In this document: piece after piece, positions 1 to 64,000 of the stretch
Layout of the letters: every line of letters starts with the position of its first letter
How positions within the stretch are numbered: position 1 is the first letter of the stretch
NCBI RefSeq assembly: GCF_001425325.1
Contig: NZ_LMEH01000001.1
Location: 481,898 to 545,897 of the forward strand
Length of the DNA stretch: 64,000 nt
Reading direction: 5' to 3'
DNA from: Leifsonia sp. Root1293
GTDB lineage: Bacteria; Actinomycetota; Actinomycetes; Actinomycetales; Microbacteriaceae
Notes under the pieces: model-generated
The model's input: the letters and a program-made list of their open reading frames with translations, nothing else
Database searches by the model: none
Told to the model about the DNA's origin: nothing
Position numbers and translations under genes: made by a program

Positions 1-894
1 CCGGCGGCGATCGCGAATGTCGTGGCCACGGCCGATCAGCTCTCCGCCGAGCAGCGCGCAGCTCTGGCACGCGTGCGCACCTTCCTCTCCGCAGGGGCAC
101 CGGTCTCCGAGTCGCTGCTGACGGCCGCGTCCGAGCTGATGCCGAACGCGGACCCGCACACGCCGTACGGCATGACCGAGGGCCTGCTCATGGCCGACAT
201 CTCGCTGGACGGCATCCGGTCATCGACGGCGTCGCTCGTCACCGACTCGGGGGCGGATGCGGCTCGAGGTGGCGTGCCCGTCGGTCGACCCACTGCAACG
301 ACGCGCGTGCGCATCGCGCCGATCGACTCCACGGGTGAGGTCGGCGGCGACCTCACCGACGACGCCGGCGTGACCGGGGAGATCGTGGTCTCGGCTCCGC
401 ACCTGAAGTCCCACTACGACAGGCTCTGGATCACGAATCGCACAGCCGACGCGCATTCGACACCGGGGGAGCGCTGGCACCACACGGGTGACGTCGGCCA
501 CCTCGATGACGAGGGTCGTCTCTGGGTGGAGGGACGGCTGCAGCACATCATCGTGACGGCCGACGGCGTCGTCACCCCTGTCGGCATCGAGCAGGCGGTC
601 GAGCGTGTCGCCGGTGTGCGTCGAGCCGCCGCCGTGGGCGTCGGCCCGCGGGGGACTCAGCAGATCGTGGTCGTGGTCGAACTCTCGGAGAAGCAGCGTC
701 GGTCGCGTCTCGCCGAGCCCGCACTGTCAGCGGCCGTGCGCAGGGCCGCGGCATCCGGTGGTCACGAGATCGCCGCCGTGCTCGTGGCGGCCACCCTGCC
801 CACCGACATCAGGCACAACTCCAAGATCGATCGGGCCGCCCTCTCGCTCTGGGCCGACGGCATTCTGCGCGGCGGCCGGATGGTGTCGCCGTGA
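1..894 (+). CDS. AMP-binding enzyme, C-terminal part (OleC-like, partial)
   Basis: The 5' end lies outside the window: the frame is open from base 1, so no start codon is assigned. What remains is the C-terminal half of an ANL-superfamily adenylating enzyme. Visible motifs are TPYGMTEG (the A5 region), HHTGDVGHLDDEGRLWVEGR (the TGD and hinge region) and NSKID close to the C-terminus, which carries the conserved lysine. The TGA overlaps the GTG of the next gene by 4 nt, so the two are translationally coupled. In known olefin clusters an OleC beta-lactone synthetase (sometimes fused to OleB) sits beside the reductase OleD, and the same pairing is seen here. OleC is therefore the favoured reading, but other acyl-CoA ligases paired with SDR-type reductases cannot be excluded without the N-terminal part and upstream genes. 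Confidence 0.8.
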   Translation, partial: PAAIANVVATADQLSAEQRAALARVRTFLSAGAPVSESLLTAASELMPNADPHTPYGMTEGLLMADISLDGIRSSTASLVTDSGADAARGGVPVGRPTATTRVRIAPIDSTGEVGGDLTDDAGVTGEIVVSAPHLKSHYDRLWITNRTADAHSTPGERWHHTGDVGHLDDEGRLWVEGRLQHIIVTADGVVTPVGIEQAVERVAGVRRAAAVGVGPRGTQQIVVVVELSEKQRRSRLAEPALSAAVRRAAASGGHEIAAVLVAATLPTDIRHNSKIDRAALSLWADGILRGGRMVSP

Positions 895-1877
895 GGGTGC
901 TCGCCACCGGCGCCAGCGGGTTCCTCGGGGGAGCCGTCGTGCGCGACCTCGCGGCAGCCGGTCACGAGGTGCGCACCTTCCAGCGACGTCCGTCAGGGCT
1001 CGCGGGCGAACCCGGAATCACCGACGTGCTCGGATCGGTGACGGATGCCGCAGCCGTGCTGGCGGCCCTCGACGGCATCGACGCCGTCGTGCATCTCGCG
1101 GCCAAGGTGTCTCTGGCCGGCGACCCCGCCGAGTTCGAGGCCGTGAACGTCGGCGGAACACGCACGCTCCTGGATGGCATGCGCAGGGCCGGAGTCGGCA
1201 GGCTCGTGTTCGTGTCGTCGCCGTCGGTTGCGCACTCCGGGTCTTCGATCATGGGTGACGGCGCGCTGCCGGCCGATCCGGCCACGGCCCGAGGAGACTA
1301 CGCGCGCACCAAGGCCGAGGCCGAGCTGCTCGCCCTGGCCGCCGACTCCGCCGAGCTCCGCGTCGTCGCCGTGCGTCCGCACCTCGTGTGGGGGCCCGGC
1401 GACACCCAACTCGTGGGACGCATCGTCGAACGCGCCCGCGCCGGCCGTCTGCCGCTGCTCGGACATGGAGCCGCGCTCATCGACACCACATACGTCGACA
1501 ATGCGGCATCCGCCATGACAGCGGCTCTCGCCCGCATCGACGACGTGCACGGGCGGTCGTACGTCGTCACCAATGGCGAACCCCGGCCCGTCGCCGAGAT
1601 GCTCGGCGGCATCTGCGCGGCCGCCGGTGTTGCGGCGCCGCGGTGGAGCGTGCCGGCGTCGGTCGCCCGCACCGCCGGAGGTCTCGTAGAGGCCGCGTGG
1701 CGGGTGCGGCCCGGCATCGACGAGCCGCCGATGACGCGCTTCCTCGCCGAGCAGCTCTCGACGGCGCACTGGTTCGACCAGCGCGCCACGCGCGCGGACC
1801 TGCACTGGAGCCCGTCGGTCACCCTCGATGACGGACTGGCGCGCCTGGCGGCGCACTATGCCGCCACCGCGCGCTGA
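891..1877 (+). CDS. NAD(P)-dependent epimerase/3beta-HSD family reductase (OleD-like)
   Basis: A 328-aa extended short-chain dehydrogenase. The N-terminus has the Rossmann signature TGASGFLG (residues about 6-13), and YARTK provides the Tyr-x-x-x-Lys catalytic pair. The middle contains VVAVRPHLVWGPGD, typical of 3-beta-hydroxysteroid dehydrogenase/isomerase-like enzymes. The GTG start is in the GTGA overlap with the upstream AMP-binding gene. In long-chain olefin biosynthesis OleD reduces the beta-keto acid made by OleA before OleC forms the beta-lactone. The coupling to an OleC-like gene makes that role the best guess. A generic sugar or steroid reductase remains possible. Confidence 0.8.
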   Translation: MRVLATGASGFLGGAVVRDLAAAGHEVRTFQRRPSGLAGEPGITDVLGSVTDAAAVLAALDGIDAVVHLAAKVSLAGDPAEFEAVNVGGTRTLLDGMRRAGVGRLVFVSSPSVAHSGSSIMGDGALPADPATARGDYARTKAEAELLALAADSAELRVVAVRPHLVWGPGDTQLVGRIVERARAGRLPLLGHGAALIDTTYVDNAASAMTAALARIDDVHGRSYVVTNGEPRPVAEMLGGICAAAGVAAPRWSVPASVARTAGGLVEAAWRVRPGIDEPPMTRFLAEQLSTAHWFDQRATRADLHWSPSVTLDDGLARLAAHYAATAR

Positions 1878-1890
1878 CCGACCTCGCACC

Positions 1891-1967
1891 CGGAACAGGC
1901 CAGAACCGCACATTCGCCTGAGAACAGGCCAGACTGGCCTGTTCTCACGCGTCTGGCCTGTTCTCGC
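1891..1967. repeat. Inverted-repeat cluster built on AACAGGCCAG
   Basis: Just after the OleD-like gene the decamer AACAGGCCAG or its complement CTGGCCTGTT occurs four times. At 1920-1946 two copies form a perfect palindrome: 13-bp arms GAGAACAGGCCAG and CTGGCCTGTTCTC around a single A. A further forward copy lies at about 1893 and a further reverse copy at about 1952. A diverged relative occurs after aroG, near 45530-45590. It could act as a bidirectional transcription terminator between convergent genes or be an intergenic repeat. No T-run follows. Confidence 0.7.
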
Positions 1968-1985
1968 GACGTGGTGATCGCGTAC

Positions 1986-2107
1986 CCGCTGATCGAGTAG
2001 TGCCCGACGGAGTCGGACACGTATCGAGATCCGCCGAGCCGTGCGCTCGATCTCGGCGTGGTCTCGATACGGCTGCTCGCTTCGCTCGCGGCCTACTCGA
2101 CCAGCGG
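1986..2107. repeat. Paired 41/43-bp repeat (composite unit, BIME-like)
   Basis: Two related units face each other. The left one (1991-2031) has the centre CCCGACGGAGTCGG. The right one, inverted, ends at 2107 and has the centre derived from GAGCGAAGCGAG. Outer tips are CCGCTGATCGAGTAG on the left and CTACTCGACCAGCGG on the right, an imperfect terminal inverted repeat of 15 bp. The same composite recurs at about 5002, 12402, 12592, 12726, 17382 and 32900. Here it lies between two converging gene ends. Confidence 0.85.
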
Positions 2108-2328
2108 TGGATACGCTGGCGGCCTACTCGACCAGCGGTGGATACGCTGGCGGCCTACTCGACCAGCGGTGGATACGCTGGGGGCCTACTCGACCAGCGG
2201 TGGATACGCTGGCGGCCTACTCGACCAGCGGTGGATACGCTCGCGGCCTACTCGACCAGCGGTGGATACGCTGGCGGCCTACTCGACCAGCGGTGGATAC
2301 GCTGGCGGCCTACTCGACCAGCGGGTCA
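2090..2328. repeat. 31-bp tandem repeat array, about 8 copies
   Basis: The block CCAGCGGTGGATACGCTGGC followed by GGCCTACTCGA repeats with an exact 31-bp period. CCAGCGG occurs at 2101, 2132, 2163, 2194, 2225, 2256, 2287 and 2318. Copies are almost identical; single changes such as TGGGGGCC at about 2180 and GCTCGCGG at about 2240 mark individual units. The unit is the outer tip of the adjacent composite repeat plus about 16 bp, so the array looks like a serial duplication of that tip. There are no unique spacers, so it is not a CRISPR array. Short open frames across it are artefacts of the period. Confidence 0.95.
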
Positions 2329-2332
2329 CCGC

Positions 2333-3337
2333 TCAGCTCGGCCGCGACTGCGGCGAGACCGTCTTCGCGGCGTCGCGCTCGGCCAGAGAACCGATCGCGT
2401 CGTCGATCGCCGAGAGCACCGAGGCGTCGAGCTTCACGCCGGCGGCCTTGACGTTGTCACTGACCTGTTCGGGTCGTGATGCGCCGATGATGGCCGAGGC
2501 CACATTCCGGTTCTGCAGCACCCAGGCCAGCGCGAGCTGCGCCATGGTGAGTCCCAGGCCGTCGGCGACGGGCTGCAACTTCTGCACGCCGGTGAGAACG
2601 TCGTCGTTCATGAAGCTCTTGATGGTGTCGGCGCCGCCCTTCTCATCCGTCGCCCGCGACCCGGCGGGCAGCTCGGCGCCCGGCTTGTACTTGCCGGTGA
2701 GAACGCCCTGAGCCACCGGCGACCAGACGATCTGCGAGATCCCGAGCTCCTCGGAGGCCGGAACCACCTTGTCCTCGATGACGCGCCACAGCATCGAGTA
2801 CTGCGGCTGGTTCGAGATGATCCTGAAGCCGAGTTCCGACGCCAATGCCTGCCCGGCACGGAGCTGATCGGCATCCCATTCCGAGACGCCGATGTACAGA
2901 GCCTTGCCCGACCCCACCACGTCGGCGAAGGCCTGCATCGTCTCCTCGAGCGGGGTCTCGTGGTCGTAGCGGTGGGCTTGGTACAGGTCGACGTAGTCCG
3001 TCTTCAGGCGCGACAGCGACCCGTCGATCGACTCGAGGATGTGCTTGCGCGAGAGGCCGGAGTCGTTCGGGCCCTTCGGGCCGGTGGGCCAGTAGACCTT
3101 CGTGAAGATCTCCAGGGATGAGCGCCGCTCACCGGCGAGGGCGTCGCCGAGCACGGTCTCGGCCGCTGTGTTCGCGTAGGCGTCGGCCGTGTCGAATGTC
3201 GTGATGCCGGCATCCAGCGCGGCTCGCACGCATCGAGCCGCCGTGTCGTTCTCGACCTGGGAGCCGTGGGTGAGCCAGTTGCCGTAGGTGATCTCAGAGA
3301 TCTTGAGTCCGCTGTTTCCGAGGTATCTGAATTCCAT
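2333..3337 (-). CDS. Aldo/keto reductase
   Basis: A 334-aa NAD(P)H-dependent aldo/keto reductase of the group often labelled potassium-channel beta-subunit-like. The catalytic tetrad is readable: Asp49 and Tyr54 in FDTADAYA, Lys80 in EIFTKVYWP and His122 in YQAHRYD. The C-terminal nucleotide-binding part is seen in IIGASRPEQVSDN. The ATG at 3335-3337 is preceded on its strand by GGAGAG at good spacing. It probably reduces small aldehydes or ketones in the cytosol; the substrate cannot be read. The gene ends immediately beside the 31-bp array and is divergent from the FAD-linked oxidase. Confidence 0.92.
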   Translation of the reverse strand: MEFRYLGNSGLKISEITYGNWLTHGSQVENDTAARCVRAALDAGITTFDTADAYANTAAETVLGDALAGERRSSLEIFTKVYWPTGPKGPNDSGLSRKHILESIDGSLSRLKTDYVDLYQAHRYDHETPLEETMQAFADVVGSGKALYIGVSEWDADQLRAGQALASELGFRIISNQPQYSMLWRVIEDKVVPASEELGISQIVWSPVAQGVLTGKYKPGAELPAGSRATDEKGGADTIKSFMNDDVLTGVQKLQPVADGLGLTMAQLALAWVLQNRNVASAIIGASRPEQVSDNVKAAGVKLDASVLSAIDDAIGSLAERDAAKTVSPQSRPS

Positions 3338-3483
3338 CTCTCCACACTACGACCGTGCAGCGCGCATCCGAGAGACGCCCAGTCCACGCACAGGCCCGGT
3401 CGTGAATGGCGTCGACCAGCGAAGGCGGATGCCGCAGAATCGTCTCGGGCGACAGCAAGGCGCAGAGCCCGGGGAGAGTGATC

Positions 3484-4893
3484 GTGAGCACCATCGTCGA
3501 AGCCGACGTCGTCGCTGCAGTGTCCGCCGTGGTGAGGGAGGACCAGGTGCTGACGGATGCCGCCTCGCTCGCCGCGTACAGCCATGACGACGCCGAGTGG
3601 GCGGCCTACGAGCGACCTCTCGCCGTTGTGCTCGCCGAGAGCACCGACGATGTCGCCGCCGTCGTGGCCTGGTGCGCGACGAACGGCGTCGCGGTCGTCG
3701 CCCGCGGCTCGGGAACCGGCCTGTCGGGTGGGGCCAACGCCGTCGCCGACTCCATCGTGCTGTCGCTGGAGCGCATGACCACCGTGCTGGAGATCGACAC
3801 CGCTGAGCGCTACGTCATCGCGCAGGCAGGCGTCATCAACGACAGCCTGCGCGCATCCGTCGCCGCGCATGGCCTGTGGTATCCGCCGGACCCCGCCAGC
3901 TCGGCCATCTCCACCATCGGCGGCAATGCCGCCACGAACGCCGGCGGCATCTGCTGTGTGAAGTACGGAGTGACGCGCGACTACGTGCTGGGAATGACCG
4001 TCGTGCTGGCCGACGGGGCCGTCGTGCAGCTGGGACGCCGCACGGCGAAGGGTGTCGCCGGCTACGACCTGACTGCCCTCATGGTCGGCTCGGAGGGAAC
4101 CCTCGGCATCATCACCGAGCTCACGCTCAAGCTGCTTCCGCTGGCCGGCCGCGAGGAGCGTGCCGTGGTCGGCTACTTCCCGTCGTTGCACGCGGCCGGC
4201 GTGGCCGTCGCCGGGATCGCATCCGCCGGCATCATCCCGGCGGCGCTCGAACTCATCGACAGCACCTGCCTGCGTGCCGTCGATGACTGGCAGCAGTGGG
4301 GACTGCCGTGCGACGTCGAGGCGTTGCTGCTCGCGAAGATCGACGACGCCGGGGCTTCGGGCGACGCCATCGCGGATCGAGTGGCCGACGCCATGACCAC
4401 AGCCAACGGAGTGAGCGTGGAGCGGGCGAGTGAGCAGGACGACGTCGACCGTCTCTTCCTCGCCCGCAGGCTCGCGTACCCGGCCCTCGAGCGGCTCGGC
4501 CCGGTACTCACCGAGGACGTGTGCGTGCCCCGGATTGCAGTGCCGGCGATGCTCACGCGGATCCAGGCCATCGCTGCGGCGAGCGACGTCGTCATCGCGA
4601 ACATCGCCCACGCCGGCGACGGCAACCTGCACCCGCTGATCATCGCGCCGGACGGCGACGATGCTGCCAAGGCGCGGGCCAAGGTGGCGTTCGACGGCAT
4701 CATCGCCGAATGCCTGGCGCTCGGGGGCACTGTCACCGGTGAGCACGGGGTCGGCCTGTTGAAGTTGCCGGGCCTCGCCGATGAGCTGGGCGACCGGGTG
4801 ATCGAGATGCACAGGGCGATCAAGCTCGCGCTCGACCCGCTGAACACCCTGAATCCGGGTAAGGCGTTTCCGGCGGCAGCGGCCACGCCTTGA
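3484..4893 (+). CDS. FAD-binding oxidoreductase (GlcD/D-lactate dehydrogenase-like)
   Basis: A 469-aa flavoprotein of the FAD_binding_4 plus FAD-oxidase C-terminal family. The diphosphate loop is VVARGSGTGLSGGAN (about 72-86). The C-terminal domain carries HAGDGNLHP (about 376) and GEHGVG (about 419), typical of GlcD, D-lactate dehydrogenases and D-2-hydroxyglutarate dehydrogenases. A longer open frame starts at 3406, but GTG 3484 is preferred because GGGGAGAG sits about 6 nt upstream and the homologous region begins here. It likely oxidises a 2-hydroxy acid to a 2-keto acid. No GlcE/GlcF partner is adjacent, so a single-subunit enzyme is most likely. Confidence 0.88.
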   Translation: MSTIVEADVVAAVSAVVREDQVLTDAASLAAYSHDDAEWAAYERPLAVVLAESTDDVAAVVAWCATNGVAVVARGSGTGLSGGANAVADSIVLSLERMTTVLEIDTAERYVIAQAGVINDSLRASVAAHGLWYPPDPASSAISTIGGNAATNAGGICCVKYGVTRDYVLGMTVVLADGAVVQLGRRTAKGVAGYDLTALMVGSEGTLGIITELTLKLLPLAGREERAVVGYFPSLHAAGVAVAGIASAGIIPAALELIDSTCLRAVDDWQQWGLPCDVEALLLAKIDDAGASGDAIADRVADAMTTANGVSVERASEQDDVDRLFLARRLAYPALERLGPVLTEDVCVPRIAVPAMLTRIQAIAAASDVVIANIAHAGDGNLHPLIIAPDGDDAAKARAKVAFDGIIAECLALGGTVTGEHGVGLLKLPGLADELGDRVIEMHRAIKLALDPLNTLNPGKAFPAAAATP

Positions 4894-4950
4894 GGCGCTT
4901 CGACCGCGGACTGCGTCCGGGCCTCAGCGAGCGGGAGCCAGACGAACCGC

Positions 4951-5117
4951 CCGTTGATTGAGGAGGCCGTGAGCGCAGCGAGCAGCCGTATCGAAACGCA
5001 CCCGTTGGTTGAGTAGGCCGTGAGCGCAGCGAGCAGCCGTATCGAAACCAGGCCAAGCGCGCCACTCAATGGATCTCGATACGTGTCCGACTCCGTCGGG
5101 CACTACTCGATCAACGG
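4951..5117. repeat. Composite 41/43-bp repeat with an extra half unit
   Basis: A 43-bp-type unit (from 5002, tip CCGTTGGTTGAGTAG, centre GAGCGCAGCGAG) faces a 41-bp-type unit (5072-5112, centre CCGACTCCGTCGGG), giving a composite of 116 bp at 5002-5117. An additional degenerate copy of the first unit precedes it at 4951-4997. It lies between the converging ends of the FAD oxidoreductase and the alpha/beta hydrolase. Confidence 0.85.
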
Positions 5118-5129
5118 GAGGGCGGGGGA

Positions 5130-6032
5130 TCAGCGGGCGGATGCCGCCAGGAACTCCAGCAGCGCCGCATTGAACTTCGCGGGCTGCTCGATGTTCGCCG
5201 CGTGGCCGTCCTTCTCGATGATCACGGATGACGCCAACGGATTCAGCGCCGCTGCCGCCGGCGCATGGTCGCTCGGCCAGAACTCGCTCTCGCGTCCGGC
5301 GACGAACAGCACGGGCACGTCGACGGCGGCGACAGCGGCTCGCCAGTCCTGTCGGGCGTGATCGTCCAGCAGCGCCAGTTCGCCGGGCGTGAAGGAGATC
5401 GAGAGACCCGTGCGCCGCACGTCCATCGCTCGAACCAGCCGGCCGATGCGCACCACGCCCTTGGAGCGAGCGGTGGCACGCCCCGTGTCCGGCACTCCGG
5501 TGGCGAACATCGACTCGCTCGTCGAGGCGTCGTAGTCGTAGAAGCCGTATGGCCAGTCGTCGGTGTTGAGCATCTTCGGCGTCTGGTCGACGATGACGAT
5601 GGCTCCGACGCGAGCCGTGCCGAACTGGGAGGTCATCGACCAGATGGCGTTGCCACCCATCGAGCCGCCGACGAGCACGGCATCGTGGAGGTCGAGGCCC
5701 TCGAGCAGGTCGTGGACGTCGGCGCCGTGGCGCTGCATGGTGTGGCCGGCATCCGGCGTCTCGGACTCGCCATGTCCGCGACGATCGAACGCGATGACCC
5801 TGTAGCCGGCACCGGCCAACGCCTTGCGCTGGTAGACCCAGCTCGTCGCCGCGGCTTTGAAGCCCGCTATCAGCACGACCGGCCGTCCGTCGGGGGAACC
5901 GGATTCCGTGAAGTGCAGCTTCACGTCGTCGGTGGTCGTGATCGTCGGCACCGGTGCCTGCTTTCTGAGTCGAACCTCGGTGGGCTGCTCGCCCGTCGCG
6001 CACGCCGTGCCGTAGAACGGATGCGTTTGCAT
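5130..6032 (-). CDS. Alpha/beta hydrolase
   Basis: An alpha/beta-hydrolase-fold protein of up to 300 aa. The nucleophile elbow is GGSMGG (Ser124), preceded by AFDRRGHGES, the usual strand-4 signature. A C-terminal histidine in EKDGHAANIEQPAKF completes the triad. The acid residue is less clear: the usual Asp position reads AGRESEFW, so a Glu may serve. The first 28 residues look unlike the family and an internal GTG (VPTITTTDDVKLHF) is an equally possible start. Substrate unknown; chloroperoxidase-like esterases and lactonases are the nearest relatives by motif. Confidence 0.85.
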   Translation of the reverse strand: MQTHPFYGTACATGEQPTEVRLRKQAPVPTITTTDDVKLHFTESGSPDGRPVVLIAGFKAAATSWVYQRKALAGAGYRVIAFDRRGHGESETPDAGHTMQRHGADVHDLLEGLDLHDAVLVGGSMGGNAIWSMTSQFGTARVGAIVIVDQTPKMLNTDDWPYGFYDYDASTSESMFATGVPDTGRATARSKGVVRIGRLVRAMDVRRTGLSISFTPGELALLDDHARQDWRAAVAAVDVPVLFVAGRESEFWPSDHAPAAAALNPLASSVIIEKDGHAANIEQPAKFNAALLEFLAASAR

Positions 6033-6156
6033 TCACAGTGTCGTGCAGCCGGGCGGATCGATCAAATCCCGGATGTCGCTCTCACGCGCCTCCAGCCTCT
6101 CAGCCCTAAACTGCCGACGGACCGATCGACCCGGTCGCGACCAGGAGGACGGCACG

Positions 6157-7236
6157 GTGACCCTGTTCTCGGACGACCCTCGAGGGCCGTACACGGACGG
6201 GATCGACGACGATCCGGCCCGGGATCCGCGGCTCATCCGCAGCAGGCGCGTTTCGCCGGGTCGCCGCATCGTGACGTGGGTCGTGGTGGCCGGTGTCGCC
6301 GCAGCCGCAGCCTGGGCATTCGCGAACCCCGTCAGGCTCACCGACCAGATCGTGGTGTGGACCCATCAACCGCAGACGGCGGCAGTGCAGTTCGCGCAGC
6401 GCGCTGGCATGACGGACGAAGCGCGGTTCACCTTCTACGCCAGCGTTCCGGCGATCGAGGGTCGGGCCGAGTTCAACGCATCGTGCAACCAACTCCTCGA
6501 CCAGGGAGTGACCCTCGGATGCTACGTGCCGCTCGGACGCGCCATCCACCTGTTCGAGATCACCGACGAGCGGCTCGACGGCCTGCAGGTCGTCACCGCC
6601 GCGCACGAGATGCTCCACGCCGCCTGGGCGCGGATGAGCTTCGGCGAGCAGACCGAGATCGCCTCGCTGCTGGAGGACGAGGCAGCTCGGCTCGGCGACG
6701 ATCGCGCGTTTCTCGACAAGATGGCGCTGTACGCGGGCATCGATGACGCCGGACGCCTGAGCGAACTGCACTCCATCCTCGGAACGGAGTTCACCCAGCT
6801 CTCTCCCGCGCTCGAGGAGCACTACGGGCGGTACTTCGAGGACCGCGAAGCGTTGGTGGCACTGCACGTCACGAGCGAGGCGGTCTTCTCGGCTCTGCAG
6901 GCGCAGTCCGAAGCCCTCGTCGCCGAGCTCGACGCCCTGCGTGCCGGAATCGACGCCGACTCGCAGCGCTACAGCACGGAGTCGGATCGCCTGAGCGCCG
7001 ACATCGACGACTTCAACGCCCGGTGGGACGAGCCGGATGCCGGTACCCAGGAGCAGTTCGACGCCGAGCGCGCCACGCTGCTGGATCGTCAGGCGGTCCT
7101 CGACGCCCTGTACGACTCCATCACGGCCCGCCGCTCCGAATTCGACGAGAAGGCGGCCGAGCTGGAGCAGATGAACGTGCAGGTCGAGGCTCTGAACTCG
7201 GCGATCGACTCGCGGATGCCGCCCGTCGGCGAGTGA
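6157..7236 (+). CDS. Membrane-anchored HExxH coiled-coil protein, unknown function
   Basis: A 359-aa protein. GTG 6157 is chosen over the upstream start at 6043 because AGGAGG lies 8 nt before it. A basic N-terminus precedes one membrane segment (about 38-56), so the bulk should face outside the cell. The central part has AAHEMLHAAW, a perfect HExxH zinc-protease motif at 150-154, with Glu203 and Glu211 as candidate third ligands, and two cysteines (110 and 122) that could form a disulfide. The rest (about 225-350) is charged, heptad-like and low in Gly/Pro, typical of coiled coil. I do not recognise a named family. A cell-surface metallopeptidase is an inference from the motif only. Confidence 0.75.
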   Translation: MTLFSDDPRGPYTDGIDDDPARDPRLIRSRRVSPGRRIVTWVVVAGVAAAAAWAFANPVRLTDQIVVWTHQPQTAAVQFAQRAGMTDEARFTFYASVPAIEGRAEFNASCNQLLDQGVTLGCYVPLGRAIHLFEITDERLDGLQVVTAAHEMLHAAWARMSFGEQTEIASLLEDEAARLGDDRAFLDKMALYAGIDDAGRLSELHSILGTEFTQLSPALEEHYGRYFEDREALVALHVTSEAVFSALQAQSEALVAELDALRAGIDADSQRYSTESDRLSADIDDFNARWDEPDAGTQEQFDAERATLLDRQAVLDALYDSITARRSEFDEKAAELEQMNVQVEALNSAIDSRMPPVGE

Positions 7237-7266
7237 CGACGGGCGGCATCCGTCGACGGTAAGCCG

Positions 7267-8289
7267 TCAGGCCTCGGAGCCCACCCGAACGACCATCTTC
7301 CCGGTGTTCTCGCCCCGCATCAGCCCGAAGAAGGCGTCGACGGCGTTGTCGATTCCGTCGACGACGGTCTCGTCGAACACGATCTTCCCGTCGCGGAACC
7401 ACCCCGTCATCTCCTCGGTGAAGGCGCGGTAGTGCTGGAAGTAGTTGCCGACGGTGAACCCCTGCAACGTGAGGCCCCTGGTGACGATGTTCGACATGTT
7501 CGACGGACCGGCCACCCGCTCGGTGGCGTTGTAGTCCTGGATGGCTCCGCAGAGTGCTGCACGACCGCCGTCGTTGAACGAACTCAGCGCAGCCTCGAGG
7601 TGGTCGCCGCCCACGTTGTCGAAGTACACGTCGATGCCGTCGGGGGCAGCGGCCTTGAGCTGCTTGCGCACCGGAGCGTCCTTGTAGTTGAACGCGGCGT
7701 CGTAGCCGTACTTCTCCGTGAGCAGCGCGACCTTCTCGGGCGTTCCGGCCGAGCCGATCACCCGTGAGGCGCCCTTCAACCGGGCGATCTGGCCTGCGGC
7801 GGTTCCGACGGCACCGGCCGCCCCGGAGATGAAGACGATCTCGCCCTCCTTCATCCTCGCGATCTCGAGCAGTCCGACGTAGGCGGTGAAACCGGTCAGG
7901 CCGAGCATCCCCAGGTAGGCCGAGAGCGGCACGCCAGGCAGTTCCGGCACGACACGGTATCCGGATGCCGCACCCTGACTGACATCGCGCCAGCCCTCCT
8001 GATGCAGCACGACGTCGCCGACGGCGTGGGCGTCGGAAGTGGACTCGACGACACGACCGATGGCGCCGCCGGTCATCGTCTCGCCCAGGGCGTAGGGCGG
8101 CGTGTAGCTGCGCACGTCGTTCATGCGGCCACGCATGTAGGGGTCGACCGAGATGAACTCGTTGGCGACACGCACCTCGCCCGGGGCCAGCTCCGGCAGC
8201 TCGATGGTGACGCTGCGGAAGTCGTCGTGGGTCGGCCAACCGACTGGTCGGGCGACGAGCTGGATCTGCGTGCTGGAGTTGGATGTCAT
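7267..8289 (-). CDS. NADP-dependent oxidoreductase, zinc-independent MDR family (CurA/YncB-like)
   Basis: A 340-aa medium-chain reductase. The cofactor loop is ISGAAGAVGTAAGQIA, and no structural or catalytic zinc cysteines are present, which places it with prostaglandin-reductase/CurA-like enone reductases. The C-terminal YNATERVAGPSN region is typical of this group. The frame extends upstream to 8325, but ATG 8289 is preferred because GGAGG precedes it by 8 nt. It probably reduces the C=C bond of alpha,beta-unsaturated ketones or aldehydes with NADPH. It converges on the HExxH protein gene, with about 30 nt between them. Confidence 0.9.
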   Translation of the reverse strand: MTSNSSTQIQLVARPVGWPTHDDFRSVTIELPELAPGEVRVANEFISVDPYMRGRMNDVRSYTPPYALGETMTGGAIGRVVESTSDAHAVGDVVLHQEGWRDVSQGAASGYRVVPELPGVPLSAYLGMLGLTGFTAYVGLLEIARMKEGEIVFISGAAGAVGTAAGQIARLKGASRVIGSAGTPEKVALLTEKYGYDAAFNYKDAPVRKQLKAAAPDGIDVYFDNVGGDHLEAALSSFNDGGRAALCGAIQDYNATERVAGPSNMSNIVTRGLTLQGFTVGNYFQHYRAFTEEMTGWFRDGKIVFDETVVDGIDNAVDAFFGLMRGENTGKMVVRVGSEA

Positions 8290-8474
8290 GATCCCATCCT
8301 CCGCCAGCCCGGAGCGGCCAGCCACCTTCTGGGAATGTGTTCATGATCGCGCGCTCTCGCGCGTCGTACGGCATCCGTTCCCGCGATTGCACCGGATGCG
8401 ACCGCCGGGCCGGCGGGAGCCGCGTAAGGTTGCCGCACGGGGCCGTCCAGGCTTCCCGATCAAAGGGCGTCACA

Positions 8475-8615
8475 GTGTCAGACAAGTCACCGAAGAAATC
8501 GTCCAGCAAGACCGCCGCGAGCAAGACCCTCAAGGAGAAGCGCGCCGACAAGAAAGCCAAGGTCGAAGGCCGTTCCGGGAGCGACGCCGTCAGCGGCGCC
8601 ACCCACAAGAAGTAG
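8475..8615 (+). CDS. Small lysine-rich protein
   Basis: A 46-aa very basic protein (MSDKSPKKSSSKT at the N-terminus, ending THKK). GTG 8475 is the likely start; the frame is open further upstream but without similar composition. Lys, Ser and Ala dominate and no fold can be predicted. Similar short Lys-rich proteins are common in Microbacteriaceae as conserved hypotheticals. It may be a nucleic-acid-binding or disordered protein, but this rests on composition alone. Confidence 0.6.
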   Translation: MSDKSPKKSSSKTAASKTLKEKRADKKAKVEGRSGSDAVSGATHKK

Positions 8616-8711
8616 GCGCACCGGTCCGGTCGCGCACACGGCCGGGCCACCCGACTTTCGGGCCGTCGCGCACGGCGCTGTCGACAGTGGCGTTCCTCCT
8701 AGGATTGCTCC

Positions 8712-9263
8712 ATGCCCGAACTCCTCGCAGCCTGCGTCGTCCGTGAACTCCGCCCCGACCGCGGCAACGGAGTCACGGCCATCGACAAGGTGGCGGTCAG
8801 GTCGCGGGCCAAGATCGGCCCGTACGGACTGCGCTCCGACGTGCAGGTCGACCGCAAGCACCACGGCGGGTTCGACAAGGCCGTCTACGCGTACGCCCAG
8901 GAGGACGCCGACTTCTGGGCGGGCGAGCTGGGGCGCGAGCTTCCAGCCGGATGGTTCGGCGAGAACCTGCGGGTCTCCGGAATCGATGTCAACCAGGCGC
9001 GCATCGGCGAGCAGTGGCGCATCGGCACGGAGGAGGCATCCGTCGTACTCGAGGTCACCATGCCCCGTACCCCGTGCGGAACCTTCGCCCGCTGGGTGGG
9101 CGGGGAGCACGAGCGCGGCTGGGTCAAGCGCTTCGGCGCCGAGGGCAGACTGGGCGCCTACCTGCGGGTCGTGAAACGCGGGTCGGTGGCAGCCGGCGAC
9201 CCGATCGAGGTCGTGCACACTCCGGAGACCGATCTCACGGTGCTGGGGATGTTCCGCACCTGA
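8712..9263 (+). CDS. MOSC domain-containing protein (YiiM-like)
   Basis: A 183-aa stand-alone MOSC protein. Diagnostic elements are DRKHHGGFDKAVYAY (48-61), WFGENL (81-86) and MPRTPCGTF with the conserved Cys122, the residue that binds sulfur or molybdenum cofactor in the family. MOSC proteins handle the molybdenum cofactor or reduce N-hydroxylated compounds (YiiM/YcbX). No partner gene is adjacent. Confidence 0.92.
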   Translation: MPELLAACVVRELRPDRGNGVTAIDKVAVRSRAKIGPYGLRSDVQVDRKHHGGFDKAVYAYAQEDADFWAGELGRELPAGWFGENLRVSGIDVNQARIGEQWRIGTEEASVVLEVTMPRTPCGTFARWVGGEHERGWVKRFGAEGRLGAYLRVVKRGSVAAGDPIEVVHTPETDLTVLGMFRT

Positions 9264-9279
9264 GACGCGGGCGAGGGCT

Positions 9280-9390
9280 TCAGCCCTGGTAGCCCGACCG
9301 CACCATGGCGACGATGGCCGCGATGAGTCCGACCCCGCCGACGAGGCCGATCAGTCCGACAACGGCCCAGAGGATCACTTCAGCCGACAT
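9280..9390 (-). CDS. Small single-span membrane protein
   Basis: A 36-aa reading frame, MSAEVILWAV at the start, then a hydrophobic segment through LIGLVGGVGLIAAIVAMV and a short RSGYQG tail. ATG 9390 has GGAGAG a few bases upstream; an ATG at 9402 lacks such a site. The protein is almost entirely one transmembrane helix. It could be a small regulatory membrane peptide or simply an unannotated short gene. Function unknown. Confidence 0.5.
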   Translation of the reverse strand: MSAEVILWAVVGLIGLVGGVGLIAAIVAMVRSGYQG

Positions 9391-9552
9391 CAGGCTCTCC
9401 ATTTCGTGCGGTGAGACTCCATTCTCACCTGTCTCGGCCACCAGCACCAACCAGCACGGCGTCGCTGTCGCTATCGTTGACGAATGATCGCACGAGGAGC
9501 CGCGAGAGCCACCGGGGCCGGCGGGCCCACTCAGCCGGAACGGCACGCCTAG

Positions 9553-11235
9553 ATGGATCCCGTGACGACCGTGGTCTGGGTCGTCGCCTTCGTGCTGGTC
9601 ACGGTCATCGTGACCGGGTTCACCGGACGCATCGGCTGGTCGGCTCCCGTCGCACTCGTCGCGGTCGGGGCGGTCGTCTCGTTCATCCCCGCGGTGCCCA
9701 GGGTCGAGATCGAGCCGGAACTCGTGCTCTACGCGGTCATCCCGCCGTTGCTCTTCGCCGCCGCCATCCGCACGTCGTTCATCGACATCCGGGCTCGTGA
9801 CGACAGCATCCTGGCGCTGTCCGTCGGCCTGGTGGCCTTCACGGTGGTCGTGGTGGGCTTCGCCACCTGGATGCTGGTTCCCGCCATCACGCTGGCCGCG
9901 GCATTCGCGTTCGGCGCCGTCGTGGCGCCGACGGATGCCGTCGCCGTGTCGGCTGTCGCCGGTCGACTGAAGCTCCCGCGACGACTGGTGACGATCCTCG
10001 AGGGCGAGAGCCTGCTGAACGACGCCACGGCCCTCGTCGCCCTCAATGCAGCGATCATGGCGATCGTCAGTGTCACCGTGCTGAACCCGCTCGCGATCGC
10101 AGGCAACTTCGCGCTCGCCGTCATCGGGGGAGTCGTCGTCGGGCTCGCGATCGGCTACGGGCTCTCGGAAGTGCGCAAGCGTCTTCGTGCCCCGGTGCTC
10201 GACACCAGCCTGTCGCTCATCACCCCCTACCTGGCGTTCATCATCGCGCAGGCGATCGGCGGCTCGGGAGTGCTCGCCGTGGTGGTTGCCGGAATCCTGC
10301 TCGGCTATCGCTCGCCCACGGTGCAGTCGGCCGAGGCCCGCATCGCGGAGAGACTCAACTGGAAGACGATCCAGTTCCTCTTGGAGAACGCGGTCTTCCT
10401 CTTCATCGGTCTCAACCTCGCCGGTATCGTCGAGGGAGCCTCGACCGCCGGCCCCGGCCTCTGGGAGACGATCGGCATCTGCATAGCCATCCTCCTGACG
10501 CTCATCGTGTCGCGCTTCGCCTGGGTCTTCATGCTCACATGGCTCTACCGTCACGGTCCGGGATTCCTGCGGGCGCGACAGTGGAGCTGGCGCAATGCGA
10601 CCGCGGTGTCTTCGGCCGGCATCCGCGGCGTTGTCACCCTCATCGCCGTGTTCCTGCTCCCGCCGGAGACCCCGCAGCGCGAGTTCCTGCAGTTCCTCGC
10701 CTTCGTCGTCGTCGTCGGAACCCTGCTCGAGGGCCTGGCGCTGCCGACCATCCTGAGGCTGCTCAAGCTTCCGACGCCCGACTACAGCCAGGAGCATGCC
10801 GAACGGATGCTGCTCATGGCCGAGGCCGAGGATGCCGGCGTCGCCCGTCTCGAGGAGGAACGCACCGACGACGATGAACTCGAGGTGATCGACAGGCTGC
10901 GTGCGAATGCCGCCTTCCTGGCGGAGGCGCTGCAGAACCCGCCGACCACCGGGGCGGAACCGCGCCCGGTCGCGTACACGCGCCTGCGCCGAGTGATGAT
11001 CGAAGCGCAGCGCGAGGCTGTGTTGAACGCGCGCCGCGAGGGCCGCTATCAGGAGGCGGCCGTGCTCTCCGTGCTCGCGGCGATCGACGCCGAGGAGACG
11101 GCCCTGCGCACCGCAGGGCCGAAGACGAAGCCGGCGGCGCTGCCGAGCGCTTCGGCGAAGAAGGCGAAGCGCACCGCGACGGCGAAGGCCGCTCGCCCCG
11201 CACGAGCGAAGCGCAGCAGGACGACCCCCGAGTAG
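9553..11235 (+). CDS. Na+/H+ antiporter, CPA1 family
   Basis: A 560-aa cation/proton antiporter with about 12 hydrophobic segments in residues 1-420. The transport core is recognisable from APTDAVAVSAVAGRLK (125-140) and GESLLNDATALVALNA (151-166), whose Asn-Asp pair is the ion-binding ND motif of electroneutral CPA1 exchangers. The cytosolic tail contains acidic helices (EERTDDDELEVIDRL) and ends in an Ala/Lys/Arg-rich stretch (KKAKRTATAKAARPARAKR), which is unusual and could bind phospholipid or nucleic acid. The role is pH and sodium homeostasis. The next gene follows after 9 nt. Confidence 0.92.
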   Translation: MDPVTTVVWVVAFVLVTVIVTGFTGRIGWSAPVALVAVGAVVSFIPAVPRVEIEPELVLYAVIPPLLFAAAIRTSFIDIRARDDSILALSVGLVAFTVVVVGFATWMLVPAITLAAAFAFGAVVAPTDAVAVSAVAGRLKLPRRLVTILEGESLLNDATALVALNAAIMAIVSVTVLNPLAIAGNFALAVIGGVVVGLAIGYGLSEVRKRLRAPVLDTSLSLITPYLAFIIAQAIGGSGVLAVVVAGILLGYRSPTVQSAEARIAERLNWKTIQFLLENAVFLFIGLNLAGIVEGASTAGPGLWETIGICIAILLTLIVSRFAWVFMLTWLYRHGPGFLRARQWSWRNATAVSSAGIRGVVTLIAVFLLPPETPQREFLQFLAFVVVVGTLLEGLALPTILRLLKLPTPDYSQEHAERMLLMAEAEDAGVARLEEERTDDDELEVIDRLRANAAFLAEALQNPPTTGAEPRPVAYTRLRRVMIEAQREAVLNARREGRYQEAAVLSVLAAIDAEETALRTAGPKTKPAALPSASAKKAKRTATAKAARPARAKRSRTTPE

Positions 11236-11244
11236 GTTGGTGCC

Positions 11245-12267
11245 ATGGCGAGCGAAGCGACGATGCTGCGAGTACCCGGCCCCCACGGCGACAGGGAGGT
11301 GCGCATCTCAAGTCCGAGCAGGGTGATCTTCCCGGAGCCCGGGCTCACCAAGCTCGATCTCGCCGAATATCTCGTGGCGGTCGGCGACGCCTTCGTGGCG
11401 GCGAACGGCGACAGGCCCGTCTCCTTGCAGCGATTCGGCGACGGCATCGAGGGTGAGCAGTTCTTCTCGAAGAATCCGCCGAAGGGCGCCCCGGACTACG
11501 TGCGCTCCGTTCCGGTCGTGTATCCGAGTGGCCGGTCGCATCCGCAGCTCGTCATCGACGAACCCGCCGTCGCCGTCTGGGCCGTGCAGATGAACACGAT
11601 CGTGTTCCACCCGTGGGCATCGCGGGCCGGGAACTCCGACAATCCCGACGAGCTGCGCATCGACCTCGACCCTCAGCCCGGCACCGATGTCGGTGACGCC
11701 AAGGCTGCTGCGGTGGAACTGCGCTCGGTTCTCGCCGACGCCGGACTGACGGCTTTCATCAAGACCTCCGGCAACCGTGGCCTGCACGTCTTCGCTCCCA
11801 TCGAGCCGACGCACGAGTTCCTCGACGTGCGGCACGCCGTGATCGCGGCCGCGCGGGAACTCGAGCGACGGATGCCTGACGCCGTGACGACGGCGTGGTG
11901 GAAGGAGGAGCGCGGAGAGCGCATCTTCGTCGACTTCAACCAGGCGAATCGCGACCGTACGATGGCCGGCGCGTACAGCCCCCGAGCCCTGGCGCACGCT
12001 CCGGTGTCGTGCCCGATCACCTGGGAGGAGCTCGCGGACGCCGATCCGCGCGACTTCACCGTGCTCACCGTCCCCGAGCGACTGCGCACGCTCGGCGACC
12101 CGTGGGCGACGCTCCACGACGAACCCGGCCGCATCGACACGCTGCTCGAGTGGTGGGACCGCGACCTGGAGAACGGCCTCGGCGAGCTGCCCTTCCCGCC
12201 GGACTTCCCGAAGATGCCCGGGGAACCCTCGCGCGTGCAGCCGAGCCGGGCGAAGAAGGCGGAGTGA
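11245..12267 (+). CDS. DNA polymerase/primase domain protein (LigD polymerase-domain-like)
   Basis: A 340-aa stand-alone PolDom of the archaeo-eukaryotic primase superfamily. Key residues are Asp140 and Asp142 in RIDLDPQPG (metal ligands), KTSGNRGLHVFAPI (about 173-186) and a third Asp in FVDFNQANRDRTMAGAYS. FFSKNPPKGAPDYV near residue 73 is also characteristic. In bacterial end joining this domain adds ribonucleotides to fill gaps; in mycobacteria it is part of LigD or occurs alone (PolD1/PolD2). Here it is a separate gene convergent with a LigC-type ligase across a repeat block. No Ku gene is in the window. Confidence 0.9.
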   Translation: MASEATMLRVPGPHGDREVRISSPSRVIFPEPGLTKLDLAEYLVAVGDAFVAANGDRPVSLQRFGDGIEGEQFFSKNPPKGAPDYVRSVPVVYPSGRSHPQLVIDEPAVAVWAVQMNTIVFHPWASRAGNSDNPDELRIDLDPQPGTDVGDAKAAAVELRSVLADAGLTAFIKTSGNRGLHVFAPIEPTHEFLDVRHAVIAAARELERRMPDAVTTAWWKEERGERIFVDFNQANRDRTMAGAYSPRALAHAPVSCPITWEELADADPRDFTVLTVPERLRTLGDPWATLHDEPGRIDTLLEWWDRDLENGLGELPFPPDFPKMPGEPSRVQPSRAKKAE

Positions 12268-12275
12268 CTCTGTCG

Positions 12276-12886
12276 CTGGTCGAGTGGCGACCGAGCGCCC
12301 ATCTCACGTTGGTCGAGTAGCGACCGGGCGCGCTTCTTCAGTTGGTCGAGCGCTGCCCGACCCCCTTTCCGTTGGTCGAGTAGCGACCGAGCGCTCATCT
12401 TCCGTTGGTCGAGTAGCGACCGAGCGCAGCGAGGACGCGTATCGAGACCACTCTCCGCGGGCGGATGGGTGATCTCGATACGTGTCCGACTTCGTCGGGC
12501 ACTACTCGATCAGCGGGAGAGGGGGTCGGGCGCTTTCCGTTGGTCGGACAGCGACCATCCGTTGGTCGAGTAGCGACCGAGCGCGCATCTCCCGCTGGTC
12601 GAGTAGCGACCGAGCGCAGCGAGGACGCGTATCGAGACCATCCTTCGTGCGCGGATGGGTGATCTCGATACGTGTCCGACTTCGTCGGGCAATACTCGAT
12701 CAACGGGAGAGGGGGTCGGGCACTCCCGCTGGTCGAGTAGCGACCGAGCGCAGAGAGGACGCGTATCGAGACCACTTCCCGCGGGCGCATGGGTGATCTC
12801 GATACGTGTCCGACTTCGTCGGGCACTACTCGATCAGCGGAGGGAGGCTACTCGATCAGCGGAGGGGTGCTACTCGATCAGCGGGC
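12276..12886. repeat. Repeat block: three 115-bp composite units plus tip fragments
   Basis: Three composites of exactly 115 bp lie at 12402-12516, 12592-12706 and 12726-12840. Each begins with a 43-bp unit (tip CCGTTGGTCGAGTAG or CCGCTGGTCGAGTAG, centre GAGCGCAGCGAGG), has a spacer of about 20 bp ending GGATGGGT or GCATGGGT, and finishes with an inverted 41-bp unit (centre CCGACTTCGTCGGG, tip CTACTCGATCAGCGG). To the left, at 12276-12395, the outer tip of the first unit is repeated about four times. To the right, at 12840-12886, the outer tip of the second is repeated twice more. The block fills the whole gap between the converging polymerase and ligase genes. No gene is supported here. Confidence 0.95.
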
Positions 12887-12894
12887 GGCGCCGC

Positions 12895-13950
12895 CTACTC
12901 CAGCACCTTGCTGAGGTCGTAGGCCGCCGGGATCTCGAGCTGTTCGAACGTGCACGAGCGCGCATCCCGGTCGGGGCGCCAGCGTGCGAACTGCACGGTG
13001 TGCCGGAAGCGCGAACCCTCCATCTGGTCGTAGCGCACCTCCATCACCTTCGTGGGTTCGAGACGGACGAAGGAGACGTCCTTGCTGCCCGAGAACCGAC
13101 TGCGATCCGTCTCGCCCGTCACGGCGACCCCGTGCTCGTCGCGAACAACGAGGGGCGCGAGCTCGTCCACGAGCTCCAGTCGACGCGCATCAGAGAACGC
13201 CGAAGCCCCGCCGACGCTGCGCAGCTCGCCGCTGTCGTCGTAGAGCCCGAGGAGCAGCGACCCCACACCGGCGCCACTCTTGTGCACGCGGTACCCGATC
13301 ACCACCACGTCCGCCGTGCGGTGGTGCTTGATCTTCAACATCACGCGCTTGCCGGGCGCGTAGGCGGCCGCCAGCGGCTTGGCAACGACCCCGTCGAGGC
13401 CGGCGCCCTCGAACTCGACAAGCCACGCGCGGGCGAGCGCGGCATCCGTCGTGGTCCTGGTGATGGACAGGGGAGCGTCGAATCCTCGGGCGAGGGATTC
13501 CAGCGCGGCTCTGCGTTCGGCGAACGGGCGCTCCAGAAGCGACTCATCACCGAGAGCCAGCAGGTCGAAGGCCACGAACATCGCGGGCGTCTCGACCGAG
13601 AGCTTCGCGACCCTGCTCGCCGCCGGATGGATGCGCTGGGACAACGCCTCCCAATCGAGGCGCTCGCCGCCGGCGCGGGATGCGGCGCGCACCATGATCT
13701 CGCCGTCGAGCACCGTGGGCTGCGTGAGCTGCGCGGCGAAGGCGTCGACCAGCTCGGGGAAGTAGCGCGTGAGCATCTTCGAGCCGCGGCTGCCGATCTC
13801 CACGGTCTCGCCGTCGAAGTAGATCACGGCCCTGAAGCCGTCCCACTTCGGCTCGTAGAGCAGGCCGCCGGCGACGCTGTCGGCATCGGGCACGCTGTCG
13901 AGCGCTTTCGCGAGCATGGGGGAGATGGGCGACGTCGCCGAAGGTTCCAT
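12895..13950 (-). CDS. ligC: ATP-dependent DNA ligase (LigC-type)
   Basis: A 351-aa ligase consisting of an adenylation domain and an OB domain without extra modules, the size of mycobacterial LigC. Motif I is YEPKWDGFR with the adenylated Lys35. Other motifs are VLDGEIM (motif III), FDLLAL (motif IIIa), LDGVVAKP (motif IV) and RVMLKIKHHR (motif V). It seals nicks with ATP and would act with the convergent polymerase-domain protein in repair or end joining. The start ATG 13950 begins MEPSATSPISPMLAK, matching the usual N-terminus; a much longer open frame upstream is only the antisense of the epoxide hydrolase gene. Confidence 0.92.
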   Translation of the reverse strand: MEPSATSPISPMLAKALDSVPDADSVAGGLLYEPKWDGFRAVIYFDGETVEIGSRGSKMLTRYFPELVDAFAAQLTQPTVLDGEIMVRAASRAGGERLDWEALSQRIHPAASRVAKLSVETPAMFVAFDLLALGDESLLERPFAERRAALESLARGFDAPLSITRTTTDAALARAWLVEFEGAGLDGVVAKPLAAAYAPGKRVMLKIKHHRTADVVVIGYRVHKSGAGVGSLLLGLYDDSGELRSVGGASAFSDARRLELVDELAPLVVRDEHGVAVTGETDRSRFSGSKDVSFVRLEPTKVMEVRYDQMEGSRFRHTVQFARWRPDRDARSCTFEQLEIPAAYDLSKVLE

Positions 13951-13995
13951 GCGTCGATCCTGCCCGACCCGGCGGCTTTCTGCGACAGTTGACGG

Positions 13996-15120
13996 ATGAC
14001 GTCCACCCCGTTCACGATCGCCGTGCCCGACGACACGCTCGACGACCTGCGGATGCGGCTCCGCAACACCCGCTTCACCACGCCGAGTCGCTCCGAGTCC
14101 TGGGGTGCCGGCGTCGACCCCGCCTACCTCGCCTCTCTCGTCGCCGGGTGGGCCGAGTGGCTGGATTCCGACTGGCGGGCGGTGGAGGCCCTCCTGAACA
14201 CCCTCGACCACCGGATCGTCGACGTCGACGGCACCGCCATCCACATCGTGCGCGCGACCTCCGGATCGGGCGACGGTGAACGGATGCCGCTGCTGCTGAT
14301 GCACGGCTGGCCGAGCAGCTTCGTCGAGATGCTGGCGCTCATCGACGCTCTCCAGACGGCCGGCAGCCGATTCGAGATCGTCGTGCCGTCGATGCCGGGC
14401 TTCCTGTTCAGTGAGCTGCCTGACGGGCCGTTGACGCGAGAGGCGATGGCCGACGTCATGCACTCGGTCATGACAGATCACTTGGGGTTCGAGCGCTACG
14501 GGGTGTTCGGGGGAGACATCGGCGGCACTGTCGCGGCCTGGCTGGCAGCGAAGCATCCGGAGACCGTCTCCGGCCTGTACATGATCCACCCGCCGTTCCC
14601 GGCGGAGTTCGCGGCACCGCTCACCGACGATGAGCACGACTTCCTCGACGCGGAGACCGAGTTCGACGCGTCGGACGGCGGCTACTCCGCCATAATGATC
14701 ACCCGCCCCGACACGATCGGAGCCGCCGTCGCCGACTCGCCGGCCGGACTCCTCGCCTGGATCATCGACAAGTACCGCGACTGGAGCGACTGCGGCGGCG
14801 ACCTGGAGACCCGGTTCGACCGCGAGACGCTGTTCACCATCGGAACGCTGTACTGGGTCACGGAGTCGATCGGCACGTCGTTCAGACAGTACGTCGACTA
14901 CGACGCGAACCGACCGCGCCCCACCATCGGCGTGCCGGCCGGCTTCACCGTGAGCGCCGAGGCGGGCATCCGTGAGATGCCCCGCAGCATCGCCGAGAGG
15001 TCGTGCACCGACATCCGCGTCTGGCATGAGCCGTCTGTCGGCGGCCACTTCATGCCCCACGAGGAACCGCAGCTTCTCGCGGGTCATCTCACAGCCTTCT
15101 TCGCCAAGATCGGACGATGA
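13996..15120 (+). CDS. Epoxide hydrolase (EHN-type alpha/beta hydrolase)
   Basis: A 374-aa soluble epoxide hydrolase. The N-terminal EHN domain (about 5-110) is followed by the hydrolase fold with oxyanion motif HGWPSS (103-108) and nucleophile Asp174 in FGGDIGG, where an Asp instead of Ser defines epoxide hydrolases. The C-terminal His lies in VGGHFMPHEEP. It would open an epoxide to a diol. The TGA overlaps the ATG of the following ferritin-like gene by 4 nt, and a second related gene follows, so the three probably form an operon acting on one lipid or terpenoid pathway. Confidence 0.9.
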   Translation: MTSTPFTIAVPDDTLDDLRMRLRNTRFTTPSRSESWGAGVDPAYLASLVAGWAEWLDSDWRAVEALLNTLDHRIVDVDGTAIHIVRATSGSGDGERMPLLLMHGWPSSFVEMLALIDALQTAGSRFEIVVPSMPGFLFSELPDGPLTREAMADVMHSVMTDHLGFERYGVFGGDIGGTVAAWLAAKHPETVSGLYMIHPPFPAEFAAPLTDDEHDFLDAETEFDASDGGYSAIMITRPDTIGAAVADSPAGLLAWIIDKYRDWSDCGGDLETRFDRETLFTIGTLYWVTESIGTSFRQYVDYDANRPRPTIGVPAGFTVSAEAGIREMPRSIAERSCTDIRVWHEPSVGGHFMPHEEPQLLAGHLTAFFAKIGR

Positions 15121-15962
15121 CGACGGACGGGGCGGATGCGACGGATGCCCCGATGACCGGCGCCGCACGATTCGACGTCCGCGAGTTCGCCCGCACCGCC
15201 GTCGGGACGCACCGCGATCGTCTGGACGTCGAAGCCCTCGCCGCGCAGCCGCTGCCGCCGGACGCCCTGCGAGCCATGCGAGTGCTGCGGGATCTCGAGG
15301 CGGCCACCATGGATCGCCTGCGCAAAGTGCTCGTCACCGCGACGCACAAGGATGCGCGGGTGACGGCCTTCCTGGTGAGCTGGGCCTTCGAGAAGTTCTG
15401 GATCGCCGACGCCCTTACCGCCGTCATCGATGCACAGCCGGGATCGCAATCCGACGATTCCGGTGCGACGGGAGCCGCCGTTCCGCGCAGCCCTGGCGAC
15501 CGGCGTGCCCGGCGCGGGCCGGTTCGGCGCTCGCTCTCGGGGTTCCTCGCCGGCGAGTCGATCGTGGCTGTGCACGTCACGACTGGGCTCGTCGACGACT
15601 GGATGCTCCGTGCGGCTTACGAGCGGGTGATCGAACGCAGCGAGAACCCCGAGATCGGGCGTGCGCTCGGCGATGTCCTCGACCTCAAGGCACGCCACTC
15701 GCGCTTCTTCGAGGAGGAGGCGATGCATCGCCTTCTCGACAGCCCGCGCGCGGTGCGGCTCACCCGCAGGGAGTTGCGCCGAGACGTGCTTCCCCTCGGA
15801 GCGGTCGCCATCGCGCGGGCCGACCGCGCATTCTTCAGGTGGTTCTCCTTCGGCGGCGAGATCGGTCCGGTCAGGGCCCAGCGAGTCGTCGCGTGCGTCT
15901 CCGATCTGCCCGGCATGGACGACGGCACGATCGAGGCCGTGCAGCAACGACTCGCGGCCTGA
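15117..15962 (+). CDS. Ferritin-like/desaturase-like protein with degenerate iron site
   Basis: A 281-aa protein clearly related to the next gene across its length: both share PLPPDALRAMR/PLPEESLRTLR, an ExxxF-W stretch, VAVH and an ARH motif. The di-iron ligands are largely lost: the E-x-x-H of the paralogue (EFWH) reads KFWI (93-96), the second (EARH) reads KARH (191-194), and one Glu is Asp161. Only Glu61 and His194 remain. It is therefore probably a catalytically inactive partner or scaffold. A low-complexity insertion at about 107-138 (SQSDDSG, GDRRARRGPVRR) also separates it from the paralogue. Coupled to the epoxide hydrolase by a 4-nt overlap. Confidence 0.75.
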   Translation: MTTDGADATDAPMTGAARFDVREFARTAVGTHRDRLDVEALAAQPLPPDALRAMRVLRDLEAATMDRLRKVLVTATHKDARVTAFLVSWAFEKFWIADALTAVIDAQPGSQSDDSGATGAAVPRSPGDRRARRGPVRRSLSGFLAGESIVAVHVTTGLVDDWMLRAAYERVIERSENPEIGRALGDVLDLKARHSRFFEEEAMHRLLDSPRAVRLTRRELRRDVLPLGAVAIARADRAFFRWFSFGGEIGPVRAQRVVACVSDLPGMDDGTIEAVQQRLAA

Positions 15963-16002
15963 CCGCGGCGTGCTTGGATGATCAGCGGGACGAGGGAGCA
16001 CT

Positions 16003-16797
16003 GTGGCATTCGACATCGACACCTACACGGCGACGAGCGTGAGCGTGAACTGGGACGACCTCGACCTCGAGGTCTTCCGCGAGCATCCACTGCCGGAGGA
16101 GTCGCTCCGCACCCTGCGTTACATGGCCGATGTCGAGTACCACACGGTCTGCTACACCCGTGATCTGCTCACGACGCCCTCGCACCGCGAGGCCGACGTG
16201 AGTTCGTTCATGACCATGTGGAACCGCGAGGAGTTCTGGCACGGCGAGGCTCTCGCCGCCGTGCTCGCGATGCACGACATCACCATCGACTTCGACCAGC
16301 TCAAGGCCAATCGGCTGAAGCTCGGCTGGAAGGACCGCCTCGACCCCATCAAGCAGTCGGTGCTCGGTTCACTGGTCGGGGAGGACTTCGTCGCCGTGCA
16401 CATGTCGTGGGGCGCTGCGAACGAGTGGTCGGCCATCACCGCGTACAACCGCATGGCCGAACTGGAGCGGAACCCTGTTCTCGCCGAACTGCTGCGGCGC
16501 ATCGCGAAACAGGAGGCGCGGCACGTCGCCTTCTACACGTCGCAGGCCCGCGAACGGCTGGCGAGGAGTACCAAGGCGCAGAAGATCACGCGGTTCGCGT
16601 TGAGCAGGTTCTGGGCGCCCGTCGGATCCAGCATCATGGAGCGATCCGATGTGCAGCACGTCATGAACCACCTGATGAGTGGACCCGACGGGCGCAAGGC
16701 TGCCAGAAAGGTCGATGATTCGATCAGCGGGATGCCGGGACTCGCCGGACTCACGATCGTGCAGGACGCGCTCGACGAGTTGGGCGTCACGGCGTGA
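16003..16797 (+). CDS. Ferritin-like di-iron protein (acyl-ACP desaturase-like)
   Basis: A 264-aa helical protein with a complete set of putative carboxylate and histidine ligands: Glu45 (DVEYHT), Glu77-x-x-His80 (REEFWHGEAL), Glu141 (ANEWSA) and Glu171-x-x-His174 (KQEARHVAFY). Order and spacing resemble acyl-ACP desaturases (EENRHG ... QERAT ... DEKRH). The GTG start at 16003 has GAGGGAG upstream. It may oxidise or desaturate an acyl or terpenoid substrate. The degenerate paralogue is 40 nt upstream, suggesting a heterodimer. Family assignment is by motif; the substrate is unknown. Confidence 0.75.
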   Translation: MAFDIDTYTATSVSVNWDDLDLEVFREHPLPEESLRTLRYMADVEYHTVCYTRDLLTTPSHREADVSSFMTMWNREEFWHGEALAAVLAMHDITIDFDQLKANRLKLGWKDRLDPIKQSVLGSLVGEDFVAVHMSWGAANEWSAITAYNRMAELERNPVLAELLRRIAKQEARHVAFYTSQARERLARSTKAQKITRFALSRFWAPVGSSIMERSDVQHVMNHLMSGPDGRKAARKVDDSISGMPGLAGLTIVQDALDELGVTA

Positions 16798-16816
16798 AGA
16801 TCGGGCTCGGCTTTCG

Positions 16817-17221
16817 TCAGAGCGCGTCGACGTAGAGCCAGGCTCCCTGCTCCCGCACGAAGGCGCTGTTCTCGTGCTGGGCGTGCGCGACCCCGTCGTG
16901 CTTCGACCGCGCGGTGAACTCCACGGTGCCTGTCGTGTCGAACGGTCCGCCTGCCGTCGTCTCGGCGATCTCGAGCCGGAACCAGCGCACGGACGGATCG
17001 AGCTCGAGCTGCTCCGGCCGGGTCGACGGATGCCACGTTCTCAGGAGGTACGCCACATCGCCGGCCACGTAGGCCGAGTAGCGCGAGCGCATCAGCTGCA
17101 CGGCGGTGGGGGCGAGGGCCGCTCCGCTGTGGAACCGGCCGCAGCAGGAGCCGTAGGTGTCCCCGCTCAGGCAGGGGCATCGGCTGTCGTCGCTCAGCGC
17201 GGGGAAGGCGGTTGCGGTCAT
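16817..17221 (-). CDS. YchJ family protein with SEC-C motif
   Basis: A 134-aa protein of the UPF0225/YchJ group. The N-terminus has the SEC-C-like zinc motif C-P-C-x8-C-C (Cys15, 17, 26, 27), followed by an NTF2-like domain: LMRSRYSAYVAGDVAYLLRTWH is the usual beginning and WFRLEI and GTVEFTARSK are its strands. Function unknown; NTF2-like folds bind small molecules or act as small enzymes. It is read towards the end of the ferritin-like gene and its upstream region is a repeat block. Confidence 0.88.
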   Translation of the reverse strand: MTATAFPALSDDSRCPCLSGDTYGSCCGRFHSGAALAPTAVQLMRSRYSAYVAGDVAYLLRTWHPSTRPEQLELDPSVRWFRLEIAETTAGGPFDTTGTVEFTARSKHDGVAHAQHENSAFVREQGAWLYVDAL

Positions 17222-17241
17222 CTGTCGATCCTGTCACTCTC

Positions 17242-17571
17242 TCGCTCGTCGAGTGGCGCCCGAGCGCAGCGAGGAGTCGCGCCGATTTCAGCGGATCTCG
17301 ATACGCGTCGACTTCGTCGGCGCTACTCGATCTGCGGAGACGTGTCGGCGCTACTCGATCAGCGGGTGCCGACATCTCCTGCCGTTGGTCGAGTAGTGCC
17401 CGAGCGCAGCGAGGACACGTATCGAGACCACGTTCAGCGGGAACGGTGCTTGAGTTGCGCTGATCTCGGCGGATCTCGATACGCGTCGATTTCGTCGGCG
17501 CTACTCGATCTGCGGAGACGTTTCGGCGCTACTCGATCAGCGGAGACGTGTCGGCGCTACTCGATCAGCGG
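17242..17571. repeat. Repeat block with two composite units and amplified tips
   Basis: Two composites: a degenerate one at 17242-17337 and a better one at 17382-17515 (tip CCGTTGGTCGAGTAG, first-unit centre GAGCGCAGCGAGG, second-unit centre CGTCGATTTCGTCGG, tip CTACTCGATCTGCGG). The outer tip CTACTCGATCAGCGG is repeated after each: once at about 17351 and twice more at 17529-17543 and 17557-17571, 28 bp apart. The last copy supplies the stop codon of the luciferase-like gene that ends at 17565. The block lies between two genes read leftward and leaves little room for a separate promoter for the YchJ-like gene. Confidence 0.9.
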
Positions 17572-18581
17572 AGCGCGGGCTTGATGTCACGGACGATCGA
17601 CTCGAGGATGCGCACGTTGAAGTCGACGCCCAACTGGTTGGGAACCGTGACGAGCACTGTGTCCGCGGCCTGTACCGCAGCATCCTGAGCCAGCTCCGCA
17701 GCGATCACGTCGGGCTCGCCGATGTAGCTGCGTCCGAATCGGGCGAGGCCGCCGTCGAGGTGGCCCACCTGGTCTTTCGCGTCGGCCTGAGCCCGCAGCC
17801 CGAAGTACCGTCGCGACTCGTCGTCGATGAGCGGCAGGATGCTGCGGCTCACAGAAACCCGCGGCTCGAAGTCGTGGCCGGCATCAGCCCACGCCTCGCG
17901 GAACATCGCGATCTGCTCGGCCTGCAACTGATCGAACGGCACTCCGGTGTCCTCGGTGAGCAGAGTCGAACTCATCAGGTTCATGCCCTGCTCGGCTGTC
18001 CACACGGCAGTCTTGCGCGTGCCCGCACCCCACCAGATGCGCTGCGGCAGCGACGGGGAGATCGGTTCGATGGCGAGCGGATGCGTCGATCCCGTCATCT
18101 GCGGGTTCGCGTGGGCCAGTCCGGCTCCCGCGATGGCGGCACGGAAGAGCTCGGTGTGATCACGGGCCATGTCGGCATCCGTCTGCCCGTCGGAAGGGAC
18201 GTAGCCGAACGACTCGTAGCCCGCGAGCGCCGTCTCGGGTGACCCCCGGCTGATGCCGAGCTGCAGTCTCTCTCCGGCGATCAGGTCGGCGGCGGCCGCG
18301 GATTCGGCCATGTAGAGGGGGTTCTCGTAGCGCATGTCGATGACCCCGGTGCCGATCTCGATCCGCGAGGTGCGCGCGCCCACCGCTGCCAGAAGCGGGA
18401 ACGGCGATGCGAGCTGGCGGGCGAAGTGGTGCACCCGGAAGTAGGCTCCGTCGACGCCGATCTCCTCGGCCGCCACGGCCAGGTCGATCGACTGCTGCAG
18501 CACGTCGGCTGCGGTGCGGGTGAGGGAGCCCGGCACTGCCTGATAGTGGCCGAACGAGAGGAATCCGATGCGCTTCACCAT
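17565..18581 (-). CDS. LLM class flavin-dependent oxidoreductase
   Basis: A 338-aa luciferase-like monooxygenase fold protein. It begins MVKRIGFLSFGHYQ and contains VHHFARQLASPFPLLAAVGA, IEIGTGVIDMRYENPLYMAE and LQLGISRGSPE, which match the bacterial luciferase/alkanal monooxygenase family. Flavin or F420 use cannot be decided. ATG 18581 is chosen; the open frame upstream is the antisense of the thioesterase gene. The TGA at 17565-17567 lies inside a copy of the intergenic repeat, so insertion of the repeat may have set the present C-terminus (DIKPALR). Confidence 0.88.
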   Translation of the reverse strand: MVKRIGFLSFGHYQAVPGSLTRTAADVLQQSIDLAVAAEEIGVDGAYFRVHHFARQLASPFPLLAAVGARTSRIEIGTGVIDMRYENPLYMAESAAAADLIAGERLQLGISRGSPETALAGYESFGYVPSDGQTDADMARDHTELFRAAIAGAGLAHANPQMTGSTHPLAIEPISPSLPQRIWWGAGTRKTAVWTAEQGMNLMSSTLLTEDTGVPFDQLQAEQIAMFREAWADAGHDFEPRVSVSRSILPLIDDESRRYFGLRAQADAKDQVGHLDGGLARFGRSYIGEPDVIAAELAQDAAVQAADTVLVTVPNQLGVDFNVRILESIVRDIKPALR

Positions 18582-18644
18582 GACCACAGCGTAGGCGGGC
18601 ACCGGACTATTCCGTCGGGCGCAGCTGGGAGGCCCGGTGTTATC

Positions 18645-19169
18645 GTGACGACCGTGACAGACACCGAGCTTCCGACCTCCTCCGCCACCTACACGTGGGT
18701 CGACCCGGCTGTCGGCCTCGCCCAGCTGCCCCAGCTCAGCGGACTGGAATACCTCACCGGCATTCTCGAGGGGCGGATCCCCGAGCCGCCGATCGCGGTG
18801 CTGATGAACATGGACATCGTCGAGGTCTCCGTGGGCGAGGTCGTCTTCGAGACGCGGCCGACCCAGGCGCACTACAACCCCCTCGGTACCATCCACGGCG
18901 GCCTGGCCTGCACAGTGCTCGACACTGTTCTCGGGTGCGCCGCGCACAGCACGCTTCCGGCCGGAACCGGATACACGTCCATCGACATCAGCGTGAGCTA
19001 CGTGCGCCCGATCCAGCCGTCGGCCGGTCCGCTGCGCGCAACGGGACGGGTTCGCAAGAGCGGCACCCGGGTGATCTTCGCCGAGGCCGAACTCACCGAC
19101 AGTGCCGGAAACCTGCTCGCGACGGCCACGAGCAGCCTGCTGGTGTTCGCCCAACGTCCGCCGGTCTGA
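18645..19169 (+). CDS. PaaI-family hotdog thioesterase
   Basis: A 174-aa hotdog-fold protein. GTIHGGLACTVLDTVLGCAA is the family signature, with the HGG motif and a downstream Asp as the catalytic acid; SIDISVSYVRPIQ and RVRKSGTRVIFAEAEL complete the fold. It would hydrolyse an acyl- or aryl-CoA thioester. GTG 18645 is chosen, with GGGAGG about 12 nt upstream; GTG 18654 is an alternative. It is divergent from the luciferase-like gene, 63 nt away. Confidence 0.88.
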   Translation: MTTVTDTELPTSSATYTWVDPAVGLAQLPQLSGLEYLTGILEGRIPEPPIAVLMNMDIVEVSVGEVVFETRPTQAHYNPLGTIHGGLACTVLDTVLGCAAHSTLPAGTGYTSIDISVSYVRPIQPSAGPLRATGRVRKSGTRVIFAEAELTDSAGNLLATATSSLLVFAQRPPV

Positions 19170-19200
19170 GCGCGCGACGGGCGGAGCAGCTCGAAGGCGC

Positions 19201-20178
19201 TCAGCCCGCCAGCCGATCGAACACGGCGTCGAGTTCCGCGTCGACGACCTGCGCCTCCGGATGCGCGTCGTGCCACGCGATCATCTCGGCTGCTCCCTCC
19301 CAGAACGGCACCGTGGTCGCGAACTCCGGCACCAGCGCCTTCACCTTGGAGTTGTCGAACACCATGGAGTGGGCCTTGTCGCCGATGAGGCCGGGGCCGA
19401 GCTCGGGGTGCGCTGCTGCGATCGCGTCGGAAGCCACGTGCACGAGTACGGGCTCGACGCCGGCTGCCTCGCCGAGCCATCCGTAGATCTGGTTCCAGGT
19501 CGGTGCGTGGTCTCCGGTGATGTGGAAGGTGTCGCCGACGGCATACGGATTGCCGAGCAGCCCCGCGAAGCCGACCGCGAAGTCGCGGGTGTGGGTGATC
19601 GTCCAGAGGCTGGTGCCGTCTCCATGCACGACGACCGGTTTGCCGGCGCGCATCCGCGCGATGTCGGTCCATCCTCCCGACGTCGGCAGGAGCGTGCGGT
19701 CATAGGTGTGCGACGGCCGCACGATCGTCGCCGGAAATCCGCGCTCCCTGTAGGCACGCACGAGGAGGTCCTCGCAGGCGATCTTGTCGCGGGAGTACTG
19801 CCAGAACGGGTTGCGCAGCGGCGTCGACTCCGTCACCGGCAGTCGCGAAGGGGGCGTCTGGTAAGCGGAGGCGGAGCTGATGAACACGTACTGGCCCACC
19901 CGCCCTTCGAACAGATCGACGTCGGCCTGCACGTGCTCCGGGGTGAAGGCGAGAAACTCGGCGACGACGTCGAACTCGGCGTCGCCGACGGCGTCGCGCA
20001 CGCTCGCGGGATCGCGGAGGTCGGCCGTCAGGCGGCGGACGGCATCCGGCAGCGGTCGCAGGCGCGACTCGCCCCGGTTCAGCACTGTCACGTCATGGCC
20101 GAGTTCGATGGCGCGGGAGACGGATGCAGCGCTGATGACGCCGGTGCCGCCGAGGAACAGGATGCTCTTGCTCATCAT
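19201..20178 (-). CDS. NAD-dependent epimerase/dehydratase family protein
   Basis: A 325-aa atypical extended SDR beginning MMSKSILFLGGTGVISAA, with a GGTG-x-x-S nucleotide loop. The catalytic pair is YSRDK in the WQYSRDKIACED segment. It resembles the isoflavone-reductase and plastid RNA-binding CSP41-like branch used for sugar-nucleotide or small reductase roles. Two start ATGs are adjacent (20178 and 20175). Substrate unknown. It converges on the thioesterase gene and is divergent from the F420-type oxidoreductase. Confidence 0.85.
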   Translation of the reverse strand: MMSKSILFLGGTGVISAASVSRAIELGHDVTVLNRGESRLRPLPDAVRRLTADLRDPASVRDAVGDAEFDVVAEFLAFTPEHVQADVDLFEGRVGQYVFISSASAYQTPPSRLPVTESTPLRNPFWQYSRDKIACEDLLVRAYRERGFPATIVRPSHTYDRTLLPTSGGWTDIARMRAGKPVVVHGDGTSLWTITHTRDFAVGFAGLLGNPYAVGDTFHITGDHAPTWNQIYGWLGEAAGVEPVLVHVASDAIAAAHPELGPGLIGDKAHSMVFDNSKVKALVPEFATTVPFWEGAAEMIAWHDAHPEAQVVDAELDAVFDRLAG

Positions 20179-20246
20179 CCGATCATGGCACGGGAGAGCG
20201 AAGTGCCTCATGCGGGCAGTCGCACCTCGGCCGTAGGCTGGCGATC

Positions 20247-21236
20247 ATGGATTTCGGACTCTTCATTCCCCAGGGCTGGCGCCACGACCTTCTCAACATC
20301 GACCCGGCCGATCAGTGGGAGACGATGAACTCCCTCGCCCAGCACGCCGACGCCGGCCCCTGGGACTCGCTCTGGGTGTACGACCACTTCCACACGGTTC
20401 CCGTGCCGTCCGAGGAGGCCACGCATGAGGCGTGGACTCTCATGGCGGCGTTCGCGGCGACGACGTCGCGCGTGAAGCTCGGCCAGATGTGCACGTGCAT
20501 GAGCTACCGCAACCCCGCCTACCTCGCCAAGATCGCTGCGACAGTCGACATCATCTCGGGCGGCAGAACGCAGATGGGTATCGGCGGCGGATGGTACGAG
20601 CACGAGTGGCGCGCCTACGGCTACGGGTTCCCACCCGTGGCCGAGAGGCTGGCCCGGCTGCGCGAGGGCGTCGAGATCTTCCACCAGGCCTGGACGACCG
20701 GCAGCGCGACCCTCGACGGCAAGCACTACCAGGTCGACGGCGCCATCGTGCGGCCCCTCCCGTTGCAGCAGGGCGGCATCCCGATGTGGATCGCCGGCGG
20801 CGGCGAGAAGGTGACGCTGAAGATCGCGGCGCAGTACGCGAGCCACACCAACTTCACCGGAACCCTCGAGGAGTTCGACCACAAGAGCGAGGTGCTCCGC
20901 GGACACTGCGACGCGATCGGACGCGACTTCGCGTCGATCACCCGATCGTCGAACTTCAACACCATCGTCGCCGCCACGGAAGCTGAGGTCGGCGATCGCA
21001 TCGACGCACTGCACGCCCGGGTGCTGCCCTACCTCGGCGAGACCAAGGCGGCCGAGTTCATCGCCGAGTATCGCGGCGGAACGCCGGCGGTCGGCACCCC
21101 GGAGCAGGTCGTCGAGCGCCTGCTCGAACGGCGCGAGCACGGTCTCGGGTACGCCATCCACTACTTCCCCGAAGCGGCCTACGACAGGTCGGGCATCGAG
21201 CTGTTCGAGCGCGAGGTCATGCCGGCGCTCGCCTGA
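20247..21236 (+). CDS. LLM class F420-dependent oxidoreductase
   Basis: A 329-aa luciferase-like protein of the F420-dependent group: DFGLFIPQGW at the N-terminus, VYDHFHTVPV, MCTCMSYRNPAYLAKIAAT and RTQMGIGGGWYEHEW are its usual blocks. F420-dependent members move a hydride from reduced deazaflavin to a substrate, consistent with an actinobacterial host. It is the first of two rightward luciferase-like genes and about 100 nt separate them. The substrate is unknown. Confidence 0.88.
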   Translation: MDFGLFIPQGWRHDLLNIDPADQWETMNSLAQHADAGPWDSLWVYDHFHTVPVPSEEATHEAWTLMAAFAATTSRVKLGQMCTCMSYRNPAYLAKIAATVDIISGGRTQMGIGGGWYEHEWRAYGYGFPPVAERLARLREGVEIFHQAWTTGSATLDGKHYQVDGAIVRPLPLQQGGIPMWIAGGGEKVTLKIAAQYASHTNFTGTLEEFDHKSEVLRGHCDAIGRDFASITRSSNFNTIVAATEAEVGDRIDALHARVLPYLGETKAAEFIAEYRGGTPAVGTPEQVVERLLERREHGLGYAIHYFPEAAYDRSGIELFEREVMPALA

Positions 21237-21338
21237 TGGCGTCATCCGCCGTCGCCTGTGCATCGGGAATAGGCGGATGCATCCGGCCGTTGCTGGTACA
21301 TGCAAACGTATGAAGTAATCGAGTAGTCAGGAGCCCTC

Positions 21339-22379
21339 ATGGCACAGCAGGTCGAGTTCGGAGTCGACACCTTCGGCGATGTCACGGTCGACGCGAACGG
21401 GGACAGGCTGTCGCAGGCCGAGGTGCTGCGGAACGTCGTGGCCCAGGGCGTACTGGCCGACCAGGTGGGGCTGGACTTCTTCGGTCTCGGCGAGCACCAC
21501 CGCGACGACTTCGCCGTGTCGGCTCCCGAGGTCGTGCTCGCGGCGATCGCCGCGAAGACCGAGCGCATCCACCTCGGCTCGGCTGTCACCGTGCTCAGCT
21601 CCGACGACCCGGTGCGCGTGTTCCAGCGCTTCGCCACCCTCGACGGCATCTCCGACGGACGCGCCGAGGTGATTCTCGGGCGAGGGTCCTTCACCGAGTC
21701 GTTCCCGTTGTTCGGCTACCAGCTCAGCGAGTACGAGGACCTGTTCGAGGAGAAGCTGCAGCTCTTCGCCGAGCTGGTCAAGGAGAAGCCTGTCACCTGG
21801 GAGGGCCGCAAGCGCGCCGCCCTGGTGAACCAGGAGGTGTACCCGAAGACCGCGTCCGGCGCTCTCAAGGCGTGGATCGGCGTCGGCGGCTCTCCGGAGT
21901 CCGTTGTGCGGGCGGCGACATATGGTTACCCGCTCATGCTCGCCATCATCGGGGGCGCGCCAGCGCGCTTCCGTCCTTTCGTCGACCTCTACCACCGCGC
22001 GCTGGCGCAGCTCGGCACGCCGACTCTGCCCGTGGGCGTGCACTCGCCCGGACACATCGCCGATACCGATGCGCAGGCCCGCGAGGAGCTGTGGCCGCAC
22101 CACCAGGCCATGATCACGCGCATCGGCCGGGAGCGCGGCTGGGGTCCGATCACCCGGGACACCTTCGAGAACGAAGCCGACGAGGGTGCGCTCAACGTCG
22201 GTTCGCCCGAGACCGTCGCCCGCAAGATCGCTGCGACGGTGCGCGATCTCGGCATCCAGCGCTTCGACCTCAAGTACTCCAACGGCACGCTCTCGCACGA
22301 GAAGCTCATGCGCAGCATCGAGCTCTACGGCACCGTCGTGGTTCCCCGGGTGCGTGAGCTCCTGGCCGCCGACGAGTAG
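21339..22379 (+). CDS. LLM class flavin-dependent oxidoreductase
   Basis: A 346-aa luciferase-like protein: GVDTFGDVTVDANG, FFGLGEHHRDDFAVSAP, HLGSAVTVLSSDDPVRVFQ and AEVILGRGSFTESFPLFGY are the blocks of the group that includes the YhbW-like and alkanal monooxygenase-like enzymes. ATG 21339 has AGGAG about 7 nt upstream. It is not closely similar to the two neighbouring luciferase-like proteins, so the cluster of three is not a recent tandem duplication. Probably FMN-dependent. Substrate unknown. Confidence 0.88.
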   Translation: MAQQVEFGVDTFGDVTVDANGDRLSQAEVLRNVVAQGVLADQVGLDFFGLGEHHRDDFAVSAPEVVLAAIAAKTERIHLGSAVTVLSSDDPVRVFQRFATLDGISDGRAEVILGRGSFTESFPLFGYQLSEYEDLFEEKLQLFAELVKEKPVTWEGRKRAALVNQEVYPKTASGALKAWIGVGGSPESVVRAATYGYPLMLAIIGGAPARFRPFVDLYHRALAQLGTPTLPVGVHSPGHIADTDAQAREELWPHHQAMITRIGRERGWGPITRDTFENEADEGALNVGSPETVARKIAATVRDLGIQRFDLKYSNGTLSHEKLMRSIELYGTVVVPRVRELLAADE

Positions 22380-22430
22380 ACCGGCATTCGCCGGCGTCGC
22401 GAGCCATCGGCGCGCGGCGCCGGCGGTCAC

Positions 22431-22802
22431 TCAGTGACCGCGGAGCTCCTCGAGGTCGCGGCGCTCGCGCTTCGTCGGACGGCCGGCACCGCGATCCCGC
22501 ACGGGCACTGAAGCGACGGCCTCACGCGGTGGTGGCGGGGGAGTTTTGTCGATCATCGCTGCGGCGGCGACCTCGGCGCCGACGCGCTTCACGATGATGC
22601 GCTGCACCACCATGATGCGATCGAAGCCGTTCGCGCGCACGCGAATCTCGTCGCCGATCCGAACCGGCTGCGCGGCCTTCACCCTCTCGCCGTTCACCCG
22701 GACATGCCCCGCGCGGCATGCTGCCGTGGCGAGCGAGCGCGTCTTGAACTGACGCACCGCCCACAGCCACGCATCGACGCGCGCTGTCGTCATGGCATCC
22801 AT
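22431..22802 (-). CDS. S4 domain RNA-binding protein (Hsp15-like)
   Basis: A 123-aa protein. The S4 domain occupies about 6-70 (RVDAWLWAVRQFKTRSLATA and CRAGHVRVNGERVKAAQPV), as in Hsp15, which binds stalled 50S subunits carrying nascent chains. The C-terminus is basic and proline-rich (KTPPPPPREA, RPTKRERRDLEELRGH). The start may be the ATG at 22802 or the one three codons later. It begins only 9 nt after crtEb and in the same direction, so it may be cotranscribed with the carotenoid operon. Confidence 0.85.
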   Translation of the reverse strand: MDAMTTARVDAWLWAVRQFKTRSLATAACRAGHVRVNGERVKAAQPVRIGDEIRVRANGFDRIMVVQRIIVKRVGAEVAAAAMIDKTPPPPPREAVASVPVRDRGAGRPTKRERRDLEELRGH

Positions 22803-22811
22803 CGCACCAGA

Positions 22812-23720
22812 CTAACCGCGGATGATGCTCCACCAGATGAGCAGCATGGTCACGAGGAAACCGACGACGAAGTTGATGGCCAGGAAGTGTCGCCAGCCGC
22901 GGTTGGCTGCGGCGGAGTCGGCATCCGACACCGACCAGAACGGAACGGCCGAGAAGATGTACGGCAGCACCAGAACCGAGGCGAGCGGTCCTGGCCACTC
23001 CGTCGCCAGCATGAGCAGGCCGCCGAGAGCCCAGAACAGCACGGCGAGGCGCACCGTGCGAGCAGCCCCGAACCAGGTGGCGATCGATGCGATGCCGCCC
23101 TCCCGGTCCGGCACGACGTCCTGCACCGCGCCGAAGGCATGGCTCGCCATGCCCCAGAGGAAGAATGCCACGAGGATGGCGAGCAGTTGCGGGGTGAACG
23201 TCGCGCCGGCGACGGCCAGGGCATAGACGGCCGGACTCACGAAATGCGCGCTCGACGTGGCTGAATCGAGGAACGGGCGCTCCTTGAAACGCAGGCCGGG
23301 AACCGAGTAGGCGAGAACGGCGAACAGGCTGATCGCCAGCACCAGCCACGACCACGGTTCGTCTGTTCCCCCGAGCACGAGCATGGCGATCACGAAGACG
23401 GCGCTGGATCCGACGCCCCAGCCGATCACAGCTCGATGAACACGCGGGTCGAGCATGGCTCCCTCGACGCCGCCCTTGCGGGGATTGCGCAGGTCGGACT
23501 CGTAGTCGAAGACGTCGTTGATGCCGTACATGAGGAGGTTGTACGGGATCAGGAAGAACAGGGTTCCCACCACGAACAGCGCGTCGATGCGGCCTGTCGT
23601 GAGGAGGTAGGCCGCCGCGAACGGGTACGCCGTGTTGATCCAGCTCAGCGGCCGAGACGAGAGTACGACCTGTCGCAGCACACCGGCGCGCGGGGCGGCA
23701 TCCGTGTGATCGGCGCTCAT
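22812..23720 (-). CDS. crtEb: Lycopene elongase, UbiA family prenyltransferase
   Basis: A 302-aa polytopic prenyltransferase. The first prenyl-diphosphate-binding motif is NDVFDYESD (68-76), followed by RNPRKGG; a second acidic site is in AVQDVVPDREGG. In the known C50 pathway CrtEb adds two C5 units (from dimethylallyl diphosphate) to the ends of lycopene, giving the open-chain C50 flavuxanthin. Its position at the end of the operon after two small cyclase subunits matches the Corynebacterium glutamicum layout. The start ATG overlaps crtYf by 4 nt. Confidence 0.92.
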   Translation of the reverse strand: MSADHTDAAPRAGVLRQVVLSSRPLSWINTAYPFAAAYLLTTGRIDALFVVGTLFFLIPYNLLMYGINDVFDYESDLRNPRKGGVEGAMLDPRVHRAVIGWGVGSSAVFVIAMLVLGGTDEPWSWLVLAISLFAVLAYSVPGLRFKERPFLDSATSSAHFVSPAVYALAVAGATFTPQLLAILVAFFLWGMASHAFGAVQDVVPDREGGIASIATWFGAARTVRLAVLFWALGGLLMLATEWPGPLASVLVLPYIFSAVPFWSVSDADSAAANRGWRHFLAINFVVGFLVTMLLIWWSIIRG

Positions 23721-24022
23721 CTCTCGTCCTGTTCGTCGCGGCTCAGCAGTACCCAGATCGACGGTAACAGCAGGGCTCCCGCCAGCGGGTAGGCGAAGTC
23801 CTCGATGGGGGCCAGCCCGAGGTCGACACCACTGCGGCCGGCGTCGGAGTAGACCATGAGTCCGACGGCGATCATGATGTTGTCGAACACCGCCGTGAGC
23901 ACGAACAGCACGACGACGGTCAGCGCGATCGGGGTGATGAGCCGGGGACGACGCCGGAGGGCGAACGCCGCGACGACGGCGACGACGGCCAGCACGATGA
24001 GGTTCAGGGTCAGGTAGGTCAT
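23717..24022 (-). CDS. crtYf: C50 carotenoid cyclase subunit
   Basis: A 101-aa membrane protein with three hydrophobic segments, one of a pair of small lycopene-cyclase-domain subunits. It includes LTAVFDNIMIAVGLMVYSD and APIEDFAYPLAGALLLPSIW, where the acidic motifs belong to the cyclase active site. CrtYe and CrtYf form a heterodimer that cyclises the C50 chain ends; ring type (epsilon, beta or gamma) cannot be read from motifs by eye. The gene overlaps both neighbours by 4 nt. Confidence 0.88.
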   Translation of the reverse strand: MTYLTLNLIVLAVVAVVAAFALRRRPRLITPIALTVVVLFVLTAVFDNIMIAVGLMVYSDAGRSGVDLGLAPIEDFAYPLAGALLLPSIWVLLSRDEQDER

Positions 24023-24342
24023 GCGCGCCGCCTGGCCGCGAGCAGGAGCTGGAACAGGGCGACGAGGTTCATCGTCAGATAGCAGAGGAACGCGAGGAAG
24101 AAAGCCTCCTCGAGGGGGAGTTCCGGAGCGAGGAGTATGCCGGTCATGTACGAGGTCTCGCCACGGCTGAACAGGCCGAGGCTGATTCCCACCAGGTCCC
24201 AGATGAGGAAGAACACCAGGCCCGAGATGAGCACGACGGCGGCGCGCACCGGCGAACGCCAGAAGAACAGCCGGTACCGCCAGTCGAGCACCACCATCCC
24301 CGCCAGGCTCACCAGGAGCGCACCGAGGTAGGCGAAGGTCAC
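24019..24342 (-). CDS. crtYe: C50 carotenoid cyclase subunit
   Basis: A 107-aa, three-span membrane protein and partner of the next gene. It begins MTFAYLGALLVSLAGMVVLDW and has ELPLEEAFFLAFLCYLTMN, the PxEE acidic motif characteristic of heterodimeric lycopene cyclases. It is predicted to be the second subunit of the C50 end-group cyclase. Start and stop overlap crtI and crtYf by 4 nt each. Confidence 0.88.
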   Translation of the reverse strand: MTFAYLGALLVSLAGMVVLDWRYRLFFWRSPVRAAVVLISGLVFFLIWDLVGISLGLFSRGETSYMTGILLAPELPLEEAFFLAFLCYLTMNLVALFQLLLAARRRA

Positions 24343-25928
24343 CGGCTCTCCGCCGGCGCCGGCGCGGGTGTCGGCAAGGGCTCGCTGGACGGCGTGGCCG
24401 TGGTGTCGCCGTTCATGCGTTTGAAGGCGATCTCAGCGCTGATCAGGCACATCGGCAGGCCGATGCCGGGGATGGTGCTACCGCCGGCGTAGAAGAGCCC
24501 GTCGAGCTGGCGCGAGGAGTTGCGGCCGCGGAGGAAGGCGCTCTGCCGCAGCGTGTGCGCTGGTCCGAGGGCACCGCCCATCCACGAGTTGAGGTCGGCT
24601 GCGAAGTCGCCGGGACCGACGGTTCGCCGCACCACGATGCGCTCGGCGAGATCGGGGATCCCGGACCAGTCGGCGAGGCGGTCGATGGCGGCATCCGCCA
24701 CCTGCTCGACCTGGAGGTCGCCGTCTCCGTCGATGCCACCGCGGCCGATGCTGACATCGGCCGGCACGGGGATGAGCAGGAACAGGTTGCTGTGCCCGGC
24801 CGGCGCCACGCCCGGGTCCGTCGCGCTGGGCATGCACACGTAGAACGACGCGGGGTCGGGAATGCCGGGCTTCGAGCCGAAGATGCGGTCGAAGTTCGCG
24901 CGCCAGTCCGAGGTGAAGAACAGGGTGTGATGGGCGAGCGGCGGCAGGTCGCCGCGCACACCGAGCATCACGAGCACCGCGCCGGGTCCCGACATGCGGC
25001 GGTTCCACCAGCGCTCGGGGTAGGTGCGAACGCTCTCGTCGACGAGCTCGGTCTCGGTGTGGTGCAGGTCGGCGGCCGAGACCACCTCGTCGGCGGACAG
25101 GGTGATGCTGTGCCCGCCGGCGTCGACGTAGGTCGCCCCCGAGACGGATGCTCCCACCGAGGTGACGGCATCGATGGAGGTCACCCGCGCTTCCGTGATG
25201 ATCTGCACGCCCTGCTCGCGGGCGAGGCGGGCGATGACGTCGATCAGGTGGGAGAAGCCGCCCTGCGGGTAGAGCACGCCGTCGGCCAGGTCCATGTGGC
25301 TCATGAGGTGGTACATCGCCGGGGTGCGCTCGGGGGAGGAGCCGAGGAAGACCGCCGGGTAGCCGAGGATCTGCCGCAGCCTGTTGTCCTTGACGTAGCC
25401 TGCGACGAACTTGTCGAGGGGCTGGAGCAGCAGGCGGGCGAGGCGGCCTCCGCGCTTCAGCACCGCGGAGTCGAGGAACGGCCGGAAGGACTGGAAGCTC
25501 GTGTAGAGGAATCGCTCGACGGCGTCGTCGTATGTGGCTTTCGCCGACTCGAGGTAGCGCTCGAGCGCGCGACCCGCTCCAGGTTCGATCCGCTCGAAGG
25601 TGCGGATGTTCTCCTCGCGGGAGGCGCGGATGTCGATGGGCTCTGCGTGACCCTCGAAGTACACCCTGTACCCGGGATCGAGCAGAGTGAGGTCCAGCTC
25701 CTCGGCGGCCGAGGTGCCGAGGAGCTTGAAGAAGTGGTCGAAGACCTCGGGCATGAGGTACCACGACGGACCCGTGTCGAAGGTGAAGCCGTCCTTCTCC
25801 CATGATCCGGCGCGGCCGCCCAGCTCGCTCCGTGCCTCGAGCAGGGTCACCTCCCGACCGTCGCGGGCGAGCAGGGCCGCAGTGGCGAGGCCGGCGATGC
25901 CGCCGCCGATGACGATGGTGTGGGTCAT
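24339..25928 (-). CDS. crtI: Phytoene desaturase
   Basis: A 529-aa flavoprotein. The FAD-binding signature VIGGGIAGLATAALLARDG is at the N-terminus and the C-terminal family motif reads FYAGGSTIPGIGLPMCLISA. It converts phytoene to lycopene by four desaturations at the membrane. The length is normal for the family. The gene overlaps crtB upstream and crtYe downstream by 4 nt each. The product lycopene is then handled by CrtEb and the cyclase subunits encoded next. Confidence 0.95.
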   Translation of the reverse strand: MTHTIVIGGGIAGLATAALLARDGREVTLLEARSELGGRAGSWEKDGFTFDTGPSWYLMPEVFDHFFKLLGTSAAEELDLTLLDPGYRVYFEGHAEPIDIRASREENIRTFERIEPGAGRALERYLESAKATYDDAVERFLYTSFQSFRPFLDSAVLKRGGRLARLLLQPLDKFVAGYVKDNRLRQILGYPAVFLGSSPERTPAMYHLMSHMDLADGVLYPQGGFSHLIDVIARLAREQGVQIITEARVTSIDAVTSVGASVSGATYVDAGGHSITLSADEVVSAADLHHTETELVDESVRTYPERWWNRRMSGPGAVLVMLGVRGDLPPLAHHTLFFTSDWRANFDRIFGSKPGIPDPASFYVCMPSATDPGVAPAGHSNLFLLIPVPADVSIGRGGIDGDGDLQVEQVADAAIDRLADWSGIPDLAERIVVRRTVGPGDFAADLNSWMGGALGPAHTLRQSAFLRGRNSSRQLDGLFYAGGSTIPGIGLPMCLISAEIAFKRMNGDTTATPSSEPLPTPAPAPAESR

Positions 25929-26803
25929 GGCCTGCCTCCACCGGTCACAGCTGCCCTGACCGCGATCGTGAGTTTCTCGGCATCCGGAACCCGAACGCGC
26001 GAGGTGAGGAGCTGGCTCGCCGGGGTGCCGCGCAGCTTCGTCGAGAGCCTGGAGAACAGGCCGTGTGCGGCGGCGACGGCGCCGCGGGAGGATCGAGGCA
26101 GGCGCGCGATCGCGCGTGCCGCTATCGCGAGGTCCTCGTCGATGTCGTCGAGGATGACGTTCTTCTCCTCCTCCGTCATGCGAGCGGGGTCGATGGCGGG
26201 GAAGTAGTTGCGCCCGAGGCTGGACCAGTCGGCCGAGAGATCCCGCAGGAAGTTGACCTTCTGGAAGGCCGCTCCGAGATGCACGGCGCCATCCTCGAGC
26301 ATGCGTCGCTCGTCATCACGGATGGGGTGACCGGCGAGGAAGGCGCGCAGGCACATCAGCCCGACCACCTCGGCCGAGCCGTGGATGTACACGGCCACCT
26401 CGTCGGCGTCGAAGGGGGAGTCGTCGAGATCCCGGCGCATCGAGGCGAAGAACGGCGCTGTCAGGTCGCGGCCGATCCCCGTGGCACGGGCGGTGACGGC
26501 GAAGGCGTGCACGACCAGGTTGGTGCTGAACCCCGTCGCGACGGCGCGGTCGGTCTCGGCTTCGAACTCGTCGAGGCGGGCCCGTTGCTCATCGACGCCG
26601 AGCCCGGCTGCGGCCGCCGCGCCATCGACGATCTCGTCGGCCACTCTGACGAGCGCGTAGATGTCGCGCACCTGGGAGCGCACGCCAGACCCGAGCAGGC
26701 GGGCCGCGGCACCGAAGGAGGTGGAGTAGCGGCCGATCACGACCGCGGAGCTCGATGATGCTGCGGAGGTGTAGAGCTCGAGGGGACCACGCTGTCTGCT
26801 CAT
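25925..26803 (-). CDS. crtB: Phytoene synthase
   Basis: A 292-aa squalene/phytoene synthase. Aspartate-rich motifs are DEIVDG (about 55) and LRDLSADW (about 196), with YIHGSAEVVGLMCLRAF and FQKVNFLRD characteristic of the family. It condenses two geranylgeranyl diphosphates to phytoene. It lies between crtE and crtI with a 4-nt overlap at both ends. Confidence 0.94.
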   Translation of the reverse strand: MSRQRGPLELYTSAASSSSAVVIGRYSTSFGAAARLLGSGVRSQVRDIYALVRVADEIVDGAAAAAGLGVDEQRARLDEFEAETDRAVATGFSTNLVVHAFAVTARATGIGRDLTAPFFASMRRDLDDSPFDADEVAVYIHGSAEVVGLMCLRAFLAGHPIRDDERRMLEDGAVHLGAAFQKVNFLRDLSADWSSLGRNYFPAIDPARMTEEEKNVILDDIDEDLAIAARAIARLPRSSRGAVAAAHGLFSRLSTKLRGTPASQLLTSRVRVPDAEKLTIAVRAAVTGGGRP

Positions 26804-27846
26804 CGGGTGCGGTTCACCGCCCTGTCGGCGAAGGTGCCGAGCAGCTCGCGCAGTTCATCGGGAAGCTCGGATGCCGCCAGCTCGCTCTTGGCGAGGGCCA
26901 CGTGGTCGCGCGCCAGTTGTTCGGTGTGGGCGGCGGATCCGCATCCGGTCAGCGTGTCCCGAACGAAGGCGGCTTCAGCAGGATCGAGGTCGGCCTTGCC
27001 GATGAACGGCGCGATCGTCGGCCACTCGGGCGTGGTGCGGGCGTGCGCGAGAAGGGTGGTGATCTTGCCCTCGCGCAGGTCGGCGATGGTGCTCTTGCCC
27101 GTCTGTGACTCATCCCCGAACACACCGAGCATGTCGTCGGCGAGCTGGAACGCGATGCCGATGAGACGGCCGTACCGGCCGAGGCAGGCGATGTCGGCCG
27201 CCGATGCGCCGGCGAGCACGGCTCCGGCCTGCAGCGGTGCCTCGCAGGAGTAGACCGCCGTCTTCTGTTCGAGGGTCGCGAGCACGTCGGGGATGCCGAG
27301 CAGGTGCGGGGCGACGGTGTTCGTCACGTCGTTCAGCTCACCGGCGGCCGAGACGAAGACCGCCCTGTCGAGGATGTCGAGGACTCGACCGCGCGTTCCG
27401 GCATCGGTGTCGAGCTGGGCGACGATGCGGTGCGCCTGGCTGAGTGCCAGGTCTCCGGCGAGCAGCGCCGCGGCCTCGCCCCAGGTCCTGGCCTGGTCCT
27501 CATCGGCACCGAGGGCGGCTCCGCGTGCGGCGAAGGCGCCGAGCACATTGGTGGAACCGCGCCTGACCAGGTCCCGGTCGATCACGTCGTCGTGGATGAT
27601 GAACGCCGTGTGCAGCAGTTCGAAGGCAATGGCCAGTTGCGTGGCCGCGTCCTGGTCGGTGCCGCCGAGGCCGTTGTGCGCGGCCAGGACGAGAGCGGGG
27701 CGGGCTCTCTTGCCGCCGGCGCTCGCCTGCTCGAGCTGGTCCCACAGTTCGACGTAGTGCGGTCCGTAGTCGCCAGCCCGCAGCCGTGACGCGGCGAAGT
27801 ACCGGTCGAGTTCGCTGTCGACGCTGGACGTGGCGACGTCGATCAT
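26800..27846 (-). CDS. crtE: Geranylgeranyl diphosphate synthase
   Basis: A 348-aa polyprenyl synthase. The first aspartate-rich motif is HDDVIDRD and the second is QLADDMLGVFGDE. ATG 27846 is preferred over an upstream start because it overlaps the idi stop codon by 4 nt (ATGA at 27843-27846), the pattern seen through the whole operon. It makes the C20 precursor for phytoene synthase. A second polyprenyl synthase is encoded at 49362-50483, and only this one is within the pigment operon. Confidence 0.93.
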   Translation of the reverse strand: MIDVATSSVDSELDRYFAASRLRAGDYGPHYVELWDQLEQASAGGKRARPALVLAAHNGLGGTDQDAATQLAIAFELLHTAFIIHDDVIDRDLVRRGSTNVLGAFAARGAALGADEDQARTWGEAAALLAGDLALSQAHRIVAQLDTDAGTRGRVLDILDRAVFVSAAGELNDVTNTVAPHLLGIPDVLATLEQKTAVYSCEAPLQAGAVLAGASAADIACLGRYGRLIGIAFQLADDMLGVFGDESQTGKSTIADLREGKITTLLAHARTTPEWPTIAPFIGKADLDPAEAAFVRDTLTGCGSAAHTEQLARDHVALAKSELAASELPDELRELLGTFADRAVNRTR

Positions 27847-28388
27847 GAGAATCTCTCGAGCTGCTCGAGTTGCATGACCATCCACGGGCTGAACGCCCAG
27901 GGGGTCTCGCTCGCGGCCCGCGCGATCGCCGTGGGCTCGACCCAGACGAACTCGGCCACCTCGCGCGGGTCGGGGTCGGGAATGCCATCGGTACGCGCGA
28001 CGTAGACGGGGCAGACCTCGTTCTCGACGGTTCCCCGAGAGTCCGTCGCCCTGTAGCGGAAGAGCGGGAGTGCGAGCGCGACATCGGAGATCTCGATACC
28101 GAGCTCGAAGTCGGCACGGCGGTGCACGGCGGACAACACGGGCTCCGCGGGGCGGGGGTGTCCGCAGAACGAGTTGGTCCAGACCCCCGGCCAGGTCTTC
28201 TTACTCAGTGCCCGACGGGTGATGAGCAGCTTGCCGTCCGAATTCAGCACGTAGCAGGAGAAGGCGAGGTGCAGTGCGGTGTCCGGGCCGTGGGCCGCGG
28301 CCTTGGACGCAGTCCCGATGGGGGTGCCGTCCATGTCGAGCAGAACGATCTCGTCGTCGACGTGCGCTTCGGTCTCCGTTAGTGTCAC
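27843..28388 (-). CDS. idi: Isopentenyl-diphosphate delta-isomerase, type 1
   Basis: A 181-aa Nudix-fold isomerase. The active-site Cys is in WTNSFCGHP, and the acidic partner is within FRYRATDSRGTVENEVCPVY. LDMDGTPIGTASKAAAHG is the usual N-terminal block. It interconverts isopentenyl and dimethylallyl diphosphate, supplying both the C20 chain and the C5 units used by CrtEb. It is the first gene of the carotenoid operon; GTG 28388 has a G-rich Shine-Dalgarno site. The divergent regulator starts 62 nt away. Confidence 0.95.
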   Translation of the reverse strand: MTLTETEAHVDDEIVLLDMDGTPIGTASKAAAHGPDTALHLAFSCYVLNSDGKLLITRRALSKKTWPGVWTNSFCGHPRPAEPVLSAVHRRADFELGIEISDVALALPLFRYRATDSRGTVENEVCPVYVARTDGIPDPDPREVAEFVWVEPTAIARAASETPWAFSPWMVMQLEQLERFS

Positions 28389-28420
28389 GATCGCCCCCAG
28401 TTTGTCTCTTCCACGAAATA

Positions 28421-28435
28421 GCTAACTGAGTTAGC
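28421..28435. promoter_or_regulatory. Palindromic operator between idi and the MarR-type regulator
   Basis: A perfect inverted repeat GCTAAC-TGA-GTTAGC sits in the 62-nt divergent gap between idi and the MarR gene. It is AT-richer than its surroundings. Position and symmetry fit a dimeric MarR-family operator covering both promoters. In Corynebacterium glutamicum the MarR protein CrtR represses the divergent carotenoid operon and is relieved by prenyl diphosphates; the same scheme is inferred here. No experimental data. Confidence 0.75.
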
Positions 28436-28450
28436 GAAATCGACGTTACC

Positions 28451-29035
28451 ATGTCTCACATGAGCACAGAAGCGGATTCTCGCGGGCTGCCGTCGTACTG
28501 GTACGACGCGCAGGCGGCCGGCGCGGGCGAGGCCATCGGCGTGCTCGAGGCGCTCCGTCGCTTCCGCAGCGCCGACCGGACGATGCGACTGCGCACTCAG
28601 GACGACATGGACATGAATGAGACGGATCTGGCGGCGCTCCGCTTCCTGATCGCCGAAGAGAAGCGCGGGCACGAGGTCGGGCCGACCGATCTGGCCCACC
28701 ATCTCGGCATCTCCACCGCGGCGACCACGAAGCTGATCAAGCGGCTCGTCGCCTCCGGTCATCTCGAGCGTCGGCCGCACCCGCACGATCGGCGCGCGCA
28801 GATCCTGCATCCGACGCCGGGCGCCCACGAGGAGGTTCGTGCGACTCTCGCCGCCATGCACGCCCGGATGATGGGCGTCGCCGATGCGTTCGCGCCCGAG
28901 GAGCAACAGGTCGTGGTGCGCTTCCTCACCGCGATGGCCGACGCCGTCGGTCGCACGCGCGACGCCGAGCCGGCCGGAGCCGAGACTCCTGCGGATGCGC
29001 CCATCGAGACGGGCGAGACGCCGCCCGCGCCGTGA
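28451..29035 (+). CDS. MarR-family regulator of the carotenoid operon (CrtR-like)
   Basis: A 194-aa winged-helix regulator. The helix-turn-helix is within GPTDLAHHLGISTAATTKLIK and the wing within RPHPHDRRAQILHPT; long helices on both sides would form the dimer. It is transcribed away from idi, with a perfect palindrome in the shared gap. That arrangement matches crtR of C. glutamicum. A Pro/Ala/Glu-rich tail of about 25 residues follows the dimer helix. The ATG at 28460 (MSTEAD) is an alternative start. The ligand is not visible from sequence. Confidence 0.85.
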   Translation: MSHMSTEADSRGLPSYWYDAQAAGAGEAIGVLEALRRFRSADRTMRLRTQDDMDMNETDLAALRFLIAEEKRGHEVGPTDLAHHLGISTAATTKLIKRLVASGHLERRPHPHDRRAQILHPTPGAHEEVRATLAAMHARMMGVADAFAPEEQQVVVRFLTAMADAVGRTRDAEPAGAETPADAPIETGETPPAP

Positions 29036-29087
29036 GCGTTCATGACACGTTTCGTAGCGTTCGGCTTCCGTGAGGCATGCTGGTGGG

Positions 29088-29543
29088 ATGAGTGCCGCAT
29101 CCGGAGACGCCTGGGTCGAGGGTCCTGACGGATCCCGGTTCTGGGGCCGGTTCGGTGCCGCCGGGCTGCTCGCCTGGGATCCCGAGCGCGGGGTGCTCAT
29201 GCAGCACCGGGCCAGTTGGAGCCACTTCGGCGACACGTGGGGTCTTCCCGGGGGAGCGCGCCACGATGACGAGGACGCCGTGACCGGCGCCATCCGCGAG
29301 GCCGCCGAGGAGGCGGGCGTCAGGGGCAGCGACCTCGAGATCGTGACCACCTCGGTGCTCGACCTGGGCTTCTGGTCGTACACGACCGTCGTCGCGCGCG
29401 TGCTGCATCCGTTCGAGCCGGTCATCAGCGACCCAGAGTCCATCGCCTTGGCGTGGGTGCCCATCGACGAGGTCGCCGAACTCCCACTCCACCCTGGCTT
29501 CGCTGCGAGCTGGCCGGCACTGCGTGATCTCCTCGTCGTCTGA
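29088..29543 (+). CDS. Nudix hydrolase
   Basis: A 151-aa Nudix protein. The Nudix box is GGARHDDEDAVTGAIREAAEEAG, with the REAAEEAG core intact. HRASWSHFGDTWGLPGG is the usual lead-in. It likely cleaves a nucleoside diphosphate derivative; the substrate is unknown. ATG 29088 (MSAASGDAW) is preferred to an in-frame ATG at 29070 because homologues start near WVEGPDG. It ends 6 nt before the convergent DUF1295 gene. Confidence 0.9.
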   Translation: MSAASGDAWVEGPDGSRFWGRFGAAGLLAWDPERGVLMQHRASWSHFGDTWGLPGGARHDDEDAVTGAIREAAEEAGVRGSDLEIVTTSVLDLGFWSYTTVVARVLHPFEPVISDPESIALAWVPIDEVAELPLHPGFAASWPALRDLLVV

Positions 29544-29549
29544 GGACGC

Positions 29550-30395
29550 TCAGGACGCCGGTGCGTGGGCGACGTCAGCGGTGCGACGGCGCGGGAACCA
29601 CGGCACGATCGCCGATGTGCTCGCCTGGTAGTCCGCGTACTCCGGATGCCGTGCCTTCGAGAGCGACTCCGTGAACACCGTCGACCCGATGAACAGGGCG
29701 GTCAGCAGGAGCGGACCGAGGACGCTCCAGTGCAGCACGGTTCCGGTCGCGACCACGGCGAACAGGTAGAGCGCCCACCACTGCGCCTGCTCGAAGAAGA
29801 AGTTGGGGTGCCGCGAGTAGCGGAACAGCCCGGTCTGGAGGAAACGCACGGACGGGACGCGACCGCTCGCGATCTCGGCCTTCTTGCCCTGGTGGAAGTT
29901 CCACTGCTGCTGGTCGGCGACGGTCTCCCCGACGAGGAGCACCAGGAAGAGTGCGGCCACCAGGAGGTCGGCCAGGCCGAGGGGAGTGGGCACGGCCTGG
30001 TAGACGGTGAAGGCCGACAGGGTCATCCCCAGGATCAACACGTTCTGGTACCCCGCGATGAAGAGCAGGTTGAAGATCTGGAACGCCGGCTTCGGCATCC
30101 GTGCCCGAAGGGCCGCCCACCGATAGTCCTCGCCGCCACGGGCATAGCCGCCCTTCCTGGCGAAGTTGAACGTCAGCCGAGCACCCCAGAGCGTGACGAG
30201 AGTGGCCATCAGCACCAGCCGGGCGTCGCCGAGTCCCGATGCCGCAGCGAAGACCCACACGTACACGACGGGGGAGATCGACCAGATCCGGTCGACCCAG
30301 GAGTACTCACGGGTGAGCACGGAGAGGAGCCAGGTGCCGACGATGGTGCCGGCGCAGATCCAGAGACACACGACGAGAGGCTGCATGCTGCGCAT
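29550..30395 (-). CDS. DUF1295 membrane protein (steroid reductase/ICMT-like)
   Basis: A 281-aa membrane protein with about seven hydrophobic segments. FRYSRHPNFFFEQAQWWALY and the C-terminal KARHPEYADYQ are the defining signature of the DUF1295/steroid 5-alpha-reductase and isoprenylcysteine methyltransferase-like group, so it probably binds NADPH or S-adenosylmethionine on the cytosolic side and modifies a lipid. The start could be ATG 30395 or 30386. It is divergent from the PgsA-like gene, 25 nt away. Confidence 0.85.
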   Translation of the reverse strand: MRSMQPLVVCLWICAGTIVGTWLLSVLTREYSWVDRIWSISPVVYVWVFAAASGLGDARLVLMATLVTLWGARLTFNFARKGGYARGGEDYRWAALRARMPKPAFQIFNLLFIAGYQNVLILGMTLSAFTVYQAVPTPLGLADLLVAALFLVLLVGETVADQQQWNFHQGKKAEIASGRVPSVRFLQTGLFRYSRHPNFFFEQAQWWALYLFAVVATGTVLHWSVLGPLLLTALFIGSTVFTESLSKARHPEYADYQASTSAIVPWFPRRRTADVAHAPAS

Positions 30396-30420
30396 GTTAC
30401 GCCGTCGATAGACTCGATCC

Positions 30421-31032
30421 GTGGCAGAGCCGAGCGAGCCGACGAACCGGATCTGGACGGTTCCCAACGTGCTGAGCATGCTCCGGCTCGTGCTGGTGCC
30501 GTTCTTCCTGGGGTACCTGATCGTCGGCGACTACATCACGGCACTCGTGATCCTCGTGATCTCCAGCTTCACCGACTTCCTCGACGGCTTCGTCGCCCGC
30601 AGGTTCAACCAGATCAGCCGTCTCGGGCAACTCCTCGATCCGGCCGCCGATCGCCTGTACCTCTTCGCCTCGATCCTCGGTCTGGCCGCCGGCGGGCTGG
30701 TTCCGTGGTGGCTCGTCGCGGTGATCGTCGGTCGCGACGTCTTCCTCGCACTGCTCGGAATCCTGCTGGCCAACCACGGTTTCGGCCCCCTTCCGGTGCA
30801 CCAGCTGGGCAAAGTGGCCACCTTCGCGCTGTTCCTCGGCCTGCCCGTTCTCATGCTCGGCGCGGCGTTCCCCGTCACCGCCGCCGTCGCCCTGCCGATC
30901 GGATGGGCGATCACGCTCTGGGGCGTCTTCCTCTATTGGTGGGCAGGAATCATCTACGCGATCGAAACCGGTCGTGTCATTCGCCTGCCGCTGGTTCAGA
31001 GCCCTCGCCGATCCGATACGCTGGAGGAATAG
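30421..31032 (+). CDS. CDP-alcohol phosphatidyltransferase (PgsA-like)
   Basis: A 203-aa, about six-span membrane enzyme. The family motif DG-x2-AR-x8-G-x3-D-x3-D is complete in TDFLDGFVARRFNQIS followed by RLGQLLDPAADR. It transfers a phosphatidyl group from CDP-diacylglycerol to an alcohol. It starts the run PgsA-GarA-FtsR-MerR that corresponds to mycobacterial pgsA2-garA-Rv1828-Rv1830, so a phosphatidylglycerophosphate synthase or cardiolipin synthase is likely. The gap to the next gene is 11 nt. Confidence 0.88.
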   Translation: MAEPSEPTNRIWTVPNVLSMLRLVLVPFFLGYLIVGDYITALVILVISSFTDFLDGFVARRFNQISRLGQLLDPAADRLYLFASILGLAAGGLVPWWLVAVIVGRDVFLALLGILLANHGFGPLPVHQLGKVATFALFLGLPVLMLGAAFPVTAAVALPIGWAITLWGVFLYWWAGIIYAIETGRVIRLPLVQSPRRSDTLEE

Positions 31033-31043
31033 GGAGGTGCACT

Positions 31044-31520
31044 GTGGGAGAGTCCGATGACCGGAATGCCGGGGCACAGGCCGACGAGGTCGACCAGGTG
31101 AGCACGGACACCACACTGTCCTTCACTCAGGAGCAGGCGGCGTCACTGCTGGCGATCGACCCCGATCTGACCGCTGAGGAGGAAGAGGCGATCCAGGCGT
31201 TGCCGTCGGGTTCAGCACTCCTCGTGGTGCGTCGGGGGCCGAACGCCGGTGCGCGCTTCCTTCTCGACGCCGACGTGACGACCACGGGGCGGCATCCGGA
31301 TGCCGACATCTTCCTCGACGACGTCACGGTGTCGCGCCATCACGCGCAGTTCCTGCGCCACGGCACGGCGTTCGAGGTGAAGGACCTCGGCTCCCTGAAC
31401 GGCACCTACTTCGACGGAGTGCGCATCGAGACGGCCCTTCTGGCCGACGGCGCCGAGGTGCAGGTGGGCAAGTTCCGCCTCACGTTCTACTCCTCGAGGC
31501 CCGACCTCGCAGGAGCATGA
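31044..31520 (+). CDS. garA: FHA domain protein, GarA/OdhI-like
   Basis: A 158-aa protein: an acidic N-terminal tail, then an FHA domain (about 60-155) with the phosphothreonine-binding residues in TTGRHPDADIFLDDVTVSRH and KDLGSLNGTYFDG. The tail contains DTTLSF, which corresponds to the ETTSVF motif whose two threonines are phosphorylated by PknG or PknB-type kinases in GarA and OdhI. In those proteins phosphorylation makes the FHA domain bind its own tail and release 2-oxoglutarate dehydrogenase and glutamate dehydrogenase. GTG 31044 has AGGGAGG upstream. It overlaps the next gene by 4 nt. Confidence 0.9.
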   Translation: MGESDDRNAGAQADEVDQVSTDTTLSFTQEQAASLLAIDPDLTAEEEEAIQALPSGSALLVVRRGPNAGARFLLDADVTTTGRHPDADIFLDDVTVSRHHAQFLRHGTAFEVKDLGSLNGTYFDGVRIETALLADGAEVQVGKFRLTFYSSRPDLAGA

Positions 31521-32221
31521 TGGCGGGCGCCAGCGCCCACGCGCGGGCATCCGCCACCCCATCACTCCTCAGCATCGGCCAGGTGCTCGCGCGCCTCACG
31601 CCTGAGCATCCCGAACTGACGCCCTCGAAACTGCGCTTCCTCGAGGAGCAGGGGCTGATCTCGCCCGCGCGCACGGAGTCCGGCTATCGCAAGTTCTGCG
31701 CTGCCGACGTCGAGCGCATCCAGCTCATCCTCGGCATGCAGCGCGACCACTACCTTCCGCTGAAGGTCATCCGGGGCTACCTCGAGCAGCTCGACGCCGG
31801 CCACGTGCCGACCCTGCCCGGAACCGCGGCGCCCGGACCGTCGATGCTCTCCTCGTCGCGCCGCTTCGATCGCGACGAGCTGCTGCGCGAGTCGGAGGCG
31901 TCCCCGCAGCTGTTGGCGGATGCCGTCTCGGCATCGCTGATCGTCCCGGCCGACGTGTACAGCGAGGAGACCGTGAGCGTGCTCCGCGCCCTCGCCGAAC
32001 TGCGCAAGGCCGGAATCGAGCCTCGCCACCTGCGCGGCTTCCGAGCCGCCGCCGAACGCGAGTCCTCGCTGATCGAGACGGCGATGACGCCGATCGTGCG
32101 GCGCAACGACGCCTCCAGCAGGGCGAAGGGGGCCGAACTGGCTCTCGAGATCGCCTCCCAGCTGGAGGTCGTACGATCGACCCTGCTGCGCGCCGCCCTT
32201 CAGCGCGTGATCAATCCGTGA
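31517..32221 (+). CDS. ftsR: MerR-family regulator, FtsR/Rv1828-like
   Basis: A 234-aa MerR-like protein. The helix-turn-helix and wing are in SIGQVLARLTPEHPELTPSK and RFLEEQGLISPARTESGYRK. The C-terminal helical domain is longer than in classical MerR proteins and has no metal-binding cysteines. It matches mycobacterial Rv1828 in size and position after GarA; the Corynebacterium orthologue FtsR activates ftsZ. It begins in an ATGA overlap with garA. ftsZ itself is outside the window, but the dcw cluster is on this fragment. Confidence 0.88.
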   Translation: MMAGASAHARASATPSLLSIGQVLARLTPEHPELTPSKLRFLEEQGLISPARTESGYRKFCAADVERIQLILGMQRDHYLPLKVIRGYLEQLDAGHVPTLPGTAAPGPSMLSSSRRFDRDELLRESEASPQLLADAVSASLIVPADVYSEETVSVLRALAELRKAGIEPRHLRGFRAAAERESSLIETAMTPIVRRNDASSRAKGAELALEIASQLEVVRSTLLRAALQRVINP

Positions 32222-32328
32222 CTTCCTCGACACGCGGTGCCGATGTCGTTGCCGCACGGCACTGACCTGAGTACCGTGAGTGAAGCGGCGCACGGTCAGT
32301 GCGCAATCTGTCGGAAGAGGCGAAATCC

Positions 32329-32877
32329 ATGAGTGAACTCAGTCGGAGTGACGCAGATCGTTACGATCTGCAGCTGCTGTTCACCGACGGACTTCCCGAG
32401 ATGGACGCCAACTCCGGCTACCGCGGCGCAGTGGCCGCACGAGCCGCCGGCATCAGCTACCGCCAGCTCGACTACTGGGCTCGCACCGAGCTCGTCGAGC
32501 CCACCGTGCGCGGTGCAGCAGGGTCGGGATCGCAGCGCCTCTACGGCTTCCGCGACATCCTCGTGCTCAAGCTCGTCAAGCGCCTCCTCGACACCGGCAT
32601 TTCGCTCCAGCAGATCCGCGTGGCGGTCAACCAGCTGCGCGAGGCCGGCATCAACGACCTGGCCCAGACCACTCTCATGAGCGATGGGGCCAGCGTCTAC
32701 CTGTGCACGTCGAACGACGAGGTCATCGACCTGGTCAGCCGCGGTCAGGGCGTCTTCGGCATCGCCGTCGGCAAGGTGCTGCGCGAGGTGGAGTCGACAC
32801 TCGTCGAGATCGACTCGCACCCCGTCGACATGCAGGACGAGCTCGCCGCTCGTCGCCAGACCCGCAAGATCTCCTAG
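32329..32877 (+). CDS. MerR-family regulator, Rv1830-like
   Basis: A 182-aa MerR-type DNA-binding protein. The helix-turn-helix is AARAAGISYRQLDYWART and the wing follows in TVRGAAGSGSQRLYGFRD. Its position after the FtsR-like gene corresponds to Rv1830. ATG 32329 has GGAAGAGG 8 nt upstream and is preferred over 32299. In mycobacteria a bifunctional nuclease (Rv1829) lies between the two regulators; here only 107 nt separate them. The regulated genes are unknown. Confidence 0.85.
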   Translation: MSELSRSDADRYDLQLLFTDGLPEMDANSGYRGAVAARAAGISYRQLDYWARTELVEPTVRGAAGSGSQRLYGFRDILVLKLVKRLLDTGISLQQIRVAVNQLREAGINDLAQTTLMSDGASVYLCTSNDEVIDLVSRGQGVFGIAVGKVLREVESTLVEIDSHPVDMQDELAARRQTRKIS

Positions 32878-32899
32878 GGCGGGCGCTCTTCGCGCTCAC

Positions 32900-33113
32900 C
32901 CGTTGATCGAGTAGCGCCCGACGGTGTCGGCCGCGTATCGAGATCGTCGGGCGTGGTTTCGATACGCGGGCTCGCTGCGCTCGCGCGCTACTCAACCAGC
33001 GTACGGGTGGGCTCGCTGCGCTCGCGCGCTACTCAACCAGCGTGCGGGCGGGCTCTCTTGAGTATTCCGGTTGATCGAGTAGCGCCCGACGAAGTCGGAC
33101 GCGTATCGAGATC
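32900..33113. repeat. Composite 41/43-bp repeat plus single unit
   Basis: A composite at 32900-33002: a 41-bp-type unit (tip CCGTTGATCGAGTAG, centre CCCGACGGTGTCGG) faces an inverted 43-bp-type unit (centre GAGCGCAGCGAG on the other strand, tip CTACTCAACCAGCG). The terminal CTCGCTGCGCTCGCGCGCTA plus CTCAACCAGCG segment is repeated once at 33011-33042. A further lone 41-bp-type unit follows at 33068-33113 (centre CCCGACGAAGTCGG). The block separates the converging ends of the MerR and ParA genes. Confidence 0.88.
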
Positions 33114-33128
33114 ACCAGCGTGCGGCGC

Positions 33129-34013
33129 TCAGCCCGCGGACTGCTCCGAGCGGTCGATCGCCGGGCGCTCGACCGGCTGCGGAGCCGCGAGGTGCGCGTA
33201 CTCGCCAATGCGTGCCGTGCGCAGCACCCTGTCGAGCAACTGGTCGAAGTAGCGAGCCATCTCCTGGGCGCTGTCGCCGGGCCACGCGTGCAGCGGCTGG
33301 CCTGCGCCCTGAGCCTGCTGCAGCGAGGTCCGCTCCGGCAGCTGCGGGGAGAGCACGAGGGGGCCGAACATGTCACGCAGTTCCTTGATGCGGTACTGGT
33401 GCTCGAGAGAGGCGACCCGGGTGCGGTTGACGATGATGCCGAGGGGCTGCAGTCGCGACGACATCCCGCGACGGATCTCCTCGATGGCGCGCAGGGCGCG
33501 GTCGGCAGCGGCTACAGAGAAGAGGCCGGGCTCCGTCACGACGGCGACTCGATCGCTGGCGGCCCAGGCTGTGCGCGTGAGTGCATTGAGCGTCGGAGCA
33601 CAGTCGACGAGCACGAGCTCGTACTCCTTCTCGATGGTCTCGAGGGCGTCCTCGAGCTTCCAGATGTCGCGTTCGTGCGGGTGCGGACCATCGAAGTTGA
33701 TGGCTGACGGGCTGCCGATCATCACGTCGAGCTTGGAACCGGGGCGCCCACGCGTCCACCCGCTCGGAGCGATCGCGGAACGCACGATCTTCTCCTTCGG
33801 GCTCGCGAGCACGTCGGCCACGTTGAGGTGACCGGCGACGCTGACGGCCATGCCGGTCGACACATCGGACTGAGGGTCTAGGTCGACGACAAGGGTCCGG
33901 ATGCCGCGGGCGAACGCCGCTGAAGCGAGTCCGAGCGTCACCGTCGTCTTGCCGACGCCACCCTTGAGGGAGCTGACGGAGAGTACGTGCACAAGTAGAT
34001 ACGTTACCTTCAC
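33129..34013 (-). CDS. ParA-family ATPase
   Basis: A 294-aa P-loop ATPase. The deviant Walker A is KGGVGKTT (17-24) with the signature lysine Lys17; VVDLDPQSDVSTGM carries the A' aspartate and LVLVDCAPTLN is Walker B. It has the length and motifs of chromosomal or accessory ParA proteins. No ParB is adjacent, so it may position another cargo. GTG 34013 is taken as start; the GTG at 33992 (VHVLSV) is an alternative that fits the usual ParA N-terminus better. It is divergent from pyc, 56 nt away. Confidence 0.9.
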   Translation of the reverse strand: MKVTYLLVHVLSVSSLKGGVGKTTVTLGLASAAFARGIRTLVVDLDPQSDVSTGMAVSVAGHLNVADVLASPKEKIVRSAIAPSGWTRGRPGSKLDVMIGSPSAINFDGPHPHERDIWKLEDALETIEKEYELVLVDCAPTLNALTRTAWAASDRVAVVTEPGLFSVAAADRALRAIEEIRRGMSSRLQPLGIIVNRTRVASLEHQYRIKELRDMFGPLVLSPQLPERTSLQQAQGAGQPLHAWPGDSAQEMARYFDQLLDRVLRTARIGEYAHLAAPQPVERPAIDRSEQSAG

Positions 34014-34069
34014 TAGTCTGGGAGAACCTAACCGTCAGACCCGTACCGCGTGCCTCACGAAAGGCCTGT

Positions 34070-37000
34070 ATGTTCCAGAAGATCCTCGTTGCCAACCGCG
34101 GTGAAATCGCCATCCGCGCCTTCCGTGCCGCTTACGAGCTGGGCGCGAAGACGGTAGCAGTGTTCCCGTTCGAGGACCGCAACTCCCTGCACCGTCTGAA
34201 GGCCGACGAGGCGTACCAGATCGGCGAGCCCGGGCATCCGGTACGTGCCTACCTCGACGTCTCGGAGATCATCCGAGTCGCCCGCGAATCGGGTGCTGAC
34301 GCCATCTACCCGGGATACGGCTTCCTCTCCGAGAACCCTGAGCTCGCCGAGGCCGCTGCAGCAGCGGGGATCACCTTCATCGGCCCGGGGAAGCACGTGC
34401 TCGAGATGGCGGGGAACAAGGTCACGGCGAAGGAGCACGCCATCGCCGCCGGTGTCCCCGTGCTCAAGTCGACGCCGCCGTCGAAGGACGTCGAGCTTCT
34501 GCTCTCGCAGGCCGAGGAGATCGGGTTCCCCATCTTCGCCAAGGCCGTCGCCGGCGGAGGCGGACGCGGAATGCGCCGGGTCGCGAGCCAGGACAGGCTC
34601 CGGGCCGCCCTCGAGGAGGCAATGCGCGAAGCCGACAGCGCGTTCGGTGACCCGACGATGTTCCTCGAGCAGGCTGTGCTCCGTCCCCGTCACATCGAGG
34701 TGCAGGTTCTCGCCGACGCGAACGGCGAGACCGTTCACCTCTTCGAACGCGACTGCTCGGTGCAGCGCCGCCACCAGAAGGTCATCGAGATCGCGCCGGC
34801 TCCGAACCTTCCGGAGGAGACGCGACAGGCGCTCTACCGCGATGCCATCGCCTTCGCGAAGTCCATCGGCTACGTCAACGCGGGCACCGTCGAGTTCCTG
34901 CTCGACACCGCGGGGGAGCGGGCCGGCCAGCATGTCTTCATCGAGATGAACCCGCGCATCCAGGTCGAGCACACCGTGACCGAGGAGGTGACGGATGTCG
35001 ACCTCGTGCAGTCGCAGATCCGCATCGCCGCGGGGGAGAGCCTCGCCGACCTCGGTTTGCAGCAGGAGAACATCAAGCTCCGCGGAGCCGCACTGCAGTG
35101 CCGCATCACGACTGAGGACCCGACGGCGGGATTCCGTCCGGACACCGGCAAGATCACCACCTACCGTTCTCCCGGTGGTGCCGGCATCCGCCTCGACGGT
35201 GGAACCATCAACCCCGGTGCCAACATCAGCCCGCACTTCGACTCGATGCTCGCGAAGATGACAGCCAGGGGTCGCGACTTCCCCGCTGCGGTCGCTCGTG
35301 CCCGGCGTGCACTCGCCGAGTTCCGCATCCGAGGCGTCTCCACCAACATCTCTTTCCTGCAGGGAGTGCTCGAGGACCCGTCGTTCATCGCGGGCGACCT
35401 CAGCACGTCCTTCATCGAGGAGCGCCCGGAGTTGCTGCGCGGCCGGGTGTCGAAGGACCGCGGCACGAAGATCCTCAACTGGCTGGCCGACGTGACCGTC
35501 AACCAGCCGAACGGGCCGCGTCCGACAACCATCACGCCGACGGACAAGCTGCCGAAGATCGACCTGTCGCAGCCTGCGCCGGCCGGCTCGCGTCAGCGCC
35601 TGCTCGAACTCGGTCCGCAGGGCTTCGCCGCCGCGCTCCGCGCCCAGACGCCGTTGGCCGTCACCGACACGACGTTCCGTGACGCCCACCAGTCGCTGCT
35701 CGCGACGCGGGTGCGCACCCGCGATCTCACCGCGGTCGCGCCGTACGTCGCCAGGCTCACTCCGGAACTGCTCTCGGTCGAGGCATGGGGAGGCGCCACC
35801 TACGACGTCGCCCTGCGCTTCCTCGGGGAAGACCCATGGGAGCGCCTCGCCACTCTGCGCGAGTCGTTGCCGAACATCAACCTCCAGATGCTTCTGCGCG
35901 GTCGCAACACCGTCGGCTACACGCCGTACCCGACGAGCGTCACCGAGGCCTTCGTTGCGGAGGCCGCTGCCACCGGTGTCGACATCTTCCGCATCTTCGA
36001 TGCGCTGAACGACGTCGATCAGATGCGCCCGGCCATCGAGGCCGTGCTGGCCCAGGGAAGCGCCGTCGCCGAGGTGGCCGTCTGCTACACCGGCGACCTG
36101 CTCGACCCTGCCGAAGACCTGTACACGCTCGACTACTACCTGCGTCTCGCCGACCAGATCGTCGAGTCGGGTGCTCACATCCTCGCGATCAAGGACATGG
36201 CCGGCCTCCTGAGGCCTGCGGCCGCCGCGAAGCTGGTCACGGCGTTCCGCGACCGCTTCGACCTGCCCGTGCACCTGCACACGCATGACACACCGGGCGG
36301 TCAGCTCGCGACGCTGCTGGCGGCATCCGCTGCCGGTGTCGATGCCGTCGACGTGGCATCGGCACCCATGGCCGGCACGACCAGCCAGCCGTCGGCCTCG
36401 TCGCTGGTCGCAGCGCTCGCCCACACCGAGAGGGACACCGGCCTGTCGCTGGCGAACGTATCGGACCTCGAGCCCTACTGGGAGGCCGTGCGTCAGGTCT
36501 ACCGTCCGTTCGAGTCTGGACTGCCGGGACCGACGGGGCGCGTGTACCACCACGAGATCCCGGGTGGTCAGCTGTCGAACCTGCGCCAGCAGGCCATCGC
36601 ACTCGGCCTGGCGAACGACTTCGAGCTCGTGGAGGACATGTACGCCGCGGCCAACAAGATCCTCGGGCGCGTTCCGAAGGTCACGCCGTCGTCCAAGGTG
36701 GTCGGCGACCTCGCCCTGCACCTCGCCGCAGTCAAAGCGGACCCGGCCGATTTCGAAGCGAACCCCCAGAAGTACGACGTCCCCGATTCCGTCGTGGGCT
36801 TCATGGCCGGCGAGCTGGGCGAGCTGCCCGGCGGATGGCCCGAGCCGTTCCGCACCAAGGTGCTCGAGGGCCGAACGGTGCGCATCGGGGTCACCGAGCT
36901 GACCGACGAGGAGCGGACCGCCCTCGCCGGTGACAGCAGCACGCGTCGCGCTGCACTGAACACGCTGCTGTTCCCCGCACCCACCCGCCAGTACGAGCAG

Positions 37001-37474
37001 ATCCGCGAGCTCTTCGGCGACCTCTCCGTCGTCGACACCCCCGACTACCTCTACGGCATGCGCCAGGGCGCTGAGCACGTGGTCGAGATCGGAAAGGGCG
37101 TGCGGCTCTACGCCGGACTCGAGGCCATCGGCGAAGCCGACGACAAGGGCATGCGCACCGTCATGACCACGCTCAACGGCCAGTTGCGACCCGTCTTCGT
37201 CCGCGATCGGAGCATCGCCGTCGAGAGCAAGGCGGCCGAGAAGGCCGACGCCAGCCAGCCCGGCCAGGTCGCAGCGCCCTTCTCCGGCGTGGTGACCCTC
37301 CAGGTGGAGGTCGGCGCCGAGGTGACGGCCGGTCAGGCCGTCGCGTCCATCGAGGCGATGAAGATGGAGGCGGCCATCACGTCCCCCGTCGCGGGAGTCA
37401 TCGAGCGGGTCGCCATCCCGCGGACGCAGCAGGTGGATGCCGGCGATCTCCTCGTCGTGGTCGTGCCGCGCTAG
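34070..37474 (+). CDS. pyc: Pyruvate carboxylase
   Basis: A 1134-aa single-chain enzyme of full length. Order: biotin carboxylase (about 1-450; KAVAGGGGRGMRRV, ATP grasp; EMNPRIQVEHTVTE), carboxyltransferase (about 520-800; TDTTFRDAHQSLLATRVRT; metal-binding HLHTHDTPGG), and biotin carrier domain with EAMKMEA, biotinylated Lys about 1098. It makes oxaloacetate from pyruvate and bicarbonate, the main anaplerotic step in many actinobacteria. GAAAGG precedes the ATG. The long open frame on the opposite strand is a coding shadow. Confidence 0.97.
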   Translation: MFQKILVANRGEIAIRAFRAAYELGAKTVAVFPFEDRNSLHRLKADEAYQIGEPGHPVRAYLDVSEIIRVARESGADAIYPGYGFLSENPELAEAAAAAGITFIGPGKHVLEMAGNKVTAKEHAIAAGVPVLKSTPPSKDVELLLSQAEEIGFPIFAKAVAGGGGRGMRRVASQDRLRAALEEAMREADSAFGDPTMFLEQAVLRPRHIEVQVLADANGETVHLFERDCSVQRRHQKVIEIAPAPNLPEETRQALYRDAIAFAKSIGYVNAGTVEFLLDTAGERAGQHVFIEMNPRIQVEHTVTEEVTDVDLVQSQIRIAAGESLADLGLQQENIKLRGAALQCRITTEDPTAGFRPDTGKITTYRSPGGAGIRLDGGTINPGANISPHFDSMLAKMTARGRDFPAAVARARRALAEFRIRGVSTNISFLQGVLEDPSFIAGDLSTSFIEERPELLRGRVSKDRGTKILNWLADVTVNQPNGPRPTTITPTDKLPKIDLSQPAPAGSRQRLLELGPQGFAAALRAQTPLAVTDTTFRDAHQSLLATRVRTRDLTAVAPYVARLTPELLSVEAWGGATYDVALRFLGEDPWERLATLRESLPNINLQMLLRGRNTVGYTPYPTSVTEAFVAEAAATGVDIFRIFDALNDVDQMRPAIEAVLAQGSAVAEVAVCYTGDLLDPAEDLYTLDYYLRLADQIVESGAHILAIKDMAGLLRPAAAAKLVTAFRDRFDLPVHLHTHDTPGGQLATLLAASAAGVDAVDVASAPMAGTTSQPSASSLVAALAHTERDTGLSLANVSDLEPYWEAVRQVYRPFESGLPGPTGRVYHHEIPGGQLSNLRQQAIALGLANDFELVEDMYAAANKILGRVPKVTPSSKVVGDLALHLAAVKADPADFEANPQKYDVPDSVVGFMAGELGELPGGWPEPFRTKVLEGRTVRIGVTELTDEERTALAGDSSTRRAALNTLLFPAPTRQYEQIRELFGDLSVVDTPDYLYGMRQGAEHVVEIGKGVRLYAGLEAIGEADDKGMRTVMTTLNGQLRPVFVRDRSIAVESKAAEKADASQPGQVAAPFSGVVTLQVEVGAEVTAGQAVASIEAMKMEAAITSPVAGVIERVAIPRTQQVDAGDLLVVVVPR

Positions 37475-37508
37475 GCTCGAACGCTGTCCCCCGAAGAAAG
37501 AGGCACCA

Positions 37509-38807
37509 GTGCCCCCCAGTGACGACGGATTCGACCTGCGCGCACGCCGTGCCCGCGGCGCCGGAGACGAGTACAACAGCGAGCTCGCACCGCGGGCCGG
37601 AGACGACCTCGCCTCCGCGCTGCCCGAGAGCCTGAGCATCCAGGTCGACCTGCCTCCGGCACCCCGCCCCGAGGCGCCGGCCGACGAGATCGCCGTGGCC
37701 ATCCCAGAGCGTGCGGTGAACCCCGGTGTCGTGGCCGAGAACTCCACCCACTCCGTGCCGATCATGGTGCAGCCCCCGGTGCGGGCATCGGGACATCACC
37801 GCTCGCAGCTCGAGCCGATCGACCGTGACGAGGACGCCGCGGCGGGCTACAGCGGCGAGGGTCCCGAGTCGCCCAACATGCTCACGGCCGACAGGCTCAT
37901 CGAGCCCAACCGACGCACCCGCCCGGCGCCGGAGGGCGGCTGGAATCAGTTCCTCTACTCCGCGACCTTCCACACCGTGAATCGGGGCGACTCGCCCCGG
38001 GTGCTGGCACGCAAGGCGCTCGACGCGCGAATCCAGCGTCAGTTCTCCGGCGGAACGCGGTTCGTGCCCGTGCTCACCCGCAAGGGCGGCGTCGGCAAGA
38101 CGACAGTCACGGCACTGCTCGGAATGGCGCTGGCCTCCGCTCGCGAAGACCGAACCATCGCCATCGATGCGAACCCCGACAGGGGGACGCTGTCCGAGCG
38201 CATCACCCGGCAGACCCGCTCGACCGTCCGCGACGTCGTGAACAAGGCCCCGTCGATCGGCGGATTCACCGACTTCTCCGCCCTGGTCTCCCGTGACGAG
38301 ACCCGGCTCGACATCCTCGCGTCGGACACCGATCCCATGCTGAGCGAGGCATTCGACGCCGACGACTACAACGTCGTCGCCGACCTCTCCGCCCGTTTCT
38401 ACTCGATGGTCCTCACCGACTGCGGAACGGGCATCGTCCACTCCGTGATGCGGGCCACCCTGCAGCGAGCCGATTCCATCGTCATCGTCTCGGGCGGCAG
38501 CGTCGACGAGGCCAGGCTGGCATCCGAGACCCTCACCTGGCTCGAGGCCAACGGCTACGGCGACCTGGTGCGCAACGCCATCGTCGCCCTCAACACGGCG
38601 ACGCAGGGGACCAACCTGGTCAAGCTCGAGGAGATCGAGACGCATTTCCAGTCGCGGGTGCGCGAGATCGTGCGCATCCCGTACGACCCTGTCCTCGCCG
38701 CCGGCTCGGTCATCCACTGGAAGGACCTGAAGCCCCTCACACGTCATTCCGCCCGTGTCCTCGCCGCTCTCGTGGTCGAGGGCCTGCCCGTCGACCGTGG
38801 CCTCTGA
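37509..38807 (+). CDS. MinD/ParA-like ATPase with long disordered N-terminus
   Basis: A 432-aa protein. Residues 1-140 are acidic, Pro/Ala-rich and probably disordered. The ATPase domain starts near 140 (GGWNQFLYSATFHTVNRGDS) and has the P-loop KGGVGKTT (192-199), ANPDRGTL and LTDCGTGI as Walker-like motifs. The layout resembles actinobacterial MinD-like proteins such as EspI of type VII secretion, but no ESX genes are nearby. GTG 37509 has AGAGG upstream. It follows pyc by 34 nt and precedes def by 27 nt, which suggests cotranscription. Confidence 0.82.
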   Translation: MPPSDDGFDLRARRARGAGDEYNSELAPRAGDDLASALPESLSIQVDLPPAPRPEAPADEIAVAIPERAVNPGVVAENSTHSVPIMVQPPVRASGHHRSQLEPIDRDEDAAAGYSGEGPESPNMLTADRLIEPNRRTRPAPEGGWNQFLYSATFHTVNRGDSPRVLARKALDARIQRQFSGGTRFVPVLTRKGGVGKTTVTALLGMALASAREDRTIAIDANPDRGTLSERITRQTRSTVRDVVNKAPSIGGFTDFSALVSRDETRLDILASDTDPMLSEAFDADDYNVVADLSARFYSMVLTDCGTGIVHSVMRATLQRADSIVIVSGGSVDEARLASETLTWLEANGYGDLVRNAIVALNTATQGTNLVKLEEIETHFQSRVREIVRIPYDPVLAAGSVIHWKDLKPLTRHSARVLAALVVEGLPVDRGL

Positions 38808-38834
38808 GCCGCGGCCCCACTCCAGAAGAAGAGC

Positions 38835-39326
38835 ATGACCGACCGCACCATCCGCCTGTTCGGCGATCCCGTCCTGAAGACGGTCTCGAGTGAGATCGTC
38901 ACGATCGATGACGGCATCCGCTCGCTCGTGCAAGACCTCATCGACAGTGTGAAGCTCCCCGGCCGCGCCGGCGTGGCAGCCGCTCAGATCGGCGTGAACC
39001 TGCGCGCGTTCAGCTACAACGTGGACGGCGAGGTCGGCTACATCCTGAACCCCGTGCTCACCGAGCTGTCGGGGGAGCCGGAACTGGTCGACGAGGGCTG
39101 CCTCTCGGTTCCCGGCCTCTGGTATCCCACCCTGCGCTACCCGTTCGCGCGCGCCTCGGGCATCGACCTCGACGGCAAGCCCATCGAGCTGAGCGGATCC
39201 GGCCTCATGGCGCAGGCGCTGCAGCACGAGACAGACCACCTCGACGGTCTGCTCTACCTCGACAGGCTCGACAAGCCCAACCGGCGCTCCGCGATGAAGG
39301 AAGTGCGCGAGAGCACCTGGTTCTAG
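38835..39326 (+). CDS. def: Peptide deformylase
   Basis: A 163-aa deformylase. All three motifs are intact: GVAAAQIG (46-53), EGCLS (87-91, metal-ligand Cys89) and HETDH (131-135). It removes the formyl group from new proteins on the ribosome. Residue 52 and its neighbours match the usual GxGxAAxQ, here G-V-A-A-A-Q. ATG 38835 has AGAAGA upstream. Confidence 0.96.
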
Positions 39327-39337
39327 CCGGTGGCTGG

Positions 39338-39366
39338 CGGATGCCGCCGCGCCAGTGCGGCATCCG
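39338..39366. terminator. Hairpin between convergent def and NIPSNAP genes
   Basis: A perfect 10-bp stem CGGATGCCGC / GCGGCATCCG with a 9-nt loop fills the 40-nt gap between the two converging stop codons. It may terminate both transcripts. There is no T-run, so termination may be Rho-assisted. The arms consist of the CGGATGC motif that is overrepresented throughout the window. Confidence 0.55.
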
Positions 39367-39672
39367 TCACTCGAAGACCGGAGTGAGGAATCGACGCTCG
39401 TACCGGCGGATGCACTGCGTGTCGCGGGCCAGCTGGAACGCCTCCAGGCATTCCGGGTCCGTCCTGGACGCCGTGCGGTAGGCCTCGTACTCGGCCAGCG
39501 ACGGGAAGGTGAACAGCGCGAACGCCTCGTCGCTGTCGCCCTCGCTCGGCATGAAGTAGCCGTGGTGGTCGCCGCCGAGCTTCTCGACCAGGCGGATCCA
39601 GGCGCGTCCGTAGGCCGTGAACTCGTCGAGCTTGTCCGGGTCGATCTCGTAGCGCAGGTGAATGGTGATCAT
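39367..39672 (-). CDS. NIPSNAP family protein
   Basis: A 101-aa protein with the NIPSNAP-type ferredoxin-like fold: MITIHLRYEIDPDKLDEFTA at the start, FTFPSLAEYEAYR in the middle and RRFLTPVF at the end. Family members are small dimeric proteins of uncertain function, related to antibiotic-biosynthesis monooxygenases. It is 27 nt downstream of the acetyltransferase gene and read with it. Confidence 0.85.
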   Translation of the reverse strand: MITIHLRYEIDPDKLDEFTAYGRAWIRLVEKLGGDHHGYFMPSEGDSDEAFALFTFPSLAEYEAYRTASRTDPECLEAFQLARDTQCIRRYERRFLTPVFE

Positions 39673-39699
39673 GACGGTCTCTCTCGGTTCAGGGGATGG

Positions 39700-40155
39700 T
39701 CAGACGGGCAGCGTGTAGCGCTGCTTGGCGCTCCGCGTTGCACCGGTGCGGTCGTAGAAGCGGATCGCGCCCTCGTTCCAGTCGGGCGTCTGCCACCGCA
39801 GCTCGCGGGCTCCGAGCGACGCGGCCAGTTCGCGGAGTGCGGTGAGCAGGAGTCCGCCGACTCCGGATCCCCGGGCCGCCTCGCGCAGGAACAGGCAGTC
39901 CATGTGCAGGAACTCCACCCCCTGCCAGGTCGAGGCCTCCAGACTGGCCGTCGCGTAGCCGACGATCCCGTCGTCGTCGGCTGCCACGATGGCGTGCAGT
40001 CTCGGTGCCGCGCCGAACAGCATCGGCGACAGCCTGGCGGCGAGATCAGGGGGCGGCGGCGCAGCGCGTTCGTAGTCGGCGTGCTCGTGGATGAGCTCGA
40101 CAAGCTGTCGAAGATCTGCTGGCGAGGCCACGCGCACGGTCGGTGTCGAGGGCAT
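39700..40155 (-). CDS. GNAT acetyltransferase
   Basis: A 151-aa GNAT-family enzyme. The acetyl-CoA pyrophosphate loop is RGSGVGG, preceded by MDCLFLREAA, and NEGAIRFYDRTGA is the usual C-terminal block. Substrate unknown. ATG 40155 (MPSTPTVRVA) is chosen over upstream codons; the preceding open frame has no family resemblance. It is probably cotranscribed with the NIPSNAP gene. Confidence 0.88.
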   Translation of the reverse strand: MPSTPTVRVASPADLRQLVELIHEHADYERAAPPPPDLAARLSPMLFGAAPRLHAIVAADDDGIVGYATASLEASTWQGVEFLHMDCLFLREAARGSGVGGLLLTALRELAASLGARELRWQTPDWNEGAIRFYDRTGATRSAKQRYTLPV

Positions 40156-40272
40156 GACGCCACTCTGCCTGTCCGAGACCGCGGTGCGGCATCCGTCGCC
40201 GGCGTGCCAGCGAGGGTGTCTGGATCTGGTGCCGACTTTGGCAGGATCCGGATGCCGCCGCAACGGCCGGGA

Positions 40273-40310
40273 ACGACGAAGGCCCCGGACGGATCCGGGG
40301 CCTTCGTCGT
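40273..40310 (-). terminator. Strong hairpin after the FadD15-like gene
   Basis: A perfect 17-bp stem, ACGACGAAGGCCCCGGA / TCCGGGGCCTTCGTCGT, with a 4-nt loop (CGGA) lies 14 nt beyond the stop codon of the ligase gene, before the GNAT gene. No T-run follows on that strand, an I-shaped terminator type reported for actinobacteria. It is the longest perfect stem noticed in the window. Confidence 0.8.
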
Positions 40311-40323
40311 GCGAGCGGAACTC

Positions 40324-42150
40324 TCAGCCCGCGAGGCTGATGCCCGTCGTCGCCGGCGCTCCGGCATACATCTCGTCGATCACATCGGCGAAGTCGGCGA
40401 GGATGACGTTGCGCTTGATGCTGAGCTTCGGAGTGAGGTGGCCGCTCTCCTCGGTGAGGTCCGTGGCCAGCACCTGGAACTTGCGGATCGATTCCGCCCG
40501 CGACACGTTCTCGTTCGCCACGTCGATGGCGCGCTGGATCTCGGCGATCACGACGGGGTTCACGGCGGCTTCTGTGACGGTCATGGCTGCGTCCTCGCCG
40601 GCGTTGTTCAGCCAGACGGGGAGCATCTCCGGGTCGAGCGTCACGAGCGCGGAGATGAACGGTCGGCGGTCGCCGACCACGATCACCTGTCCGACGAGCG
40701 GGTTCGCGCGGATCGGGTCCTCGAGAGCGGCGGGGGCGACGTTCTTGCCGCCGGCCGTGACGATGATCTCCTTCTTGCGGCCGGTGATGGTGAGGAAGCC
40801 GTCGGAGTCGAGAGCTCCGATGTCACCCGTGTGCAGCCAGCCGTCCTTGAGGGCGGCCTCGGTGGCCTCCGGGTTCTTCCAGTAGCCCTCGAACACGTTC
40901 ACGCCCTTGACGAGGATCTCGCCGTCATCCTCGATGCGGATGGAGACGCCGGGGAGGGCGGGGCCGACTGTGCCGATCTTCGACTTCGCCGGACGGTTCA
41001 CCGTCGCGGGGGCCGTGGTCTCAGTGAGGCCGTAGCCCTCGAGGATGGTGATGCCGAGCGAGTGGTAGAAGTGGCCGAGGCGGGCGCCGAGCGGAGCCGA
41101 TCCGGAGACCGCGTACTTCACCCGACCGCCGAGGGCGGCGCGGAGCTTGGAGTAGACGAGCTTGTCGAAGACCGCGAACTTGATCTTGAGGCCGAGGGGG
41201 ATGCGAGCGCCGTCCTCGAGGGCCTTGGAGTGGGCGATCGCGACATCGGCGGCCGAGCGGAAGATCTTGCCCTTGCCGCCGGTCTCGGCCTTCTGCTCCG
41301 AGACGTTGTAGACCTTCTCGAACACACGCGGGACAGCGAGCAGGAACGTCGGCTTGAAGCTCTCCATCGACGGCAGCAGGAAGCGCGTGTCCGGCTGGTG
41401 GCCGACGTTCACTCCGGCGTGCACCGACAGCACAGCGATGAGCCGGGCGAACACGTGCGCCGTGGTGATGAACAGCAGCGTCGAGGCGTCCTCGAGCACC
41501 TCACCGAGGCCGAGGCGGGCGTTGCGGCTGGTCTCGACGAAGTTGGCGTGCGTCAGTACGCAGCCACGGGGCTTGCCCGTCGAGCCCGAGGTGTAGATCA
41601 GGGTGGCGATGTCGGAACCGACGGCGAGGTTGCGACGACGCTCGATCTCGGCATCCGGAACATCCACGCCCTGGGCGACGAGCTTGTCGAGGTCTCCGAG
41701 GTCGATCTGCCAGACGTTCTGGATGAGCGGGAGCTCCGGGTGCACCTCGTCGAAGCGGGCGAAGTTGTCCGCCGTCTCGACGATCAGCGAGATGGCGCCC
41801 GAGTCGGAGAGGTTCCAGCGGATCTGGCTGGGCGAGCTCGTCTCGTAGACCGGAACCAGGACTCCGCCGGCGAACCACATGGCGAAGTCCACCAGGGTCC
41901 ACTCGTAGCGGGTCTTGGACATCAGGCCGACCTTGTCGCCCGGCTGGATGCCGGCAGCGACGAAGCCCTTCGCCAGAGCGACGACCTGGGCGTGGAACTC
42001 CCGCGTGGTGATGGGGGACCAGCCGCCATCCTTCGTCGGGGTGGAGAAGAGCACGGCATCCGGAGCCTCGGCGAGCCGACCGATCAACAGGTCGGTCGTG
42101 TTGGCTTCTGGGTCTGCTGGGCTCAGGGCGGGCGCGTCGAACTGATTCAC
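40324..42150 (-). CDS. Long-chain acyl-CoA ligase (FadD15-like)
   Basis: A 608-aa AMP-forming ligase. Motifs: LIYTSGSTGKPRGCVLTH (P-loop), GYGLTETTAPATVN (A5), GDIGALDSDGFLTITGRKKE (A7-A8) and a C-terminal Lys in LTPKLSIKRN. It activates fatty acids to acyl-CoA. Its place near an acyltransferase gene, aroG and pknL matches mycobacterial fadD15. GTG 42150 has AGGAGA upstream. It is divergent from the glucokinase gene. Confidence 0.92.
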   Translation of the reverse strand: MNQFDAPALSPADPEANTTDLLIGRLAEAPDAVLFSTPTKDGGWSPITTREFHAQVVALAKGFVAAGIQPGDKVGLMSKTRYEWTLVDFAMWFAGGVLVPVYETSSPSQIRWNLSDSGAISLIVETADNFARFDEVHPELPLIQNVWQIDLGDLDKLVAQGVDVPDAEIERRRNLAVGSDIATLIYTSGSTGKPRGCVLTHANFVETSRNARLGLGEVLEDASTLLFITTAHVFARLIAVLSVHAGVNVGHQPDTRFLLPSMESFKPTFLLAVPRVFEKVYNVSEQKAETGGKGKIFRSAADVAIAHSKALEDGARIPLGLKIKFAVFDKLVYSKLRAALGGRVKYAVSGSAPLGARLGHFYHSLGITILEGYGLTETTAPATVNRPAKSKIGTVGPALPGVSIRIEDDGEILVKGVNVFEGYWKNPEATEAALKDGWLHTGDIGALDSDGFLTITGRKKEIIVTAGGKNVAPAALEDPIRANPLVGQVIVVGDRRPFISALVTLDPEMLPVWLNNAGEDAAMTVTEAAVNPVVIAEIQRAIDVANENVSRAESIRKFQVLATDLTEESGHLTPKLSIKRNVILADFADVIDEMYAGAPATTGISLAG

Positions 42151-42326
42151 GGTATCTCCTTCGGCACCGGGTGGGACAGGTTCCTCACGGCCTCGGCGAC
42201 GGTGCCGAATCGGGAGGGGACGTCTCCGGTAGAACTTGTTGCATACACTCTACGTGGTGCGTTGTGCGGCCTCCGTGCTGGCAGCGCCGCGACATCCACC
42301 CCCCTTCCGCCCGAAAGGTCACCAGC

Positions 42327-43271
42327 GTGCAGGCAATCGGAATCGACATCGGCGGCACCAAGGTCGCCGGAGCCCTCGTCGACGAGTTCGGAACCATCGT
42401 GCGGAGCGACCGGGTGCCGACTCCGACCGACACTGCCGCCCTCGAAGACGTCGTCGTCGAGATGATCCGCGCCCTCTCGGATGGTGAGAAGGTCGCCGCC
42501 GCCGGCGTGGCCGCTGCGGGATTCATCGATGCCGCCCAGTCGACCGTGTACTACGCGCCGAACATCAACTGGCGCAACGAGCCGCTTCGCGAGAAGCTCG
42601 AGGCGCGCGTCGAACTGCCCGTCTTCATCGAGAACGACGCCAACGCCGCAGGCTGGGCCGAGTTCCGCTACGGCGCCGGGCGCCTCTACTCCGACATGGT
42701 GACCCTCACCATCGGAACCGGGGTCGGGGGAGCGATCGTCGTCGGCGACAGGCTGCTGCGCGGCGGATTCGGAGCCGGGGCCGAGATCGGCCACATGCGT
42801 GTCGTTCCCGACGGGCTGCCCTGCGGATGCGGCGCCCGCGGCTGCATCGAGCAGTACGGTTCCGGCCGCGCCCTGCTGCGCTTCGCCAACGAGCTCGCCA
42901 CGGCCGGTGGCATCGGCCAGACTCTGGCCGACCTGCGCGAGCGCAACAACGGCCTCACCGGTGAGCTGCTCAGCGAGCTCATCACGGCGGGCGACCCCGG
43001 TGCCCTCGCAGCGCTCCGCACGCTCGGCCACTGGCTGGGCCAGGCTGCAGCCAGCCTCTCCGCCGTGCTCGACCCGCAGGTGTTCGTGTTCGGAGGAGGA
43101 GTTGCGGCGGCAGGCGATGTGCTGCTCGACCCGATCCGCTCGGCCTACGTCGACCATCTCCCCGCTCGAGGCTTCCACCCCGAGCCCGACTTCCTCATCG
43201 CCGAACTGGTCAACGATGCCGGCGTCGTCGGTGCCGCCGACCTCGCCCGCATCAGCGCCACCGGCGTCTGA
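42327..43271 (+). CDS. glk: ROK-family glucokinase
   Basis: A 314-aa sugar kinase. The phosphate loop is DIGGTK (7-12), the catalytic Asp104 is in ENDANAAGW, and the zinc site His156 (EIGHM) plus CGCGARGC (Cys166, 168, 173) is complete, which separates ROK kinases from repressors since no DNA-binding domain is present. It phosphorylates glucose with ATP. GTG 42327 with AAAGG upstream is the start; the longer open frame to 42171 has no family resemblance. Confidence 0.9.
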   Translation: MQAIGIDIGGTKVAGALVDEFGTIVRSDRVPTPTDTAALEDVVVEMIRALSDGEKVAAAGVAAAGFIDAAQSTVYYAPNINWRNEPLREKLEARVELPVFIENDANAAGWAEFRYGAGRLYSDMVTLTIGTGVGGAIVVGDRLLRGGFGAGAEIGHMRVVPDGLPCGCGARGCIEQYGSGRALLRFANELATAGGIGQTLADLRERNNGLTGELLSELITAGDPGALAALRTLGHWLGQAAASLSAVLDPQVFVFGGGVAAAGDVLLDPIRSAYVDHLPARGFHPEPDFLIAELVNDAGVVGAADLARISATGV

Positions 43272-43335
43272 GACCGACACGGCCCCTTCCGCCGCGGCGG
43301 AACGCGGCCGCTAGGCTGATGGCTCGAGGAGTCGC

Positions 43336-44025
43336 ATGTTCTATTGGGTGATGAAGCACATCGTGGTCGGTCCACTCGTGCTGGGCATCTTCCGACCCTG
43401 GGTGGTCGGCCTCGAGAAGGTTCCCGAGAACGGCGCGGTCATCATGGCCGGCAATCACCTCTCCTTCATCGACTCGATCTTCCTGCCGCTGATCATGAAG
43501 CGCCGCATGGTCTTCCTAGCCAAGAGCGAGTACTTCACGGGCACCGGCCTGAAGGGTTGGTTCACCCGCGCCTTCCTCACCGCTGCCGGGCAGCTGCCGA
43601 TCGATCGATCAGGGGGCAAGGCCTCCGAGGCTTCGCTGAACACGGGTCTCGCCGTGCTCAGCGAGGGCACGATCCTCGGCATCTATCCCGAGGGCACGCG
43701 CAGTCCAGACGCGAGGCTCTACCGCGGCCGCACCGGTGTGGCCCGCATGGTGCTCGAGGCGGGCGTGCCGCTCGTCCCGGTGGTGATGGTCGACACCGAG
43801 AAGGTCATGCCGATCGGAACACGGGTTCCCCGCATCCGCCGCGTCGGAGTGATCTTCGGCGAACCGCTCGACTTCTCCAGGTTCGAGGGCCTCGAGGGCG
43901 ACCGCTTCGTGTTGCGCAGTGTGACCGACGAGATCATGTACGAACTCGGCCGCCTCAGCGGTCAGGAATACGTCGACGTCTACGCCAGTTCCGTGAAGGA
44001 GAAGCGGGCCGGCCTTTCGCGCTAG
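43336..44025 (+). CDS. 1-acylglycerol-3-phosphate acyltransferase (PlsC-like)
   Basis: A 229-aa acyltransferase. The catalytic H-x4-D is NHLSFID (His41, Asp46), and the glycerol-phosphate-binding block is YPEGTRSPD. One membrane-associated segment is at the N-terminus. It acylates lysophosphatidic acid or a related lipid. It corresponds in position to the Rv2182c-like acyltransferase near aroG in mycobacteria. It lies 64 nt after glk. Confidence 0.9.
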   Translation: MFYWVMKHIVVGPLVLGIFRPWVVGLEKVPENGAVIMAGNHLSFIDSIFLPLIMKRRMVFLAKSEYFTGTGLKGWFTRAFLTAAGQLPIDRSGGKASEASLNTGLAVLSEGTILGIYPEGTRSPDARLYRGRTGVARMVLEAGVPLVPVVMVDTEKVMPIGTRVPRIRRVGVIFGEPLDFSRFEGLEGDRFVLRSVTDEIMYELGRLSGQEYVDVYASSVKEKRAGLSR

Positions 44026-44084
44026 GCTTGCCCGAACCGTGCCCAGGCACGGCTCCGCCATTTCACGATTAAGGAACCACCAGA

Positions 44085-45455
44085 GTGTCAGACCCCACCG
44101 AACCTGTTGTGCTCGCAGCCACGTCGGTCATCGAGGGTCTCGACTATTGGCGTGAGCTGCCCATCAAGCAGCAGCCATCGTGGCCTGACACGGATGCCGC
44201 GGCCGCCGCATCCGCCCAGATCGCGGCACTGCCGCCCCTCGTGTTCGCCGGAGAGGTCGACATCCTGCGCGAGCGCCTCGCGGCTGCCGCACGCGGAGAG
44301 GCGTTCCTGCTGCAGGGCGGCGACTGTGCGGAGACCTTCGCAGGAGCCACGGCCGACCAGATCCGCAACAGGGTCAAGACCGTGCTGCAAATGGCCGTCG
44401 TGCTCACCTACGGCGCCTCGATGCCCGTCGTCAAGATGGGCCGCATGGCCGGCCAGTTCGCCAAGCCGCGTTCGAGCGATAGCGAGACCCGCAACGGCGT
44501 CACCCTTCCTGCCTACCGCGGCGACATCGTGAACGGCTACGACTTCACGCCGGAGTCGCGCGCTGCCGACCCCGCGCGCCTCGTTCAGGGCTACCACACC
44601 GCCGCATCGACGCTGAACCTCATCCGCGCCTTCACGCAGGGTGGCTTCGCCGATCTGCGGCAGGTGCACAGCTGGAACAAGGGCTTCGCAGCCAACCCGG
44701 CGAACCAGCGCTACGAGGGCATGGCCGGCGAGATCGACCGCGCCGTGCGCTTCATGGAGGCCTGCGGTGCCGACTTCGAGGCGATGAAGCGCACCGAGTT
44801 CTACACCGGCCACGAGGGCCTGCTGATGGACTACGAGCGCCCGATGACCCGGATCGACTCCCGCACCGGTACCCCGTACAACACCTCGTCGCACTTCATC
44901 TGGATCGGAGAGCGCACCCGCGAGCTCGACGGCGCCCACGTCGACTTCCTGTCGCGCGTGCGCAACCCGATCGGTGTCAAACTCGGCCCGACGACGACCC
45001 CCGACGACATGCTCGCCCTGGTCGACAAGCTCGACCCGAACCGTGAACCCGGTCGCCTCACCTTCATCACCCGCATGGGAGCAGGGAAGATCCGCGAGGC
45101 ACTTCCGCCGCTGCTCGAGGCGATCAAGGCCAGCGATGCGCAGCCGCTGTGGGTCACCGACCCGATGCACGGCAACGGGCTCACGACGCCGCTCGGCTAC
45201 AAGACCCGTCGCTTCGACGACGTGGTCGACGAGGTCAAGGGCTTCTTCGAGGCGCACCGGGCCGTCGGGACTCACCCGGGAGGCATCCACGTCGAGCTCA
45301 CCGGCGACGACGTCACCGAGTGCCTGGGCGGATCGGAGCACATCGACGAGGCCGATCTCGCGACGCGCTACGAGTCGCTGTGCGACCCGCGCCTCAACCA
45401 CATGCAGTCGCTCGAGCTCGCCTTCCTCGTGGCCGAGGAGCTCTCGCACCGCTAA
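44085..45455 (+). CDS. aroG: 3-deoxy-7-phosphoheptulonate synthase, class II
   Basis: A 456-aa class II (plant-type) DAHP synthase. Family blocks include LLQGGDCAETFAG, MPVVKMGRMAGQFAKPRSSD, GFAANPANQRYE, NTSSHFIWIGERTRELDGAH and DPMHGNG, holding the metal and phosphoenolpyruvate ligands (Cys, His, Glu, Asp). It condenses phosphoenolpyruvate with erythrose 4-phosphate to start the shikimate pathway. GTG 44085 follows AAGGAA. Its neighbour is pknL on the opposite strand, as in mycobacteria. Confidence 0.96.
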   Translation: MSDPTEPVVLAATSVIEGLDYWRELPIKQQPSWPDTDAAAAASAQIAALPPLVFAGEVDILRERLAAAARGEAFLLQGGDCAETFAGATADQIRNRVKTVLQMAVVLTYGASMPVVKMGRMAGQFAKPRSSDSETRNGVTLPAYRGDIVNGYDFTPESRAADPARLVQGYHTAASTLNLIRAFTQGGFADLRQVHSWNKGFAANPANQRYEGMAGEIDRAVRFMEACGADFEAMKRTEFYTGHEGLLMDYERPMTRIDSRTGTPYNTSSHFIWIGERTRELDGAHVDFLSRVRNPIGVKLGPTTTPDDMLALVDKLDPNREPGRLTFITRMGAGKIREALPPLLEAIKASDAQPLWVTDPMHGNGLTTPLGYKTRRFDDVVDEVKGFFEAHRAVGTHPGGIHVELTGDDVTECLGGSEHIDEADLATRYESLCDPRLNHMQSLELAFLVAEELSHR

Positions 45456-45545
45456 CCGCGAAGGGGCGGATGCTTCCCGCTCGCCGAGGCCGGGACGAGT
45501 CCGCGGAGTCACAGCGCTCCCTTCTCGGGAACAGGCCGGATCCGC

Positions 45546-45572
45546 CGGTACGGGCCAGACGGGCCTGTACCG
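45546..45572. terminator. Hairpin between convergent aroG and pknL
   Basis: A stem CGGTACGGGCC / GGGCCTGTACCG with loop AGAC (one G-U pair) is in the 186-nt gap between the two converging genes. Nearby are GGAACAGGCCGGAT on the left and ATCCGGCCTGC on the right, relatives of the AACAGGCCAG element seen at 1891-1967. The element may terminate both transcripts; no T-run is present. Confidence 0.5.
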
Positions 45573-45641
45573 GCTGTATCCGCTCAATCCGGCCTGCTTG
45601 CGCTCAGGCGATCCGCGGCCGAAGCGCGCGGAGAGCACCGC

Positions 45642-47552
45642 TCAGCCGGAGAAGTTCGCGCTGACCGTGGTGCCAGCCGGTACCTGTTCGCCGGCGGCGG
45701 GATCCTGCGCGTTCACAGACAGCGCGTCTCGGAACAGCTCGGGAACATCCGTCTGGAAGGTGAATCCGGCGTCCTCGATGGCCTGGGCGGCCTCGTTGAT
45801 GGTCATGCCCGAGACGTCGGGCACCTCGAACAGCTCGACGCCCTTCGACATCGTGAGCGTGATGGTGTCTCCGACGCGGATGGGGTCGGTATCGGAGGAG
45901 ATGGCGACGACATCGCCTTCCGGCACGGTGTCGCTGTAGACGAGGTCGCCCTCCTTCGGCACCAGGTCGACGTCGAGGAGGGCCTGCTTGGCCTCCTCGC
46001 GGCCCATGCCCACGAGTGGCGGCAGGCCACCGGCCGAGACGACCAGGGTGACGGCGCCGGCGTCGGGGTAGGTGTCGGGAAGTTCGGCACCGTCACCGTC
46101 GAGGGCGGCGATCACGAGGCCCTTGTCGACCTCGCCGCTGAACTGCATGATCGACTCGCCCACCGTGAATCGGGCGAGAGCCGTTCTGGCGTCGGCCTCC
46201 GGCGAGCCCGCGACGGCAGGAACCTCGAGCATCTCGGCTCCGAGGGAGAGGTAGAGTACGACGGCTGAGCCCTTCGTCACCTGGCTGCCCGACTTCGGGT
46301 CGGTCCCCGACGCGAGGTCCTTGGCGACGGCGAGGTCGTAGCGGGTGCCCGGCTTCACGGTGAAGCCCTCGGCCACCAGCGCGGCGGTCGCGGCGTCCTG
46401 CGACTGACCGACGACATCCGGAACCGTGGCCAGGGAGCCGGGTCCGGCGCCGAAGTACCAGCCGGTGGCGCCGGCGAGGCCCGCGAGGATCAAGACCAGG
46501 GCGAACAGCCAGTAGCCCCTGCGGGCTCGTGCGACGGTCGCCGTGGCCAGCTCGGCGCTGGCGTCGGCTGCGACCGGTCCAGTGCGGTGACGGCCGGGAG
46601 CGTGCGTCGGCGTGATGATCTGGGTCTCGTCGTCGGCGGATGCCGCCAGCGGGGCGCTCGGCAGCACCATGGTGGGTGCGACGCCCTCTGCCGACGCCGC
46701 AGCGGGGTCCCGCACGAGCTTCTCGACGTCGCGCAGGCGCTCGAGCATGATGCGGGCGTCGCGGGGACGGTTCTCGGGGTCGCGTGCCGTCGCCCAGACG
46801 ACGAGGTCGTCGAGGCCGCGCGGCGTCGTCGGGACGCGGGAGCTGGGCCTGGGCACCTGCTCGTTCGCGTGCTGGTAGGCGATCTGCATCGGCGCCTCGC
46901 CGACGAAGGGCTGCTCGCCCGTGAGCATCTCGTACATCATGATGCCGAGCGCGTAGATGTCGCTGCGGGCGTCGGCGACGCCGCGGGTGACGAGCTCGGG
47001 GGAGAGGTAGGCGATGGTGCCGAGAAGGGCCTGTCCCGTTGCCGTGTTGGCACTGGCCGCGCGGGCGAGCCCGAAGTCGCCGAGCTTGATGCGACCGTCA
47101 TCGGCCAGCAGCACGTTCTCGGGCTTCATGTCCCGGTGCACGATGCCGGCCTTGTGGGCAGCGGCCAGCCCGGACAGCACGGCCGACATGATGTCGATGG
47201 TCTGCTCCGGCGTGAGGCGCCCGTAGTCCTTCAGCAGGTCGCGCAGTGTGATGCCCGGCAGGTACTCCATGACCATGTAGGCCATGTCGGAGTCCTGGCC
47301 CTGGTCGAAGACGTTGACCACGTTCGGATGCGCAAGCCGAGCCGCCGATCGGGCCTCCTGGACGAAGCGGCTCTTGAACGTGTTGTCGTCGGCCAGATGG
47401 CCGTGCATGATCTTGACCGCGACGCGGCGCTCGAGGCGCAGATCGGTCGCGAGGTAGACGGTCGCCATGCCGCCTCTGGCGATCCGCGAGCGCACCTGAT
47501 AGCGGCCGTCTATGAGGCGGCCGAGCATCGGATCGGTGGGCGTGACGGTCAC
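45642..47552 (-). CDS. pknL: Serine/threonine protein kinase with PASTA domains (PknL-like)
   Basis: A 636-aa receptor kinase. The kinase domain (about 15-275) has the catalytic Lys47 (VAVKIM), HRDMKPEN with Asp141, DFG Asp159 and an activation loop with Thr170/Thr172. A proline-rich linker leads to one membrane segment (about 347-367). Four PASTA-like repeats follow outside the cell (first block VPDVVGQSQDAATAALV, last block VPDVSGMTINEAAQAIED). PASTA domains bind muropeptides or lipid II. Position beside aroG and an Rv2175c-like gene identifies it as the PknL group rather than PknA/PknB. Confidence 0.9.
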   Translation of the reverse strand: MTVTPTDPMLGRLIDGRYQVRSRIARGGMATVYLATDLRLERRVAVKIMHGHLADDNTFKSRFVQEARSAARLAHPNVVNVFDQGQDSDMAYMVMEYLPGITLRDLLKDYGRLTPEQTIDIMSAVLSGLAAAHKAGIVHRDMKPENVLLADDGRIKLGDFGLARAASANTATGQALLGTIAYLSPELVTRGVADARSDIYALGIMMYEMLTGEQPFVGEAPMQIAYQHANEQVPRPSSRVPTTPRGLDDLVVWATARDPENRPRDARIMLERLRDVEKLVRDPAAASAEGVAPTMVLPSAPLAASADDETQIITPTHAPGRHRTGPVAADASAELATATVARARRGYWLFALVLILAGLAGATGWYFGAGPGSLATVPDVVGQSQDAATAALVAEGFTVKPGTRYDLAVAKDLASGTDPKSGSQVTKGSAVVLYLSLGAEMLEVPAVAGSPEADARTALARFTVGESIMQFSGEVDKGLVIAALDGDGAELPDTYPDAGAVTLVVSAGGLPPLVGMGREEAKQALLDVDLVPKEGDLVYSDTVPEGDVVAISSDTDPIRVGDTITLTMSKGVELFEVPDVSGMTINEAAQAIEDAGFTFQTDVPELFRDALSVNAQDPAAGEQVPAGTTVSANFSG

Positions 47553-47644
47553 CTCGTGATTGTATGAAACGCCAGGCGATCTACCCCGTCAAAACACCGT
47601 GAAGGCGGGCATTGGTGGTCGATCGTGACCTCCTCGGGGGGAGC

Positions 47645-48820
47645 TCAGCCCAGGATCGCCAGCCATGCGCGTGCCGACGGCTCCCATTTGGCGTAGGCGT
47701 CGGGGTAGGCGGAGATCTGCACGGCCTGCGCTGCCTGGGTGACGGTCATCTTCTCCCAGCCGGGAACGTCGAGCAGACCACGCGTGCGTCCGGGATTCGG
47801 ATTGGCCGCCCCGCCGAAGAACGCCTTGGTCGAGCGCAGCGGATCGCGCACCTGCGCCTTCGTGCCCCAGCCCGTGCTCGGACGCTGCTGGAACAGTCCG
47901 AGCGAGTCGCGGTCGCCGTGGTCGACGTTCTCGAGTCCGGACTCCTGCGCGGCGGCTGCGAGGGCCACGACGATGCCCTGGTCGCTCACGCCGAGCTCAC
48001 GGCCGACGGCGACGATGGTGGCGGCGTTCGTGCGCATCGAGTCGGAGAGTTCGGCGATGCGTCCGGCCTTGACCGCCGAGCGTGCGGCCTCGGGCGACGG
48101 CGGCGACGGGATGGTGATCTTCTGGCCGGGGACGATGAAGCTCGACCAGTCCAGCTTGTTGGCATCGAGGATCGCCTGGATGCTCTGGCCGACGGATGCC
48201 GCGATATCGCTGATCGTGTCTCCGGCGACGACGGTGTGCACCTTGAGCGGTGCGCTCTGAGCGACCGGCGCGACTGCTGGAGCTGCCGGAGCCGGGGCGG
48301 CGGCGGTGGATGCCGAACCCGAAAGCCTGAGCTTCTGTCCGGGGAAGATCATGCTCGACCAGCCCAGCCCGTTGGCGTCGAGCACCTGCTGCGTGCTGAG
48401 ACCCGCCGCCGAGGCGATGCCGCTCACGGTCTCGCCGGCCACGACTGTGTGGGTTCGCCCCGATGACGGCGTCGCGGACTTCTGGGGAACGGCCTTCTGG
48501 CCGCCCTGTGCGGCATCCCGCAGCACCAGTACCTGGCCGGGGAAGATCAGGCTCGACCAATCGAGGCCGTTGAGGCTGAGGATGGTGCGCGTCTTCAGGC
48601 CGAACCGTTCGGCCAACCCGCTGACGGTGTCGCCAGCGACCACGGTGTACTTCGTCGGCGGCTTCTTCGCGGTGTGCACGGCGACCGCCGCCGGTGTCGC
48701 CAGCGCACCCCGCTCCGCCGAGGGCTGAAGCACTCGTTTCGCCGGAGTCGCCGTGACCGGGGCGGTTCCGCCGAAGGTCATGGCGATCGCACTGGCGATG
48801 GCTACTGGGGCGAGAGACAT
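47645..48820 (-). CDS. LysM-domain cell-wall protein with lysozyme-like C-terminus
   Basis: A 391-aa exported protein. A weak signal peptide (1-27, MSLAPVAIASAIAMTFGG) is followed by three LysM domains (about 57-101, 124-167, 194-237; each has TVVAGDT or TVVAGET and FPGQ/VPGQ). The C-terminal region (about 255-390) has AAQESGLENVDHGDRDSLG and LFQQRPSTGWG, a lytic-transglycosylase-like block found in many actinobacterial LysM proteins. It likely binds and cleaves peptidoglycan. GGAGG lies 8 nt before ATG 48820. It follows the Rv2175c-like gene divergently. Confidence 0.85.
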   Translation of the reverse strand: MSLAPVAIASAIAMTFGGTAPVTATPAKRVLQPSAERGALATPAAVAVHTAKKPPTKYTVVAGDTVSGLAERFGLKTRTILSLNGLDWSSLIFPGQVLVLRDAAQGGQKAVPQKSATPSSGRTHTVVAGETVSGIASAAGLSTQQVLDANGLGWSSMIFPGQKLRLSGSASTAAAPAPAAPAVAPVAQSAPLKVHTVVAGDTISDIAASVGQSIQAILDANKLDWSSFIVPGQKITIPSPPSPEAARSAVKAGRIAELSDSMRTNAATIVAVGRELGVSDQGIVVALAAAAQESGLENVDHGDRDSLGLFQQRPSTGWGTKAQVRDPLRSTKAFFGGAANPNPGRTRGLLDVPGWEKMTVTQAAQAVQISAYPDAYAKWEPSARAWLAILG

Positions 48821-48995
48821 TGATGATCCTCCGTCGGGTCACGGTGTCGACAAGGCTGACATGGAAGTGAGCATGAGTCAACTAGTGGGACTGGAGGTAC
48901 CAATGTTACTGAAGTGATGAATCGAATGTCGATCCCGGGTGCGATGGCGACCCCGACTGTTGGATGCACGCGGGTCGACATGGCACTCTTGATCC

Positions 48996-49337
48996 GTGAC
49001 CGATGACATCTCCGATCGCCCCTGGCTGACTGTTCCCGATCTCGTGGAGGTGCTCGGCATCGGGCAGAGCCGCGTACGGCGCCTCATCGAGGACCGCCAC
49101 CTGCTGGCCGTGCGCCGGGACGGCGTTCTCCAGGTGCCGGCCGCCTTCCTCGAGGGGACTGAGCCCCTGCACGAACTGCGTGGCACGATCTTCGTGCTCT
49201 CGGATGCCGGCTTCAGCGACGAGGAGGCCGTCGCCTGGCTCCTCGAACGCGACGACAGTCTCGATGCCGCCCCGATCGAGGCTCTGCGGTCCGGTCGGAA
49301 GACCGAAGTGCGACGGGTCGCCCAGGCCCTCGCCTGA
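48996..49337 (+). CDS. Rv2175c-like DNA-binding protein
   Basis: A 113-aa protein with an N-terminal winged-helix-like motif (WLTVPDLVEVLGIGQSRVRR) and a C-terminal helical part (LSDAGFSDEEAVAWLLERDD). It matches Rv2175c, the DNA-binding protein phosphorylated by PknL in M. tuberculosis. The Thr of the N-terminal tail in that protein corresponds only loosely to TDDISD here. GTG 48996 is the start. It lies 25 nt from the convergent polyprenyl synthase gene. Confidence 0.88.
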   Translation: MTDDISDRPWLTVPDLVEVLGIGQSRVRRLIEDRHLLAVRRDGVLQVPAAFLEGTEPLHELRGTIFVLSDAGFSDEEAVAWLLERDDSLDAAPIEALRSGRKTEVRRVAQALA

Positions 49338-49361
49338 TCCGTCCGGTTCCGACGCCGCGCC

Positions 49362-50483
49362 TCAGGAGGCGCGGCGGGTCACGGTCTCGGCGAGCAGAGC
49401 GAGCTCACGGCGTGAGCGGCGCGTGAGCGGCGCATCCGTCATCACGGTCGTCGCCCGCACCACCTGACGGGCGATGAGAGCCTCCATCTCGTCCACCGCG
49501 CCACTGGCCGTGATCGTGGACTGCAACAGCCTGATCTGGTCGGAGTCCAGGGCGGGGTCGCCGAGGAGCTCGTCGAGGATCCGGCGCTGACCGGCGGCGA
49601 TCCGCTCCCTGGCCATGGCGATGAGCATCGTGCGCTTGCCCTCCCGGAGATCATCTCCGCTGGGCTTTCCGGTGACCTGTTCGTCGCCGAAGACCCCGAG
49701 CAGGTCGTCGCGCAGCTGGTAGGCGATGCCCAGTGGCAGGCCGAACGAGCGCAGCGCCGCCAGCTGCTCGTCGGATCCGCCGCCGAGCGCGGCTCCGATC
49801 ACGAGCGGCGCGAGCACGCTGTACTTCGCCGACTTGTAGGTGATGACGGTCTCGGCTCGAGCGCGCATCTCATCCTCGGCGCGCGTGGGCCATGCCCGTT
49901 CCTCGAGGATGTCGAGGTACTGGCCGCCCGTGACCTCGGTGCGCATCCGATTGAACTCGAGACGCGTGCGCCGAGCAGCGGTGCGATCGGGGAGCAGATC
50001 GAGCGCCTCGTCCAGGAGTTCGTCGCTCCACCCCAGGAGCAGGTCGCCGTGAAGGATCGCGGCTGCCCGCCCGAACTCGGCGCCGTCGCCCGCCCAGCCG
50101 GCCTCGCGATGCAGCGCCTCGAAACTGCGGTGCGCTGCTGGAGCGCCGCGGCGCGTGTCCGAGTTGTCGATGATGTCGTCGTGCACGAGGGCGGCGGCGT
50201 GGAAGACCTCCAGCGCTGCGGCGACGGAGATCACAGCCGAGAGGTCCGGTGCGTCGTCCTCCGAGCCGAACGGATCGAATCCGTCGGGTTCGCCCGACAC
50301 CGACTGCCACCCCCAGTAGGCGAACAGCGCCCGGAATCTCTTGCCACCGCTGAGAAAGCGCCGAGAGATCTCGACGAGTGGGGTGAGTTCCTCGCTGATC
50401 GAGGAGAGAATTGAGGAACGATCCGATACGAACTCATCGATGCGCGTCTGTACGAGATCGGCTAGCCGAGTGCTTTCTGCCAC
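49362..50483 (-). CDS. Polyprenyl diphosphate synthase (IdsA2-like)
   Basis: A 373-aa trans-prenyl synthase. First motif VHDDIIDNSD, second motif QLRDDLLGVFGDE. The two residues at positions -4 and -5 before the first motif are alanines, which in this family usually allow a product of C20 or longer. The position next to the Rv2175c-like gene matches idsA2 (Rv2173). It is distinct from crtE in this window and may make precursors for quinones or other isoprenoids. The start is GTG 50483. Confidence 0.9.
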   Translation of the reverse strand: MAESTRLADLVQTRIDEFVSDRSSILSSISEELTPLVEISRRFLSGGKRFRALFAYWGWQSVSGEPDGFDPFGSEDDAPDLSAVISVAAALEVFHAAALVHDDIIDNSDTRRGAPAAHRSFEALHREAGWAGDGAEFGRAAAILHGDLLLGWSDELLDEALDLLPDRTAARRTRLEFNRMRTEVTGGQYLDILEERAWPTRAEDEMRARAETVITYKSAKYSVLAPLVIGAALGGGSDEQLAALRSFGLPLGIAYQLRDDLLGVFGDEQVTGKPSGDDLREGKRTMLIAMARERIAAGQRRILDELLGDPALDSDQIRLLQSTITASGAVDEMEALIARQVVRATTVMTDAPLTRRSRRELALLAETVTRRAS

Positions 50484-50559
50484 GCGTCTAGCCTAGCTTT
50501 CACTCGCGAGGCTACACTTTGAACGTATCTCGACTGATCCCGAGTGCGAAGGGAATGAG

Positions 50560-50943
50560 ATGCCGCTTTCAGAGCAAGAGCAGAGACTCCTCGATGAGAT
50601 GGAGCGCAGCCTCTATCACAACGACGCTGACTTCGTGGCGACCGTGGGCGCGCCCCGTGGTCGACCCAATTACAGAGCCATCGTGCTCGGCGTTCTGCTG
50701 GCCGTCGCCGGCCTCGCAGCGCTGATCGCCGGCGTGGCCATCAACCTCCTCATCCTGGGCATCGGCGGCTTCGTCCTGATGTTCGTGGGCGTCCTCGTCG
50801 CGATCACCCCGAGCAAGCGGGCTCCCGCTCCCGAGGAGCTCCCGGGCTCAGCGTCCAAGACGAAGAAGTCAGCATCCGCCGACCGCGGATTCATGGACAG
50901 GCTCAACGATCGTTGGGACCACCGCCAGGAGGGCCAGGACTAG
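50560..50943 (+). CDS. DUF3040 membrane protein
   Basis: A 127-aa protein with the DUF3040 beginning MPLSEQEQRLLDEMERSLY, two membrane segments in about 46-88 separated by a short turn, and a charged tail. It is common just upstream of the actinobacterial dcw cluster. Function unknown. An ideal terminator follows it and separates it from the mraZ promoter. Confidence 0.88.
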   Translation: MPLSEQEQRLLDEMERSLYHNDADFVATVGAPRGRPNYRAIVLGVLLAVAGLAALIAGVAINLLILGIGGFVLMFVGVLVAITPSKRAPAPEELPGSASKTKKSASADRGFMDRLNDRWDHRQEGQD

Positions 50944-50983
50944 GCTCCGGCCACCCCGCCTCCCCACTCTTCTCCACCCTTCA

Positions 50984-51013
50984 GGGCCGATCCTTCCGGA
51001 TCGGCCCTTTTTT
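50984..51013 (+). terminator. Intrinsic terminator upstream of the dcw cluster
   Basis: A perfect 10-bp stem GGGCCGATCC / GGATCGGCCC with loop TTCC followed directly by TTTTTT. It is the only classic Rho-independent terminator noticed in the window. It ends transcription of the DUF3040 gene and insulates mraZ. Confidence 0.93.
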
Positions 51014-51132
51014 CATGCCCGAATGCTCCCCGGACGGCTTCCGGCGCTCCATTTCCCTCCACCGCGTTCTCCCTTGATTTGGCGCGCCTGAATGACCCCG
51101 ATTCGGGGCAAAGTGAGCGAAACTAGAACAGA

Positions 51133-51162
51133 TGTGGTGTGTAGTGGAGTAAAGTGGAGCAA
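51133..51162 (+). promoter_or_regulatory. Three 10-bp direct repeats, probable MraZ boxes
   Basis: TGTGGTGTGT, AGTGGAGTAA and AGTGGAGCAA stand in exact 10-bp register 38-67 nt before the mraZ start. MraZ is known to bind direct repeats containing GTGG or TGGG upstream of its own gene, one repeat per subunit of its ring. The core GTGG is identical in all three. The sequence ACTAGAACAG at about 51122 is a possible -10 region just upstream, which would put the boxes in the early transcribed region or over the start site. Confidence 0.75.
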
Positions 51163-51199
51163 CACCGCAACCGTGGCCGGATGAGTGGGGGTGAAGACC

Positions 51200-51631
51200 G
51201 TGTTCCTGGGGACCTATGCGCCGAAGCTGGACGAGAAGGGACGCGTCATCCTTCCCGCCAAGTTCCGCGACGAGCTCTCCACCGGCGTCGTCGTCACCCG
51301 TGGCCAGGAGCACTGCATCTACGTCTTCTCCGCGCGGGAGTTCGAAGACCTGCACGACAAGATCCGTCAGGCCCCTGTCACGAGCAAGACGGCCAGGGAC
51401 TATCTCCGCGTCTTCCTCTCCGGTGCGAGCGCCGAGACGCCCGACAAGCAGAACCGCGTCACCATCCCGGCGAACCTGCGGGCGTACGCGGGCCTCGAGC
51501 GCGACCTCACCGTCATCGGTGCAGGCAGTCGCGTCGAGATCTGGGACACCGAAGCCTGGGAGACCTACCTCACCGAGCAGGAAGCCACCTTCGCGAACAC
51601 CACCGAGGAGGTGATCCCGGGACTCTTCTAG
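51200..51631 (+). CDS. mraZ: Transcriptional regulator MraZ
   Basis: A 143-aa double-AbrB-fold regulator. It begins [20 protein letters not shown] and repeats the fold at [20 protein letters not shown] 51200 is chosen because the family starts at MFLG; upstream GTGs at 51185 and 51191 overlap the G-rich ribosome site. MraZ tunes transcription of the dcw operon by binding repeats upstream of its own gene. It is followed by rsmH after 94 nt. Confidence 0.95.
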
Positions 51632-51725
51632 TTCCTGTTCCCCGACTCCCAGCCGGCACGCTGACACACTTCCCCGGTGTCAGACTCCGGATGGGGATCG
51701 GGGGACAGGAGCCCTCCCGGCACTC

Positions 51726-52679
51726 ATGGAGATCAACCGCATCCACACCCCCGTCATGCTCGAGCGGTGCGTCGAACTGCTAGCTCCGGCGATCGGCTCA
51801 CCCGGCGCCGTGCTCGTCGACGGCACTCTCGGCATGGCCGGCCACGCCGAGGCGTTCCTCCAGCGATTCCCGGAGCTGACGCTCGTCGGCCTGGACCGCG
51901 ACCTCGACGCCCTCGGCATCGCCCGCGAGAGGCTGGCTCCCTTCGGCGACCGGGTGAAGCTCGTGCACACCGTCTACGACGGCTTCGTCGACGCACTCGA
52001 CGGACTCGGCATCCCCGAGGTCGACGGCATCCTCTTCGACCTCGGCGTCTCGTCGCTGCAGCTCGATCGCGTCGAGCGCGGCTTCTCCTACTCCAAGGAC
52101 GCGCCCCTCGACATGCGCATGGACGCGACCAGCGAGCTCACAGCCGAAGTCGTGCTGGCCACCTACTCCGAAGCGGACCTGCGGCGCATCTTCCACGAGT
52201 ACGGCGAGGAGAAGCTCTCGGCCCGATACGCGAAGGCCATCGTCGCCGCGCGAGCGGATGCTCCGCTGGTGCGCTCGGCCGAGCTCGTGAAGATCATCAC
52301 GGACGTGACCCCCGTCGCCGTGCAGAGGCAGGGGCACCCTGCCAAGCGCGTCTTCCAGGCCCTGCGCATCGAGGTGAACCAGGAGCTGGCCGTGCTCGAG
52401 CGGGCCATCCCGGCCGCGCTGTCGACCCTGCGCGTCGGTGGCCGGATCGCCGTGGAGTCGTACCAGTCCCTCGAGGACCGCATCGTCAAGCGCGCCCTGG
52501 CCGCAGCGTCGAGCTCGACGGCGCCTCCCGGCCTGCCGATCGAGCTGCCGGAGCACCGGGCCGAGTTCACGCTTCTGATCCGCGGAGCGGAACAGGCCAG
52601 CGCCGAGGAGAAGGCCATCAATCCCAGAGCCACGCCCGTGCGACTGCGCGCGGCAGAACGCGTCAGGAGCGCTGCATGA
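51726..52679 (+). CDS. rsmH: 16S rRNA m4C1402 methyltransferase
   Basis: A 317-aa SAM-dependent methyltransferase. It begins [13 protein letters not shown], has the SAM site [16 protein letters not shown], and the blocks [14 protein letters not shown] and [18 protein letters not shown] of RsmH/MraW. It methylates the N4 of C1402 in the ribosomal P site. It ends in an ATGA overlap with the FtsL-like gene. Confidence 0.97.
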
Positions 52680-53335
52680 ACGAGACGCTCGCGCGAGCGC
52701 CCCAGATGCCGGTGTGGGGATCGCTCGCCCAGTCGGCGCCCGTCGTCGAACCCCTGCCGGAACCGACCCCGAGCTGGCGTCCCTCGATCACCGTCGCTCC
52801 GACGCGTGATCAGCGTCGAGCCCGCCCGCGGCTGTTCTACGCGATCGTCGCTGTCAGCGGCGTCGCCGCCATCTTCATCGCGAAACTGCTGCTCAGCGTC
52901 GCCCTCTCGCAGGGCGCCTACGAGTCCGCGGCAGCCGAGTCGGAGCTGAAGCACCTGCAGCAGAACGCCCAGGCCGTCGGCGAAGACCTCGACAGGGTCA
53001 AGTCGCCGCAGTACCTCGCCGAGAACGCGGCAGCCCTCGGCATGGTGACCAATGCACATCCGGCCTACCTGCGTCTCTCCGACGGCGCCGTCCTCGGGCA
53101 GCCGCAGGCCGCCGACTCGGCGACCGGGGGAGCGGGCAATGCCGTTCCGAACTCCCTGCTGGCCGGCGTTCCCCTCGTGACGGACCCCGCGCCCGTCGCA
53201 GCCGAGCCTGTGGCCGAGCCCGCGAAGAAGACCGAGAAGTCGACGGATGCAGCAGCCACAGAGACCGCCGAAGCTGCGACTGCGGCTGGGGCGGGTGTCG
53301 GTCCGGCCGGCATCCCGACCCCTGTGACACACTGA
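52676..53335 (+). CDS. FtsL-like division protein
   Basis: A 219-aa single-span membrane protein. The cytosolic tail is about 50 residues with basic residues before the membrane segment (about 53-77, [20 protein letters not shown]). Then comes a short coiled-coil region ([19 protein letters not shown]) and a long Ala/Glu/Pro-rich C-terminus. Sequence conservation in FtsL is weak; the assignment rests on topology and position between rsmH and ftsI. It would bridge FtsQ/FtsB with FtsW-FtsI at the septum. Start overlaps rsmH by 4 nt. Confidence 0.8.
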
Positions 53336-53366
53336 GCCCGGCACCATCCGGGGGAGGGAACGAGAC

Positions 53367-55142
53367 GTGAAATTCGGTCGATCCAGTAGGAGGCGCAGCC
53401 TCTTCGCGATGGTCGCCCTGCTCGCCCTGGTCTCGGTCTTCGTGGTGCGCCTCGTCGACATCCAGATCGTGCGCGCCGATGAGCTGAACGCCGCATCGCT
53501 GGCAGCGCGGTCGACCACCGAGGACATCCTGGGGGCCAGAGGATCCATCGTCGACGCCTCCGGAAAGGTGCTCGCCCAGTCGGTGATGCGCTACGACGTC
53601 GTCATCTCGCCGAAGAACGCCAAGCCGTTCGAACGCGAGGTCGACGGCACGGAATCCACGGTGTCGGTCGCGCAGGCTTCGGCCGAGCTCGGGCGGGCCC
53701 TCGGCATGTCGGGCGAGAGCGTTCAGGCGATCATCACAGACTCCCTGAAGGACGACCCCGAGAGCGACTACGCCTACGTGAAGAAGATGGTCGACCTCGC
53801 CACCTGGCAGGCGGTCGACGCCCTGGACATCCAGTGGGTCTACGGAGAGGGCCACCCGAGCCGCACCTATCCCGACGGCGCCGTCGCGGGCAACATCGTC
53901 GGCTTCGTCGGCGATGACGGCGAGGCCCTCGCCGGCGAGGAGGCCGCCGCAGACAAGTGCCTGGTCGGACGGAACGGCTCGACGAGCTACCAGACCGGTG
54001 TCGATGGCGTCGAGATCCCGGGCAGCACCACCGACTCCGTCGCAGCCAAGAACGGCGGAACACTCAAGCTCACGATCGACTCCGACCTGCAGTGGAACGT
54101 TCAGCAGTCGCTCGCGCAGCAGGCACAGGCCGTCGGCGCGGCCTGGGGAACCGCCGTCGTGCAGGAGGTCAAGACCGGAAAGCTGGTCGCCGTCGCCGAC
54201 TACCCGTCCGTCGATCCGAACAACATCGATGCGACCGACGCCGAGGACCGCGGTTCGCGTGCCTTCACGGCCTCCTACGAGCCCGGCTCCACCTTCAAGG
54301 CGCTGACGGCCGCATCCGCGATAGACGCAGGCGTCGCCGATCCGCTCACGCAGGTCGTCGCTCCCTACAGGATCAACTTCCCGAACGGCGCCGACATCAA
54401 CGACTCCGAGTACCACGGCGACGAGAACCTGACCCTCACGGGCGTTCTCATCGAATCGTCGAACACGGGAATGTCGCAGATCGGCGAGAAGCTCACCGAC
54501 CAGCAGCGCTACGACTACTACAAGAAGTTCGGTCTCGGCACCGAGACCGAGGCCGACTTCCCCGCACAGGACCCCGGGAACCTGAACGGCACACCGGACA
54601 GCTGGGACCCCCAGACCAAGTACGCCACCATGTTCGGCCAGGGCCTCACGACGACCGCCGTGCAGATCGCGAGCGTCTACCAGACCATCGCGAACGGAGG
54701 CGTCAGGCTTCCCGTGCAGCTCGTCGAGGGCTGCACCCACGAGGACGGGACCGTCACCGGTGTCCCGTCGACGAAGGGCGAGCAGGTCGTCTCCCCGACG
54801 GCTGCGAAGCAGACCAGCGACATCCTCGAGATGGTGTACCAGCAGGGCTGGCTGGCCAGTGTCTGGAACATCCCGGGCTATCGCGTAGCCTCGAAGACCG
54901 GTACGGCGCAGATGCCCGACGGCAACGGCGGATACTCGCACGGCTACCTCGTGTCGGTGTCGGGCTTCGCCCCGGCCGACGATCCGCAGTACGTGGTTTC
55001 GGTAAGCTTGGCTGATCCTGTGAACATGAACACCTCGGGAGCTGCGGCGCCGATCTTCAAGCAGGTGATGAGCCAGGTGCTCAAGAAGTACCGGGTCGTC
55101 CCGACCGACACCGCAGCCACCCCATTGCCAGCCAACTGGTGA
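53367..55142 (+). CDS. ftsI: Septal penicillin-binding protein (FtsI/PbpB)
   Basis: A 591-aa class B transpeptidase. One N-terminal membrane anchor (about 12-30), then the dimerisation region and the transpeptidase domain with STFK (Ser308, Lys311), SSN (364-366) and KTG (510-512). There are no PASTA repeats. It cross-links septal peptidoglycan and works with FtsW, encoded downstream. Its gene lies 31 nt after the FtsL-like gene. Confidence 0.96.
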   Translation: MKFGRSSRRRSLFAMVALLALVSVFVVRLVDIQIVRADELNAASLAARSTTEDILGARGSIVDASGKVLAQSVMRYDVVISPKNAKPFEREVDGTESTVSVAQASAELGRALGMSGESVQAIITDSLKDDPESDYAYVKKMVDLATWQAVDALDIQWVYGEGHPSRTYPDGAVAGNIVGFVGDDGEALAGEEAAADKCLVGRNGSTSYQTGVDGVEIPGSTTDSVAAKNGGTLKLTIDSDLQWNVQQSLAQQAQAVGAAWGTAVVQEVKTGKLVAVADYPSVDPNNIDATDAEDRGSRAFTASYEPGSTFKALTAASAIDAGVADPLTQVVAPYRINFPNGADINDSEYHGDENLTLTGVLIESSNTGMSQIGEKLTDQQRYDYYKKFGLGTETEADFPAQDPGNLNGTPDSWDPQTKYATMFGQGLTTTAVQIASVYQTIANGGVRLPVQLVEGCTHEDGTVTGVPSTKGEQVVSPTAAKQTSDILEMVYQQGWLASVWNIPGYRVASKTGTAQMPDGNGGYSHGYLVSVSGFAPADDPQYVVSVSLADPVNMNTSGAAAPIFKQVMSQVLKKYRVVPTDTAATPLPANW

Positions 55143-55158
55143 CCCGAGCATCAATGAA

Positions 55159-56718
55159 ATGAGAGTGAGCCACGTGACCGGATCGGCCCCCTCGGCGCTC
55201 CGGCCGTTGCACCCCGTTCCCCGTGCACTGTCGGGGCTCGTCGACGAGTTCGCCCTCGACGCCCGCGGTGACATCGACGGCATCGAACTGACCGGCGTCA
55301 GCCTGAGTTCGGCGACTGTTCAGCCGGGAGACCTCTATGTGGGAGTGCCGGGGCGCAACGCCCACGGTGCCAGGTTCTCGACCATTGCGCGCGAGGCGGG
55401 CGCCGTCGCCGTGCTCACCGACGAGGCCGGCGCCGCCGAGGCCGCGGCATCGGGCCTCCCCGTGCTCGTCACGCCGGACGCCAGGGCTGCCCTCGGCGCC
55501 GTGGCCGGCTGGATCCACCGCACCGAGGACAACCCGGCCACGCTCTTCGCCGTCACCGGAACCAACGGCAAGACCAGCGTCGTCTACCTGCTGTTCGCCG
55601 TGCTCACCCAGCTGGGCATCGAGGCCGGACTCACGTCGACGGCCGAGCGTCGTATCGGCAGCCTCGCCGTCACCAGCTCGCTCACCACCCCCGAGGCCAC
55701 CGAGCTCCATGCCCTCCTCGCGCGGATGCGGGAGGCCGAGGTGCGCGCCGTCGGCATCGAGGTGTCGGCTCAGGCCCTGTCCCGGCACCGTGTGGACGGT
55801 CTCGTCTTCGATGTCGCGGGATTCACCAACCTCAGCCACGACCACCTCGACGACTACGCGGACTTCGAGGAGTACTTCTCCGCCAAGCTCGAGCTGTTCC
55901 AGCCCGATCGATCGCGCCGCGGAGTGGTCACTGTTGACACGGACTGGGGTCGACGCATCGCGGACTCCTCCCGCATTCCGGTCACCACGATCACCTCCGA
56001 CCCCGACGTCGAGGCCGACTGGCGGGTCACGGTGACCCGTGAGACGTCCGAGAGCACCGAGTTCCGGCTCGAGGGTCCCGATGGGCGCAGCCTCACGACG
56101 AGCGTTCCGCTCCTCGGCTGGTACATGGCCGCCAACGCGGCCCTCGCCATCGCCATGCTGGTCGAGTCCGGATACGACCTCGACGCGATCGCCCACGCCC
56201 TGGAGCGCGACGGCGGAATCCTCGCGTACATCCCGGGGCGCGCCGAGCGCATCTCGGGGGAGCGCGGCCCTGTCGTCTACATCGACTACGGCCACAGCCC
56301 CGACGCCTTCCTCAACACCCTGGCGGCCATTCGCAAGACCACGGAGGGCAAGGTGGTCATGGTGTTCGGCGCCGACGGCGACCGCGACACGACGAAGCGG
56401 CACGACATGGGCGCCATCGCTGCCCGCGGAGCTGATGTCGTCGTCATCACGGACTTCCACCCGCGCTTCGAGGACCCGGCCGCCATCAGGGCGGCGCTGC
56501 TCGCCGGAGCACGGGATGCCGTCCCGGACGGGGAGTTCCTCGAGATCGCCGACCCGCGCTCCGCCTTCCGCGCGGCGCTCGCGCTGGCGGGAGACGGCGA
56601 TGCCGTGCTCTACGCCGGTCCAGGCCACGAGGACTACCACGAGGTGGCCGGCGTCAAGGAACCATATTCGGCGCGTGATGACGCGCGACTCGCACTTCAG
56701 GAAGCTGGCTGGCTGTGA
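55159..56718 (+). CDS. murE: UDP-MurNAc-tripeptide synthetase MurE
   Basis: A 519-aa Mur ligase. The ATP loop is TGTNGKTS (133-140), and SLTTPEATELH and FTNLSHDHLDDY are substrate- and metal-binding blocks. The motif that defines diaminopimelate-adding enzymes (DNPR) is replaced by FHPR in TDFHPRFEDP (431-440). A different third residue is therefore likely, in line with the B-type peptidoglycan of Microbacteriaceae, where lysine, ornithine, diaminobutyrate or homoserine are used. Which one cannot be told from sequence. GTGA overlap with murF. Confidence 0.95.
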   Translation: MRVSHVTGSAPSALRPLHPVPRALSGLVDEFALDARGDIDGIELTGVSLSSATVQPGDLYVGVPGRNAHGARFSTIAREAGAVAVLTDEAGAAEAAASGLPVLVTPDARAALGAVAGWIHRTEDNPATLFAVTGTNGKTSVVYLLFAVLTQLGIEAGLTSTAERRIGSLAVTSSLTTPEATELHALLARMREAEVRAVGIEVSAQALSRHRVDGLVFDVAGFTNLSHDHLDDYADFEEYFSAKLELFQPDRSRRGVVTVDTDWGRRIADSSRIPVTTITSDPDVEADWRVTVTRETSESTEFRLEGPDGRSLTTSVPLLGWYMAANAALAIAMLVESGYDLDAIAHALERDGGILAYIPGRAERISGERGPVVYIDYGHSPDAFLNTLAAIRKTTEGKVVMVFGADGDRDTTKRHDMGAIAARGADVVVITDFHPRFEDPAAIRAALLAGARDAVPDGEFLEIADPRSAFRAALALAGDGDAVLYAGPGHEDYHEVAGVKEPYSARDDARLALQEAGWL

Positions 56719-58130
56719 TCGACATGACCCTCGCCGAGATCACTGCGGCGACAGGGGGAGAACTCCACCTCGACACGCAGACTGCATCCGGTGCCGAGAC
56801 TGTCGTCTCGGGCGCATCCCACACCGATTCACGCGAGGTCGGTGCTGGCGACATCTTCTTCGCCAAGCGCGGCGAGGAGACCGACGGTCACCTGTTCGCC
56901 CCGGCCGCCGTCGAGAACGGCGCCGTGCTCCTGGTCGTCGAGCACGCCCTCGACCTGCCTGTGGCCCAGATCGTGGTCGCGGACACCGTCGATGCGCTCG
57001 GCGCCCTTGCAACCGAGGTGATCCGCCGCATCCGCGCCCTCGGAGAACTCAAGATCGTCGGCATCACGGGGTCGAACGGGAAGACGACGACCAAGAACCT
57101 GCTGCGGGCCATCCTCGAGCGGCAGGGTGCAACGATCGCCGCCCGCGCCTCGTTCAACAACGAGGTCGGCGCCCCCCTCACCATGCTCGAGGTCGCAGAG
57201 GACACCCGGTTCCTCGTCGCCGAGATGGGCGCGAGCGCCGTCGGCGAGATCACCCGCCTCGTGCGCATGGCCATGCCCGACGTCGGGGTCGTTCTCAAGG
57301 TGGGACTCGCCCACGCCGGCGGTTTCGGCGGCATCGAGGCGACGCAGCGTGCCAAGACCGAGATGGTGAGTGACCTTCCGGCCAGCGGTGTCGCCGTGCT
57401 GAACGCCGACGATCCCCGGGTCGCGGCGATGGCTGACGCCACGCAGGCCCGCGTGGTGTGGTTCGGACTCGGCCCGGCTGCGTCGGTTCGCGCCGACGAC
57501 GTGTCGGTCAGCGCACGCGGCACCACCTTCACCCTGCACCTCGCCTCCGGCGCGTCGCGCTCGGTGCACTTCAGGGTGCTCGGGGAGCACCACGTCATGA
57601 ACGCCCTGGCTGCCGCGGCGGTCGCCGAGGAGTGGGGCGTGGGCATCGACGACATCGTCGAGGGACTGGAGTCGGTCTCCATCGCGGAGCGCTGGCGCAT
57701 GGAGGTGATGGGCGGTCGCGACGGAGTCACCGTCATCAACGACGCCTACAACGCCAGCCCCGACTCGATGTCGGCAGCCATCAAGACCCTCGCGCAGATC
57801 GCGGAGCCCGGGCAGCGCACCATCGCCGTCCTCGGCGAGATGAGCGAACTCGGCGAGTACTCCGGCGAGGAGCACGACCGCATCGGCCTGCTCGCCGTGC
57901 GCCTGAACGTCTCGCAGCTCGTCGTCGTCGGAGCCGCGGCCCGCCGCATGCACATCAGCACCATCAACGAGGGTTCCTGGGACGGGGAGTCCGCCTACGT
58001 CGAGACGGTGGATGAGGCCTTCGACCTGCTCGAGTCGAGCATCCGGCCCGGCGACCTGGTGCTGGTGAAATCGTCGAACTCGGCGGGTCTGCGCTTCCTG
58101 GGCGATCGACTGGGAGAATCGTTCTCGTGA
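56715..58130 (+). CDS. murF: UDP-MurNAc-pentapeptide synthetase MurF
   Basis: A 471-aa Mur ligase that adds the D-Ala-D-Ala dipeptide. ATP loop [24 protein letters not shown], and [13 protein letters not shown] near the C-terminal domain are characteristic of MurF. Start GTG 56715 overlaps murE by 4 nt and the stop overlaps mraY by 4 nt. Confidence 0.96.
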
Positions 58131-59224
58131 AAGCTCTCCTGACCTCCGGCGTCCTCGCGCTCGCTTTCACGCTCTTCCTGACGCCGCTCTTCATCAAGCT
58201 GTTCCACAAGCTCGAGTGGGGCCAGTTCATCCGTGATGACGGCCCGAAGAGCCACCACTCCAAGCGTGGAACCGCCACGATGGGCGGCCTCGTCGTGATC
58301 GCCGGGGTGCTGTTCGGCTACTTCGGCGGCCTTCTGAGCGATGGCCAGAAGCCAACGGCATCCGGCCTCCTTGTGCTGTTCATGATGGTCGGACTCGGCA
58401 TCGTCGGCTTCATCGACGACTTCCTGAAGACCCACAAGCAGCAGAGTCTCGGACTCGGCGGCTGGGCCAAGGTGGTCGGGCAGGTGATCGTGGCCGGAAC
58501 CTTCGCCGTGCTCGCGCTGCAGTTCCCGAACAAGACCGGACTGACGCCGGCATCGACCAACATCTCGCTCATCCGCGACATCCAGTTCCTCGACTTCATG
58601 AAGCTCGGCACGATCGTCGGCATCGGCCTGTTCATCCTCTGGATCTGCGTGATCACCGTGGCGACGTCCAACGGCGTCAACGTGACAGACGGTCTCGACG
58701 GCCTCGCGACGGGTGCATCCATTGTGGCGATCGGCTCCTACGTCATCATCGGGTTCTGGCAGGCGCAGCAGCTGTGCAGCGCTGCGGGCATCGACCCCGA
58801 CAACGTCTACAAGTGCTACGAGGTTCGTGATCCGTTCGACCTCGCCATCGTGGCTACGGCCATAGCCGGAGCCCTCGTCGGCTTCCTGTGGTGGAACACC
58901 TCGCCCGCGCAGATCTTCCTCGGCGACACGGGCTCGCTGGCACTCGGCGGCGCTCTCGCAGCCCTCGCCGTGCTCAGCCGCACCGAGCTGCTCGTCATCG
59001 TCATCGGAGGCCTGTTCGTCATCGAGGCCGGCTCGGTCATCGTGCAGCGCGCGTACTTCAAGGTCACCCACGGCAAGCGCATCTTCCTCATGAGCCCGAT
59101 CCACCATCACTTCGAACTCAAGGGCTGGGCAGAGGTGACCGTCGTGGTGAGGTTCTGGATCGTCGCGGGACTGCTCGTGGCGGCCGGTGTCGGCTCGTTC
59201 TACCTCGAATGGCTCTCGCAGTGA
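58127..59224 (+). CDS. mraY: Phospho-MurNAc-pentapeptide transferase MraY
   Basis: A 365-aa polytopic enzyme with about ten membrane segments. Signature blocks are [35 protein letters not shown] (metal-binding aspartates) and [13 protein letters not shown]. It attaches the muramyl pentapeptide to undecaprenyl phosphate, making lipid I. Both ends overlap neighbouring genes by 4 nt (GTGA). Confidence 0.97.
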
Positions 59225-60750
59225 CGACGGATGCCGCAGGCCGACTCGACGCCCTCACCAGCTGGCACTCCGACTGGACGGGCCTGCGCGTCGGCGTCCT
59301 CGGGCTCGGCGCGACGGGCTTCGCCGTCGCCGACACCCTGGCCGAACTCGGATCCGATGTGCTCGTCGTCGCGGCGTCGGCCGACGAGCAGCGAGCCGGC
59401 CTCATCGACGTGATCGGCGCGCGTCTCGTCGTCGCCGACCTCTCGACGCCGCCGGCGGAACTCGTCGAGCACGCGCCCGATGTCATCATCGCCTCGCCGG
59501 GCTTCCACCCTGATCACCCCGTGCTGCTCTGGGCCGGCGAGAACCGCATCCCCGTGTGGGGAGACATCGAGCTGGCCTGGCGCCTGCGCGACAAGGTGGG
59601 CGAGCCGGCCGAGTGGATCCTGGTGACGGGAACGAACGGCAAGACCACCACGGTGCAGCTGACGGCGACGATGATCCACGCGGCAGGCAAGCGCGTCGCC
59701 CCATGCGGCAACATCGGCATCCCGGTGCTCGACGCCATCCGCGACCCGCAGGGCTGGGACGTGCTGGTGGTCGAGCTCTCGAGCTACCAGCTCCATCACC
59801 TCCGCCGCAGCGGCCCCGGCGCCCTCGTTCCGCACTCCGCGGTCTGTCTCAACATCGCCGACGACCACATCGACTGGCACGGCTCCTTCGACGCCTACCG
59901 TGACGCGAAATCGACCGTCTACGCCAACACCAAGGTCGCCTGCGTCTACAACAAGGCCGACGAGGCCACCCAGCGCATGGTCGAGGACGCCGAGGTGTCG
60001 GACGGTGCGCGCGCGATCGGCTTCGACCTCGGCATTCCGGGCCCCAGCGATTTCGGCGTCGTGGAGGGCATCCTGTGCGACAGGGCGTTCCTCGATGACA
60101 GGCGCAACAGCGCGATCGAGCTCACGACGGTGCCGGAACTCGTGGCCGCCGGTCTCGACGCACCGCACGTCGTCGCCAACATACTCGCCGCGAGCGCTCT
60201 CGCCCGGGCCTACGGAGTCGCTGCCGACGTGATCCACGACGCCCTCGCCGACTTCAGGCTGGATGCCCACCGCATCGCGACGGTCGCCGTGGCCCACGGC
60301 ATCCGTTGGGTCGACGATTCCAAGGCGACGAACCCGCACGCCGCGGCGGCGTCGCTCACCGCGTACCCCTCTGTGGTGTGGATCGCGGGTGGACTGCTCA
60401 AGGGCGTCGACATCGACGATCTCGTGCGCAGCCATGTCTCGCGACTGCGTGGCGCGGTCGTCATCGGCGTCGATCGCAGCGAGCTGGTGGCGGCATTCGC
60501 ACGACACGCCCCGGCCCTTCCAGTCGTGGAGGTCGTGGTCGATGACACTGGAGAGGTGATGCCCCGCGCAGTCAGACTGGCTGCCGAGGTGGCCGGAGCC
60601 GGAGACACCGTTCTCCTCGCACCGGCCGCGGCCTCGATGGATCAGTTCGCTGACTACGCGGAACGCGGGCATCTGTTCGCACAGGCAGTACGAGAGTTCT
60701 TGGGAGGTGAGGCGGATGACCAGTCCGCCTCGGACCGACCAGAAGCCTAG
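59221..60750 (+). CDS. murD: UDP-MurNAc-L-Ala:D-Glu ligase MurD
   Basis: A 509-aa Mur ligase: Rossmann-like N-terminus ([14 protein letters not shown]), ATP loop [26 protein letters not shown] (substrate and metal), and [12 protein letters not shown] in the C-terminal domain. It adds the second residue of the stem peptide (D-Glu in most bacteria). GTG 59221 is chosen because it makes the GTGA overlap used at most junctions here; an ATG at 59209 is possible. It overlaps ftsW by 35 nt. Confidence 0.95.
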
Positions 60751-61939
60751 GCTCGCCCCTGTCGAGGCCGCGGTCTCCTCTGCCCGCATCTCGCTCGGCC
60801 GTGTCTTCCAGGCCGAGGGGTCGACGTACTTCCTGCTGCTCGGCACCACGCTCTTCCTCGTCGTGTTCGGCATCGTCATGGTTCTCTCCTCGTCGTCGGT
60901 CGGCTCGTACCTCGACAACGAGACTCCGTTCGGCGGAGCGTGGAAGCAGTTGCTGTTCGCCAGCCTCGGCATCCCGCTCATGCTCATAGCGAGCCGGATG
61001 CCGGCGATCTTCTGGCGGCGCGTGTCGTGGCCGGCGCTGCTGGTCGGCTGCGTGCTGCAGGTCATCGTCGTGGCCACGCCGCTCGGCATCGAGGTCGGCG
61101 GAAACACCAACTGGCTCGCTGTCGGCTCGTTCCAGTTCCAGCCGTCGGAGATCATCAAGGTGGCCCTCGTCATCTGGCTCGGCAACATCCTCTGGATGAA
61201 GCGCGACAGGCTCGACGACTGGAAGCAGACCCTCATCCCCGTCTTCCTCGTCGGAGGCGGTTCCACCGCCCTGGTCCTGCGCGGCGGCGACCTCGGCACC
61301 GTGATCGTGATGGGCTCGATCCTGTTCGGCGCCCTGTTCTTCGCCGGCGTCAAACTGCGCCACATCGCGATCCCGTTGGCCGTCGCGATCGTCGTCGCAC
61401 TCTTCGTCGCCGTGTCGAGCGAGAACCGCATGAAGCGCATCGCCGCGTTCTTCAGCGAGTCCTGCGAGGGCAACGAACAGGGCTCGTGCTGGCAGACGAA
61501 CAACGGCGACTACGCCCTCGCCAACGGCGGGATCTTCGGTGTCGGGCTCGGCAACTCCAAGGCGAAGTGGTCGTGGCTGCCCGCAGCGGACAACGACTTC
61601 ATCTTCGCCGTCATCGGAGAGGAACTCGGCCTGATCGGCGCCATCGTCGTGCTCGCACTGTTCGTGCTCCTGGCCATCACCTTCCTCAGGATCATGCGCC
61701 AGGCGCCCGACCTGTTCTCCAGGGTCACCACGGGTTCCGTCATGGTCTGGATCATCGGCCAGGCCTGCATCAACATCGGCGTCGTGCTCGGTGTCATCCC
61801 CGTGCTCGGCGTTCCCCTTCCGCTCATCTCGGCCGGAGGAACGGCGCTGCTCACCACCCTCTTCGCCATCGGAATCGTGCTGTCCTTCGCTCGCGCCGGC
61901 TACAAGCCCCTCGTCGCTCCGGCCCGGCGGCCGGCGTGA
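60716..61939 (+). CDS. ftsW: Lipid II polymerase/division protein FtsW
   Basis: A 407-aa SEDS protein with about ten membrane segments. FQFQPSEIIKVAL, NNGDYALANGGIFGVGLGNS, DNDFIFAVIGEELGLIGA and VPLPLISAGGTALL are the family blocks. It polymerises lipid II at the septum with FtsI. ATG 60716 has GGGAGG 8 nt upstream and is preferred over GTG 60707. It starts within murD and ends in a GTGA overlap with murG. Confidence 0.96.
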   Translation: MTSPPRTDQKPRLAPVEAAVSSARISLGRVFQAEGSTYFLLLGTTLFLVVFGIVMVLSSSSVGSYLDNETPFGGAWKQLLFASLGIPLMLIASRMPAIFWRRVSWPALLVGCVLQVIVVATPLGIEVGGNTNWLAVGSFQFQPSEIIKVALVIWLGNILWMKRDRLDDWKQTLIPVFLVGGGSTALVLRGGDLGTVIVMGSILFGALFFAGVKLRHIAIPLAVAIVVALFVAVSSENRMKRIAAFFSESCEGNEQGSCWQTNNGDYALANGGIFGVGLGNSKAKWSWLPAADNDFIFAVIGEELGLIGAIVVLALFVLLAITFLRIMRQAPDLFSRVTTGSVMVWIIGQACINIGVVLGVIPVLGVPLPLISAGGTALLTTLFAIGIVLSFARAGYKPLVAPARRPA

Positions 61940-63036
61940 AGCGCTATCTCCTCGCCGGCGGAGGCACCGCCGGCCACGTGAATCCGCTGCTGGCCGTCGC
62001 CGACACCATCACGGCAGCCGAGGATCCGAGTGAAGTGCTCGTGCTCGGCACGGCCGTCGGGCTAGAGGCGCGCCTCGTCCCGGCGCGGGGCTACGAACTC
62101 CTGACCATTCCGAAGGTGCCGTTCCCGCGGCGGCCGAACACCCAGGCCGTCACCTTCCCCCGACGCTTCCGCGCCACCATCGACGCCGTCGAGGCGATCA
62201 TCCGCGAACGCTCGATCGACGTCGTGGTCGGCTTCGGCGGCTACGTCTCGACGCCGGCCTACCTCGCGGCGCGACGGGTCGGCATCGGCATCGCCATCCA
62301 CGAGGCGAATGCGAAGCCCGGCCTCGCCAACCGCCTCGGTGCCCGCTACACGAAGCAGGTCGGTGTGGCGTTCGCCGGAACCCGCCTGCCGAACGCGCGC
62401 TTCGTCGGCATGCCGCTGCGGCCCGAGATCGAGCAGCTCGACCGTGAGGCGGCTCGGCCCGTCGCCGTCGCCTACTTCGGTCTGGACCCCGACCGTCCGA
62501 CACTGCTCGTCACGGGCGGTTCGCTCGGCGCACGTCGCATCAACGGAACGATCCTCGAGTCAGCGGCATCCGTCGTCGAAGCGGGCTGGCAGGTGCTCCA
62601 CATCACCGGGGACGCCGCCGAGATCACCGATCCCGGCATCGACGGCTACACGATCCTCCCGTACTGCGATCGCATGGACCTCGCCCTCGCCGCAGCCGAC
62701 TTCGCCGTCTCGCGAGCGGGAGCCGCGACGGTGAGCGAGCTCTCGGCTCTGGGCATCCCCGCCGTCTACGTCCCCTATCCCGTCGGCAACGGCGAGCAGC
62801 GCTTCAACGCTGCGGGCGTCGTCGAGGCCGGGGGAGGCGTCCTCGTCGACGACGCCGCCTTCCTGCCCGCCTGGGTCACGAGCGAGCTCCTGCCCGTTCT
62901 CGAAGACGAGCCGGGCCGAGAGGCCATGGCGGATGCCGCAGCCTCCGTCGGCGTGCTCGACGGCTCGCGGCGGTTCGCGGCGCTGGTGGCCGAGGCGCTG
63001 CGGGGCGATCCGGGGAAATCCGGCGCGGACGCGTAA
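61936..63036 (+). CDS. murG: Lipid II synthase MurG
   Basis: A 366-aa GT28 glycosyltransferase. [19 protein letters not shown] and [14 protein letters not shown] are donor and acceptor loops of the N-domain; [12 protein letters not shown] and [19 protein letters not shown] belong to the UDP-GlcNAc-binding C-domain, where the usual HE of the SELSALG block is conserved as SE. It adds GlcNAc to lipid I on the inner face. Start GTG 61936 overlaps ftsW. Confidence 0.96.
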
Positions 63037-63085
63037 CGTTGTCGGCAGCACCCCCGTTCCACAGACACGAGAAGAGCACCGCGCA

Positions 63086-64000
63086 GTGACGATCAAACCC
63101 GACCTCGGCATCACGATCCCCGACGAACTCGGAACCGTGCACTTCGTCGGGATCGGCGGCTCGGGCATGAGCGGCATCGCCCGACTCTTCCTCGGCGCTG
63201 GGCACACGGTCAGCGGCTCCGACGTGCGCGACTCCGCCAACGTGCAGGCGCTCCGCGACCTCGGCGCCACCGTGCACATCGGACACGACGCAGCCAACGT
63301 CGGCGACGCAGACACCCTGGTCGTCACCGGTGCGCTCTGGCAGGACAACCCCGAATACCAGCTCGCGCTCGAACGCGGGCTGCCGGTGCTCCACCGCTCC
63401 CAGGCCCTCGCCTGGCTCGTCTCGGGCCAGCGCCTCATCGCCGTCGCCGGTGCCCACGGCAAGACCACCTCGACCGGCATGATCGTGACCGGTCTGCTCG
63501 GGCTCGGAGAGGACCCGAGCTTCGTCAACGGCGGCGTCATCGACACACTGGGCGTGAGTTCGGCTCGCGGCGAAGGCGAACTCTTCGTCGTGGAGGCCGA
63601 TGAGTCGGACGGCTCGTTCCTGCTCTACGACACCTCGATCGCCCTGATCACCAACGTCGACCCCGACCACCTCGATCACTACGGCTCACTCGAGGCGTTC
63701 CAGCAGGCGTTCGTCGACTTCGCCTCGGCAGCGAGCGAGACCGTCGTCATCTCCTCCGATGATCCAGGAGCCGTGCGTGTCGGCGCCGCCCTCACGGCCG
63801 CCAACGTCATCACGTTCGGTCAGGCCGCCGATGCCGACGTGCGCGTCTTCGACGTGACGACCGACGGGCCCGTCGCCTTCGCGCTGGCCTGGAAGGGCGA
63901 GGAGTACCGCGCCCAGCTGCGCATCCCGGGCGTGCACAACGCCATCAACGCCGCCGGCGCCTTCGCCGTGCTGGTGAGCGTCGGCCTGGACCCCGCTGCA
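63086..64000 (+). CDS. murC: UDP-MurNAc-L-Ala ligase MurC (3' end outside window)
   Basis: The first 305 codons of murC, open to the last base. [18 protein letters not shown] is the N-terminal block; [16 protein letters not shown] is the ATP loop; [13 protein letters not shown] and [13 protein letters not shown] complete the central domain. It adds the first stem-peptide residue (L-Ala or, in some actinobacteria, Gly) to UDP-MurNAc. GTG 63086 is 49 nt after murG. It was recognised by translating this strand directly, since no stop lies in the window. Confidence 0.95.

Follow-up and report, generated by a model that had tools for sequence, protein, structure and literature searches.

Heteromers that combine an active with a metal-less ferritin-like protein are known from yeast (Rnr2/Rnr4) and from the alpha and beta hydroxylase subunits of bacterial multicomponent monooxygenases. 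Soluble acyl-ACP desaturases, such as stearoyl-ACP desaturase and Mycobacterium tuberculosis DesA2, carry an E/ExxH/E/ExxH pattern of ligands. In plasmalogen synthesis, the plasmanylethanolamine desaturase is CarF/TMEM189 (PEDS1), and its pathway comprises a fatty acyl reductase (FAR), GNPAT/AGPAT, alkylglycerone-phosphate synthase (AGPS) and a reductase (PMC9131029). Anaerobic plasmalogen synthesis by PlsA/PlsR is reported from some Actinobacteria (PMC9702350).

Here we describe a locus with two neighboring genes, D and I, that can be compared with all of these. Our best reading is that D-I is a plasmalogen desaturase not homologous to CarF/PEDS1, and we give a probability of about 0.5 to the putative activity itself, i.e., a soluble two-subunit di-iron desaturase that forms the vinyl ether of plasmalogens in aerobic actinobacteria. 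The reaction and the type of pathway would be those of CarF/PEDS1; however, the latter is membrane-embedded and has essential histidines, whereas D and I are predicted to be soluble-type helical bundles, with Glu/His ligands in I. The proposed alk-1'-enyl lipid product would be shared with PlsA/PlsR, which, in contrast to the D-I pathway, is reductive, acts on a diacyl lipid and involves no AGPS. Rnr2/Rnr4 and the monooxygenase subunits offer a possible analogy, an active and a degenerate paralogue being kept together, although they belong to other families and the D-I complex is putative.

The locus lies in the window (the whole stretch of 64,000 nucleotides that was analyzed) and consists of three genes on the forward strand. 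EH (13996..15120; 374 amino acids) encodes an epoxide hydrolase with an Asp nucleophile, assigned to the EHN family (PF06441) by Pfam and alignment. It is followed by D (15117..15962; 281 amino acids), a ferritin-like or desaturase-like paralogue with an incomplete metal site, and by I (16003..16797; 264 amino acids, GTG start), the intact di-iron desaturase-like protein; both were characterized by alignment, model and tree. The stop of EH and the start of D overlap by 4 nt (15117..15120), and all three reading frames lie where the preliminary description had placed them. A scan of 13800-17000 for promoters and terminators found none. A synteny between the window and Galbitalea by way of a LigD polymerase gene was dropped because the two proteins share only 28% identity.

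By alignment, the ligands of I are E45, E77/H80, E141 and E171/H174, with the motifs EFWH at 16231..16242 and EARH at 16513..16524 (forward strand). The equivalent residues of D are E61, K93, I96, D160, K191 and H194, so that three of the six positions are lost, one Glu has become Asp and two are retained; on the same strand, KFWI (K93, I96; 15393..15404) stands in place of EFWH and KARH (K191, H194; 15687..15698) in place of EARH. This bears out both the ligand numbering of I and the two altered motifs of D given in the preliminary description. The two proteins are homologous (32% identity, E-value 4e-36). The profile searches suggested there yielded no match for D among Pfam and NCBIfam models at E <= 1, and a narrow pass for I against the Rubrerythrin model (23.9 bits, cut-off 22.8), the sole cut-off that it passes. 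Against FA_desaturase_2 (PF03405) I scores 19.2 bits, below the curated cut-off of 22.7, so its fold can be assigned but not its family membership; D does not match this model. Neither protein matches PF10520, the Lipid_desat model of CarF/PEDS1, at E <= 1.

The AlphaFold2 models of I (pLDDT 86.9, pTM 0.87) and D (pLDDT 88.5, pTM 0.86) both have desaturases and R2lox as their leading structural matches. For I, stearoyl-ACP desaturase ranks first with Foldseek (7t63, E-value 6.8e-4) and with VIA-align (4v0j, Z 18.0, rmsd 3.1, 232 aligned), where DesA2 (1za0) gives Z 15.8 and R2lox Z 15.2. Both proteins are thus predicted to adopt the di-iron helical-bundle fold of acyl-ACP desaturases and R2. 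The lack of such a fold in the intact protein had been named as an outcome that would count against the preliminary description; the model predicts the fold to be present. I and D would share it with the soluble acyl-ACP desaturases, whose ligand pattern is also that of I. The identity to these enzymes is nevertheless only about 14-18%, the FA_desaturase_2 cut-off is missed, and D-I differs in being a two-gene pair with a metal-less partner and a linkage to ether-lipid genes.

Is D a functional partner or a copy on its way out? We scanned for related loci with exact D peptide patterns, a method that picks up close relatives and favors loci with D. The pair and the ligand losses of D recur across 28 named loci, which argues for a pairing beyond chance. 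D and I separate cleanly on the tree, with a single ancient D clade (support 1.0). The complete six-ligand set is found in none of 79 D sequences and in 92 of 94 I sequences, the two exceptions being truncated at a contig end and carrying Gln in place of the last His; for the D sequences farthest away (genus g44), the ligand positions were read from an automatic alignment. Moreover, genomes with I usually have a second gene of the D/I type: at least two matches occur in 122 of the 125 I-bearing genomes of the family, and in other families a second match lies within approximately 3 kb of I in 43 of 47 genomes. One frame labelled D (locus L156), to which the D profile gave no match, was left out of the counts. 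It could be argued that D is decaying and that the pair amounts to two unrelated single enzymes, given that the evolution of D outpaces that of I by a factor of about 2.7 (median over 105 pairs) and that hardly any ligand position survives in a few D sequences (AAFAIQ). We consider this highly improbable and reject it, as the D frame is open in 28/28 loci, the motif WAxEKFWIADAL is retained, the clade is ancient, and comparing the window with the two loci closest to it gives low dN/dS values (D 0.16-0.18; I 0.03-0.07; a single comparison for EH gives 0.21). The sequences thus indicate that the losses are fixed across the D clade and that, within the genus, purifying selection acts on D. They support the earlier proposal of an inactive paralogue maintained beside an active one, and the alternative raised with it, a strain-specific or decaying gene, does not hold. 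The assembly of D and I into one heteromer is our inference.

The genes found with the pair in relatives point to ether lipids. Among the 28 loci, FAR-HAD (FAR and HAD fused in one protein) is labelled in 23, AGPS in 22, SDR in 21 and PlsC in 14; these counts are lower bounds because the gene finder is simple and gets some frames wrong, some loci end at contig ends, and the SDR, PlsC and FAR labels derive from clustering and from Pfam matches of representatives. The association persists where the gene order differs, with I-D-FAR-SDR-PlsC-AGPS on one strand in group f14 (L149) and FAR-D-I in group f7 (L138), and a Streptomyces megaplasmid, the sole record from a plasmid search, carries the whole set. 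The fusion of FAR and HAD distinguishes these loci from the MXAN_1676 and elb operons of Myxococcus xanthus; the available part of the account of the M. xanthus ether-lipid genes does not mention a D-I pair.

The association extends to the genome level. In 398 Microbacteriaceae-level genomes, I is present in 125, FAR-HAD in 116 and a strong AGPS in 115, and I occurs in 115/116 genomes with FAR-HAD and in 114/115 with AGPS. Here genomes are treated as independent, uncorrected for phylogeny, and of those lacking a match, 20 per search are individually identified, the others following from the tally. As a counterexample, one genome that is 85% complete (G125) has FAR and AGPS, with D and I not found. 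In other families, 45 of 47 I-bearing genomes have AGPS (E <= 1e-250), sometimes unlinked to the pair. In the 22 genomes of genus g44 the pair is unlinked from AGPS (in 12 both are on one contig, at least 0.47 Mb apart), and FAR and SDR lie beside AGPS in the three loci examined (L154, L155, L159). By its sequence, the AGPS of the relatives is a true AGPS: that of locus L030 matches the Dictyostelium enzyme 2uuu at 6.6e-124 and the peroxisomal enzyme 4bby at 4.7e-88, with the next best match at 1.3e-21, and the motif SHHHGVG is conserved in six aligned sequences. As a point against the reading, the closest solved relatives of the SDR (short-chain reductase) are generic dehydrogenases. Together, AGPS, FAR-HAD, the acyltransferase and the SDR point to an ether-lipid context for D-I.

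A ferritin-like enzyme next to an acyl reductase also recalls the alkane pathway of cyanobacteria, and an aldehyde-deformylating oxygenase (4rc5) is among the structural matches of I. If I were such an enzyme, the reductase would supply an aldehyde and I would convert it to alkanes. We regard alkane synthesis as very unlikely, since 4rc5 (E-value 0.10) is a far weaker match than the desaturases, and AGPS, dispensable for making alkanes, accompanies FAR-HAD in 115/116 genomes.

The presence of ether-lipid genes in most pair-bearing relatives makes D-I a good candidate for a plasmalogen enzyme. What is directly established is gene content, co-occurrence, ligand sets, modelled folds and the identity of AGPS by sequence; from these we infer every reaction, the D-I complex and its substrate. 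FAR-HAD would make a fatty alcohol, AGPS would exchange the acyl group of acyl-DHAP for it, the SDR would yield alkyl-glycerol phosphate and the acyltransferase (PlsC) would fill sn-2. As the final plasmalogen step, I, with D, would desaturate the alkyl chain at C1'-C2', removing two hydrogens and so creating the vinyl ether. D-I would thus be a two-subunit di-iron oxidase, soluble and dependent on O2, with a fold of the acyl-ACP-desaturase/R2 class: I would provide the metal site and the chemistry, and D, a conserved pseudo-enzyme partner, might be structural, hold the substrate or regulate.

Dimethyl acetals are the chemical signature of plasmalogens. They are reported in four species of Subtercola (PMC5945732), and the ten Subtercola genomes listed, including Subtercola sp. 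PAMC28395 (G308) and S. endophyticus (G417), have I, FAR and AGPS, a match at the level of the genus. For S. endophyticus itself, a MIDI analysis reported no acetals, with 2OH-C14:0 not detected. Acetals are also reported from Kineococcus, where MIDI took the anteiso-C15:0 acetal for C14:0 2-OH. In the negative control, Rhodoluna lacicola (G012), I, FAR and AGPS are all absent, and the GC-MS paper on it does not mention acetals. Counting against the reading, acetals also go unmentioned in papers on Lacisediminihabitans, a genus with the full locus (L052), and on others. The domain HGD-D (PF06050), which we take to be part of the anaerobic PlsA and which was the one domain used to search for it, occurs in 4/41 pair-bearing genomes, two of them from Subtercola, though as separate short frames and with G308 lacking it. 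The open-licence literature yielded nothing relevant joining plasmalogens with Microbacteriaceae or with a ferritin-like desaturase, and no title on aerobic actinobacterial plasmalogens.

These data also bear on whether D-I acts elsewhere, either by desaturating or hydroxylating an ether lipid or fatty alcohol away from C1'-C2' or by acting on an acyl carrier ahead of ether formation, with the acetals coming from another enzyme. The fold and ligands of I fit acyl-carrier desaturases equally well, and the same association with ether genes would be expected. We nevertheless think it unlikely: acetals and locus are both found in Subtercola, the locus shows no other candidate for an O2-dependent vinyl-ether step, and CarF (PF10520) was found in 0/41 pair-bearing genomes, although also in 0/14 controls.

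How does the window compare with its relatives? EH is by sequence an EHN-type epoxide hydrolase with the catalytic Asp motif: it scores 89.6 bits against PF06441, the epoxide hydrolase N terminus (cut-off 22.8), and 61 bits against the alpha/beta hydrolase model PF00561, aligns over its full length to solved epoxide hydrolases (5f4z, E-value 3.6e-54) and has GGDIGG opposite their GGDLGA. An EH orthologue (86-87%) adjoins D in 2/28 loci, both from the same genus (L028, L029). As judged by adjacency to D, we reject EH as a general partner of D-I, and the coupling that the preliminary description proposed is seen, as adjacency, only in the window and these two loci. Its guess that a lipid or terpenoid is oxidized and an epoxide opened gains from the ether-lipid partners as far as the lipid is concerned; the opening of an epoxide is at most something added locally.

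In the window's own genome (G000) we found no FAR-HAD, only a 35% HAD fragment, and no AGPS by profile at 1e-40, only matches of 28-31% to other FAD oxidases. Nine further pair-bearing genomes lack FAR-HAD and AGPS (G001, G002, G081, G249, G103, G337, G367, G746, G165), so the pair can exist outside the ether pathway. G165 has only a more distant AGPS. In the window's genome the pair would therefore have another substrate or be a leftover; presumably D-I in this genus acts on another lipid, possibly with EH downstream, or is a retained remnant. More specifically, D-I may have left the ether pathway in this lineage to oxidize another lipid or a small molecule, EH opening an epoxide produced by I or derived from its product. 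We advance this only tentatively. It would fit the overlap of EH with D, the conservation of EH beside D within the genus, the missing AGPS and FAR in G000-G002, the strong selection that persists on I, and the grouping of D from lineages without ether genes in one clade (support 0.87, 13 sequences). On the other hand, EH is not beside D in the other 26/28 loci, Agromyces loci without FAR included, and the remaining neighbors hint at no substrate.

Returning to the plasmalogen reading as a whole, we propose, at slightly less than even odds, a complete animal-like pathway in aerobic actinobacteria whose last step is carried out by a second, non-homologous, soluble di-iron delta-1' desaturase with an obligate metal-less partner, the pair having also been freed from the pathway and reused beside EH in the window's genus. 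Whatever the reaction, D-I, kept together across several families and tracking ether-lipid genes even when unlinked from them, provides a clear example of a conserved pseudo-enzyme. For the earlier chemical observation of actinobacterial plasmalogens, the locus supplies a set of genes and a single candidate open to testing. If the proposal is true, the vinyl ether of plasmalogens would have arisen on at least two occasions by O2-dependent routes, in one case through a soluble enzyme that would be much more tractable than its membrane-bound counterpart in animals.

The epoxide hydrolase (EH, window 13996-15120), the degenerate desaturase-like protein (D, 15117-15962) and its homolog I (16003-16797), an intact di-iron desaturase-like protein, all on the plus strand, are present where the preliminary description placed them, and the motifs that it claimed are confirmed (window G000:C1:481898-545897, from a 3.6 Mb genome in two contigs; G and L denote our own handles for genomes and loci). 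EH is an unremarkable epoxide hydrolase of the EHN type. D and I are 32% identical, and no third homolog of this kind was found in the genome, whose nearest named relatives are Leifsonia flava (G001, L028) and Leifsonia sp. Leaf264 (G002, L029). Immediately before EH lie two separate genes facing each other convergently: a LigD-type polymerase gene (11245-12267, plus strand; 28% identical to a LigD Prim-Pol protein of L030) and what looks, by sequence inspection only, like an ATP-dependent DNA ligase (approximately 12895-13950, minus strand). Intergenic repeats with a palindrome-like CGCTGGTCGAGTAG motif occur at window 2083-2324, 4950-5048, 12277-12884, 17297-17573 and 32966-33055, and range from a 31-nt array (7.8 copies, 97% alike) to 134- and 190-nt units at approximately 12.3-12.9 kb.

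Is the pair of D and I conserved? Scanning named genomes with D yielded 28 loci; 26 bear Microbacteriaceae-type names or are unclassified Actinomycetota MAGs, and the others include one Streptomyces. I adjoins D or sits one gene off in 27 loci, and L054 stops short of its position. In the numbering of I, all 29 D (28 loci and the window) have E77 replaced by Lys, H80 by Ile and E171 by Lys, with E45 retained. H174 is retained in 26 and is Gln in three; at position 141, 22 carry Glu, six Asp (the window and the five loci without the reductase gene described below) and one Thr. The suggestion that an inactive paralog is kept with an active one was thus right: the pair is old and conserved, and the ligand losses recur in every D. 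Across a broader sample of 173 distinct sequences, the full ligand set is found in 92 of 94 I and in none of 79 D; in D, position 80 is never His and position 171 never Glu. When 171 of these sequences are placed on a tree, D and I separate cleanly (support 1.0, none misplaced), so the duplication predates the spread over families. Comparison of the window with L028/L029 gives dN/dS ratios of 0.16-0.18 (D) and 0.03-0.07 (I), and D evolves approximately 2.7 times as fast as I (105 pairs).

Some variants were also seen. The D proteins of genus g17 (L105 545-1387; L162 15298-16137) read AAFAIQ and AAFGIQ, with almost every ligand position altered and the neighboring I intact. I-like proteins with no adjacent D detected occur in families f5 and f15 (L139 in G038; G435; L140/L141 in G458), those of L139 and L140 containing WNYEEYWHG; they possibly represent the state preceding duplication. 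In G673 and G682 (genus g44), the pair is duplicated, with two copies per genome.

In most relatives a single gene of 750-870 amino acids lies between D and I and encodes a NAD-binding_4/Sterile fatty acyl reductase fused to HAD-IB (FAR-HAD). Beyond D, in the opposite orientation, are a short-chain reductase (SDR), a PlsC-type acyltransferase and an alkylglycerone-phosphate synthase (AGPS)-like FAD enzyme. By clustering of the 28 loci, FAR-HAD is present in 23, AGPS in 22, SDR in 21 and PlsC in 14; the five loci lacking FAR-HAD are two Leifsonia (L028, L029) and three Agromyces (L037, L048, L049). Judged from its matches, the one representative AGPS tested is clearly an AGPS: it scores 417.6 bits against Dictyostelium 2uuu and 79.9 against the best match outside AGPS, which sets it apart from lactate and glycolate oxidases. 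SDR is by sequence a generic short-chain dehydrogenase. Elsewhere the order is I-D-FAR-SDR-PlsC-AGPS (L149), FAR-D-I (L138) or Microbacteriaceae-like (L135, L136). Two Streptomyces (L182, NZ_CP109481.1; L040) have the full ether-lipid and D-I set, in one case on a megaplasmid (linear, 2.35 Mb), which suggests transfer as a block. A Lar_N (PF09861) lactate-racemase-type gene stands between FAR-HAD and I in three loci, two of them Subtercola (L091 6668-8203, L093 6621-8162, L096 6379-8184). In L106 a flavin reductase (PF01613; 5531-6091), a possible electron source, adjoins the pair without ether-lipid genes.

Among 398 genomes of the family, I is found in 125 and FAR-HAD in 116, the two together in 115. 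One genome (G125) has FAR-HAD without I, and ten have I without FAR-HAD (G000, G001, G002, G081, G103, G165, G249, G337, G353, G367), G353 by a weak match only. AGPS at E ≤ 1e-60 is present in 123, or 115 once eight with 35-39% identity are set aside; this distant second AGPS-like protein occurs in G165, G415, G087, G350, G237, G088, G019 and G293, seven of which are without I. Co-occurrence p-values, which ignore shared ancestry, are as low as 1e-87; counted by genus (n = 85), the tallies are 32 for I, 30 for FAR-HAD and 33 for AGPS. In the order set of 396 genomes, I occurs in 55, 47 of these outside the family. AGPS at E ≤ 1e-250 is present in 45 of the 47 and missing from G038 and G435, where D was not found either. 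In genus g44, pair and AGPS are apart in all 22 genomes (same contig, at least 0.47 Mb apart, in 12; different contigs in ten), and FAR and SDR sit with AGPS in all three g44 loci examined (L154, L155, L159). That the association persists when the genes are rearranged or no longer linked is the strongest evidence of our analysis.

The window's own genome yielded nothing beyond a 35% HAD fragment for FAR-HAD and FAD oxidases at 28-31% for AGPS. Because a single clade (13 sequences, support 0.87) unites the D from lineages lacking FAR-HAD, and their I likewise fall in one (15 sequences, including two from FAR-bearing genomes), one branch of the pair departed from the ether-lipid pathway; I remained strongly constrained. 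The epoxide hydrolase joined the pair within the window's genus: its place beside the pair, emphasized in the preliminary description, holds for the window and is a local detail.

AlphaFold2 models, built from 20 aligned I and 24 aligned D sequences, are both confident (mean pLDDT 86.9 and 88.5, respectively). I best matches stearoyl-ACP desaturases (Foldseek E-value 6.8e-4 to 7t63; VIA-align to 4v0j, Z 18.0, rmsd 3.1 over 232 residues), followed in VIA-align by DesA2 (Z 15.8) and R2-like oxidases (Z 15.2), a lead of 2 to 3 units on a scale where helical bundles reach high values easily. For D, Foldseek finds nothing at E ≤ 0.001, its best match being an R2-like oxidase at 6.0e-3, and by alignment desaturases (Z 17.4) and R2-like oxidases (16.7) tie.

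Other enzymes for the vinyl ether were sought in 41 pair genomes. PF10520 (CarF/PEDS1) was found in none, and the control genomes gave no match either. HGD-D, which we take to be one domain of the anaerobic PlsA, occurs in four, two of them Subtercola; in S. endophyticus (G417) it is divided between one frame of 408 and another of 488 amino acids.

All ten listed Subtercola genomes, including S. endophyticus and Subtercola sp. PAMC28395 (G308), have I, FAR and AGPS. According to the available portions of the literature, four Subtercola species (S. vilae, S. frigoramans, S. boreus and S. lobariae) contain dimethyl acetals, the methanolysis products of plasmalogens, at several to many per cent of their fatty acid profile; amounts in Agreia are small, and none are reported for Frondihabitans (PMC5945732). 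The accessible text on an S. endophyticus strain, profiled by MIDI, reports neither acetals nor 2OH-C14:0 (PMC9287328); in Kineococcus rubinsiae, the excerpt describes an anteiso-C15:0 acetal by GC-MS that the MIDI system had labelled C14:0 2-OH (PMC7472656). A 15:0 anteiso aldehyde/acetal is reported, in the part available, for two Frigoribacterium and not for two other species of the genus (PMC12823222). Acetals go unmentioned in the available sections of papers on Herbiconiux, Cryobacterium and Lacisediminihabitans, the last a genus that carries the locus (L052). Among the genomes listed, Rhodoluna lacicola (G012) lacks I, FAR and AGPS alike, and "acetal" does not occur in the available text of its GC-MS paper.

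In the mechanism that we propose, I would bind a pair of irons and, using O2 and electrons, would abstract hydrogens from the alkyl chain beside the ether oxygen. D, with Lys replacing two acidic ligands, would be unable to bind the same cluster and is probably a support for I; it is tempting to guess that Lys-carboxylate salt bridges have replaced its metals. Because of the wider gene context, the pair can be put forward as a specific and testable candidate for the desaturase still missing from aerobic plasmalogen synthesis in actinobacteria.
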